This document shows, piece by piece, positions 1 through 36,787 of a stretch of DNA of 36,787 nt. The notes beneath the pieces are model-generated. The model was not told where the DNA came from. It saw only the letters and a program-made list of their open reading frames with translations, and searched no databases. Every line of letters starts with the position of its first letter. Positions within the stretch are counted from its first letter, which is position 1. Position numbers and translations under genes: made by a program. The stretch is from Planctomycetota bacterium (GTDB lineage: Bacteria; Planctomycetota; Phycisphaerae; UBA1845; Fen-1342): positions 1 to 36,787 of the forward strand of contig JACZRH010000007.1 in NCBI GenBank assembly GCA_022574815.1. Direction: 5' to 3'.

Positions 1-916
1 TTTCGAGCGGGCCCAGGTGTATCCCCATGCGTAAGTGGGACAAGAGGTAAAGCGTTTCTTCGGTGCTCAGGGTGCGGGCGTTTTCCAGTGTGCCGTAGGC
101 CCTCCAGATCTTGTCGTCGAGGGCGGTGGGACGCTCCTTCAGGAGCGCCTGTCGCGCCATCCTCTCGTAATCAACTATTTTCGGGATCACGACGCTGCAG
201 AACTCAGCAATAATGTCCTTTTCGCTCTTGCCCAGCGTGGTTTGATTGGAAATCTGATAGAAATCGCCTGTGGCTTCGGTCCCTTCTCCGTGCAGACCGC
301 GGACGGCGAGGCGCATGTTCTTGGCGGCGCGCGAGACTTTTTCCAACTCGCCGGCGAGCTTCAGCGCAGGCAAGTGCAGCATGACGGAGACACGAATTCC
401 CGTGCCCACATTCGTGGGGCAGGCCGTCAAAAAGCCGTATTGTTCGTGAAACGCGAAGTCGAGTTGCTGCTGGAGGATATCATCGAGTTTGTCGATTTGC
501 TCCCACAGTTGCTCCAGCCGGAATCCGCTGCCGAGGACCTGGATGCGCAGGTGATCTTCCTCGTTGATCATCAGCGCGAGGGTCTCTTTGTCGCTGACGG
601 CGACGCCGCGACTGCCTTCTCCTTCCGCGTGTTGACGGCTGATGAGGTGTCGCTCGACGAGCACTTGACGATCAAGGTCGGGCGCGTCCTCGATGTCCAC
701 GAAGAGGACGCGGCAGCCTAAGTCGGTGTGCATCACTCGATCGTAGAGCAAACGATAGATTTCGTTTCGCTGGCCGGTGTCGGACTTTGTCAGGAACGGA
801 AAACCGGCCAGATTGCGTGCCAGACGAATCCGCGAGGAAATGACGATGTCATTCATCGGCCCCGCGCCGCTGAGCCAGGTGCCTGTTCGTTTAGCGATGT
901 CGTCGATCATTTTCAT
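1..916 (-). CDS. mcsB: Protein arginine kinase McsB (3' end beyond window)
   Basis: McsB phosphorylates arginine side chains of proteins. In Firmicutes this marks them for the ClpC-ClpP protease. The 305 visible residues follow the ATP:guanido phosphotransferase fold: SSRIRLARNL (27-36), NEEDHLRIQ (118-126, with the acidic pair E119/E120), CPTNVGTG (166-173, with the reactive-site Cys166) and a Gly/Thr-rich segment near 207-230 (GLHGEGTEATGDFYQ). The family is about 350 residues long, so roughly 45 are missing off the left edge. The ATG at 916 overlaps the mcsA stop as ATGA (913-916), so the two are probably translationally coupled. All active-site motifs look intact and the assignment is firm. 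The target protease is not in the window. Confidence 0.95.
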   Translation of the reverse strand, partial: MKMIDDIAKRTGTWLSGAGPMNDIVISSRIRLARNLAGFPFLTKSDTGQRNEIYRLLYDRVMHTDLGCRVLFVDIEDAPDLDRQVLVERHLISRQHAEGEGSRGVAVSDKETLALMINEEDHLRIQVLGSGFRLEQLWEQIDKLDDILQQQLDFAFHEQYGFLTACPTNVGTGIRVSVMLHLPALKLAGELEKVSRAAKNMRLAVRGLHGEGTEATGDFYQISNQTTLGKSEKDIIAEFCSVVIPKIVDYERMARQALLKERPTALDDKIWRAYGTLENARTLSTEETLYLLSHLRMGIHLGPLE

Positions 917-1404
917 GCAGGCCCCAGCTTCTCGATTTCGTCGCGCAACCGCGCCGCCTTCTCATACTGCTCTTCCTGGATCGCTTGCTTCAGCTCGCGC
1001 TCCAAACGGGCGACGGTTTGTCGCGCCCGGACGTGTTCGCCGGTACGGACGGGGATCTTGCCAACATGCTGGAGGTTGTCTTCGTGGGAGCGCTCGATCA
1101 ACGGTTCGAGGGCTTTCTTGAACGCATCGTAGTCCTGGGGGCATCCCAGCAAGCCGTGCCTGCGGAACTCGACGAAGCTCAGGCCGCAATGGTCGCAGGT
1201 CAAGTCAGCCAACTCCTGGACCATGGACTTGTGCATGACAAACTTCTGCAGCATTTCATTGAGCTGTGCCTTGGGCTTCATGATCACGCCTTCTTCCTCG
1301 GCACATTCGCTGCAGAGGTGGCGTTCCTGTTTCTCGCCCCCCATCAAATCAGTCAAATGTACCGTGGCCATGGCTTTGCTGCAGACTTGGCAAGTGATGT
1401 TCAT
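913..1404 (-). CDS. mcsA: McsA, zinc-finger activator of McsB
   Basis: This is the partner and activator of the McsB arginine kinase. The 163-residue protein opens with MNITCQVCSK and has paired CxxC motifs (CQVC, CSEC, CDHC plus a later Cys) expected to bind zinc. It ends in a UVR-type helical hairpin (ARLERELKQAIQEEQYEKAA) like that of UvrB/ClpC. An in-frame start 60 bases upstream (1464) would add a non-conserved leader and would lie inside the promoter proposed here, so the ATG at 1404 is preferred. The ribosome-binding site is weak (GGGACG). The gene overlaps mcsB by four bases. In Firmicutes mcsA lies between ctsR and mcsB-clpC; here neither ctsR nor clpC adjoins it. Confidence 0.92.
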   Translation of the reverse strand: MNITCQVCSKAMATVHLTDLMGGEKQERHLCSECAEEEGVIMKPKAQLNEMLQKFVMHKSMVQELADLTCDHCGLSFVEFRRHGLLGCPQDYDAFKKALEPLIERSHEDNLQHVGKIPVRTGEHVRARQTVARLERELKQAIQEEQYEKAARLRDEIEKLGPA

Positions 1405-1435
1405 CGGCTGCGTCCCGTAAAATACCCTTACAAGT

Positions 1436-1464
1436 ATGTTAGGATACATATAGCCTATCGTCAA
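1436..1464 (-). promoter_or_regulatory. Candidate promoter of mcsAB
   Basis: On the minus strand, TTGACG (1464-1459) is followed after a 17-base spacer by TAACAT (1441-1436), which matches four of six -10 bases. It predicts a leader of about 25-30 nt before the mcsA ATG at 1404. No heat-shock operator such as a CtsR direct heptad repeat was recognised nearby. Confidence 0.5.
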
Positions 1465-1502
1465 TCGTCGGCGTGGGGACGACCGATTTGGGATGATCAG
1501 GG

Positions 1503-1904
1503 TTATTCTCTCCTGAGATTTGAGACCGTTGTACCGGCCGGCCTTGAGAATATGGCGGAACAGCCAGGCGCCTCCACCACGGCGACACCGGCGAGTTCCG
1601 GACCGTGCCAGTCGAGGCGGTCCAGCGCTTCGAATACTCGCTGCGCCACGGCCTCCGCCGAGGGTGGCATTCCGGCAAGGAAAGAGTGTTCATTCAAATT
1701 CGCGCCGGTGAGCGGATCGAGGATGCGGTCCATCTCCTGCCGGACGAAACAAAAATCGACCAAGAACCCGTCCTTGCCGAGTTGGGGCCCGCGCAAGATC
1801 ACAGTCACCCGCCAGTCGTGCTCGTGCAGCGGTTCCATGGCGCCGTCCGGCATTCGGACGGCGTGCGCGGCTCGGACAGTTCTCTCGACTCGAACTTCAA
1901 ACAT
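1503..1904 (-). CDS. 6-pyruvoyl-tetrahydropterin synthase / QueD-family protein lacking the catalytic Cys
   Basis: The 133-residue protein has the T-fold layout of 6-carboxytetrahydropterin synthase (QueD) and PTPS. The expected zinc ligands are His14 (in RAAHAV), His27 and His29 (in LHEHDW). GFLVDF (46-51) matches the conserved GxxxDF, NEHSFL (71-76) carries the general-base His73, and VVEAP holds the pterin-binding Glu111. The nucleophilic Cys normally four residues before the first His of the HxH pair is Met23 here. It is therefore a family member but perhaps not a classical QueD. The frame continues upstream to 2114, but that part would cover the promoter and the start of the divergent gene; MFEV at 1904 fits the family. 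No other queuosine genes are nearby. Confidence 0.78.
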   Translation of the reverse strand: MFEVRVERTVRAAHAVRMPDGAMEPLHEHDWRVTVILRGPQLGKDGFLVDFCFVRQEMDRILDPLTGANLNEHSFLAGMPPSAEAVAQRVFEALDRLDWHGPELAGVAVVEAPGCSAIFSRPAGTTVSNLRRE

Positions 1905-1916
1905 CTGCCGCTGCCC

Positions 1917-1944
1917 ATTATCATCCTTTATGCCAGCGTGCCAA
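1917..1944 (-). promoter_or_regulatory. Candidate promoter of the QueD-like gene
   Basis: On the minus strand TTGGCA (1944-1939) and GATAAT (1922-1917) each match five of six consensus bases, with a 16-base spacer. The -10 box ends only 12 bases before the ATG at 1904, so the mRNA leader would be about 6 nt. No Shine-Dalgarno sequence is visible. Confidence 0.5.
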
Positions 1945-2001
1945 GTCCCGTGGTATCGTGGGTTCCGATGCGAGGGCACAATCGCTACACTACTCAATAC
2001 T

Positions 2002-2772
2002 ATGCGTGTCACAAAACAGCGTGCTCCCAGCCTGTTGAAGGCCCTCGGCAGGGCGCGCTTTCCCGATGTGCTTGACCTCCCCGCGGGCAAGTATCGGCTG
2101 GTGCGTGTCTTCAAGCACGATTTCTTCGCCGCTACCGGATTGTTTCAAAGCAATGACGGCCGACAGGCCGTTTTGAAGATCGGACGGACGTCCGATGTGA
2201 TGGGTCTGCCGGGGCGCTGGATCGGGCGCTATCTGGCCCGGCGCGAAGCCCGCATCTATCGAGCACTCGCCGATCTCGAAGCCGTGCCCGATTTTCTGGG
2301 GATGTGGCACGACTGTGGGTTCGTGCATGAGTTCGTGCCCGGCCACGAGCTACAGAAGGGCGAGGCGGTTGGGGACGAGTTCTTCGATCGCCTGGAGGCA
2401 CTCATCGGCTCGATCCACGGGCGCGCGATGGCCTATGTCGATCTTGAGAAATGCGAAAACATCATCGTCGGTGATGACGGTTTGCCCTATTTGATCGACT
2501 TTCAAATCTCCTGGCATGTGCCCGGTTGGTGGGGTTCGCGGTTTCCTCCGAGCGTTTGGCTTCGCGGGCTGTTGCAGGAAATGGACCGCTATCACTTGCT
2601 CAAGCACCGCCGCCGGAACCGGCCCGACCAACTGGCCCCTGAACAATTGGATGAGTCCTTTAATCTTCCGGGCTACATCCGGCTGCATCGCGCCCTGATC
2701 AGGCCTCTTCAGATCGTTCGGCGTGGGCTGCTGCGCAGGCTCGATCCAGAGTACGCGACGGCCCGCCGATGA
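2002..2772 (+). CDS. Protein-kinase-fold protein (LPS-kinase/InaA-like)
   Basis: The 256-residue protein has kinase-like landmarks: AVLKI with Lys59 as the likely ATP-binding lysine, a hinge-like VHEFVPG (108-114), a catalytic loop with Asp147 and Asn153 (AYVDLEKCENII) and a metal-binding motif LIDFQ with Asp166. The loop has one extra residue between Asp and Asn compared with ordinary HRDLKxxN kinases, and the HRD His is replaced. I recall similar YVDLxKxENI loops in planctomycete kinase-like proteins. The substrate is unknown; sugar or lipid phosphorylation is as likely as protein phosphorylation. The frame is open much further upstream, but that part lies opposite the QueD-like gene and mcsA. 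The ATG at 2002 follows a weak promoter (TTCCGA 1963-1968, TACACT 1986-1991) with almost no leader. Confidence 0.7.
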   Translation: MRVTKQRAPSLLKALGRARFPDVLDLPAGKYRLVRVFKHDFFAATGLFQSNDGRQAVLKIGRTSDVMGLPGRWIGRYLARREARIYRALADLEAVPDFLGMWHDCGFVHEFVPGHELQKGEAVGDEFFDRLEALIGSIHGRAMAYVDLEKCENIIVGDDGLPYLIDFQISWHVPGWWGSRFPPSVWLRGLLQEMDRYHLLKHRRRNRPDQLAPEQLDESFNLPGYIRLHRALIRPLQIVRRGLLRRLDPEYATARR

Positions 2773-2884
2773 ACTACGGCGCGCCCCGGCCCCGCCGAAG
2801 TTCGCGCCGATTGCTCAACAGGCGCGTCGTGGGGCACTCATCGGCCGCCCGTATCCGGAACACACGACCTGCTCGGGGCGGCCC

Positions 2885-2913
2885 TTGGCAATAGCGGATG
2901 TTGGCCTTAGACT
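2885..2913 (+). promoter_or_regulatory. Candidate promoter of the glycosyltransferase-tilS group
   Basis: TTGGCA (2885-2890), a 17-base spacer and TAGACT (2908-2913) give a reasonable sigma-70-type promoter about 65 bases before the next gene. The rest of 2773-2977 shows no gene or strong repeat. Confidence 0.45.
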
Positions 2914-2977
2914 ACCATCGCGTCTGCTTCGAATCCGAGTCTGTGGAATTCATTGTGCCTGATCCCGAGGAGCGAAT

Positions 2978-5266
2978 ATGTCGCAGCAGTGCATCGATGT
3001 GAGCTTTGTGGCTTCGTATGTTCCGCGGCAATGCGGCATCGCGACGTATACCAATGACTTGGCTACCAACCTCGCCGCACATGTGCATAAGGTAGCGCTC
3101 GCTGATGATGAGCATATCGGAATCGTTGCCCTGAACGATCGCGATGGTGAATACCAATACGGCGAGCGCGTGCAGTTCGAGATTCGGCAACACCATCGGG
3201 GCGACTATCGTAACGCCGCGGATTTTCTCAACACCAACAAGACGGACGTCATCAACTTGCAGCACGAGTACGGTCTGTTCGGAGGCGCCGATGGCAGGTA
3301 TGTCATCGAACTGCTCGAGCGCTTGAAGAAACCTGTGGTGACGACGTTGCACACCTTACTGAGCGAACCGTCCGAGGGACAGCGTCAAGTGTTGGGGAAG
3401 ATTGGCGAGCTGAGCGCTACCGTCGTCGTGCTTGCAGAGCGCGCGAAATGGCTGCTGGAGGATCGCTACGGCGTGGACGCCGAGAAGATCCGCATGATCC
3501 ATCACGGCACGCCGGACATTGAATTTCACGATCCCAACGAATTCAAAGAGCGCTTCATGGTCAAGGATCGACCGGTTCTTCTGACGTTCGGTTTGTTGGG
3601 TCCCGGCAAAGGCATCGAGACAATGCTGGATGCGCTGGCCATCGTCGCGCGACGGCATCCCAACGTAGCCTATATGATATTGGGCGCGACTCATCCGGCA
3701 GTGCGGCGGGAATCGGGCGAATCATATCGCCTCGGGCTGGAACGGCGGGCGGTGGACCTCGGTATCGCCAACAATGTCTTTTTCCATAATCATTATGTGA
3801 CGCTGCCGGTGCTGGTGGATTTTCTGAAGGCTGCTGATCTGTACGTCACGCCGTATCGCTCGAAGGAGCAAATCGTCTCGGGCACGTTGGCCTTCGCGGT
3901 GGCCTGTGGCAAAGCAGTTGTCTCGACACCCTATTGGTATGCTCAGGAACTGCTCGGCGACGGTCGGGGGCGACTGGTCGACTTCGACGACCCCGAAAGC
4001 ATGGCCTGCGGTATCAACGAACTGCTGGATGATGATGCTCTGCGGCTGGACCTTCAGAAAAAGGCCTACAAGTTCGGCCGCCAGATGATCTGGCCCGCGG
4101 TAGCGCGCGAGTATAACGATACGTACCAGAAAGTGCTCAAGCAGGCTGCGCGGTGGGCGCCGGTCGAGGTCGGCGCCGGGAAGCCGACGCTTCAATTGTC
4201 GCTGCCCGAGGTGCGCCTCGATCACATGTTTCTGCTTACCGATGACACTGGGATGTTGCAGCACGCAGTCTACTCGACTCCAGATCGCAACCACGGCTAT
4301 TGCACGGACGACAACGCTCGGGCGCTCCTCGCCGCCACCATGAGCTATCGCTTGCTGAGCGACGCGTCGGTCCTGCCGTATCTTGAGCGGTATCTTTCGT
4401 TTGTGGTCCATGCGTGGAACGATGAACTCAAACGTTTCCGCAACTTCATGTCGTATGATCGCCGCTGGCTGGATCAAGAGGGCACGGAGGACAGTTTGGC
4501 CCGCGTGATTTGGGCGCTGGGCTACTTGACAACCCATCCGCCGGCTGAGCAGGATCTCTCGCTGGCCGGCGAATTGTTCCACAAAGCGGTGGACTCGACG
4601 CGCTCCGTGGCGCATCCGCGTGCCCAGGCGCTGTGCATTATTGGTTTCAGTTACTACCTTCGGCGCTTCGAGGGGGCCACGCAGATCCGCGAGCGCATGC
4701 GAACGATGGCCGACGCTCTGTTTGCGCGATATGAACAGTATCGCAGCGACGATTGGGAATGGTGTGACGGGCACCTGACGTACAATAGCGGGCGCATGCC
4801 CCAGGCGCTTCTTCTTGCCGGGCAGGCGCTCGGAGAACAGCGATTTGTCGATTGCGGGATTCGTTCGCTGCAATGGCTGCTCAAGATCCACACGACGCCA
4901 AGCGGCGCGATCTCGCTGGTGGGCAACCGCGGGTGGTGGCCCAAGGGCGGCGAGCGGGCGGAGTTCGACCAACAGCCCATCGACGCGGCGGCCTTGGTCG
5001 GCGCCTGCAAGTCGGCCTATAAAGTCACTGGCGAGCAGAAGTGGCTCGCGCAGATGCGCCTCTGTTTCGAGTGGTTTCTGGGCAGGAACATCCTCGAAAC
5101 ACCTCTGGTGGACTTCAAAACGCGGGGCTGCTGCGACGGCCTCAATGCCGACGGCGTGAATCGCAATCAGGGCGCCGAGTCAACGTTGAGTTGGATTCTG
5201 TCCCTCTTGATTATGCACGAGATGCATCCCGGCGAGCCTCAGGATCAGGACGGCCGGATTGAGTGA
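2978..5266 (+). CDS. GT4 glycosyltransferase with C-terminal alpha/alpha-barrel-like domain
   Basis: The 762-residue protein has two parts. Residues 1 to about 400 form a GT-B glycosyltransferase of family 4: CGIATYTNDL at the N terminus, LQHEYGLFGG, a donor-site loop GLLGPGKGIETM near 205-216, and EQIVSGTLAFAVACGKAVV near 297, which corresponds to the EGFG-type sugar-nucleotide region. Residues from about 410 to 755 form a second helical, Trp- and Asp-rich domain (CTDDNARALLA, EWCDGHLTYNSGRMPQALL) resembling six-hairpin (alpha/alpha toroid) carbohydrate enzymes. Ordinary GT4 enzymes have about 400 residues. The likely role is synthesis or trimming of a surface or storage glycan; the sugar is unknown. 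GAGGAG (2967-2972) lies five bases before the ATG. The stop is in the same frame as tilS, three bases ahead of it. Confidence 0.85.
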   Translation: MSQQCIDVSFVASYVPRQCGIATYTNDLATNLAAHVHKVALADDEHIGIVALNDRDGEYQYGERVQFEIRQHHRGDYRNAADFLNTNKTDVINLQHEYGLFGGADGRYVIELLERLKKPVVTTLHTLLSEPSEGQRQVLGKIGELSATVVVLAERAKWLLEDRYGVDAEKIRMIHHGTPDIEFHDPNEFKERFMVKDRPVLLTFGLLGPGKGIETMLDALAIVARRHPNVAYMILGATHPAVRRESGESYRLGLERRAVDLGIANNVFFHNHYVTLPVLVDFLKAADLYVTPYRSKEQIVSGTLAFAVACGKAVVSTPYWYAQELLGDGRGRLVDFDDPESMACGINELLDDDALRLDLQKKAYKFGRQMIWPAVAREYNDTYQKVLKQAARWAPVEVGAGKPTLQLSLPEVRLDHMFLLTDDTGMLQHAVYSTPDRNHGYCTDDNARALLAATMSYRLLSDASVLPYLERYLSFVVHAWNDELKRFRNFMSYDRRWLDQEGTEDSLARVIWALGYLTTHPPAEQDLSLAGELFHKAVDSTRSVAHPRAQALCIIGFSYYLRRFEGATQIRERMRTMADALFARYEQYRSDDWEWCDGHLTYNSGRMPQALLLAGQALGEQRFVDCGIRSLQWLLKIHTTPSGAISLVGNRGWWPKGGERAEFDQQPIDAAALVGACKSAYKVTGEQKWLAQMRLCFEWFLGRNILETPLVDFKTRGCCDGLNADGVNRNQGAESTLSWILSLLIMHEMHPGEPQDQDGRIE

Positions 5267-5269
5267 GGG

Positions 5270-6661
5270 GTGCTCGGGGTGTCCGGCGGGCCGGACTCGG
5301 TCCTGCTGCTGCACGCCATGCATGATCTCTCGCAGCGTCGCGAGCTGGACTGGACGATTCACGCCGCCCATCTGCACCACGGCATCCGCGGCGAAGCGGC
5401 GGACGCGGACGCCGAGCTGGTCGCGCGTTTGGCGGAGCAGCTCGGGGTGCGCTACCACGAAGAGCGCGTCGACATTCCCGCCCAGATCGCGCGAAAAGGC
5501 GGGTCGACCGAGGAGACCGCCCGGCAGCGGCGTTACGAGTTTCTCGAGCGCGTCGCGTTGAAGACGACCAGCGATTGCGTCGGCGTGGGGCATCATGCCG
5601 ACGACAACGCCGAGACGATCCTGCACCGCATCTGCCGCGGAACGGGCCTGCGTGGGCTCGCGGGCATGGGCGACATCCGCCCGATCCAGCCCACCAGCCG
5701 CGTCCGGCTCGTGCGGCCGCTGCTCGGGCAGCGGCGCAAGACGATCGAGGCCCTGTGCGCCGAGTGCGGTTTTGAAACGCGGACCGACGAGAGCAACGCA
5801 TCGAACGAGCACACGCGCAGCCGCATCCGCAACCGCGTCCTGCCGATGCTGCGCGAGGCCTTGAACCCGAACGTGTCGGAGGCGTTGCTGCGCCTGGCGG
5901 AGCAGGCCCGCTGGCTGGGTATGTATCTCGAGGACGCCGCCGCGCGCACCTTTGATTCGATGATCATCTCGGAAAGCCCGGGGCAGATCGTCTTGAACAC
6001 GCACGCACTGCTCGGCAAACAACGGATTATTCAGGCCGAAGTCGTCCGCCGGGCGATCTCGCTGGTCCTCGGCCGCGACCAGGACCTGGGATTCAATCAC
6101 GTGGAAGGCGTGCTGCGTTTGGCGGCCGGCAAGGCCAGCGGCAAGGAGCTGCACCTGCCCGGGCCGCTGCTGGTTCGCAAGCAGTACGATCGCCTCGTCT
6201 TTCGTCCGTTGACCGAGAGTGAACCGCCGCCGGAGCTCGAGCCGCTGTTCGTGCGCTGCCCGGGCACCACGCCGCTGCCCGCACTGTCGGCCGAACTCGT
6301 CGTAGAAGTGTGTGAGGTGGACGCCGACCGCTTCGAGAAAGTCCGCCACAACCTGCGGCCGAACGAGGAGTGGCTCGACTACGAGCGCGTGCGGCTTCCG
6401 CTGCTGGTTCGCGGGCGGCGGGAAGGCGATCGGTTCTCGCCGCTGGGCGCTCCGGGAGCCAAGACGCTGAGCGACTTTTTCATTGACGAAAAGGTGGAGC
6501 CGCAATTGCGCTCGCGCACGGGTGTTTTGTGCGATCAGGAGGGTCCGGTGTGGATCATCCCGCTGCGGATCGACGAGCGTGTCAAGCTGCGCCCGACGAC
6601 GCGAAAGGCCCTGCGGCTGGTGCTGAGGCCGGTGCAGCTTCGCGGCGCGCGAAACGCGTGA
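5270..6661 (+). CDS. tilS: tRNA(Ile)-lysidine synthase TilS
   Basis: TilS converts C34 of tRNA-Ile(CAU) to lysidine using ATP and lysine, so that AUA is read as Ile. The PP-loop SGGPDS is at residues 5-10, followed by AAHLHHGIRG, GHHADDNAETILHR and RPLLGQRRKTIEA, all typical of the catalytic domain. The TilS C-terminal signature GDRFSPLG...KTLSDFFIDEKV begins near residue 386. Length is 463 residues. The only possible start is the GTG at 5270, because the in-frame TGA at 5264-5266 is the stop of the preceding gene. This leaves four residues before the PP-loop, where most TilS proteins have about 15-25. The ribosome-binding site is weak. It probably shares a transcript with the upstream glycosyltransferase. 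Confidence 0.93.
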   Translation: MLGVSGGPDSVLLLHAMHDLSQRRELDWTIHAAHLHHGIRGEAADADAELVARLAEQLGVRYHEERVDIPAQIARKGGSTEETARQRRYEFLERVALKTTSDCVGVGHHADDNAETILHRICRGTGLRGLAGMGDIRPIQPTSRVRLVRPLLGQRRKTIEALCAECGFETRTDESNASNEHTRSRIRNRVLPMLREALNPNVSEALLRLAEQARWLGMYLEDAAARTFDSMIISESPGQIVLNTHALLGKQRIIQAEVVRRAISLVLGRDQDLGFNHVEGVLRLAAGKASGKELHLPGPLLVRKQYDRLVFRPLTESEPPPELEPLFVRCPGTTPLPALSAELVVEVCEVDADRFEKVRHNLRPNEEWLDYERVRLPLLVRGRREGDRFSPLGAPGAKTLSDFFIDEKVEPQLRSRTGVLCDQEGPVWIIPLRIDERVKLRPTTRKALRLVLRPVQLRGARNA

Positions 6662-6674
6662 TGCGACGGGCCCG

Positions 6675-7910
6675 ATGAGCCGGCGACCGCCGAGAGCCGC
6701 GCTGGGTTGGACCGTTTTCGGCGTCGCGTTTCTGTTGCGGGCGGCGTGGGTGCTCTACCGCTGGTCGACCAGCGGGCCGGAGCCGGAGTTTTCCGACGGC
6801 CAACTGCACCTCGACCTCGCCACGAATCTGATCGAGCGCGGCGAATTCGTTTCGGACGACGGTCACTACGCGGCGCGCATGCCGCTGTATCCGTTGTTCC
6901 TGGCGAGCTGCGCCTGGCTCGGACCGGCCGGCGTGCTCGTGGCGCGGCTGGCGCAGGCGGCGATCGGCGCGCTAACGGCGTGGGTGGCCTTCGTCTTCTG
7001 TGACGCGGCCTTGGGCCGCCGCCCCGCGTGGGTCGCCGGCGCAAGCGTGTGCTTCGATCCATACGCCATCTTCTTCGCGAACCTGCTGCTAACCGAAGTG
7101 CTCTTCACACTGATCGGGGTGGGTCTGGTGGCTTGCGCCTGGCACGTGGCCGACGGCGGAGACCGCGTTCGACGGATCGCGGTGGGCGGCGTCGCGGCGC
7201 TCGGGGCGGCGGCGGTCATGACGCGACCGTCGGCGGTCGGGTGGGTGCTGCTGCTGTGGCTGGTGCTGGGGTGGATGGATCGCAACCGGCGGCGCGCCGC
7301 CTGGCGCTCGGCGATTTACGCGGTCACGCTCGCAGCCGCCCTGTTGCCGTGGGGTCTGCGCAATCGCGCCGCGCTGGGGTCCTTCGCGTGGCTTTCGACC
7401 AACGGCGGCGTGACGCTGTACGACGCCCAGGGCCCGCAAGCCGACGGCAGCAGCAATCAGGCCTTTCTTGACGAGATGCCCGAGCTTGGGGGTTTGAGCG
7501 AAGTCGAGCAAGACCGCCGACTGCGCGACCTGGCGCTCGCGGAAATGAAGCGCGACGGCGTTCGCGTCCTGCAACTCGCTTGCGTCAAATTCCTGCGCAC
7601 CTGGAGCCCGGTCCCCAACGTCGCCGATTATCGCGGCGGCGCGACCGGCTTGGCGAGCGCCGTGTTCATGGCGCTGGTCGTCATCGCGGCTTCGATCGGC
7701 ATCGTCCGCACACGCAAGCGCACCCGGCTGCACGCGCTGTTGTGGCTGCCGATCGTCTACTTCACGCTCCTGCACTGTATCTACATAGGGAGCCTGCGCT
7801 ATCGCGTGCCGCTGATGCCGTTCCTGGAGATCACAGCCGCCGCGGCGTTCGTGGCGTCGGCCGGTTCGGGTCGGGTTGAATCTGAGAATCAGGTGCTCGC
7901 GGAGCGCTGA
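6675..7910 (+). CDS. ArnT/PMT-like membrane glycosyltransferase (GT39/GT83 type)
   Basis: The 411-residue integral membrane protein has about 9-10 hydrophobic segments, the first at residues 10-27. The first extracytoplasmic loop carries an acidic motif (EFSDGQLHLDLATNLI) followed by RMPLYPLFLAS, the arrangement of lipid-linked-sugar glycosyltransferases of the dolichyl-phosphate-mannose mannosyltransferase superfamily. These enzymes move a sugar from a polyprenyl-phosphate carrier to protein, lipid A or glycan at the outer face of the membrane. Donor and acceptor cannot be read from the sequence. The gene starts 13 bases after tilS. Its last 22 bases overlap the end of the convergent permease gene. 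Confidence 0.75.
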   Translation: MSRRPPRAALGWTVFGVAFLLRAAWVLYRWSTSGPEPEFSDGQLHLDLATNLIERGEFVSDDGHYAARMPLYPLFLASCAWLGPAGVLVARLAQAAIGALTAWVAFVFCDAALGRRPAWVAGASVCFDPYAIFFANLLLTEVLFTLIGVGLVACAWHVADGGDRVRRIAVGGVAALGAAAVMTRPSAVGWVLLLWLVLGWMDRNRRRAAWRSAIYAVTLAAALLPWGLRNRAALGSFAWLSTNGGVTLYDAQGPQADGSSNQAFLDEMPELGGLSEVEQDRRLRDLALAEMKRDGVRVLQLACVKFLRTWSPVPNVADYRGGATGLASAVFMALVVIAASIGIVRTRKRTRLHALLWLPIVYFTLLHCIYIGSLRYRVPLMPFLEITAAAAFVASAGSGRVESENQVLAER

Positions 7911-9082
7911 GCCGCGCGCTGCGCGCCATTGGCAAACAACTTCGCTCCGTACTTGCGCCAGAGCCCGAGTGCAATGAGCGCCGTCAACCCAATCGCGCTG
8001 ACGAGGTCCACCCAGGACGGCGCCGTGCAACAAATGTCCGCGCGGGTTAGAGCCCGCGGCACAAACGCCCCGAGTGCGTAGACGCCGTTCGTCGCATACC
8101 CCGCCAGCAGCGAGCAAGCCGCGATCGACACCAGATAGACCAGCACGCCGCGTCGACCGAGAATCCGATGCAGCAGGACGACGGAAGCCGCGTTCGTCGC
8201 CGGCCCCGCCAGCAGAAAGACCAGCCCGGCACCCGGCGATAAGCCCTCGCTGATCAGCACGGCGATCATCGGCGTGGCGGCGGCGGCGCAAACGTACATC
8301 GGAATCCCCGCCACGAGCATGATCAGGGGCGCCCAGGCCGATCCCAACGCCACACGCAGCTCAAAGTTGGCCAGCGCGACGGCGATCACGCCTGCCGCGA
8401 GAAAGCCCGCCAGCATGTAGATGCCCAAATCTTCGAACATCTCAATCATTCCGAATCGCAGCGCATCGCGCAGCCGCCCGACGAAAGTCCGCTGCGACCC
8501 GACCGGCGGTTCCGCAGCGCCCGTTCCGCCGTTCCCACCCGCCTCCGACGCGCAGCCGCACGAGTTTTTGATTTCAACGACGGTCCCGCCGCAACACGAA
8601 GGTGCCGCCGGCGACCCGTCGTCGTGCGGTGAATGTTCCGAACTGCTCTCTGCGGCCAGTTCGCCCTTGCTGTCGCCCCAGAGGTTTTGCGCCACCCCCG
8701 CCGCCAATGCCGTGCTCACCGCCGCGAGCGGCCGGGCGACGGTCATAACGGGGTCCATCAAAGCGTAAGTGACGGCGATGGAATCGACCCCGGTTTCCGG
8801 CGTCGAGATGAGAAAGGCCGTCGTGGCGCCTTTTCCGGCGCCGCGCTTGCGCAAGGCGGCGGCAACGGGCACGACCGAGCACGAACACAATGGCAGCGGC
8901 GCCCCGATGGCCGCGGCCCGCAGGACCGCGCCGAAGCGCCGCGAGCCCAGCCAGCGCATCACGCGATCCAAGGGCAGAAAGGCGTGGATCAAGCCCGCGA
9001 TGACAAAGCCGACCAGCAGGTAGGCCGCCGATTGCAGTACCAGCGCCCAGGTTTGTTGCCAGATGTCCGCCAGCAGATCCAC
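7889..9082 (-). CDS. SO_0444-type metal efflux permease (DUF318/ArsP superfamily)
   Basis: The 397-residue polytopic membrane protein carries the hallmark PLCSCSVVP (64-71 region, with Cys66 and Cys68) inside the first membrane block and a second block with AGPATNAAS. The two four- to five-helix halves are joined by a hydrophilic loop rich in Cys and His (PSCCGG at 162-166, NSCGCAS at 173-179) that probably binds metal. Members of this type are annotated as Cu/Zn efflux transporters; relatives move organoarsenicals. The GTG start at 9082 follows the arsR-like gene by nine bases, with GAGG six bases upstream. The pairing with a CadC-like sensor favours Zn, Cd or Pb over arsenic, which is inference. 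Confidence 0.85.
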   Translation of the reverse strand: MDLLADIWQQTWALVLQSAAYLLVGFVIAGLIHAFLPLDRVMRWLGSRRFGAVLRAAAIGAPLPLCSCSVVPVAAALRKRGAGKGATTAFLISTPETGVDSIAVTYALMDPVMTVARPLAAVSTALAAGVAQNLWGDSKGELAAESSSEHSPHDDGSPAAPSCCGGTVVEIKNSCGCASEAGGNGGTGAAEPPVGSQRTFVGRLRDALRFGMIEMFEDLGIYMLAGFLAAGVIAVALANFELRVALGSAWAPLIMLVAGIPMYVCAAAATPMIAVLISEGLSPGAGLVFLLAGPATNAASVVLLHRILGRRGVLVYLVSIAACSLLAGYATNGVYALGAFVPRALTRADICCTAPSWVDLVSAIGLTALIALGLWRKYGAKLFANGAQRAAQRSAST

Positions 9083-9091
9083 GGTCCGCCT

Positions 9092-9487
9092 CTAGTCGTG
9101 TTGAACGTGATCGAGCACGAGTTCGACGATCCGGCCGACATGCTCGTCGTCGAGCCGGTAATACACCCTCTTTCCGTCGCGTTCGGGCCGCACGAGGCGT
9201 TCGGATCGCAGCAGCCGCAACTGGTGCGAGACGCCGGAGCGAGACACGCCCACGAGCGTGGCGATGTCACAGACGCAGAGGCGCTCCTCGAGCATCAGGG
9301 CCCGCACAATCTTCATGCGGGTCGGGTCGGCGAGGGCCTTGAGCGTCTCGGCGGCCCAGAGCAGCACGTCGCTGGGCTCGAGGCGCTTGTGTACGCGGCG
9401 GACGCGGGCGAGATCGACAATGTTCTCGGCGCACAGTTCGTCAAATGGTCGTTGCGACGCGCTCTGCGATCGGGCGGGTTTCACCAC
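9092..9487 (-). CDS. ArsR/SmtB-family metal sensor, CadC-like
   Basis: The 131-residue winged-helix repressor has both metal sites known from CadC. The alpha3 site LCVCD supplies Cys71 and Cys73, with a third Cys (Cys19) in an N-terminal arm. The alpha5 site is Asp114-x-His116-x10-His127-xx-His130, the spacing of CadC/SmtB, with His in place of the last Glu. The recognition helix is in VGVSRSGVSHQLRLL. Metal binding should release DNA and switch on the downstream permease. The start is GTG at 9487 or GTG at 9484; GGAG in the leader is four or seven bases away, so the second start is equally plausible. A TATAAC box (9501-9496) next to the operator makes the leader only a few bases long. Confidence 0.92.
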   Translation of the reverse strand: MVKPARSQSASQRPFDELCAENIVDLARVRRVHKRLEPSDVLLWAAETLKALADPTRMKIVRALMLEERLCVCDIATLVGVSRSGVSHQLRLLRSERLVRPERDGKRVYYRLDDEHVGRIVELVLDHVQHD

Positions 9488-9495
9488 GGGTCTCC

Positions 9496-9529
9496 GTTAT
9501 ACAAACATATGAGCAATTACTCATATGTT
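9496..9529 (-). promoter_or_regulatory. 12-2-12 operator and overlapping -10 box of the metal-efflux operon
   Basis: AACATATGAG (9504-9513) and CTCATATGTT (9520-9529) are perfect inverted repeats with a six-base centre. Read as 12-2-12 (9504-9515 / 9518-9529), 11 of 12 pairs match, the classical form of ArsR/SmtB operators (ATATGAnnA type). On the minus strand the -10 box TATAAC (9501-9496) abuts the operator, so the -35/spacer region lies inside it and a bound repressor would block RNA polymerase. This AT-rich block stands out in a GC-rich neighbourhood. Confidence 0.85.
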
Positions 9530-9710
9530 ACCACAAGAACGGCCCGCCGGCAAACGGGCTCGACGGGGTTTTCTGCCACGGCTCCCCCAAGGCCGGCGGA
9601 TCGAAATCGCGATTCCCGGACCTTGCCGGTCGGGGGCCGCCACGCATGGCATTTCCGCCGGCGTATCGCTATACTTCGCACCTTCCAAACGTTTCATCCA
9701 AGGCAGGCCT

Positions 9711-10181
9711 ATGGAACTTTCAAAGATACTCACGGAAGATCATGTTCGCGTGCCGCTCAGCGCAACCGACAAGTCCGCCGCCATCACGGAATTGATCGAC
9801 CTGCTGGCCGCGCAGGGCGGGTTGATCGATCGCGACGGGGCGCTCGACGCCGTCCTGAAACGCGAGGCCGAACGGACCACCGGCATCGGCTACGGCTTGG
9901 CGATCCCGCACGGGAAAAGCAATGGCTGCAAAGACCTGGTGATCGCCGCCGGCAAGCCGGCCGAGCCGATCGACTTCCAGAGTCTCGACGGGCGCCCGGT
10001 GACGTTCATCGTACTGCTGGTGAGTCCGCCGAATCAGACCGGGCCGCACATTCAGGCCCTCGCCAAGATCAGCCGGCTCATGAACATCGAGGAATTCCGC
10101 AACGCGGTGGACGCCGCCACGACCCCGGGCGCGCTGCACGCCGCCATCGCGACCTACGAGACCAACAACGCGTCCGGATAA
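9711..10181 (+). CDS. PTS EIIA-Ntr/fructose-type protein (PtsN-like)
   Basis: The 156-residue protein matches a whole PTS IIA domain of the fructose/nitrogen class: helix-strand start MELSKILTEDHV, then GIGYGLAIPHGKS, where His67 is the phosphorylated residue, and the closing region PPNQTGPHIQALAKISRLM. No EIIB or EIIC domain follows, so it is probably regulatory and receives phosphate from NPr/EI encoded elsewhere. The ATG at 9711 follows AAGG with 9 bases between. An upstream in-frame extension to 9525 shows no family similarity. A TATACT box at 9670-9675 is a possible -10, with no convincing -35. The next gene is a phosphatase 199 bases downstream; the gap holds a GC-rich stem (10246-10271) without a T run. 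Confidence 0.88.
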   Translation: MELSKILTEDHVRVPLSATDKSAAITELIDLLAAQGGLIDRDGALDAVLKREAERTTGIGYGLAIPHGKSNGCKDLVIAAGKPAEPIDFQSLDGRPVTFIVLLVSPPNQTGPHIQALAKISRLMNIEEFRNAVDAATTPGALHAAIATYETNNASG

Positions 10182-10380
10182 CCACTCGTCACTCCCCCAT
10201 CACGGCCCCCCTCCGCCAACGTCGGCCGGAATCCCCTTGAAAGACCCCGCGGCAGGTGGGCGCCCTGCGGGCCGCGTTCAGCGCTGTCCAAGTCGCGCGC
10301 CGGGCTAGCCGATTTGTACCCAAGCCGAGCTCCGTCGCGCTGTCGCGCAACGGACGCCGAGCGACGAAGGGAAGTGGGTC

Positions 10381-11640
10381 ATGCCGACGCCGCACGTACA
10401 GGTCATTCTCGCGGACGAGACCATTCCGGAGGCGCTGGAGACCGCTCTGCGCACCAGCGGCGTGTCGGCCAGTTTTCGCCCGCTGGACGACGCCATTCGT
10501 GACGGCCGTGTGCCTTCGGCGGACGCCTTTGTCGTGGTGGCGCCGGCGGATTCGCGCTCGATCAGGGCCGGTCTGAAGGTCCTCTTCAGCCGTCTCGCCG
10601 ACCGGCCGCGGGCCACGCTGGTGCTCAAATCGGACAACGGCTACATGCCGAAGATCGCCCATCCGCCGGTCCTGCCCGTCTCATTCGCGTGTGGGCTGGT
10701 GGCCGAGGAGTTGGTCGTGCGTCTTTCCACGATGCTGGAGATGAGCACGTCGCTCGAGTCGATGAGCCGCGCCGCCGCCGCCGGCCGGGCGACCGACGAA
10801 GCGTTCCAACGGCGGCAACGCGACCAGCTCCGTCTGGCGAGCCGGGTGCAGCGCGATCTGTTGCCCGCGCGCACGAGCACCTTTGGCCGCGTTCGTGTTT
10901 CGGCGGTGTTTCGCCCGGCCGACTGTGTCTCGGGCGATATCTACGATGTGCAACGCCTGGACGAAAAGCACATCGGCGTCGCGATCGCCGACGCCGCCGG
11001 CTCGGACATTCCCACGGCCCTGCTGACCGTCTTCATCAAGCGGGCGCTGCGCGGCAAGGAGACGCACGCGGACGGCTATCGGATCCTGCGCCCGTCCCAG
11101 GTGCTCGAGCGTCTCAACCGCCTGATCCTCGAGGCCGATTTGCCCACCTGCCCGCTTGTGTCGGTCAGTTACGCCGCCATCAACATCGAGACGCTCGAGG
11201 TTTCGCTGTCGCGCGGCGGCGGGCCGTATCCGATCGTTCGTCGTGCGAACGGAACGCTCGAGCCGCTTCAGCCCGCCGGCAGCATCCTGGGGGTCCTGCC
11301 CGACGCTGAATTTGAAGAGCAGAGTGCTCGGCTTCGACCCGGCGACACGCTGTTGCTCCATAGCGATGGGTTGGAGAGGGTATTCGCCCCCGACGAGTCG
11401 GCCGGCCCAACGGGCGTGGGGTTCGACCGCGATGCAAACGCCGGCGTGCCAACGGGCGGCGCAAGCTCGGCGACGAAGCAGGGCACGGAGACGCTGACTC
11501 GATCGACATGGACCGCCATGCTGCGCAAGGAAGGCGTCGAGGCGGCGCTCGAACAAGTCGCCAGCCGACACGAAATCCTGCAGCGGGTCGGCCATCCGGT
11601 GGATGATCTCACGGCGGTTGCCGTGCAAGTCAAGAGCTGA
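10381..11640 (+). CDS. SpoIIE/RsbU-type PP2C phosphatase with degenerate N-terminal receiver-like domain
   Basis: The 419-residue protein is a serine phosphatase of the RsbU/SpoIIE type, which normally dephosphorylates an anti-sigma-factor antagonist. A helical linker (LASRVQRDLLP) leads into the catalytic domain: SGDIYD with Asp186, IADAAGSD with Asp204, LLHSDGLE with Asp329 and HPVDDLTAV with Asp408/409, so the metal-binding aspartates are present. The usual GHG after the second Asp is GSD here. Residues 1 to about 105 look like an alpha/beta receiver domain (VQVILADET... FVVVAPADS), but no phosphorylatable Asp ends the third strand. An Ala/Gly/Thr-rich insert lies near 340-370. GGGAAG precedes the ATG. 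No anti-sigma or STAS gene adjoins it. Confidence 0.87.
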   Translation: MPTPHVQVILADETIPEALETALRTSGVSASFRPLDDAIRDGRVPSADAFVVVAPADSRSIRAGLKVLFSRLADRPRATLVLKSDNGYMPKIAHPPVLPVSFACGLVAEELVVRLSTMLEMSTSLESMSRAAAAGRATDEAFQRRQRDQLRLASRVQRDLLPARTSTFGRVRVSAVFRPADCVSGDIYDVQRLDEKHIGVAIADAAGSDIPTALLTVFIKRALRGKETHADGYRILRPSQVLERLNRLILEADLPTCPLVSVSYAAINIETLEVSLSRGGGPYPIVRRANGTLEPLQPAGSILGVLPDAEFEEQSARLRPGDTLLLHSDGLERVFAPDESAGPTGVGFDRDANAGVPTGGASSATKQGTETLTRSTWTAMLRKEGVEAALEQVASRHEILQRVGHPVDDLTAVAVQVKS

Positions 11641-11718
11641 GGCGGCCTCTCCGCGGTGCTTTCCGGAGGGTCGCGGTGCTCAATCGTGCTCGGCACGCCC
11701 GGGGCCGCGAACACGCGG

Positions 11719-11724
11719 TAAGAT
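11719..11724 (+). promoter_or_regulatory. -10 box six bases before a GTG start (leaderless type)
   Basis: TAAGAT lies exactly six bases before the GTG at 11731, so transcription would begin at or next to the start codon. No Shine-Dalgarno sequence is present and no clear -35 was found. A small perfect stem-loop (CGTGC-TCG-GCACG, 11685-11697) lies just upstream. Confidence 0.35.
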
Positions 11725-11730
11725 GATCGT

Positions 11731-12246
11731 GTGACTTCGCGATCAACTTGCGAGAACCCTCGGATTGCGTGCGACGCGATGTGTGCCGGACTGGCACGTT
11801 GGCTGCGCGTCTTCGGTGTTGATTCGTCCTACCAGCCGGGGATCAAGGATGCCGATCTCGTTCATCACGCGCTGCGCGAGCATCGGGTGGTCGTCTCCGC
11901 GGACGGCAAGCTGTTCGAGCGAAGGGTCTTTGTGACCGACGAGCTGGCCGGCCTGCGGTTGCCGGTCGGCCTGCGGCTGTACGACCAGTTTGGTTATGTC
12001 GTCAAGGGGCTCGGTCTGCACGCCGACGCCGCCCGCTGCGCGTTGTGCAACGGCAAGCTTCTGCCCGTTCAACGCACTGAGGTGGCTGATGTCGTGCCGG
12101 CGCGTAGCTTGATTTGGGCGCGCGGATTTCAATGTTGCTCGGATTGCGGCCACACGTATTGGGAGGGAACGCACTGGCGGCGGATTCGCGCGGTTCGAGA
12201 GAGCATTCTGGGGGCGAAATTCGGCGCGGCACGGAATCCGCGCTGA
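11731..12246 (+). CDS. Mut7-C (PIN-like) domain protein with zinc ribbon
   Basis: The 171-residue protein begins with IACDAMCAGLARWLRVFG (12-29), the signature start of Mut7-C domains (usually ADxMLGxLARWLRxxG), with Asp15 as a candidate catalytic acid. KDADLVHHALREHRVVVSADG holds the further acidic residues expected of a PIN-like nuclease fold. The C-terminal third is a zinc ribbon: CALCNG and CCSDCGHTYW. Mut7-C is the C-terminal part of the worm Mut-7 exonuclease protein; bacterial stand-alone forms are predicted RNA-binding or nuclease proteins without established roles. GTG at 11731 is preferred, since the next ATG (11779) would remove Asp15. No antitoxin-like gene lies next to it. Confidence 0.8.
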   Translation: MTSRSTCENPRIACDAMCAGLARWLRVFGVDSSYQPGIKDADLVHHALREHRVVVSADGKLFERRVFVTDELAGLRLPVGLRLYDQFGYVVKGLGLHADAARCALCNGKLLPVQRTEVADVVPARSLIWARGFQCCSDCGHTYWEGTHWRRIRAVRESILGAKFGAARNPR

Positions 12247-12312
12247 CGAAGCCCGCAACTGCAAGCCTTGCTGAGACCGGGACTTGTGGCGTGTTGGCGA
12301 TAGCAGCGGACT

Positions 12313-12338
12313 GGCGGATCGGGGAACCCGAGATCGCC
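12313..12338 (+). terminator. Stem-loop after the Mut7-C gene
   Basis: TCGGG-GAA-CCCGA (12319-12331) is extended by GGCG/CGCC (12313-12316, 12335-12338) across a small internal loop, giving nine GC-rich pairs. No T run follows, so it would be an atypical terminator or a processing site. Confidence 0.3.
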
Positions 12339-12355
12339 TGGGTGAGTGTTCAAGG

Positions 12356-12385
12356 TTGACGAGCGCCGTTGGCATCGACCACAAT
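12356..12385 (+). promoter_or_regulatory. Candidate promoter of the DNA methyltransferase gene
   Basis: TTGACG (12356-12361), an 18-base spacer and CACAAT (12380-12385, four of six) precede the ATG at 12425 by about 40 bases. Confidence 0.4.
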
Positions 12386-12424
12386 ACCGTCATACGGCCC
12401 AGGGCACGAAATAGAGTAGCGGGA

Positions 12425-13522
12425 ATGAAAACAGACACCATATATTGTACCGACGCTTGCGAGCAGCTTGAGCGAACTGATCCCGAATGGGTCGACCTGG
12501 TCTTCGCCGACCCGCCCTACAACATCGGTTACGTCTACGACAATTACCGAGACGACCTCAGCGACGAGAAATACGTGGAGTGGTCGCGGCGATGGATGTC
12601 CGCCTGCGCCCGGGCGCTCAAGCCAAACGGTTCCATCTACATCGCGATCGGCGACGATTTCGCGGCGGACCTGCGCATCATCGGGCGTGACATCGGGCTG
12701 CACCTGCGCAACTGGATCATCTGGCACTACACCTTCGGGCAGAACATGAAGAACAAGTTCTGCCGCTCGCACACGCACATCCTGTACTTCACCAAGCACC
12801 CGAGCGAGTTCACGTTCAACGACCGGCTGCTGCGCTTTCCCAGCGCCCGGCACACCGAGTACCAGGATCTGCGGGCCAATCCGCGCGGGCGGCTGCCTAA
12901 TGACGTGTGGGACGAGTTCCCGCGCGTCTGCGGGACGTTCAAGGAGCGCGACGGCGTTCACGGCTGCCAGATGCCCGAAGCGCTGCTCATGCGCATCATC
13001 ATGGCCAGCAGCAATCCGAAGGACGTTGTGCTCGACCCTTTCGTCGGCAGCGGCACGACCGCCATCGCCGCCCGCCGCCTCGGCCGGCAATACGTCGGCA
13101 TCGATATTTCCGAGACCTACGTGGAGCTCGCGCGAAAGCGCCTGGCGCGGGTGGACCACGAAATCCGCAACGACGATCGCACCGATTCCTGGCCCGAGTT
13201 GCACACGGAGATGCTGTTTCAGCTCTACCGCGAGACCAAGGTCTCCCTGGAGAACCTCCTGCCCAACCAGGTCGCGCTGCGCGTTATCGCCGCCTCACTC
13301 AGCGAACGGACGGGCGTGACCTATGACGCCGCGGCCGTCGAGCGACGGCTGTTCGAGTTGTCGAAGGACAAACGCTTCCCGAAGCTTCCGAACGACACCC
13401 GTTTCAAGCCGTGCAAGCATGTGACCAGCGAAGGCAAGCGCTACACGCGCGTCACGCATCGCCTGCGCGCCCGCCGGCAGCCGAAAGGCTCGCAGAATGG
13501 AGACGTTCGCCAAGCGATGTAA
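12425..13522 (+). CDS. Orphan beta-class DNA methyltransferase (N6-A/N4-C)
   Basis: The 365-residue protein has the catalytic motif IV DPPY at residues 29-32 (FADPPYNIGY) ahead of the AdoMet-binding motif I, DPFVGSGTT at 204-212. This order, with the recognition region between, defines the beta class, which includes the cell-cycle enzyme CcrM. DPPY suits adenine-N6 or cytosine-N4 methylation; the target sequence cannot be read. A C-terminal region of about 110 residues (PELHTEMLFQLYRETKVSLE... to the end) continues past motif I and ends in a basic tail. No restriction endonuclease gene is adjacent, so it may act in regulation rather than defence. The ATG at 12425 is chosen because the frame upstream shows no similarity. 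A small stem-loop (GCCGA-TAAG-TCGGC, 13528-13541) follows the stop. Confidence 0.88.
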   Translation: MKTDTIYCTDACEQLERTDPEWVDLVFADPPYNIGYVYDNYRDDLSDEKYVEWSRRWMSACARALKPNGSIYIAIGDDFAADLRIIGRDIGLHLRNWIIWHYTFGQNMKNKFCRSHTHILYFTKHPSEFTFNDRLLRFPSARHTEYQDLRANPRGRLPNDVWDEFPRVCGTFKERDGVHGCQMPEALLMRIIMASSNPKDVVLDPFVGSGTTAIAARRLGRQYVGIDISETYVELARKRLARVDHEIRNDDRTDSWPELHTEMLFQLYRETKVSLENLLPNQVALRVIAASLSERTGVTYDAAAVERRLFELSKDKRFPKLPNDTRFKPCKHVTSEGKRYTRVTHRLRARRQPKGSQNGDVRQAM

Positions 13523-13637
13523 CACCGGCCGATAAGTCGGCGATGGAGCGCAAGTCCGTACACCCGCGTACACGCCGGCGGATCGTCGATGTTCTCGTCC
13601 CGCCCGGTTGAATGTCCGCCGTCGCGCCGCCGATAGC

Positions 13638-13664
13638 GTAGTTGGCGTAGTTGGCGTCGTGGGC
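13638..13664. repeat. Short tandem repeat of a 9-base unit
   Basis: GTAGTTGGC occurs twice in direct succession (13638-13646, 13647-13655), followed by a degenerate third copy GTCGTGGGC. It lies in the 217-base gap between the methyltransferase and the DedA gene. No function is apparent. Confidence 0.5.
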
Positions 13665-13739
13665 AACTCTCGCCGTGGAATGTCCGTCTCCGCTCTTGCA
13701 GCCCGGCCCGCGACCTGCTTCAATTGGGCAGTTCAGGCG

Positions 13740-14561
13740 ATGCCGCGCTGCGGCGCGCGCCGCTCGGGAAAGAGTTTCGTGCGACCGATTTTAATCGCGA
13801 CACTGGTGCTGGGCTTCGTTGGTGTGGGGGGCGCGCCGATCGAAGCCTGGATGGGGCAGGCCTTCTATCCCACGCTCCTGCTGGTCCTGATCGTCGCAAG
13901 TTTGGGCATCCCCATTCCCGAGGACGTGCCGCTGATCGCGGCGGGCGTCCTGCTGAAGACCCACCCCGATGTCGGCACCTGGGCCGGAACACTTTTCATC
14001 GCCATGCTGGGGATCATGTCGGGCGACTTGGTGCTGTACTACGCCGGGAAAAAATGGGGCTCGGACGTCGTCACTCATCGCTTCGTGCGCTGGCTGATCA
14101 CGCCGCGGCGATTCCGCAAGACCTCCGCCAGTTTTCGCCGCTACGGGATGTGGTATTGCTTTTTCGGGCGCTTCATCATGGGCGTGCGCTCGGTCATGTG
14201 CATCACCGCCGGGGCGACGCGGTTTCCCTACTGGAAGTTCTTTATCGCCGATTGTTGCGGGGCGCTGCTGTCGGTGCCGTTCTTCGTCTGGCTGGGTTAC
14301 GTCTGTGCGGACATGATACCGACCCTCGAAGCGTACCTGACCGGCGTAAAGGGCGCACTGTTTCTCGCGGTGCTGCTCGTTGTGATCGGACTGGTGGTCA
14401 CCTACAGAGTGCGCAGCTACCGCCGCGGGCGGGCCGAACTCGGCGAAAGCGGCGACTTTTCCGACAAGCCGCGCGCCGCGGCCGTCGAGCGCGCCCCCGC
14501 GCCGAAAGGCCCTTCCGTCGGGAAAGCGTTGCGCAACCGGGCCATTCAAGCGAAGACGTAG
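13740..14561 (+). CDS. DedA-family membrane protein
   Basis: DedA/SNARE-associated proteins are inner-membrane transporters, some of which flip undecaprenyl phosphate or phospholipids. The 273-residue protein shows the re-entrant-loop motif GIPIPEDVPLIAAG, a second conserved stretch with GDLVLYYAGKKWG, and the family motif FFGRFIMGVRSVMCITAGA before the last helices. The C-terminal 45 residues are hydrophilic, rich in Arg, Ala and Pro. The ATG at 13740 fits the family; an in-frame extension to 13608 is not conserved. The gene ends 48 bases before the convergent nadB. Which lipid it moves is not evident. Confidence 0.85.
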   Translation: MPRCGARRSGKSFVRPILIATLVLGFVGVGGAPIEAWMGQAFYPTLLLVLIVASLGIPIPEDVPLIAAGVLLKTHPDVGTWAGTLFIAMLGIMSGDLVLYYAGKKWGSDVVTHRFVRWLITPRRFRKTSASFRRYGMWYCFFGRFIMGVRSVMCITAGATRFPYWKFFIADCCGALLSVPFFVWLGYVCADMIPTLEAYLTGVKGALFLAVLLVVIGLVVTYRVRSYRRGRAELGESGDFSDKPRAAAVERAPAPKGPSVGKALRNRAIQAKT

Positions 14562-14609
14562 ACCCTTCCTCCCTCCGGAATTCGGCGTACAGCGGCACTC
14601 TCGACCGGC

Positions 14610-16277
14610 TCACGTTTCGGCTGCTGCCGGCTCGCCGCCGACCGGCGTCGTGGACACCTGAATGCCGTTGTCGCTGCGCCGCAGATCCACGTGGCAGCGC
14701 CAATTCGGGTCGCTGTTGGGATAATCGGAGCGAAAGTGTACGCCGCGCGATTCGCAGCGCGTGGCCGCGGCGGTGGCGATGCACAGCGCGACGGTCAGGG
14801 CGTTCTGGGTTTGCCAGGCACTTGGATCGTCGAACACCTTGTCCATCACGTAGCGCGTCCAGAACTCGATGATCTCGATGGTCTCGCGCAGGCGGTCGCC
14901 CGAGCGTTCGATCGCCAGATTGCGCGACACGAGGCTGCGCAGACTGTTGAGCACGTCGCTGAGATCGAGCGCCGTGCGCGGGGAGGCGGGCAACAGGTGG
15001 CTGAGCGCCGGGGGGCGGTCGATGCGGTGGTTGGACGCGGCCCGCTCGGCGGCGCGGGCCCCCGCGCGGCGTCCGAACACGAGCCCTTCCAGGAGCGAGT
15101 TGCTCGCCAGCCGGTTGGCGCCGTGAAGGCCGGTCGACGCGACCTCTCCCGCCACGAGCAGACCTTCCAGATTGGTGCCGCCGTCCAGATCACTGGTCAC
15201 GCCGCCGACCATGTAGTGCGCACTGGGGCGGACCGGGATCAAGTCGCGCTCCGGGTCGATATCAAAATCACGGCACAGCCGATCGAGGGTCGGGAAACGC
15301 CGCGCAAATTGCCCCGGCTCGAAATGGCGTACGTCGAGATAGACGTTGGGAATTCGATGTCGTTTCAGCTCGGAAGCGATCGCGCGGCTGACGATGTCGC
15401 GCGGGGCGAGCTCGGCCCGCTCGTCGTACTCGGACATGAACCGCTGTCCGTCGCGGTGGCACAGTTGCCCGCCTTCTCCGCGGACCGCCTCGCTGATCAA
15501 GGCCCGCGCGGCGCCCGCGACGTAGAGCGTGGTAGGGTGAAACTGCACCATCTCCATGTCGCGCAGCACGGCGCCGGCACGAAACGCGATCGCCAGCCCG
15601 TCGCCGGTCGCGACGGCGGGGTTGGTCGATTCGCGGTAGACCCGCCCGGCGCCTCCGGTGGCGAGCAGGGTGGTCGTGGCCCAAAACATCTGGTGCCCGT
15701 ACTTGGGGTGAAACGTGACGGCACCGACGACGATCCCGTCGAGCGTGAGCAGGTCGATCACGAAGCAGTTCTCGAAGATGCGCACGCGCGGGTTGGCCGC
15801 CACGCGCTCGAGCAGGACGCGCGTGATCTCGCGGCCGGTCGCATCGCCGTGGGCGTGGATGATCCGGTTGGCGCCGTGCCCGCCCTCGCGGCCCAATGCC
15901 GGCTTGTCGCCTTCGAGATCAAACCGCGCGCCCCAGTCGCTTAACTCGCGGACGCACTCGGCCGCTGCGGCGACGACGCCGCGGACCACGTCCTCGCGCG
16001 CGAGTCCGCCGGCGGTCGCGATCGTGTCGTGGGCATGGTCGTCCGGGCTGTCGCCGCCGCCGCTCGCCGCCGCGATCCCGCCTTGGGCATAGGCGGTCGC
16101 CGACTGCCGCACGTCGTCCTTCGTGACGATCAGCACGTCGCAGTGTTCGGCCGCCTCGATCGCGGCCCGCAAACCCGCCACGCCCGAGCCGAGCACGAGC
16201 ACGTCGCTGAACAGGTGCGGCAAACGATGATGTTCGAAGTTGCTCAGATAGCGGCGTCTGCCGAGGGCGGTGCTCAT
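14610..16277 (-). CDS. nadB: L-aspartate oxidase NadB
   Basis: NadB oxidises L-aspartate to iminoaspartate, the first step of bacterial NAD synthesis, with FAD. The 555-residue protein has the FAD-binding LGSGVAGLRAAIEAA (from residue 29), TAYAQGGIAAA (62-72), the substrate-region motif GGHGANRIIHAHGDATG, VQFHPTTLY, and the second flavin motif RLASNSLLEGLVFGRRAG. A helical C-terminal domain completes the fold. ATG (16277) and GTG (16283) are both possible starts; neither has a strong ribosome-binding site, and ATG is chosen. It lies 10 bases after the cyclo-ligase gene and is probably co-transcribed with it. nadA and nadC are not in the window. Confidence 0.95.
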   Translation of the reverse strand: MSTALGRRRYLSNFEHHRLPHLFSDVLVLGSGVAGLRAAIEAAEHCDVLIVTKDDVRQSATAYAQGGIAAASGGGDSPDDHAHDTIATAGGLAREDVVRGVVAAAAECVRELSDWGARFDLEGDKPALGREGGHGANRIIHAHGDATGREITRVLLERVAANPRVRIFENCFVIDLLTLDGIVVGAVTFHPKYGHQMFWATTTLLATGGAGRVYRESTNPAVATGDGLAIAFRAGAVLRDMEMVQFHPTTLYVAGAARALISEAVRGEGGQLCHRDGQRFMSEYDERAELAPRDIVSRAIASELKRHRIPNVYLDVRHFEPGQFARRFPTLDRLCRDFDIDPERDLIPVRPSAHYMVGGVTSDLDGGTNLEGLLVAGEVASTGLHGANRLASNSLLEGLVFGRRAGARAAERAASNHRIDRPPALSHLLPASPRTALDLSDVLNSLRSLVSRNLAIERSGDRLRETIEIIEFWTRYVMDKVFDDPSAWQTQNALTVALCIATAAATRCESRGVHFRSDYPNSDPNWRCHVDLRRSDNGIQVSTTPVGGEPAAAET

Positions 16278-16287
16278 GATCACGACT

Positions 16288-16857
16288 TCAATGTTTGAAC
16301 CGCCGTACTTCGCGATCGGTTACGAGCATGTTCATGCGGACGTCGTTCTCTTCGGCCGGAATGGACTCGACGACCTGGTCTTCCAACGCCAGTGCGCACG
16401 ACACGGCGCGGAAGTCGCGGTGCGCCAGGAACCGGTCGTAAACGCCTCGTCCGCGCCCCAAGCGGTTTCCCCTCGTGTCGAAGCCGAGACCTGGAACGAC
16501 GACCAGGTCGATATCCGAGACTGGGATCGGGATGCCTTCCAGCGGCTCGGGGATCCCCATCGAGCCGGGCTGCACGTCGCTGGTCAGGGAGTTGATCTCG
16601 ATGGGCAACATGCGGCGCTGCTCCCAGGCCACGCGCGGGGCCAGGACGCGCTTGAGGTCGGCCCACGCCGCCAGCGCGATCTGGCTGGTGTCCACCTCAT
16701 GGGCCGTGGACAGGTAGATCATGATGATCTCGGCCCGCTTGTATTCGGGCTGGGCGCACAGCAGCCGCGCCGCGGCCACGCTGCGACGGTGCAGCTCGTC
16801 GGGCGGGACCGCCGCCACTCGCTCGCGCAACTGCTGCCGAAGCTCCTGCTTGGTCAC
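16288..16857 (-). CDS. 5-formyltetrahydrofolate cyclo-ligase
   Basis: The enzyme converts 5-formyl-THF to 5,10-methenyl-THF with ATP. The 189-residue protein has the family signature PGLGFDTRGNRLGRGRGVYD (122-141, the usual PGxAFDxxGxRLGxGxGYYD), an N-terminal KQELRQQLRERV helix, and LPIEIN for the substrate region. The second Tyr of the GYYD motif is kept as Tyr140, while the first is Val139. The GTG at 16857 gives the expected length; the open frame upstream runs into the fliM gene region and is not conserved. Its stop lies 10 bases before nadB. Confidence 0.9.
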   Translation of the reverse strand: MTKQELRQQLRERVAAVPPDELHRRSVAAARLLCAQPEYKRAEIIMIYLSTAHEVDTSQIALAAWADLKRVLAPRVAWEQRRMLPIEINSLTSDVQPGSMGIPEPLEGIPIPVSDIDLVVVPGLGFDTRGNRLGRGRGVYDRFLAHRDFRAVSCALALEDQVVESIPAEENDVRMNMLVTDREVRRFKH

Positions 16858-16926
16858 GTCACACTCGTCGGGTCGCCGGCCGGCCGCGCAGCGCGCTTCT
16901 GCGTCGCACACGACTCCATTGAGACA

Positions 16927-16932
16927 ATTATA
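16927..16932 (-). promoter_or_regulatory. Perfect TATAAT -10 box ahead of the cyclo-ligase-nadB pair
   Basis: The minus strand reads GTATATAAT here, an AT island in the 122-base gap between fliM and the cyclo-ligase gene. The -35 region is weak (ACGGCG at 17 bases). It implies a leader of about 60 nt. Confidence 0.4.
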
Positions 16933-16979
16933 TACTGCAACCCCTGGGTCGCCGTCCAGACGCCGGCGAGAACGATCGG

Positions 16980-17999
16980 CTAGAGCGGTTCGTCCATCTT
17001 CGCCGGTCGGGTGAGGCGCAGGGCGCGGTGTCCGCGAAACTGCCCGACCGAGGCGGCGAATTTGTTGTGCCCCTCGACCCGCAGGATGACGCCGCGCGAG
17101 ATCGGTTTCTTGAGCGGCAGCAGGTTTCCAGGCTTGAGGGAGCGCAGCTCGCTGAGTTTGATGCGGGTCTCGCCCAGGTAGGCGCGCAGCTCGACCTTTG
17201 ATTTGTGCAAGCAGCGCATCAGGCGTTTCCGCTGCAAGTCGGAGGTGGCCTTGCGCTTGTATCCGAACCACGATTGGGTGGTCAGCTTGCCCAGCACCGA
17301 CTCGATCGTATTGAACGGGATGCACATGCTCATGGTGCCGGCGCATTTCCCCATCTTGATCTCGAAGGTGATGAAGACGACGACCTCGGTGGGGGCGACA
17401 ATATGGACCAACTGCGGATTGCTCTCGGTGGCGACCATTTCGAACTTGGCGTCGACCAGGTTTCGCCAGACGTCGGAAAGGTGATCGAGCGCGCGGGAGA
17501 TCAGCCGCTGGACCAGCCGCCACTCGATCGAAGTAAGCGGCCGCTGCGGGATGAACATCTCGGCGTTATTTCCGCCCAGCAGGCGTTCGATGATCGGATA
17601 CGCGATCAGCGGGCTGAGCTCGAGGCACATTTGGCCTTCCAGGGGCGGGGCCCGGAGGATCACGAAGCAAGTCGGGTTGGGCAGCGAGTGAATGAATTCG
17701 CTGTAGGTGAGCTGCTCGACGCCGACCACGCGCATCTCGATGATCGTCCGCAGAAAGCCGGAGAGCGTGACGCCGAAATTGCGCGCGAACCCGTCGTGAA
17801 TGGACGCCAGCGAGCGGATGTGGTCCTTGCTGACGCGCTCGGGCCGCTTGAAATCGTAGGTGCTAACCGGCAGGTTGGATTGGGCCGACGGTTTTGGGGT
17901 CGCGGCCGGAGTCGCCTCGGCGGGGTTCACCGCCTCGTCGCCGTCATCGACCGCCGCCAAGAGGGCGTCGATTTCACTCTGATCTAGAACGTCGGACAT
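16980..17999 (-). CDS. fliM: Flagellar motor switch protein FliM
   Basis: FliM forms the C-ring of the flagellar motor with FliG and FliN and binds phosphorylated CheY. The 339-residue protein opens with LDQSEIDALL (5-14), the CheY-binding peptide, followed by a Pro/Ala-rich linker. YDFKRPERVSKDHIRSL begins the CheC-like middle domain, with EMRVVGVEQLTYSEFIHSLP and CLELSPLIAYPIIERLLGG further on. The C-terminal SpoA domain ends with ISRGVILRVEGHNKFAASVG. Length is normal. The ATG at 17999 is fixed by the conserved N terminus; the open frame upstream to 18341 is meaningless. No other flagellar gene is present, so fliM stands alone. A 19-base palindrome lies 24 bases upstream. Confidence 0.95.
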   Translation of the reverse strand: MSDVLDQSEIDALLAAVDDGDEAVNPAEATPAATPKPSAQSNLPVSTYDFKRPERVSKDHIRSLASIHDGFARNFGVTLSGFLRTIIEMRVVGVEQLTYSEFIHSLPNPTCFVILRAPPLEGQMCLELSPLIAYPIIERLLGGNNAEMFIPQRPLTSIEWRLVQRLISRALDHLSDVWRNLVDAKFEMVATESNPQLVHIVAPTEVVVFITFEIKMGKCAGTMSMCIPFNTIESVLGKLTTQSWFGYKRKATSDLQRKRLMRCLHKSKVELRAYLGETRIKLSELRSLKPGNLLPLKKPISRGVILRVEGHNKFAASVGQFRGHRALRLTRPAKMDEPL

Positions 18000-18022
18000 T
18001 GGCGGAGGCCATTTTTCGACTG

Positions 18023-18041
18023 GAGTCGTGCGGCACGACTC
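18023..18041. promoter_or_regulatory. 9-1-9 perfect palindrome upstream of fliM
   Basis: GAGTCGTGC (18023-18031) and GCACGACTC (18033-18041) are perfect inverted repeats around one base. It could be an operator for a dimeric regulator, or an 8-bp hairpin in the fliM leader RNA. No T run follows on either strand. Confidence 0.5.
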
Positions 18042-18445
18042 GCACTTCGAGATCCGTGCCTGGGACCTTTCAAGGGCAGTATCGGAGCGCGGCCGGTGCC
18101 GGCTTGAGGTTCCCACGCCCGAGCGATCACTCTTAATCCGGCACCGAGGCGAAATGGTTGCGGTTAGCCGACGGATGTCGCTCCGCACCCGAGTAAGCAC
18201 ATGATCTGCTCTTGAACCGCTTTCGAAGCACAATATCTTAGGGGTTCGTTCCAGGAGCCGCCCATTCCGGACGATTCGCGTGGAATCCCCACCTTGCTGC
18301 ACCCGAGACGTGCCGAATGGTGTCTCTCCGATGTCGCGCAATTTGTCTGTAGGCGCGAGCGTGGGCCTCGCCGTTCGATTTGGCGCGGCGGCGTCGAATC
18401 GGCGGGGCCTTTTGCGGAACCGACGATCTTCCGCGCCCCATTGGC
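18042..18445. other. Intergenic stretch without recognised gene
   Basis: Between the fliM palindrome and the rpsB promoter no frame shows protein similarity or coding-like composition, and no RNA gene was recognised. A short GC-rich inverted repeat (GCCGG-TG-CCGGC near 18091-18102) is the only structure seen. Confidence 0.5.
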
Positions 18446-18475
18446 TTGACGGCGCGCGGCGAGCGACTGTACGAT
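18446..18475 (+). promoter_or_regulatory. Candidate promoter of rpsB-tsf
   Basis: TTGACG (18446-18451), an 18-base spacer and TACGAT (18470-18475) predict a start near 18482 and a leader of about 120 nt before rpsB. Confidence 0.5.
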
Positions 18476-18480
18476 GTTAC

Positions 18481-18512
18481 GCTTGCGGTCTTTCAACGCC
18501 GCACGCTTTTTT
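18481..18512 (+). terminator. Terminator-like hairpin in the rpsB leader
   Basis: GCGG (18485-18488) pairs with CCGC (18499-18502), and an outer GC/GC pair closes a 2x2 internal loop; six T follow at 18507-18512. It would fold at the very 5' end of the rpsB transcript. The stem is short, so attenuation is only a possibility. Confidence 0.3.
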
Positions 18513-18600
18513 GAATCGACAGGTTTGCAAGTGTTTCGAAGTTCGGAAGCGTCCGCCTGGTGCGGGGGTTTCGGTGGTCTGAATCGTGAGGAGGTGACGT

Positions 18601-19530
18601 TTGCCATCGCCGCTAGTCCGCGAATTGCTGGATGCGGGCATTCATTTCGGGCACCACTGCAGCCGGTGGAACCCCAAAATGTCGCCGTACATCTACGGCC
18701 GGCGAAACTCGATCCATATTGTGGATATCCGCGAGACGCTGCGGGGTCTGCTACGGGCACGGAAGTTCCTGTCTCGCCTGGTGGCCGGGGGAGGGGAAGT
18801 GCTGTTCGTCGGGACGAAGCGTCAGGCGCGCGAGACGATTCAGAGGCAGGCGGAACGCTGCGGCATGCACTACGTCATCGAACGTTGGCTGGGGGGGACA
18901 CTGACCAACTTTCGCACGATTCGATCGCGTTTGCAGAGGCTCGAGGAGCTCGAGGCACTGGTCGGCACCCCGCAATGGGAGACCGGCTACTCGAAGAAAA
19001 TGAAGTCCACGCTGACGCGCGAGCGGCGCAAGATCAAGCGCAACCTGGAAGGCATCCGCAAGATGGAGCGCCTGCCCGGCGCGCTGGTCGTGATCGACGT
19101 CCGTAAGGAAGTCAACGCCTTGCGCGAGGCGCGCAACGTCGGCATTCCCACCGTCTGCCTGGTCGATACCGATAGCGATCCCGATTACACCAGCATCGCC
19201 ATTCCAGGCAACGACGACGGGATGCGCGGCATCGAGTTGGTTTTGGGGCTGCTGGCAGACGCGGTCGAGGAAGGCCGGCGGGCCCGGCCCGCGGCCGAGC
19301 CCCAAACCGAGCCGCTCGACTCCGTGGCCCCCGGCGCTGCCCGCCGGCGCAAGCGTCGCACAACCACCGGAAGCCTGGCCGAGCCGCTAGCCGTCGAAGA
19401 AGCGGAGGTGATCGCGAGCGAGCCCGCGCGCGAGGCGCCCGTTCCCACTCCGCAATCGGTCCCCTCGGCAGACAGCGACCTCCCGGACGCGGCGGCAGTC
19501 GCCGGCGAGCCGGAGTCGAAGCAGGCCTGA
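18601..19530 (+). CDS. rpsB: 30S ribosomal protein S2 with C-terminal extension
   Basis: S2 binds the back of the 30S head-body junction. Residues 1-225 match S2 throughout: [19 protein letters not shown] (9-27), [12 protein letters not shown] (69-80), [14 protein letters not shown] (94-107), [13 protein letters not shown] and [14 protein letters not shown]. The remaining 84 residues form a low-complexity tail rich in Ala, Pro and Glu with a basic RRRKRR patch; most S2 proteins end near residue 240. The start is TTG, supported by AGGAGG at 18589-18594 six bases before it and by the absence of another good start. It is followed after 93 bases by tsf, the usual pairing. Confidence 0.96.
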
Positions 19531-19623
19531 GTTCGGTCCCGACGTATCTCTCAGATTCAGATTCGCCCGCTCGGCGTCGCAGCGCCCAAGTTCGACTATG
19601 CGGGCGGTTGGAGGATTGCAACG

Positions 19624-20451
19624 ATGACGATTACCGCGGCGATGGTGAAGGAATTGCGGGAGAAAACCGGTCTGCCCATGATGGATTGCAAAAAGGCCCT
19701 CCAGGAAGCCGAAGGCGACACGGAAGCGGCGATCGAAATCCTGCGCAAGAAGGGCATCGGCAAGATCGAGAAAATGAGCGGGCGCGAGACCTCGCAGGGC
19801 CGCGTGGCCTGTCATACCAACGCCGACAACGGCCGCATCGGCATCGTCGAGCTGCGCTGCGAGACGGCGCCGGTCGCGGCGACCGACGATTTCATCGCGC
19901 TCGCGCAGAAGATCGCGGCGCAGGCCGCGTCGCTGGAAACACCCACCACCGAGTCGGTCCTGGAACTGGCGCTGCCGGACGACGCGACGAAAAAGACGTC
20001 CGACGCGATTCACGACGTTTTCAATCGCCTGCGCGAGAACATCCAGGTCGCCCGGGTCGCATCGTTCGCCGGACATGTGGGGCACTACATTCATCACAAC
20101 GGTCAGGTCGGTGTGCTGGTCGAATTCAGCGGCGAGTGCCCGGAGGAAACCAAGATCGACATTTGCATGCACGTAACGGCGATGAACCCGCCCTACACGC
20201 AACGGGCCGACGTGCCCGCGGACCAGGTCGAGCGGCAACGCGCCGAGTCCACCGAAGGCGCCCAGGGCAAACCCGCCGAGATCGTCGAGAAGATCGTGAC
20301 CGGCAAGCTCAATCGCTGGTACGGCAACATCGTGCTGGTCGATCAGCCGTTCGTCAAAGAGGAAAAAAAGTCCGTCGGACAAGTCCTGAACGCAGTCACT
20401 CCAGGTCTGACCGTTTCACGCTTCGCGCGTTTCGCCGTTGGTGACCGATAG
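19624..20451 (+). CDS. tsf: Elongation factor Ts
   Basis: EF-Ts is the nucleotide exchange factor of EF-Tu. The 275-residue protein has the N-terminal UBA-like region AAMVKELREKTGLPMMDCKK (5-24) with KKALQEAEGD just after, and the core-domain signature ELRCETAPVAATDDF. Most bacteria read ETDFVA at this point; CExAPVA forms are what I recall from planctomycetes, which supports the origin of the window. The long VGHYIHHNGQVGVLVEFSGE strand region and the C-terminal GKLNRWYGNIVLVDQPFVK match the dimerisation and Tu-binding parts. GGAGG (19610-19614) lies nine bases before the ATG. Confidence 0.96.
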   Translation: MTITAAMVKELREKTGLPMMDCKKALQEAEGDTEAAIEILRKKGIGKIEKMSGRETSQGRVACHTNADNGRIGIVELRCETAPVAATDDFIALAQKIAAQAASLETPTTESVLELALPDDATKKTSDAIHDVFNRLRENIQVARVASFAGHVGHYIHHNGQVGVLVEFSGECPEETKIDICMHVTAMNPPYTQRADVPADQVERQRAESTEGAQGKPAEIVEKIVTGKLNRWYGNIVLVDQPFVKEEKKSVGQVLNAVTPGLTVSRFARFAVGDR

Positions 20452-20834
20452 TCCGGGTTCTTATTCGACGCGGTGCCGACCGCCGCGCCGGGGGCTCGGA
20501 CGCGCGTTCGCCCGCGCAAGGCCTGCGCAGCAGGGGGCCTCTGCACCGTGTTCGCTCAGGCCGCCCCCATCGCAACGACGATAAGACCCCTGAAAAGCAA
20601 GGCTCGCACGACCCGATTGTCTGCCACGGATGGCAGCGTCCCTTGACGCGCGAGCGGGCGCCGATCGAGCTCGATGCTCCAAGGTCGGATCTCTCGGAAC
20701 GGACACGGACGGCCGATCCGAAGTGTCAGCCCCTCGCCGCCAAGGACTTTTCCTCTCCTCTCATCGCAGCGCTGCTGCGGCACTTCGTTCGCGGCGACCC
20801 GAACGGCCGGTCGGTGCAAGATGCAACCGCCAAC
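20452..20834. other. Intergenic stretch after tsf
   Basis: No frame on either strand looks like a real gene. A stem-loop at 20519-20540 (AGGC-CTGC, loop GCA, GCAG, three-G bulge, GCCT) could end the rpsB-tsf transcript but has no T run. Nothing else was recognised. Confidence 0.4.
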
Positions 20835-20863
20835 TTTCCGAACCCCACAGCCGATCCTATAAT
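20835..20863 (+). promoter_or_regulatory. Candidate promoter of rnd
   Basis: A perfect TATAAT (20858-20863) lies 17 bases after a weak -35 (TTTCCG, 20835-20840). The predicted leader to the ATG at 21008 is about 138 nt; no structure was recognised in it. Confidence 0.45.
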
Positions 20864-21007
20864 GGCCACCCGCAATCGACGTTGACTCGTGCAAGTCGCG
20901 CCCGCGGGATTCGGTGATCCACCGTGGCGGCGCCCGATCGACTCGGCGCGGAATCGATCGGCCCGGCCCGCGGCCAACGCTCGATTGAGCCGCGAATCGA
21001 GAGCAGA

Positions 21008-22219
21008 ATGAACGCGCACGATCTCGTGAAAGACCAGCGTACGCTCGACGCCCGTTGCCGCGCGTGGCGTGAGCTGGGGGTCTTCGCGTTCGATACCGAG
21101 TTTATTCGCGACAACACCTACGACGCCGCTTTGTGCCTGGTGCAGGTCGGCGCGGGCGGTGAGGTGGTGTTGATCGACCCCACCGACGACCTGGACCTGG
21201 GCGTGTTCTGGGAGCTGGTCTGCGACGAAAATATCACGACGATCATCCACGCGGGCAAAGAGGACTTCGAGCTGTGTCTGCGCGCTACGGGCCGGCCACC
21301 GCGGAACGTCTTCGACGTGCAGATCGCGGCCGGATTCGTGGGCTACAGCTATCCGTTGAGCTTGTCGCGCCTGGTGGACCAGGTGTTGCACCGGCGGGTC
21401 GCGAAAGGGCAGACGCTGACGGACTGGGCCCGCCGCCCGCTGACCGCCGAACAAATCCGCTACGCCATCGACGACGTGACCCACCTCTGCGCCGTGTACG
21501 AGAAGCTGAGCGCGCGGCTGAAACGCCGCCGGCGACTAAGCTGGGTGGCCGAGGAATTTCGGCGGTTTGAGGACGCGCATTTTTACGCGCCGCCCGCGCC
21601 GGAGCGTGTGGCCAAGCTGAAGGGGACCAAGCGGCTGGACGGATTGGGGCTGGTAGTGATCGGGGTGTTGATCGAGTGGCGCCATCGTTGGGCCCGGGAG
21701 CGCAACCGGCCGATTCGGGCGTTGATGCGCGATGACGTGCTAGTCGAGATCGCGCGCCGTCGGCCCAAACGCGCCGCCGATCTCGCCGTGCTGCGCGGGT
21801 TCCCGCAGTCGCGCAATTCCAAGGTCGTCAAGGAACTGCTGACGGTCATCGAGCAAGCATGCCAGACGCCGAAGAGCGAATGGCCCGAGCCGCACCGCCC
21901 GCGCGAAGAGTCGCCCATGACCAAGGCCACGCTCGACATCCTCTCCGCCGTGACGCGGGCGCTCTGCTACGAACACGGCGTCAGCCATGACTTGCTCGGG
22001 GGGGCCCGGCGGCTGCGCGAGCTGCTCGACTACCACCGCAACAACAACACCGAGCGCCCGGCGCTGCTGACCGGCTGGCGCGAGAAGTTCGCCGGCCGGC
22101 GGCTCATCGCGCTACTCGAGGGCCGCAGCGAGGTCCACTTGTCCGGCTGGCCGCGGGACACGCGCCTGGAAATCGTCACGCACGCCGAGGCGCCGCAAGA
22201 CGGCGAGGCCGAGAGCTGA
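21008..22219 (+). CDS. rnd: Ribonuclease D
   Basis: RNase D is a 3'-5' exonuclease that trims tRNA precursors and other small RNAs. The 403-residue protein shows the DEDDy active site: FDTEF with Asp29 and Glu31, HAGKEDFE with Asp86, and YAIDD with Tyr152 and Asp156. Two helical HRDC-like regions follow, the first around 215-290 (RNRPIRALMRDDVLVEIARR), the second near 310-380. E. coli RNase D has 375 residues. The ATG at 21008 is chosen since the 28 residues encoded upstream in frame are not conserved. The gene converges on moaC with a 35-base gap. Confidence 0.92.
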   Translation: MNAHDLVKDQRTLDARCRAWRELGVFAFDTEFIRDNTYDAALCLVQVGAGGEVVLIDPTDDLDLGVFWELVCDENITTIIHAGKEDFELCLRATGRPPRNVFDVQIAAGFVGYSYPLSLSRLVDQVLHRRVAKGQTLTDWARRPLTAEQIRYAIDDVTHLCAVYEKLSARLKRRRRLSWVAEEFRRFEDAHFYAPPAPERVAKLKGTKRLDGLGLVVIGVLIEWRHRWARERNRPIRALMRDDVLVEIARRRPKRAADLAVLRGFPQSRNSKVVKELLTVIEQACQTPKSEWPEPHRPREESPMTKATLDILSAVTRALCYEHGVSHDLLGGARRLRELLDYHRNNNTERPALLTGWREKFAGRRLIALLEGRSEVHLSGWPRDTRLEIVTHAEAPQDGEAES

Positions 22220-22230
22220 TTCCTGACCCG

Positions 22231-22255
22231 GCCGGCTCCGATCGCGGGCGCCGGC
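22231..22255. terminator. Stem-loop between convergent rnd and moaC
   Basis: GCCGGC occurs at 22231-22236 and 22250-22255 and can pair as a six-bp GC stem in either strand. It overlaps the last base of moaC. Without T runs it would be a weak bidirectional terminator. Confidence 0.3.
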
Positions 22256-22761
22256 TATTCCCCCGAATCCGCCCCGGCTCTTCGGTAGGCGCCGGACTTG
22301 CCCCCGCTCTTTTCTTCCAGGCGAATCGGGCCGATCGTGATGTCCTTGCTGAGCGACTTGCACATATCGTAGATCGTAAGTGCGGCCACGCCGGCGGCGA
22401 CGAGGGCCTCCATCTCGACCCCCGTTTTGGCCTCGACGCGGGCCTCGGCGCGGATATGCAGCGCGTCGGGCGGTCGGAGGTCAATCTGTACATCGATAAA
22501 GTCGGGCGACAAGCCGTGGCAGAGCGGGATCAAATCAGGCGTCTTCTTAGCCGCCTGGATGCCCGCGAGCTTGGCGGTCGCGAACACGTCGCCCTTGGCC
22601 ATCCCGGGCCCGGTGAGCTGATCGAAGACACGCGTGCCGACCCACACCTGCGCCGAGGCGATCGCTTTGCGCATCGTCGCGCTCTTGGCTGAGACGTCGA
22701 CCATGCGGACGCGCCCCTCCCGATCGACGTGACTCAGCCGCCGGTCGTCGGGTCGGCTCAT
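22255..22761 (-). CDS. moaC: Cyclic pyranopterin monophosphate synthase MoaC
   Basis: MoaC acts after the radical-SAM enzyme MoaA in molybdenum cofactor synthesis, forming cyclic pyranopterin monophosphate. The 168-residue protein has RMVDVSAKSATMRKA (19-33), LIPLCHGLSPDFIDV (77-91), AKTGVEMEALVAAGVAALTI (111-130) followed by YDMCK with the conserved Asp132, and the C-terminal EKSGGKSG with the active-site lysines. Its ATG overlaps the stop of the upstream desulfhydrase-like gene as ATGA (22758-22761). moaA is not in the window; mogA lies about 3 kb away on the other strand. Confidence 0.95.
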   Translation of the reverse strand: MSRPDDRRLSHVDREGRVRMVDVSAKSATMRKAIASAQVWVGTRVFDQLTGPGMAKGDVFATAKLAGIQAAKKTPDLIPLCHGLSPDFIDVQIDLRPPDALHIRAEARVEAKTGVEMEALVAAGVAALTIYDMCKSLSKDITIGPIRLEEKSGGKSGAYRRAGADSGE

Positions 22762-23777
22762 CGGGCACTCCGATCAGAATCCATGCCCCGCAACACGCGT
22801 TCGGGCCAGGCAAAGTTCGAGAAGATCCCGCCGGTCTGCACGAACACCACCGGGTGCTCGCGGCCCCAACGACCTTCGCGAACCGCGTCGAGCACGGCGC
22901 AAAACGCCTTGGCGGTGTAGACCGGGTCGAGCACGATGCCCTCCGCGCGGGCTACGTGCTGGAGCGTCGCAATCGCGGCCGGAGTGGGAATGCCGTAGCC
23001 GGCGCCCACGTAACCATCGATAAATTGCAGACGGGACTCGTCGAGCTCGATCGGTAGCTGAAAGCTCTCGATCGCCTCGCGACACAGTCGGCTCACGACC
23101 CGCTTGTGATACGGGATGTCGTCGCTCACCGGCACCGCCCAGAGCGTTACGTGCTCCAGGCCGTGCAGCAGCAGCCCGAGCAACAGGCCCGCACACGTCC
23201 CGCCCGACGAGATCGGAACCACCAGATCGCAGCGCTCGATGTCCACGGCCCGCAGTTGCTCGGCCAGTTCGGCGGCGGCGCGGATGTAGCCCCAACAGCC
23301 GAGCGGCTCCGAGGCCCCCATCGGCGTGTAGCGCGGATTGCGGCCCGTCGCGATCAGCTCGGCCAGGACGTCGTTGACGATTTGATCGTGGTCGGCGTCG
23401 AACCGCACGCGCGAATAGGAGCGCGTCTCGGCGCCGAACAGCACGTCGAGCAGGTGATTGCCCTGCGGGACGCCGTCCGCCTCGGGGCGAAACAGCAGCA
23501 GCGCCTTGAGACCGGCCTTGGCGCAGGCGGCGGCGGTGGCGCGACAGTGATTCGACTGGCTCGTGCCCTCGGTCACGATGGTGTCCTGGCCGGCGAAGCA
23601 AGCGTCGGCGAGGATGTACTCGAGCTTGCGGATCTTGTTGCCTGAGACCTCGAGCCCGGTCAGGTCGTCGCGCTTCATCCAGATTCGCGCGCCGTCGAGC
23701 TCTTCGTTGAGGCGCGAAAGCTGGACCAGGGGTGTCGGGAGCTGAGCGAGTTGAATGCGATCGGGTTCGGGTGCCAT
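22758..23777 (-). CDS. PLP-dependent D-cysteine desulfhydrase / ACC deaminase family enzyme
   Basis: The 339-residue fold-type II PLP enzyme has KRDDLTGLEVSGNKIRKLEY (35-54), with the likely PLP lysine Lys48 in SGNK. EGTSQSNHCRATAAA, the phosphate-binding SSGGTCAGL, LDPVYTAKA and the closing FVQTGGIFSNF are all typical. D-cysteine desulfhydrase splits D-Cys to pyruvate, sulfide and ammonia; ACC deaminase opens 1-aminocyclopropane-1-carboxylate. The sequence does not settle which substrate is used, though the family at large favours D-cysteine. AAAGG precedes the ATG by seven bases. It is translationally coupled to moaC, which suggests but does not prove a link between cysteine sulfur and cofactor synthesis. 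Confidence 0.88.
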   Translation of the reverse strand: MAPEPDRIQLAQLPTPLVQLSRLNEELDGARIWMKRDDLTGLEVSGNKIRKLEYILADACFAGQDTIVTEGTSQSNHCRATAAACAKAGLKALLLFRPEADGVPQGNHLLDVLFGAETRSYSRVRFDADHDQIVNDVLAELIATGRNPRYTPMGASEPLGCWGYIRAAAELAEQLRAVDIERCDLVVPISSGGTCAGLLLGLLLHGLEHVTLWAVPVSDDIPYHKRVVSRLCREAIESFQLPIELDESRLQFIDGYVGAGYGIPTPAAIATLQHVARAEGIVLDPVYTAKAFCAVLDAVREGRWGREHPVVFVQTGGIFSNFAWPERVLRGMDSDRSAR

Positions 23778-23932
23778 GCGCCGCCTTTCGTTGCGTGTCG
23801 CGCCCTACTGTAACGCCGTCGCTGGAATCGCAAAACCGCCCGGTTCCACGCGGGTGCGTCGCGGAAAGCGGGCCGCTACAATTCCGCCTGGTCACGATCG
23901 TCCATTGGGTGAGCCGTCGGAGCCGTCGCGGG

Positions 23933-25024
23933 ATGAATCCTGTCAGGTCGGTCGCATGGAACGTGTCCGCCGGGGTGTTGGCCGGCCTTTTCGTCATCGG
24001 GTCGGTCGGATGCGTGACGCTGGACGGGCGGCGGTCCGTCGAGCCGACACCGGACGCGGCCGTGAATCACTACGTCGAATCGGCTCGCAGCGAGCTTCGC
24101 GCCCGCGCCGATCTCCGCACTCGAGCGCGGACCGAACGTCTCGTCCTCAACGAGTCATTGCGGCCCCGCGGTCCGGCCTCCGCCGGCTCAACGAGCGCGG
24201 CGGCGACCTTCCAAGCCGTTCCCACGCTCGGCATGTATTCCGAGCCGAGTGCTCTTGGTGGATCGCAGCCGACCACCGTGCCGGCGGTGACGCTGCCCGC
24301 GAGTTATTGGAGCGAGGACATTTGGCACCAGATGGGCGACGAGTTTCTGTCATTTACGCAGCGCGATTTTTGGCGCGGCTTCAAGACGTCCTTCTGGGAC
24401 GTGGAAAACGCGCTGGCGCTCACCGCCACGATGGTCGCCAGTATCTCCGTTCGCGAAAGCGGAGTCGACGACGCCGTTCGCCGGCGCATCCGCGGGCATC
24501 GCCGACTTGGCGACTTCGATGAGCCCCTTCAGATCCTGGGGAACCCGGGCACGCACATCGCGGCCGCGGGTCTCTTGTGGCTCGGCAGCACGCTCGCCGA
24601 AGATCCGAAGCAGCACGAGGTCTCCAAGACGCTGGCCCAGGCCCTAGCGGTCAACGGCGTGACCACGCTGGCGTTGAAGACGGCCGCCAACACGCGCTCG
24701 CCGGACGGCGAACGCTATGCCTGGCCGAGCGGGCACACGTCGAGTGCCTTCACGACGGCGGCGGTGCTGAACGAGTCTTACGGGCCGTGGGTGGGCGTGC
24801 CGTCGTTGGCCCTGGCGGGCCTGGTCGGGTATCAGCGGCTGGACTCGCGGTCGCACGATTTTTCCGATGTCGTCTTCGGCGCCGTGCTGGGCTATGTCAT
24901 CGGTTCTTCGATCGCCCGCGACAACAAGGCGGCCTTCCCCGAAATCTTCGGGATGCAGCTCGTCCCGTTCGCCGACCCGCAGACCGGTGCGTCGGGGTTT
25001 GTGTTGATGGGGAGCATTCGCTAG
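23933..25024 (+). CDS. PAP2-superfamily phosphatase with lipoprotein-like N terminus
   Basis: The 363-residue protein carries the three acid-phosphatase motifs: KTAANTRSP from Lys249 (a shortened KxxxxxxRP), PSGH at 265-268, and Arg302-x5-His308-xxx-Asp312 (RLDSRSHDFSD). Such enzymes dephosphorylate lipid phosphates or, in the periplasm, undecaprenyl pyrophosphate or similar substrates. An N-terminal hydrophobic stretch (11-26) ends in GSVGC with Cys27, resembling a lipobox, though Ser at -3 is unusual. About 90 residues of low-conservation linker follow before the helical domain. A TACAAT box (23877-23882) is a possible -10. The ATG at 23933 is preceded by a weak ribosome-binding site. Confidence 0.82.
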   Translation: MNPVRSVAWNVSAGVLAGLFVIGSVGCVTLDGRRSVEPTPDAAVNHYVESARSELRARADLRTRARTERLVLNESLRPRGPASAGSTSAAATFQAVPTLGMYSEPSALGGSQPTTVPAVTLPASYWSEDIWHQMGDEFLSFTQRDFWRGFKTSFWDVENALALTATMVASISVRESGVDDAVRRRIRGHRRLGDFDEPLQILGNPGTHIAAAGLLWLGSTLAEDPKQHEVSKTLAQALAVNGVTTLALKTAANTRSPDGERYAWPSGHTSSAFTTAAVLNESYGPWVGVPSLALAGLVGYQRLDSRSHDFSDVVFGAVLGYVIGSSIARDNKAAFPEIFGMQLVPFADPQTGASGFVLMGSIR

Positions 25025-25047
25025 CGCAGCGAGTCGAAAGGAGCGCC

Positions 25048-25497
25048 GTGCGTGCAACGGTTCAGCGGGTGCAAAGTGCCAAGGTCGTTGTCGACGATTC
25101 AACCGTTGGCCGGATCGACGGCGGCTTGCTCGTCTACGCCGCCGCCGCGCCCGATGACGGTGCGGAGGACGTGGACTACATCGCTGACAAGGTGGCGCAT
25201 CTGCGCATTTTCAACGACCAAGCCCACAAGATGAACCTCGACGTGGGTCGGGCGGGTGGCGCCGTGTTGCTGATCAGCGCATTTGCTCTCTACGCCGACG
25301 CCCGTCGCGGGCGCCGGCCCTCGTTCGAGAGCGCCGCCCGCGGAGACATCGCCGAACCACTGATCGAACAACTCGCCGACGGGATTCGCCGTCACGGCCT
25401 GACCGTGGCAACCGGACGATTTGCGGCGACCATGCAGGTGGAATCGGTCAACGACGGGCCGATCTGCATTCTGCTCGATTCTCGCCGAGGCTTCTGA
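25048..25497 (+). CDS. dtd: D-aminoacyl-tRNA deacylase (DTD) with altered signature motifs
   Basis: DTD removes D-amino acids and glycine mischarged on tRNA. The 149-residue protein fits the family along its length, starting RATVQRVQSAKVVV and ending GRFAATMQVESVNDGP. The two active-site motifs differ from the rule: SQFTL at 77-81 is SAFAL (Ala78 and Ala80), and the Gly-cisPro motif GPVT at 137-140 is GPIC (Cys140). Residues 137-138 (Gly-Pro) are intact. The frame is clean, so this is not a damaged gene. The GTG start at 25048 follows AAAGGAG by four bases, and the gene lies 23 bases after the PAP2 gene, probably on the same mRNA. Whether it still edits tRNA is open. Confidence 0.9.
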   Translation: MRATVQRVQSAKVVVDDSTVGRIDGGLLVYAAAAPDDGAEDVDYIADKVAHLRIFNDQAHKMNLDVGRAGGAVLLISAFALYADARRGRRPSFESAARGDIAEPLIEQLADGIRRHGLTVATGRFAATMQVESVNDGPICILLDSRRGF

Positions 25498-25609
25498 GCT
25501 CGGGGCGGCGCGGGTCGGCCCAGGGGAGGGATGTGGCTGCCGCTTACTTTCAGATGCCGAGCGGTTCGGAGCCCGTCCGCTCGCGCACCGAATCGGAACC
25601 CGTGGGTCT

Positions 25610-25638
25610 ACCGGCCCGGCCGGTCGGCACGATAGAAT
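25610..25638 (+). promoter_or_regulatory. 7-1-7 palindrome and -10 box ahead of mogA (leaderless type)
   Basis: ACCGGCC (25610-25616) and GGCCGGT (25618-25624) form a perfect inverted repeat at the -35 position. TAGAAT (25633-25638) lies exactly six bases before the mogA ATG, so transcription would start at the ATG. No Shine-Dalgarno sequence is visible. Confidence 0.4.
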
Positions 25639-25644
25639 ACGAAC

Positions 25645-26121
25645 ATGCCTAACCGTGCGGTCGTCTTGACGATTTCCGACTCACGCAGCGCCGGCTCGGC
25701 CGAAGACCGCAGCGGGCCGGCGATCATCGAACAGTTGCCGAGCCTCGATTCGGTTCTGGTCCATCGCGAGATCGTCCCCGACGACCCGGACCGCATTCGC
25801 GACGCGGTCAAGACCTGGATCGGCCGCTGCGAGATCATCTTCACGACCGGCGGCACCGGCGTCGCGGCCCGCGATGTCACGCCCGAGGCGATTCGGCCCC
25901 TGATCGAGCGTGAGCTGCCCGGCTTCGGCGAGGCCATGCGTATGCGCGCCTTCGAGAAGACGCCTCTATCGGTCGTCTCGCGCGGCGGCGCAGGCGTTGC
26001 GAACAATACGCTGATGGTCTGGCTGCCGGGCTCACCCGGCGCGGCGACGGAGTGCATCGAGTGGCTCGCGCCGGCGATTCGGCATGTCGCGGCGTTCCTG
26101 CGCGGCGACACACCCCATTGA
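25645..26121 (+). CDS. Molybdopterin adenylyltransferase-type protein (MogA/MoaB)
   Basis: MogA adenylates molybdopterin before molybdate insertion. The 158-residue protein has LTISDSRSAG (8-17) followed by EDRSGP, FTTGGTGVAARDVTPEAI near 66-83, the MPT-binding core, and LPGSPGA toward the C terminus, which is the MoCF/MoaB fold. MogA and MoaB cannot be separated on sequence alone here. Together with moaC it shows that the organism makes molybdenum or tungsten cofactor. The gene is convergent with the repeat protein, 43 bases away. Confidence 0.92.
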   Translation: MPNRAVVLTISDSRSAGSAEDRSGPAIIEQLPSLDSVLVHREIVPDDPDRIRDAVKTWIGRCEIIFTTGGTGVAARDVTPEAIRPLIERELPGFGEAMRMRAFEKTPLSVVSRGGAGVANNTLMVWLPGSPGAATECIEWLAPAIRHVAAFLRGDTPH

Positions 26122-26164
26122 ATAACGGTGTGCGGGCGGGCACCACGTGGGGCGGGCGGGTGGA

Positions 26165-29092
26165 CTACGGACAGCCGCCTCCGCCGAGGCATTGGAAGAA
26201 GAGGTCGATATCACCGCCGTCGAAGCGGCCGTCGTTATTCATGTCGCCGAGCAGTGGGTCGCAGTTCGGAAACCGCGCAGCGTAGGCGGGCGGGTCGCCT
26301 AAGGCGAGAAAGAAGGGGTCGATGTCCGCTCCGTTAAAGACGCCGTCGCAATTGAGATCGCCCGGCGGGTTGGCGGGAGGAAGGTCGAGTGCCCAGAGTT
26401 CGTTGCCGGTCGCGGTGTCCGAGGCCGAGAAGAACAGCCGGTTTCCCACGACCGTCAGGTTGGACGGGTTGGCGGCGTCCGGCCCGGCCTCGATCTGAAC
26501 CGTTCCTTCGGTTGTGCCGTCGCTCTTCCAGAGCGTCTGGCCGCCGAAATAGTCGAAAATGGTGAAGTACAGCGTGCCGTAGGCGTCCGTGAAGTTCCCG
26601 ATGCTGCTGAAGGGGCTGCTGGGGGGGATCGACATGTGCTTGATGAGCGTGGTGCCGCCGGCAGTGCCGTTGCTGATCCAGAGTTTATATCCGGTTGCCG
26701 ATAAACCCGTCAAAAAGAAGAGCCGGTTCCCGACTCGCTTAAGATTGTAGCCGAGTTCTTCACCCAGATCGGTAACGAGAACGGTCCCTGCCGCGGTTCC
26801 GTCCGTCTTCCAAAGCGTAGGGCCGCGAATGGGGTCCAGCCCAAAGAACAACAGCTCATTACCGAGGCGGACAGACATCGGGAATATGCCGAAGAAGTAG
26901 AGGCCGTCATCCGGGCCGGGTGCCAGATCGGTCACGAGGCTGGTCCCTTGTGGTGTGCCATTGCTTCTCCAAAGCTCGCGGCCGTGAACATCGTCGTCCG
27001 CGAAAAAAAGTAAGGTGCCCTTGAGCTCAACCAAATCAGATGGGTTGGAGCTCGCGAAGCCTTGCCTGACGTCTTTGACCAAGACGGTGCCCTGCGGCGT
27101 GCCGTCGGTGCGCCAGAGTTCAATACCGGTGAAATCCTCGCGGGCACTAAAAAAGACCAGATTGTCGACAACTGTGAAGTCGGCGGGTCTCGAGTCGGAA
27201 GAGCCCGCGCGGATGTCCCTCAGAAGTAACGTACCCGTGGGCGTCCCATCGCTGATCCACGGCTCATCGCCGTTGATCGGATCCGAGCCGACGAAAACCA
27301 GGGAGTTGTTGAACGCATGTAGCGAGGCGAGGGATCCCGCGCCGCCGGTCGACATTTCCTTCACGAGCACGGTGCCCTCCGGCGTTCCATCGGTACGGAA
27401 CAAACCCTCCGTGTCCAGCGTAACCCAATGGTCGAAGTACAAAACGTCATTGAGGACGATCATGGACGAAGTCGCCGATTGGCGACCAGGCCCGGGAAAG
27501 ACGTCGAGAAAAAGGTTCGTCCCGGATGGCGTGCCGTCGCTGCGCCAGAGCTCGTCGCCGTTCATGGCATCGTTCGCGACCAGGTATAGCACCCCGCCGA
27601 AGTCCGTGAGGACGTGCGGCGCGGATGAGTCGGTTCCCGGTCGAATCTCAGTCAGGAGTCGCGTGCCCGTACCGGTTCCGTCGCTCACCCAAAGCTCGCT
27701 GCCGTGCGTGCCGTCGTCGGCGCCGAAGAACACAAGACCAGCGGCCATGGTTCCCAGGATCGGTTCGGAGGAGGGGCTGCCGGGATTGATGTCGTGAAGC
27801 CGGCGCGTGCCGGCAGTAGTCCCGTCACTAACCCAAACCTCGTCTCCGCTCGTGCCATCGTTCGCGACAAAATACAGCTCGTTGCCAAGTACGACCAAAT
27901 CATGTGGATTGGAGCTCGTAATCGGGTTGATGTCCCGCACGAGCTGGGTTCCGCTCGCCGTCCCGTCGCTGCGCCACAAATCGTTGCCTGCGTTGGCGGG
28001 AGCGGCGGAAAAGAACACGCTGCCATTCATGTGGGTTATGTGTTCGGGTTGGGAGCTGGCTGGGCCGGCGGCGATGTCCGCCACCATTACCGTCCCGGGT
28101 TCCGTGCCATCGGATTTCCATAGCTCGATGCCACGGACGCCGTCCGACGCGGCAAAAAACAGCGTTGCACCGGCGGCTTCCAGGTCATGCGGAACCGAAC
28201 CGCCCGTTGACGGAACGATGTCCCGGACCAGGGCTGTGCCCGACGGTGTACCGTCGCTCTTCCATAGCTCCGAGCCGTACGTACTCTCGGTACACTGGAA
28301 GAAGAGCACGGAATTCACGGCCGTCATCTCAGCGATCCCGCTCCCCGCCGGGCCCGGTTCGATATCCGCGACCATGACGGTGCCCTCCTGCGTGCCGTCA
28401 CTTTTCCAAAGCTCACGACCGTTTGTTCCGTCATCGGCAGTGAAAAAGAGAGTGCCACCGACATTCGCCAAGTTCATCGGATTGCCCGAAGCTCCTCCGA
28501 CTTGGGTATCCTTGACCAGGTAGGCCGTCCGCGTCCGAGTGTCATAGGCCAGGAGTTCGACGCCTAGCCTGGAGAACGAAGCCACAAAGAACACGACCGG
28601 TCCGACGCGCTCCAGTTCGCTGATCAAGCCGAGATTATTTCCCGGCGGGATCGTCACCCTGTTCGTACCCTGCGCGGTGCCGTCGCTTGTCCAGAGGCCG
28701 CCGACCCTCTGCGTCGTAAAAACAAGCGTGTCTGTGACGGCAGTCAGGTTCTCAGGCCACGAGAAACGCGGGTGCCACGGGCCGACAAATCGGTCCACTA
28801 CCAATGCGGTGCCCGCGGCAGTACCGTCGCTGCGCCAGAGCTCGACGCCGAATCGTTCCGTCATCGCGACGAAGTAGGCCACGCCGTTCATCGTCACAAG
28901 ATTTCGGGGACCCGAAGATGCCGGAGTTGTGTTGATGTCCGCGACCAGATACGGCGCATCGGCACGCGCTACGGGTTCCGTTGCCATTCCGAGAGCGCCG
29001 AGCGCCGCCGCCCAAAGGACGGTGAGCTCCCGGCCGAGCCATGCGCGTCGAGACACTCTGCGTGGCATGATCGGCGCCGATCTGTCATTCAT
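26165..29092 (-). CDS. Secreted ELWxxDGT-repeat protein with dockerin-like tail
   Basis: The 975-residue protein is built from about 17 copies of a roughly 48-residue unit centred on ELWxSDGTxxGTxLVxD, with a companion LFFxAxD strand; this pattern suggests beta-propeller blades. The N terminus has a signal peptide with a twin-arginine-like SRRAWLG motif, a hydrophobic core (VLWAAALGALG) and a likely cut after ARADA. The last 65 residues hold two calcium-loop motifs, GDLNCDGVFNGADID and GDMNNDGRFDGGDID, typical of dockerin-like tails in planctomycetes, ending in GGGGCP. It is probably exported to the surface or periplasm; its ligand is unknown. GGAGG (29106-29102) is nine bases before the ATG. 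Confidence 0.9.
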   Translation of the reverse strand: MNDRSAPIMPRRVSRRAWLGRELTVLWAAALGALGMATEPVARADAPYLVADINTTPASSGPRNLVTMNGVAYFVAMTERFGVELWRSDGTAAGTALVVDRFVGPWHPRFSWPENLTAVTDTLVFTTQRVGGLWTSDGTAQGTNRVTIPPGNNLGLISELERVGPVVFFVASFSRLGVELLAYDTRTRTAYLVKDTQVGGASGNPMNLANVGGTLFFTADDGTNGRELWKSDGTQEGTVMVADIEPGPAGSGIAEMTAVNSVLFFQCTESTYGSELWKSDGTPSGTALVRDIVPSTGGSVPHDLEAAGATLFFAASDGVRGIELWKSDGTEPGTVMVADIAAGPASSQPEHITHMNGSVFFSAAPANAGNDLWRSDGTASGTQLVRDINPITSSNPHDLVVLGNELYFVANDGTSGDEVWVSDGTTAGTRRLHDINPGSPSSEPILGTMAAGLVFFGADDGTHGSELWVSDGTGTGTRLLTEIRPGTDSSAPHVLTDFGGVLYLVANDAMNGDELWRSDGTPSGTNLFLDVFPGPGRQSATSSMIVLNDVLYFDHWVTLDTEGLFRTDGTPEGTVLVKEMSTGGAGSLASLHAFNNSLVFVGSDPINGDEPWISDGTPTGTLLLRDIRAGSSDSRPADFTVVDNLVFFSAREDFTGIELWRTDGTPQGTVLVKDVRQGFASSNPSDLVELKGTLLFFADDDVHGRELWRSNGTPQGTSLVTDLAPGPDDGLYFFGIFPMSVRLGNELLFFGLDPIRGPTLWKTDGTAAGTVLVTDLGEELGYNLKRVGNRLFFLTGLSATGYKLWISNGTAGGTTLIKHMSIPPSSPFSSIGNFTDAYGTLYFTIFDYFGGQTLWKSDGTTEGTVQIEAGPDAANPSNLTVVGNRLFFSASDTATGNELWALDLPPANPPGDLNCDGVFNGADIDPFFLALGDPPAYAARFPNCDPLLGDMNNDGRFDGGDIDLFFQCLGGGGCP
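26390..28845 (-). repeat. About 17 ELWxxDGT coding repeats
   Basis: The unit recurs about every 140-150 bases. Most copies keep DGT and the following GT; variants are LWTSDGT, EVWVSDGT, LFRTDGT, EPWISDGT and LWISNGT, and one copy near the N terminus (ELLAYDTRTRT) is strongly decayed. At DNA level the copies have diverged, so recent tandem expansion is unlikely. Confidence 0.85.
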
Positions 29093-29170
29093 GGTTCCAT
29101 TCCTCCGCCGGCTGCCGCGCTAAGATAGGCCTTCGCGAGTACATTCCGCGATCGTGCAACCTGGAAGTGC

Positions 29171-29176
29171 ATTATA
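29171..29176 (-). promoter_or_regulatory. Perfect TATAAT box ahead of the ELWxxDGT gene
   Basis: The minus strand reads GCTATAATGC in the 140-base gap below pyrE. The -35 region has no good match. The predicted leader is about 70 nt. Confidence 0.4.
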
Positions 29177-29232
29177 GCGAATCGGAATCGATGTGCGGCG
29201 ATTGATCTGAAATCCGGTCCCGCCCGACCTCG

Positions 29233-29763
29233 TCAGGCCATTCGGATTCCGAGGGCGTCCGTTGTGAACAGGGCCTCAAACTGGAAACCGGCGGCCTCCA
29301 CGTTTGCCCGCCCGCCCTCCAGCCGATCGATCACGACCACCACCCGATCGACCGTCGCGCCGGCGTCCGTCAGCGTCTTCATGGCCTCGATCGACTGCCC
29401 GCCCGAGGTCGCGATGTCCTCGACCAGCAGCACCCGTTCACCCGGCTCGAGCGTGCCCTCGATCAGTTTGCCGGTGCCGTAGTCGGCCTTCTTGGCGTTG
29501 CGGACGATCACGAAAGGCTTGTCGGTCTCGAGCGACGTGGCGGCCGCGAGCGCGATGCCGCCCAGCTCGGCGCCGGCGATGCGGTCGATCTCGTCGGTGA
29601 CGAACCGCGCGAAGCGTTTCGCCAACTCGCGCAGCAGCTCGGGCCGCGTCTCGAACAGGTATTTGTCCAGGTAGTACTTGCTCTTGCGCCCGGAGCGCAG
29701 CGTGAAATCGCCTTCGAGATAGGCGGCGGCGCGCAGGGCCTCAGCGAGTTGCGGGTCGGTCAT
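29233..29763 (-). CDS. pyrE: Orotate phosphoribosyltransferase
   Basis: PyrE makes orotidine 5'-phosphate from orotate and PRPP in pyrimidine synthesis. The 176-residue protein has FTLRSGRKSKYYLDKY (21-36, the loop that binds orotate), AGAELGGIALAAA, and the PRPP-binding VLLVEDIATSGGQSI. It is somewhat short for the family (about 190-215 residues) but all motifs are present. The ATG overlaps the stop of the regulator gene as ATGA (29760-29763), so translation is probably coupled. No other pyrimidine gene is near. Confidence 0.94.
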   Translation of the reverse strand: MTDPQLAEALRAAAYLEGDFTLRSGRKSKYYLDKYLFETRPELLRELAKRFARFVTDEIDRIAGAELGGIALAAATSLETDKPFVIVRNAKKADYGTGKLIEGTLEPGERVLLVEDIATSGGQSIEAMKTLTDAGATVDRVVVVIDRLEGGRANVEAAGFQFEALFTTDALGIRMA

Positions 29764-30392
29764 TTCCGCTCCGTTGAAGACGGTTTGGCGCGGCGCGACT
29801 TGCGGGCCGGCCGCTCGGTTCGGGTTGGTCCGCGATCGGCGGCGCGCGGCTCGTTAGCGACGCCGAGCGAGCGGGCCAGCTTGCCCATGCCGTCGCTGCC
29901 GTAGTGCAGGGCCAGATCGAACAGGGCTCCCATCGTGGTGAGAAAGCTATGCAGCTCGTCCAGCCGTCGGCGCAGGGCGCGAACCTGCTCGGGGTCGATG
30001 TCCTCCTGCGAGGCGGTTTTGGGCGCGGACACGATCTCGCGGCAGTGCTCGACGGTCTCGAGGATGGGCTCGATCTCGCGGCGTCGTCGTTCACGCAAAA
30101 TGGTCTCGAACATGTGCCAGATGTCGGTGTCGGCCTGGAAGTACTCCTTGCGGTCGCCGAGCTTGTGCGTGCGGCGGATGAGGCCCCAATCGACGAGTGC
30201 GCGCAGGTTCATGCTGGCGTTTCCGCGGGAGATTTTGAGCTGCATCATGAAGTCGTCGGTGCAAAGCGGCTCCTGGGTGACGAAGAGCAGCGCGTGAATC
30301 TCGGCCATGGTACGGTTAATGCCCCAGTAGCCGCCCATCTCGCCCCAGCGGCGAACGAAAAGGGCTTTGGCTTGCTCGAGTGCGTTGGGCAT
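29760..30392 (-). CDS. GbsR/MarR-type transcriptional regulator
   Basis: The 210-residue protein matches GbsR-type regulators of the MarR superfamily: WGINRTMAEIHALLFV (23-38), a winged helix with LKISRGNASMNLRALVDWGL as the recognition region, and GDRKEYFQAD for the wing. In Bacillus GbsR senses choline and represses betaine synthesis; nothing here points to that ligand. A helical middle part follows, and the C-terminal 35 residues are a basic, disordered tail (ARKSRRAK). It overlaps pyrE by four bases. A palindrome sits 18-35 bases upstream, which suggests autoregulation and possibly control of pyrE. Confidence 0.85.
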   Translation of the reverse strand: MPNALEQAKALFVRRWGEMGGYWGINRTMAEIHALLFVTQEPLCTDDFMMQLKISRGNASMNLRALVDWGLIRRTHKLGDRKEYFQADTDIWHMFETILRERRRREIEPILETVEHCREIVSAPKTASQEDIDPEQVRALRRRLDELHSFLTTMGALFDLALHYGSDGMGKLARSLGVANEPRAADRGPTRTERPARKSRRAKPSSTERK

Positions 30393-30409
30393 GTTTTGAT
30401 CCGCAATTG

Positions 30410-30453
30410 TTTCGAGATATTCTGAAATATAAGCGCATCAGGCGTCCATGCAA
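30410..30453 (-). promoter_or_regulatory. Promoter and candidate operator of gbsR-like-pyrE
   Basis: On the minus strand TTGCAT (30453-30448), a 16-base spacer and TATATT (30431-30426) form a promoter. The symmetric sequence TTTC-n3-ATAT-n3-GAAA (30410-30427) overlaps the -10 box and the start site, where a repressor would block transcription. Confidence 0.45.
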
Positions 30454-30794
30454 GCGCGTTCTACGGGGAAATGGGCCCGCCCGCTTTTCGCGACCTGACC
30501 GATTCCCACGGCTTGCCGCGCGGCCGGCCGGGATTGTTCTTCGAGGCCGATTCGGCCCACCCGACCGCCGATTCGCGGGCTCGCCGGGCCCGGCGCGGCG
30601 GCTTGCTTTTGGCCCACGGCGCGGGCATACTGGGGCCGCGAACGGGCCGTCGAGTTATCATTTCGCACACGCTGGGCGAGAATGGGCGTGGTTGGCAGGC
30701 CCCGAAGCCGTACGCCGCGCCGCGCCTACTAGGGGGCTCGGACGTCGCGGTGCGAGCTGGTGGACGTAGCGACTTGACGAAGGAGCGTGAGCCC
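30454..30794. other. Intergenic stretch ahead of the T6SS block, with candidate promoter
   Basis: No frame here looks like a gene. TTGCTT (30603-30608), a 17-base spacer and CATACT (30626-30631) on the + strand may be the T6SS promoter, which would give a leader of about 155 nt. No upstream activator or sigma-54 site was seen. Confidence 0.35.
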
Positions 30795-31370
30795 ATGGAT
30801 GCGAGAAGACGTCTCGGTCTTCTGCTGCCATGCCTTTTGGTGATGGCGGTCGGGTGCGGCCGGTACACAATCGTCTTTGAAGTGCAGGAGGTCATCAATA
30901 CGGACGCCAACAATCCGAATGACGATACGACGTCCAAAATGCTCGAGGTCGACATCGTCTGTATCACGCCCAAGGACGCCGAGGAGCACCCTGGAATCGT
31001 CAACGAGACGATGCGTGCCGACGCCTGGTTTCACGCCCGTGACACGAGTGACGCCAAGATTGGGACGATCAGCTCCAAACGGATTTACGCATTGCGCCGC
31101 GGCAATCTGGGTGACAAGCGTGATACCAAGGTCGGTGAACCGCTGTTGTCGGGTCGCGATTTGCCGCGGGAGCACTCCAGAAAGATCGCGGTGCAGATCG
31201 TACATCCCAAAGCGTCGGCCGCGAACGCAAGAATCGTCATCTATGGGCGCTTTCATGCCGGCAACGCGGTGTCGAAGGTGCCGCCGCTCGTGATCGACCC
31301 GCCGGCCTGGGGCAAGATCATCCACATCAAGGTCGGGCGGACGAACTTGATACCGGCTTCGACGGAATAG
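30795..31370 (+). CDS. T6SS outer-membrane lipoprotein, TssJ-like (divergent)
   Basis: The 191-residue protein has a lipoprotein signal: basic start MDARRRLG, hydrophobic LLLPCLLVMAV, then GC with Cys21 as the probable lipidated residue (Ala at -3 is unusual). The mature part is predicted to be mainly beta, with SKMLEVDIVCITP, KIAVQIVHP, ARIVIYGRF and IDPPAWGKIIHIKVG, which loosely follows the TssJ beta-sandwich including the Trp-containing strand near the end. TssJ joins the TssL-TssM complex to the outer membrane. Position just before tssK, tssL and tssM is the main reason for the call; sequence similarity alone is weak. AGGAG (30781-30785) is nine bases before the ATG. Confidence 0.6.
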   Translation: MDARRRLGLLLPCLLVMAVGCGRYTIVFEVQEVINTDANNPNDDTTSKMLEVDIVCITPKDAEEHPGIVNETMRADAWFHARDTSDAKIGTISSKRIYALRRGNLGDKRDTKVGEPLLSGRDLPREHSRKIAVQIVHPKASAANARIVIYGRFHAGNAVSKVPPLVIDPPAWGKIIHIKVGRTNLIPASTE

Positions 31371-31432
31371 CCGCACGTTTGCTCGATCCGAACAAACGTC
31401 GGCCTGCCGGCGACCGGCACGATTTCGGGCGA

Positions 31433-31458
31433 GGCCCCCCGGGGCCGCGGCACGTGCC
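31433..31458. repeat. Two adjacent perfect palindromes before tssK
   Basis: GGCCCC-CC-GGGGCC (31433-31446) and GGCACGTGCC (31449-31458) lie side by side in the 192-base gap between the lipoprotein gene and tssK. They may form leader hairpins or a regulator site. Two TAGAAT boxes (31478-31483, 31485-31490) follow, possible -10 elements with no good -35. Confidence 0.4.
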
Positions 31459-31562
31459 ATGAGTGCGGCGGCGGCGGTAGAATGTAGAATAATGCGGTAG
31501 CGCCGGGCGCGGCGAGATGGACGAGTGCCGCGGCATCGGGCCGCGTGGAACAGGACGATCGA

Positions 31563-32927
31563 ATGCAATTTTGGCCCGAGATTCACTGGCACGAGGGACA
31601 GTTCCTGCGACCGCACCATTTGCAGGCCGCGTTTCGGCAGGCCGACACGATTCGCAGCGCGTCCATTCACGCGATCCATCCCTACGCCTGGGGCTTCTTG
31701 CACATGGACTTGGCCGCGGGCGCGGTGGAAAACAACATCCTCGAGATTCGCGCGTGCGAAGTGCGGCTGCGGGACGGGACGCACGTGAAAGTCCCGGAGA
31801 ATTGCTCGCTCGATCCACGCGATTTCAAGGAAGTCTTCGACAGCGCCTCCGGTGCCTTGGATGTGTTCTTCGGCGTGCCCGAGGTGCAGGCCGTACGCCC
31901 TAATGTGCAGGTTCCGGGAGAAGAACTCGACGGCCGAAATCCGCGCTACACCATCGACCTCTCGGAACGCTACGACGAAAACACCGGCGACAACCCCCAG
32001 TCGATCGAGGTGCGCCGGCTACGCGGGGCGATTTTCCTCGGGGACGAGGACCGCACCGGCTTCGAATGCGTGCGGCTCGGCATGATCGAACGCACCGCCG
32101 CCGGCCCGGCGCTCGTTAAGAACAGCATTCCGCCCCTGCTGCAACTGCGCGGCTGGGGTCCGCTCTGCAATGCCGCCGACATGATCTGGAACGACATTCG
32201 GGCCCGCTGCGAGCAGCTCGGGGCCGACGCCTCGCAGCGGGCGTTGACCTTCGCGACCGGCTCGTCCGGCGATATCGAGCAATTGGTCAAGCTCAACGCG
32301 CTCAACGAGCTGACGGTGCGCTTCGCCGCCGTCGCGACTTCGCCCGAGCTGCACCCCCACGTGCTCTACATGTTGTTGTGCGACGGCATCGGCAAGCTCT
32401 CGCTTTGGGACGACGCCCGCCGCCCGCGCGAGCTCCCGCCTTACGACCACGACAACTGCGGCCCGGTTTTCGAGGAGCTGTTCAAGTACCTGCGGGCGCT
32501 GATCAACGCGCTGCTGCCGCGCGACTACATCGAACGGCCGTTCGAGCAGAAGGACAACGGGTTCGGCGTGGTTCTGGACTACGAATGGTTCACGCCGAAC
32601 CACGAGTTGTTTCTCGGCATCCGCGGCGCGATGCAGGTCGAGGAGGTGCTCTCGCTGTTTCAATCGATCAACTTCAAGCTGGCCTCGCCGCGCGACGCCC
32701 CGGAGGTCTATCGCCGCAGACTGCCGGGGCTCGAGTTCAAGGGCGCGGGATCGGTCGCCAACCTGCCCAAGAGTAACGACCAGCACTATTTTCGCATCTC
32801 GCGCACGCCGCCGTATTGGGAGCATTGCGAACGCGAGCGCGGTATTTTCATCAGCATGCCGCCGCAGGACCTGGCCAAGCTGTCGCCGTTGAAGCTGTCG
32901 CTGTTTGTCGTGAAAATTCGCGGGTAG
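31563..32927 (+). CDS. tssK: T6SS baseplate protein TssK
   Basis: TssK is the baseplate component that links the wedge complex to TssL-TssM and holds effectors in place. The 454-residue protein starts with IHWHEGQFLRPHHLQ (7-21), the family hallmark WxEGxFLxPxHxQ, and keeps the TssK pattern through SIPPLLQLR and ALNELTVRFAAVA to the C-terminal head domain (SPLKLSLFVVKIRG). Length is typical (about 440-450). A GTG at 31545 is also open, but the ATG at 31563 has AGGA seven bases upstream and places the hallmark correctly. The gene is 15 bases before tssL. Confidence 0.92.
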   Translation: MQFWPEIHWHEGQFLRPHHLQAAFRQADTIRSASIHAIHPYAWGFLHMDLAAGAVENNILEIRACEVRLRDGTHVKVPENCSLDPRDFKEVFDSASGALDVFFGVPEVQAVRPNVQVPGEELDGRNPRYTIDLSERYDENTGDNPQSIEVRRLRGAIFLGDEDRTGFECVRLGMIERTAAGPALVKNSIPPLLQLRGWGPLCNAADMIWNDIRARCEQLGADASQRALTFATGSSGDIEQLVKLNALNELTVRFAAVATSPELHPHVLYMLLCDGIGKLSLWDDARRPRELPPYDHDNCGPVFEELFKYLRALINALLPRDYIERPFEQKDNGFGVVLDYEWFTPNHELFLGIRGAMQVEEVLSLFQSINFKLASPRDAPEVYRRRLPGLEFKGAGSVANLPKSNDQHYFRISRTPPYWEHCERERGIFISMPPQDLAKLSPLKLSLFVVKIRG

Positions 32928-32942
32928 CCGGAGGAAGAGCCC

Positions 32943-33698
32943 TTGGCGTTGACGGTTTACGACCTGGCCGTTGAGGTAATCTTATATCTCGTCGCGTTCC
33001 AGCGGCGTGTCGAGGACGGCGAGATGGTCGTCTATGAGGACACGCGGGCCGAAGTGCTCTCGCTGCTGAACGAGCTGGACCAGAAGAGCCACGGCGAGCC
33101 GGGGCTGTGGGACAACTGGACCAAGGCCCGCAACCCGTTGGTCTACCTGATCGACGAGATCATGATCCTGAACTGCGAGTGGCCGCACAAACAGGACTGG
33201 GCCAACGACTGCCTCGAGGTCGCGCTGCTGGGGCACCCGTCGGCGCTGGGCGGCGACAGCTTCTACACCGAGTGCGATGAGGCCCTGCACGAGCTCGAGC
33301 TGGCCGAGCGGCACGAGCGGCACGACTCCCAGGCCAAGGTCGAGATCGTAATGGTCTACTATGTCGGGCTTCAGACCGGCTTCAAGGGCCGCTACGCGCT
33401 CGATCTCGACGCCTGGCGCGAGCACAAGGGGCACGTGTTCTCGAAGCTCCCTTCGTATGCGCAGACGCGCACGAAGGAGCTCTTCCCCGAGACCGACGAC
33501 CACACCGTCGTGATGGACCCCAATTACGAGCCGGTCATGCGGCTGCTATACGTGTTCTTGTTCTTCTTGGGGCTGACCGCGGTCTATCTCGTCGCAACCT
33601 GGGCCTCTTGGGATCAGATGGTCAACGATCTCGACGCGGCCGCTGAGAACGCTGCGGTGGCCACCTCACAGCCCAGCGAGCAGATGGGCGACGAGTAG
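32943..33698 (+). CDS. tssL: T6SS inner-membrane protein TssL (DotU/IcmH)
   Basis: TssL is a C-tail-anchored inner-membrane protein whose cytoplasmic helical domain receives the baseplate. The 251-residue protein has the DotU pattern: an N-terminal helix, NPLVYLIDEIMILNCEW, GGDSFYTECDEAL (the usual GExFF region), and YYVGLQTGFKGRY. A single transmembrane helix (MRLLYVFLFFLGLTAVYLVA) near 198-217 is followed by a short tail. There is no peptidoglycan-binding OmpA domain. The start is TTG at 32943, supported by GGAGG (32930-32934) eight bases before it. Confidence 0.93.
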   Translation: MALTVYDLAVEVILYLVAFQRRVEDGEMVVYEDTRAEVLSLLNELDQKSHGEPGLWDNWTKARNPLVYLIDEIMILNCEWPHKQDWANDCLEVALLGHPSALGGDSFYTECDEALHELELAERHERHDSQAKVEIVMVYYVGLQTGFKGRYALDLDAWREHKGHVFSKLPSYAQTRTKELFPETDDHTVVMDPNYEPVMRLLYVFLFFLGLTAVYLVATWASWDQMVNDLDAAAENAAVATSQPSEQMGDE

Positions 33699-33833
33699 GG
33701 TTCGGGCCGCTGATGATGTAGGAAAGAACGCAAGCGGCGGGATCGATGGGGGATCGGCCGATGGCATGGCCCGCCGGCCGGGAGTGAACGCGACGCCGGC
33801 GCGGCACCATGAACCGGTGAGGAGACGCAGACC

Positions 33834-36787
33834 ATGGCGATGAGTGCCAATGCGGTTTTGATGAAGTTCTTCAAGCTGCCCCCGGCGGTCAGGATGATGC
33901 TCGCGCTGATGGGATTCGGCTCGTTGGCTGCGATCCTTTTCAAGTTCGTGCCCGGCCTGCGCTCCGGCAAGGGCTTTATCATCATGCTGATCATCTTTGG
34001 GGTCGGCATCGTACTGTTCCTCGTGTGGTGGGGGGTCAGGAAGCTGTTCGCCGGCAAGAAAGCGGGCAAGCTCAGCAAGGATCTGGAGTCGCAGGGGCCG
34101 ACCCGCGGCGACGTCGCCGAACAGGAGCAGATCTACCGCGAGAAGTTCCGCGGCAAGCTGGCGGAGCTGAAGCAGAACGGCCTGTCCGTCTACAAAATGC
34201 CGTGGTTCGTGCTGATGGGCGAGCCGGGCTGCGGGAAGACGGCTAGCCTGATCCATTCCGGGCTGGACTTTCCGCTAGGCAAGGACGAGGTGGCCGGCTT
34301 CGGCGGGACGCGCAATTACAACTGGTGGTTCACGAACGAGTCGGTGATTCTCGACACCGCCGGCCGGATTGCATTCCAGGAAGAGGGCACGACCGACAAG
34401 CTCGAATGGGAGTATTTCCTCAAGCTCCTGCTGAAGAACCGCCCGCGCTGCCCGATCAACGGCGTGATCGTCGCGGTCCCGGCCGACAAGCTGCTGCGCG
34501 ACAGCGCCGAGGAGCGCCAGCAGAAAGCAACCATTCTGCGCGAGCGGCTGCGCCAGATCCACCAACTGCTCGGCATCCGCTTCCCGACCTTCTTCCTGAT
34601 CACCAAGATGGATCTGGTCGGCGGGTTCGGCGAGTTCTTCGAGGAGATCCGCGTCGACTTGCAGCAGCGCAACCAAATGTTCGGCTGGTCGCGGCCCGGC
34701 GAGTTCCAAGAGTCGTACGACCCGGGCGAGTTTCCCGACGCCTTCGACGAGGTCTATCTCCGCATCCGCGACTGGGGCATGCGCTACTTGCAGCGCAAGG
34801 CGACCGACGAGGAACTCGGGATGATCGTGACGTTTCCCGAGGCGTTTCGCCAGCTTCGCGACCCGCTGAACGACTACGTCGCGACCGTTTTTCAGAAGAG
34901 CCCGCTGCTCGAGCCGCCCTTCTTTCGCGGGTTCTACTTCACCTCGGCGGTCCAGGAAGGCGCGCCGATTTTCGACGTTTTCGCCCGCACGCAGAGCGGG
35001 TCGGCCGTCGCCGAGCGGCCGACCAAAGCGGTCGATTCAAAGGCGTTCTTCATTCACGATTTGTACCAGCACAAGGTTTTTGCCGAGCAGGGACTCGTGT
35101 TTCGCTCGGCCAAGCACGTCACGCTCAACAAGCGCATGCGCCGCTTTGTCTGGATCGGTTCGGGCACGATGGCGTTATTCATGCTCGTGTTCTCTATCAT
35201 CGGACTGTTTGGCGTGCGCGACCTCATCATCAACCCCCGCGACGACTGCAATACGGCGGCCGAGGTCATTGCGCAGGTTGACCAGCGCGGCGCGACCTAC
35301 GGCGATCTCGGCAACAATCTCGAACTGGCCAAGCGACTGGCAGCCCACGTCAAGAACTACGACCGGAATTGGGCGGGGCTGTCGGCAAAAATGCTGTACA
35401 TCGGGGCAAGCATCAGTGTTCCGCGGACGCACGTCGAGACGATCCACGCCCGCTATGTCCTGGACTGCATTCTGCGTCCGATCGTGTATGAGGTCGGCGC
35501 CCGGCTCGAATCCACCCAAATCGCGGCGCTCGACGTCGCCAAGCGTAAAAGCTACCTCGCCGCGCTCAACGTCTATACGCGCTGGTACGGCGAAATGGTC
35601 GGCCAGCACAACCTCGAGCCGATGGCCGCGCACGAAGTTCAGCAGCGCTGCGAAGAACTGCGGACATTGATGGGGGTGATCGACCAGGGCGAGCTCGACC
35701 GGGAGGAGTCGATCACGCAGGTCGGGCTGGCACTGGATTCGCTCGCGCGGGAGACGCGCTCGTTCCCACGGGAAATTCTGGTGAGGTCCCTGCACCTCGA
35801 CAAAGATGCAATGACGGCAACGATCGGCAAGGCCGTGGCGCAGTTGGCCGACTACTGGGAGCCCTACACCAACGTGAGGGCGGATAACACTGATTCGCGG
35901 CTGAACTACTGGATCGGGTTCATCGACGTCTTCGCGACGCTGCAGAGCCGATACGACAAACTGCTCGGAATGGAATCGAATTTCCGCAATGTAGGCGAAG
36001 CGGGCGTCGCCGGGCAGGAGGTGGAGGCCGCGTTCAAGGCAGCCAGCCTGGAATTCAACGAGATCACAAAGGATTTGCAGGAGCTGGGCAACGTCTCGTA
36101 TCCGGCCGACGACGGGACCTTTGTAAAAGCGTACAACGACGTTCTCAAATTTCTGGAGAACGAAAAGGTTCCGCAACTCGACAAGCAGATTCTACGGCTG
36201 GCCAAAATCAAGGAATTGCTGGCCGAGTACTGGAACGGCGAATTCGGCGCGATCGAGGCCGAACTCGCCAAGGGTGCCCCGCAGACCTCCGCCGACCCGC
36301 AGGCCGCGGTTTACAACGCCCTTCGGGAAGGCCGAGAGCGGCTCGAGCGGTTGCTGGACTACAACTTGAGCGAGGTTCGAAAAGCGCTCGGGCTTTCCGA
36401 TGATCTGGACCCGCTCGACTATTACGTCAAGCAGAAGATGATCGTTGTGGTTGAAGCGAAGCCCGGCATGCCGTTAAGCGACAAAGAAGCGACCGTGCGC
36501 ATCAGCCGAAACCCGCTCGGCACGGATGACCTGCTGAAAGGCTACCTCCAGGACATGCATGAGCTGTCACTGGGCAACGAAAAGATCGAACAGCAACTGG
36601 GCAATCTGAACGAATGGCCTTCGCTCTTGGCCGCCATCGGCGCCGAACGTCCGCCCGGAGAGGTGCTGGGACCGTGGATCGCGGCCGTGCGCGGGGAGCT
36701 TGAGGGCCGCACGCGAATCTCCAAGGCCCAAATCACGGACGCCAAGGTGAAGTTCTCCAATCTCAGGGAATGGCCGTTGTGGAGGGC
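33834..36787 (+). CDS. tssM: T6SS membrane-complex protein TssM (IcmF), 3' end beyond window
   Basis: TssM spans the inner membrane and periplasm and meets TssJ at the outer membrane. The visible 984 residues carry two N-terminal transmembrane helices (about 16-37 and 45-66) and a cytoplasmic GTPase-like domain: Walker A GEPGCGKT (129-136), GGTRNYNWWFT, Walker B LDTAGR (173-178) and a TKMD specificity motif. A third transmembrane helix (FVWIGSGTMALFMLVFSIIG) at about 437-457 leads into the helical periplasmic region. Full proteins have about 1,100-1,200 residues, so the rest lies beyond the right edge. GAGGAG (33819-33824) is nine bases before the ATG. The Walker motif is intact, which is not so in every TssM. 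Confidence 0.94.
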   Translation, partial: MAMSANAVLMKFFKLPPAVRMMLALMGFGSLAAILFKFVPGLRSGKGFIIMLIIFGVGIVLFLVWWGVRKLFAGKKAGKLSKDLESQGPTRGDVAEQEQIYREKFRGKLAELKQNGLSVYKMPWFVLMGEPGCGKTASLIHSGLDFPLGKDEVAGFGGTRNYNWWFTNESVILDTAGRIAFQEEGTTDKLEWEYFLKLLLKNRPRCPINGVIVAVPADKLLRDSAEERQQKATILRERLRQIHQLLGIRFPTFFLITKMDLVGGFGEFFEEIRVDLQQRNQMFGWSRPGEFQESYDPGEFPDAFDEVYLRIRDWGMRYLQRKATDEELGMIVTFPEAFRQLRDPLNDYVATVFQKSPLLEPPFFRGFYFTSAVQEGAPIFDVFARTQSGSAVAERPTKAVDSKAFFIHDLYQHKVFAEQGLVFRSAKHVTLNKRMRRFVWIGSGTMALFMLVFSIIGLFGVRDLIINPRDDCNTAAEVIAQVDQRGATYGDLGNNLELAKRLAAHVKNYDRNWAGLSAKMLYIGASISVPRTHVETIHARYVLDCILRPIVYEVGARLESTQIAALDVAKRKSYLAALNVYTRWYGEMVGQHNLEPMAAHEVQQRCEELRTLMGVIDQGELDREESITQVGLALDSLARETRSFPREILVRSLHLDKDAMTATIGKAVAQLADYWEPYTNVRADNTDSRLNYWIGFIDVFATLQSRYDKLLGMESNFRNVGEAGVAGQEVEAAFKAASLEFNEITKDLQELGNVSYPADDGTFVKAYNDVLKFLENEKVPQLDKQILRLAKIKELLAEYWNGEFGAIEAELAKGAPQTSADPQAAVYNALREGRERLERLLDYNLSEVRKALGLSDDLDPLDYYVKQKMIVVVEAKPGMPLSDKEATVRISRNPLGTDDLLKGYLQDMHELSLGNEKIEQQLGNLNEWPSLLAAIGAERPPGEVLGPWIAAVRGELEGRTRISKAQITDAKVKFSNLREWPLWR

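Follow-up and report, generated by a model that had tools for sequence, protein, structure and literature searches.

The DNA analyzed here, a stretch of 36,787 nucleotides from a Planctomycetota bacterium that will be referred to as the window, carries what is very probably a metal-relieved, autorepressing bicistronic efflux operon, made of a predicted CadC-type sensor and an SO_0444-family permease. The genes, their order, the palindrome next to them, and the conservation of both this palindrome and the metal ligands are established in this work, and the coordinates are collected in Table 1. For the working of the switch, we infer dimer formation, binding to DNA and repression, together with the metal involved, its sensing site, and export by the permease. 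When no metal is in excess, a dimer of the CadC-type regulator would sit on the palindrome at 9504-9529, so that the promoter driving the regulator and permease genes is blocked. A metal of thiophilic or borderline character (Zn, Cd or Pb being the likeliest, with Cu as a possibility) would then bind Cys19-Cys71-Cys73 and/or the inter-subunit site Asp114-His116-His127'-His130'; the metal-bound regulator would leave the DNA, and regulator and permease would be made until the metal is exported. The original prediction, which had read this region as a metal-sensor switch, is supported in the main, and so is each of its three parts, namely the ligand set, the operator, and the SO_0444-type permease.

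Table 1. Features of the predicted efflux operon, with positions counted from the first letter of the window.
Feature	Position	Strand	Remarks
SO_0444-family Cu/Zn efflux permease (PF03773)	7889..9082	(-)	397 aa, GTG start
ArsR/SmtB-family regulator, CadC type	9092..9487	(-)	131 aa, GTG start; assigned by NF033788, PF01022, sequence and fold
Codons 114-130 with D114, H116, H127, H130, predicted alpha5 site	9098..9148	(-)	helix 115-130 in the model
Codons 71-73, Cys-Val-Cys, predicted alpha3N ligands Cys71 and Cys73	9269..9277	(-)	
Cys19 codon, predicted N-terminal alpha3N ligand	9431..9433	(-)	in register with CadC Cys7
Candidate -10 TATAAC of the original prediction, weak	9496..9501	(-)	
12-2-12 operator palindrome (predicted)	9504..9529	.	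symmetry and conservation in relatives
Candidate promoter TTGCCG-17-TAACAT, weak, 8/12	9525..9553	(-)	-10 overlaps the upstream operator arm; position matches relatives

The regulator has the winged-helix HTH domain of the ArsR/SmtB metalloregulators, as indicated by its scores against NF033788 (98.6 bits, cut-off 55) and PF01022 (50.6 bits, cut-off 22), and by a fold match with Z of about 17; no equivalog-level NCBIfam model exceeded its own cut-off for this protein. By sequence, it lies nearest to SmtB (6.4e-19) and CadC (1.8e-18). The structural model was built from an alignment of 42 sequences, that is the window and 41 of the 75 related loci described below, mostly the closer ones, and has a mean pLDDT of 88.2, with residues 1-14 below 50; it displays the topology of the family, including a helix at 115-130. 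The top fold matches of the model are CadC, SmtB and CzrA. CadC (1u2w) ranks first, with Z 17.2, rmsd 1.7 and 107 aligned residues (23..130 of the model on 11..117 of 1u2w), mycobacterial SmtB (8qkf) and CzrA (Z 16.5 to 17.1) being tied with it within 1 Z; among these three, CadC is the one aligned over 107 residues. As for a second close paralogue of the regulator, the search returned only one weak match (35%, E 7.1e-4).

The two predicted metal sites correspond to those of CadC, whose ligands are C7/C11/C58/C60 and D101/H103/H114/E117 (PMC1665450). Sequence comparison places regulator residue 25 on CadC 13 and superimposes LCVCD on LCVCD, so that Cys71 and Cys73 correspond to Cys58 and Cys60, and the fold comparison places residue 23 on CadC 11. 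Ungapped extension of this register brings Cys19 onto CadC Cys7, CadC itself being absent from the 76-row alignment of the 75 related loci and the window; Cys19 is also aligned with a Cys of Lmo1102 (9t6r). The regulator accordingly combines the LCVCD cysteine pair and an N-terminal Cys at the position of Cys7 with an alpha5 motif D-x-H-x10-H-x2-(E/H) provided by D114, H116, H127 and H130. The fourth thiolate, at CadC Cys11, does not define the type and is replaced by Ile23, and His130 stands at CadC E117. All seven residues named in the original prediction (C19, C71, C73, D114, H116, H127 and H130) are present at the numbers given there, and its assignment of a CadC-type two-site ligand set is supported.

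These positions are widely but not uniformly kept in the 76-row alignment, where Cys occupies position 19 in 55, position 71 in 57 and position 73 in 52 of the 76 rows; for alpha5, D114 is Asp in 52, H116 is His in 58 and H127 is His in 50, and the last position is divided between His (28) and Glu (28). The three shared alpha5 residues D114, H116 and H127 reach at least 90% conservation in the 42-sequence alignment, which holds mostly the closer relatives. Both sites together (C71, C73, D114, H116, H127 and E or H at 130) are found in 29 of the 76 rows, every one of which has Cys at column 19; 22 of these sequences end in D-H-H-E and seven, the window included, in D-H-H-H, and the Cys at the C11 position is absent from 21 of the 29, the window among them. 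The single N-terminal Cys is not unusual, and the same holds for the final His, because Cys11 of CadC is not absolutely required (PMC4287715), alpha3N sites are described as using one or two N-terminal Cys (PMC8790569), and CzrA has the alpha5 ligands D84/H86/H97/H100 (PMC1665450). The final His, in place of Glu, had been singled out: the residue is indeed there, but as a peculiarity it is ruled out, being part of the CzrA set and of seven two-site sequences.

The predicted operator is the 26-mer AACATATGAGCAATTACTCATATGTT at 9504-9529, which equals its own reverse complement at 24 of 26 positions, with a 2-bp center flanked by 12-bp arms that agree at 11 of 12 positions. Among all 26-mers of the window it ranks first in symmetry (the next best reaches 22/26), and with spacers of 0-8 no other place in the window has 12-bp arms agreeing at 11 positions or more. 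The symmetry was measured by a script, as the inverted-repeat finder reported no pair. Such an inverted repeat near the start of the regulated gene is, by sequence, what is described for operators of the SmtB/ArsR family, which are of the 12-2-12 type (PMC8790569), and the almost perfect symmetry originally claimed for it holds. A pattern derived from the site, with up to three mismatches, occurs once in the window and in none of 100 shuffles, and the core TATGAG-N6-CTCATA, with up to two mismatches, also occurs once and without any mismatch, at least one match being found in 20 of 100 shuffles (mean 0.23). The search for the same palindrome across the genome that had been suggested was run as well: the 20-bp core, at up to two mismatches, is found at a single place in the assembly of the host, which comprises 4.48 Mb and is 84% complete. 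The reversed pattern gives two places per strand in this assembly, so the core at this tolerance does not by itself set the site apart from chance; it is the exact match at the right place, together with the conservation in relatives, that speaks against a chance occurrence. The operator looks private to this operon in the 84% complete assembly, and a regulon extending beyond the operon was discarded, as no further operator was found there.

Regarding the promoter, three candidate pairs of boxes tie at 8/12, and a general promoter scan listed none for the operon, including these three. The -10 box TATAAC that had been proposed as adjoining the operator pairs only with ATGAGT, at a spacing of 17 bp, and an mRNA starting from it would begin approximately at the start codon, almost leaderless, with GGAG outside the message. 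The other two candidates are TTGCCG-17-TAACAT and GTAACA-16-TATGTT. In the eight relatives with a paired permease, TTGACA or TTGACG precedes the 20-bp core by 24 to 35 bp and the -10 begins 1 to 12 bp before it; two of them (L012 and L016) have a further pair, straddling the operator, with the better score (11 vs 9). Judged by position, TTGCCG-17-TAACAT, although equally weak, fits these relatives better than TATAAC. An overlap of operator and promoter is likely from these candidate boxes, and this part of the original prediction stays plausible, while the -10 that it named is uncertain.

The permease gene starts 9 bp after the stop codon of the regulator, on the same strand, and its product scores 349.6 bits against the curated equivalog NF033936, “SO_0444 family Cu/Zn efflux transporter” (cut-off 300), and 151.6 bits against PF03773, ArsP_1 (cut-off 32.3); no related solved structure was found at E 0.01. 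From this family assignment, the protein is predicted to export Cu/Zn. In line with this family, SO_0444 is required for growth under ZnSO4 or CuCl2 stress and shares its operon with the putative ZntR ortholog SO_0443, which is predicted to regulate it (PMC3219624), and in Nitratiruptor an SO_0444-family gene forms one cluster with a winged-helix regulator, both being up-regulated under Cd and Cu (PMC10092412). The permease had also been described as having a Cys-rich loop. Both the family and the loop are real, but only two of the four loop cysteines recur widely: in a 35-row alignment, in which the loop of one relative (L028) came out empty and is probably misaligned, C163 is Cys in 24 rows, C164 in 26 and C177 in 13, and C175 belongs to the window alone. 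Elsewhere in the protein, C66 and C68 are Cys in 34 rows and C265 in 33.

Downstream follows a convergent ORF (6675-7910, +), which shares 22 bp (7889-7910) with the 3' end of the permease gene and has no Pfam or NCBIfam match at E 0.01; with this convergent ORF directly downstream, the operon looks bicistronic. On the other side, divergent from the operon (9711-11640), lie a PTS EIIA-like gene (PF00359; ends at 10181, +) and then a gene for a SpoIIE-type phosphatase (PF07228).

A protein scan with the regulator gave 75 related loci, eight of which are paired with a permease (L004, L007, L012, L016, L028, L040, L043 and L048), the permease following the regulator match on the same strand after 16 to 294 bp. 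These loci belong to Planctomycetota, Nitrospinota, “Proteobacteria”, Desulfobacteraceae (two), Desulfobulbaceae, and Fibrobacteraceae (two). Together with a ninth pair outside the host (L113), they all have a window-like permease within 300 bp downstream, with tblastn scores of 174 to 401 bits; the permease of L004, at the same place as the one in genome G018, reaches 377.8 bits and is the only one of the eight scored against NF033936. Two further loci, L079 and L084, represent the same place as L004, with identical match scores, and this place was counted once. Three loci with weak permease matches were excluded from the count of pairs, namely L008 (69 bits, opposite strand), L063 (50) and L067 (58), the latter two downstream; their best operator scores were 9, 9 and 10, values that 92, 89 and 40 of 100 shuffles also attained, respectively. 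The permease of L109 is below the family cut-off, and the ArsR-like gene upstream of it is a different one, of weak similarity (47 bits). Two plasmid matches of the regulator, out of 20 listed, were inspected, and no SO_0444 permease adjoins either of them.

The operator recurs with the pair. A scripted listing of palindromes upstream recovered it at six of the eight paired loci, and L004 and L048 have less symmetric sites, which were read from the sequence. Against the consensus ATATGAR-N6-YTCATAT, written after these eight sites had been seen, the eight loci score 12 to 14 of 14, with none of 100 shuffles as good in any case. Seventeen of the other 67 loci reach at least 12, with at most one of 100 shuffles each, and 50 of the 75 score less than 12, so not every relative of the regulator has an operator-like site. 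In the pair of L113, which belongs to a different family of the phylum, the site TTTGAG-N6-TTCAAA is symmetric and scores only 10 of 14 (5/100 shuffles).

Nearer the host, the pair is rare. When the host is taken together with 60 genomes of its family and order, 27 of these 61 carry a permease above the cut-off, and only two, the host and G018, have the regulator at E 1e-15. Of the 28 permease places above the cut-off, 27 were fetched, with flanks of up to 1.5 kb that in some cases end at contig ends, and the regulator (tblastn, E 1e-3) was found only at those of the host and G018, from which it appears that the permease usually works without it near the host. Permeases of the SO_0444 family (L080-L106) are thus common in the family and order of the host, and at 25 of the 27 fetched loci no CadC-type regulator adjoins them. 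Across 392 genomes of the phylum, nine, among them the host, carry the regulator at E 1e-18, and one of the other eight (L113) has an adjoining permease. A pairing that is rare near the host and recurs in distant phyla is in line with horizontal spread or repeated assembly.

Which site senses the metal, and which metal, admits of several readings. That the alpha3N Cys site alone responds, to Cd, Pb or Zn as in CadC, with alpha5 having a structural role, is a real possibility, somewhat short of an even chance: CadC is first by fold, over 107 residues if within 1 Z of SmtB and CzrA, Cys19 is in register with Cys7, and the missing Cys11 counts for little, being reported as not strictly needed in CadC (PMC4287715) and absent from most two-site sequences, the window included. 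The near invariance of D114, H116 and H127 in the 42-sequence alignment argues against it, as do two paired relatives from Fibrobacteraceae (L043 and L048, regulator at about 2959-3267), which keep the operator-like site, the permease and the alpha5 ligands D114, H116 and H127 and have no Cys site. The Cys site is hence not required for pairing, and in some relatives the alpha5 site alone may be sufficient. The same two loci favor the reading in which alpha5 alone senses metal (Zn), as in SmtB and CzrA, with a Cys site that is vestigial or tunes affinity, and so do the complete D-H-H-H set, identical to that of CzrA (PMC1665450), and the ties of the permease family to Zn and Cu (PMC3219624). 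We regard this reading as possible, with our judgement leaning against it, since the three Cys that match those needed in CadC are kept here and accompany alpha5 in 29 of the 76 rows, and a review describes the second Zn site of CadC as structural and not regulatory (PMC4287715).

A more ambitious version of the switch would make both sites regulatory in a hybrid sensor that joins the three-Cys site of CadC to the full CzrA-like D-H-H-H set, so that one repressor opens an SO_0444 pump for thiophilic (Cd/Pb/Cu) and borderline (Zn) metals, the unit of CadC-type regulator, permease and operator having moved across phyla and displaced other ways of controlling the permease; we consider this rather unlikely. 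Very improbable is a sensor for As(III) or Sb(III) with an arsenical exporter. The name ArsP_1 of the PF03773 family, the three Cys of the regulator, and the presence of the antimony repressor AntR among the fold matches (6uvu, with Z 15.3 but an rmsd of 4.7) point that way. The more specific NCBIfam model, however, is the SO_0444 Cu/Zn efflux one, the site of E. coli R773 ArsR is C32-C34-C37 (PMC4287715) whereas position 76 of the regulator is Ala, and none of the three neighboring genes tested is an ars gene.

The predicted metal-relieved operon can finally be set beside known systems. Staphylococcus aureus pI258 CadC (1u2w) shares with the regulator the fold, the positions of C7/C58/C60 and D101/H103/H114, and the LCVCD box, and differs in having C11 where Ile23 is found here and E117 in place of His130. 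CadC serves the CadA P-type ATPase, whereas the target here would be an SO_0444 permease. CzrA of S. aureus has the same alpha5 set and fold but is described as devoid of the alpha3N site and of N-terminal metal-sensing residues (PMC1665450). Synechococcus SmtB resembles the regulator in fold, alpha5 site and 12-2-12 operator type, and differs in having E120 and, according to the same source, in that only its alpha5 site is functional (PMC1665450). In Shewanella oneidensis, SO_0443-SO_0444 likewise joins an SO_0444-family permease and a metal regulator in one operon, but SO_0443 is a putative ZntR ortholog (PMC3219624) and not an ArsR/SmtB repressor as here. One narrow literature search, on SO_0444 and efflux, found no CadC-type regulator of an SO_0444 permease in the passages that it returned, the regulators named there being ZntR-like or an unspecified winged-helix protein.

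The switch is an ordinary one, of the standard kind for bacterial metal resistance, and involves no new principle. What is mildly uncommon, from the sequences compared, is a sensor of the CadC type, not a ZntR-like one, beside an SO_0444 permease, an arrangement that recurs in several phyla. CadC-type control would in this way be extended to SO_0444 permeases, and because some paired relatives have the Cys site and others lack it, the group would offer a compact natural test of which metal site senses.
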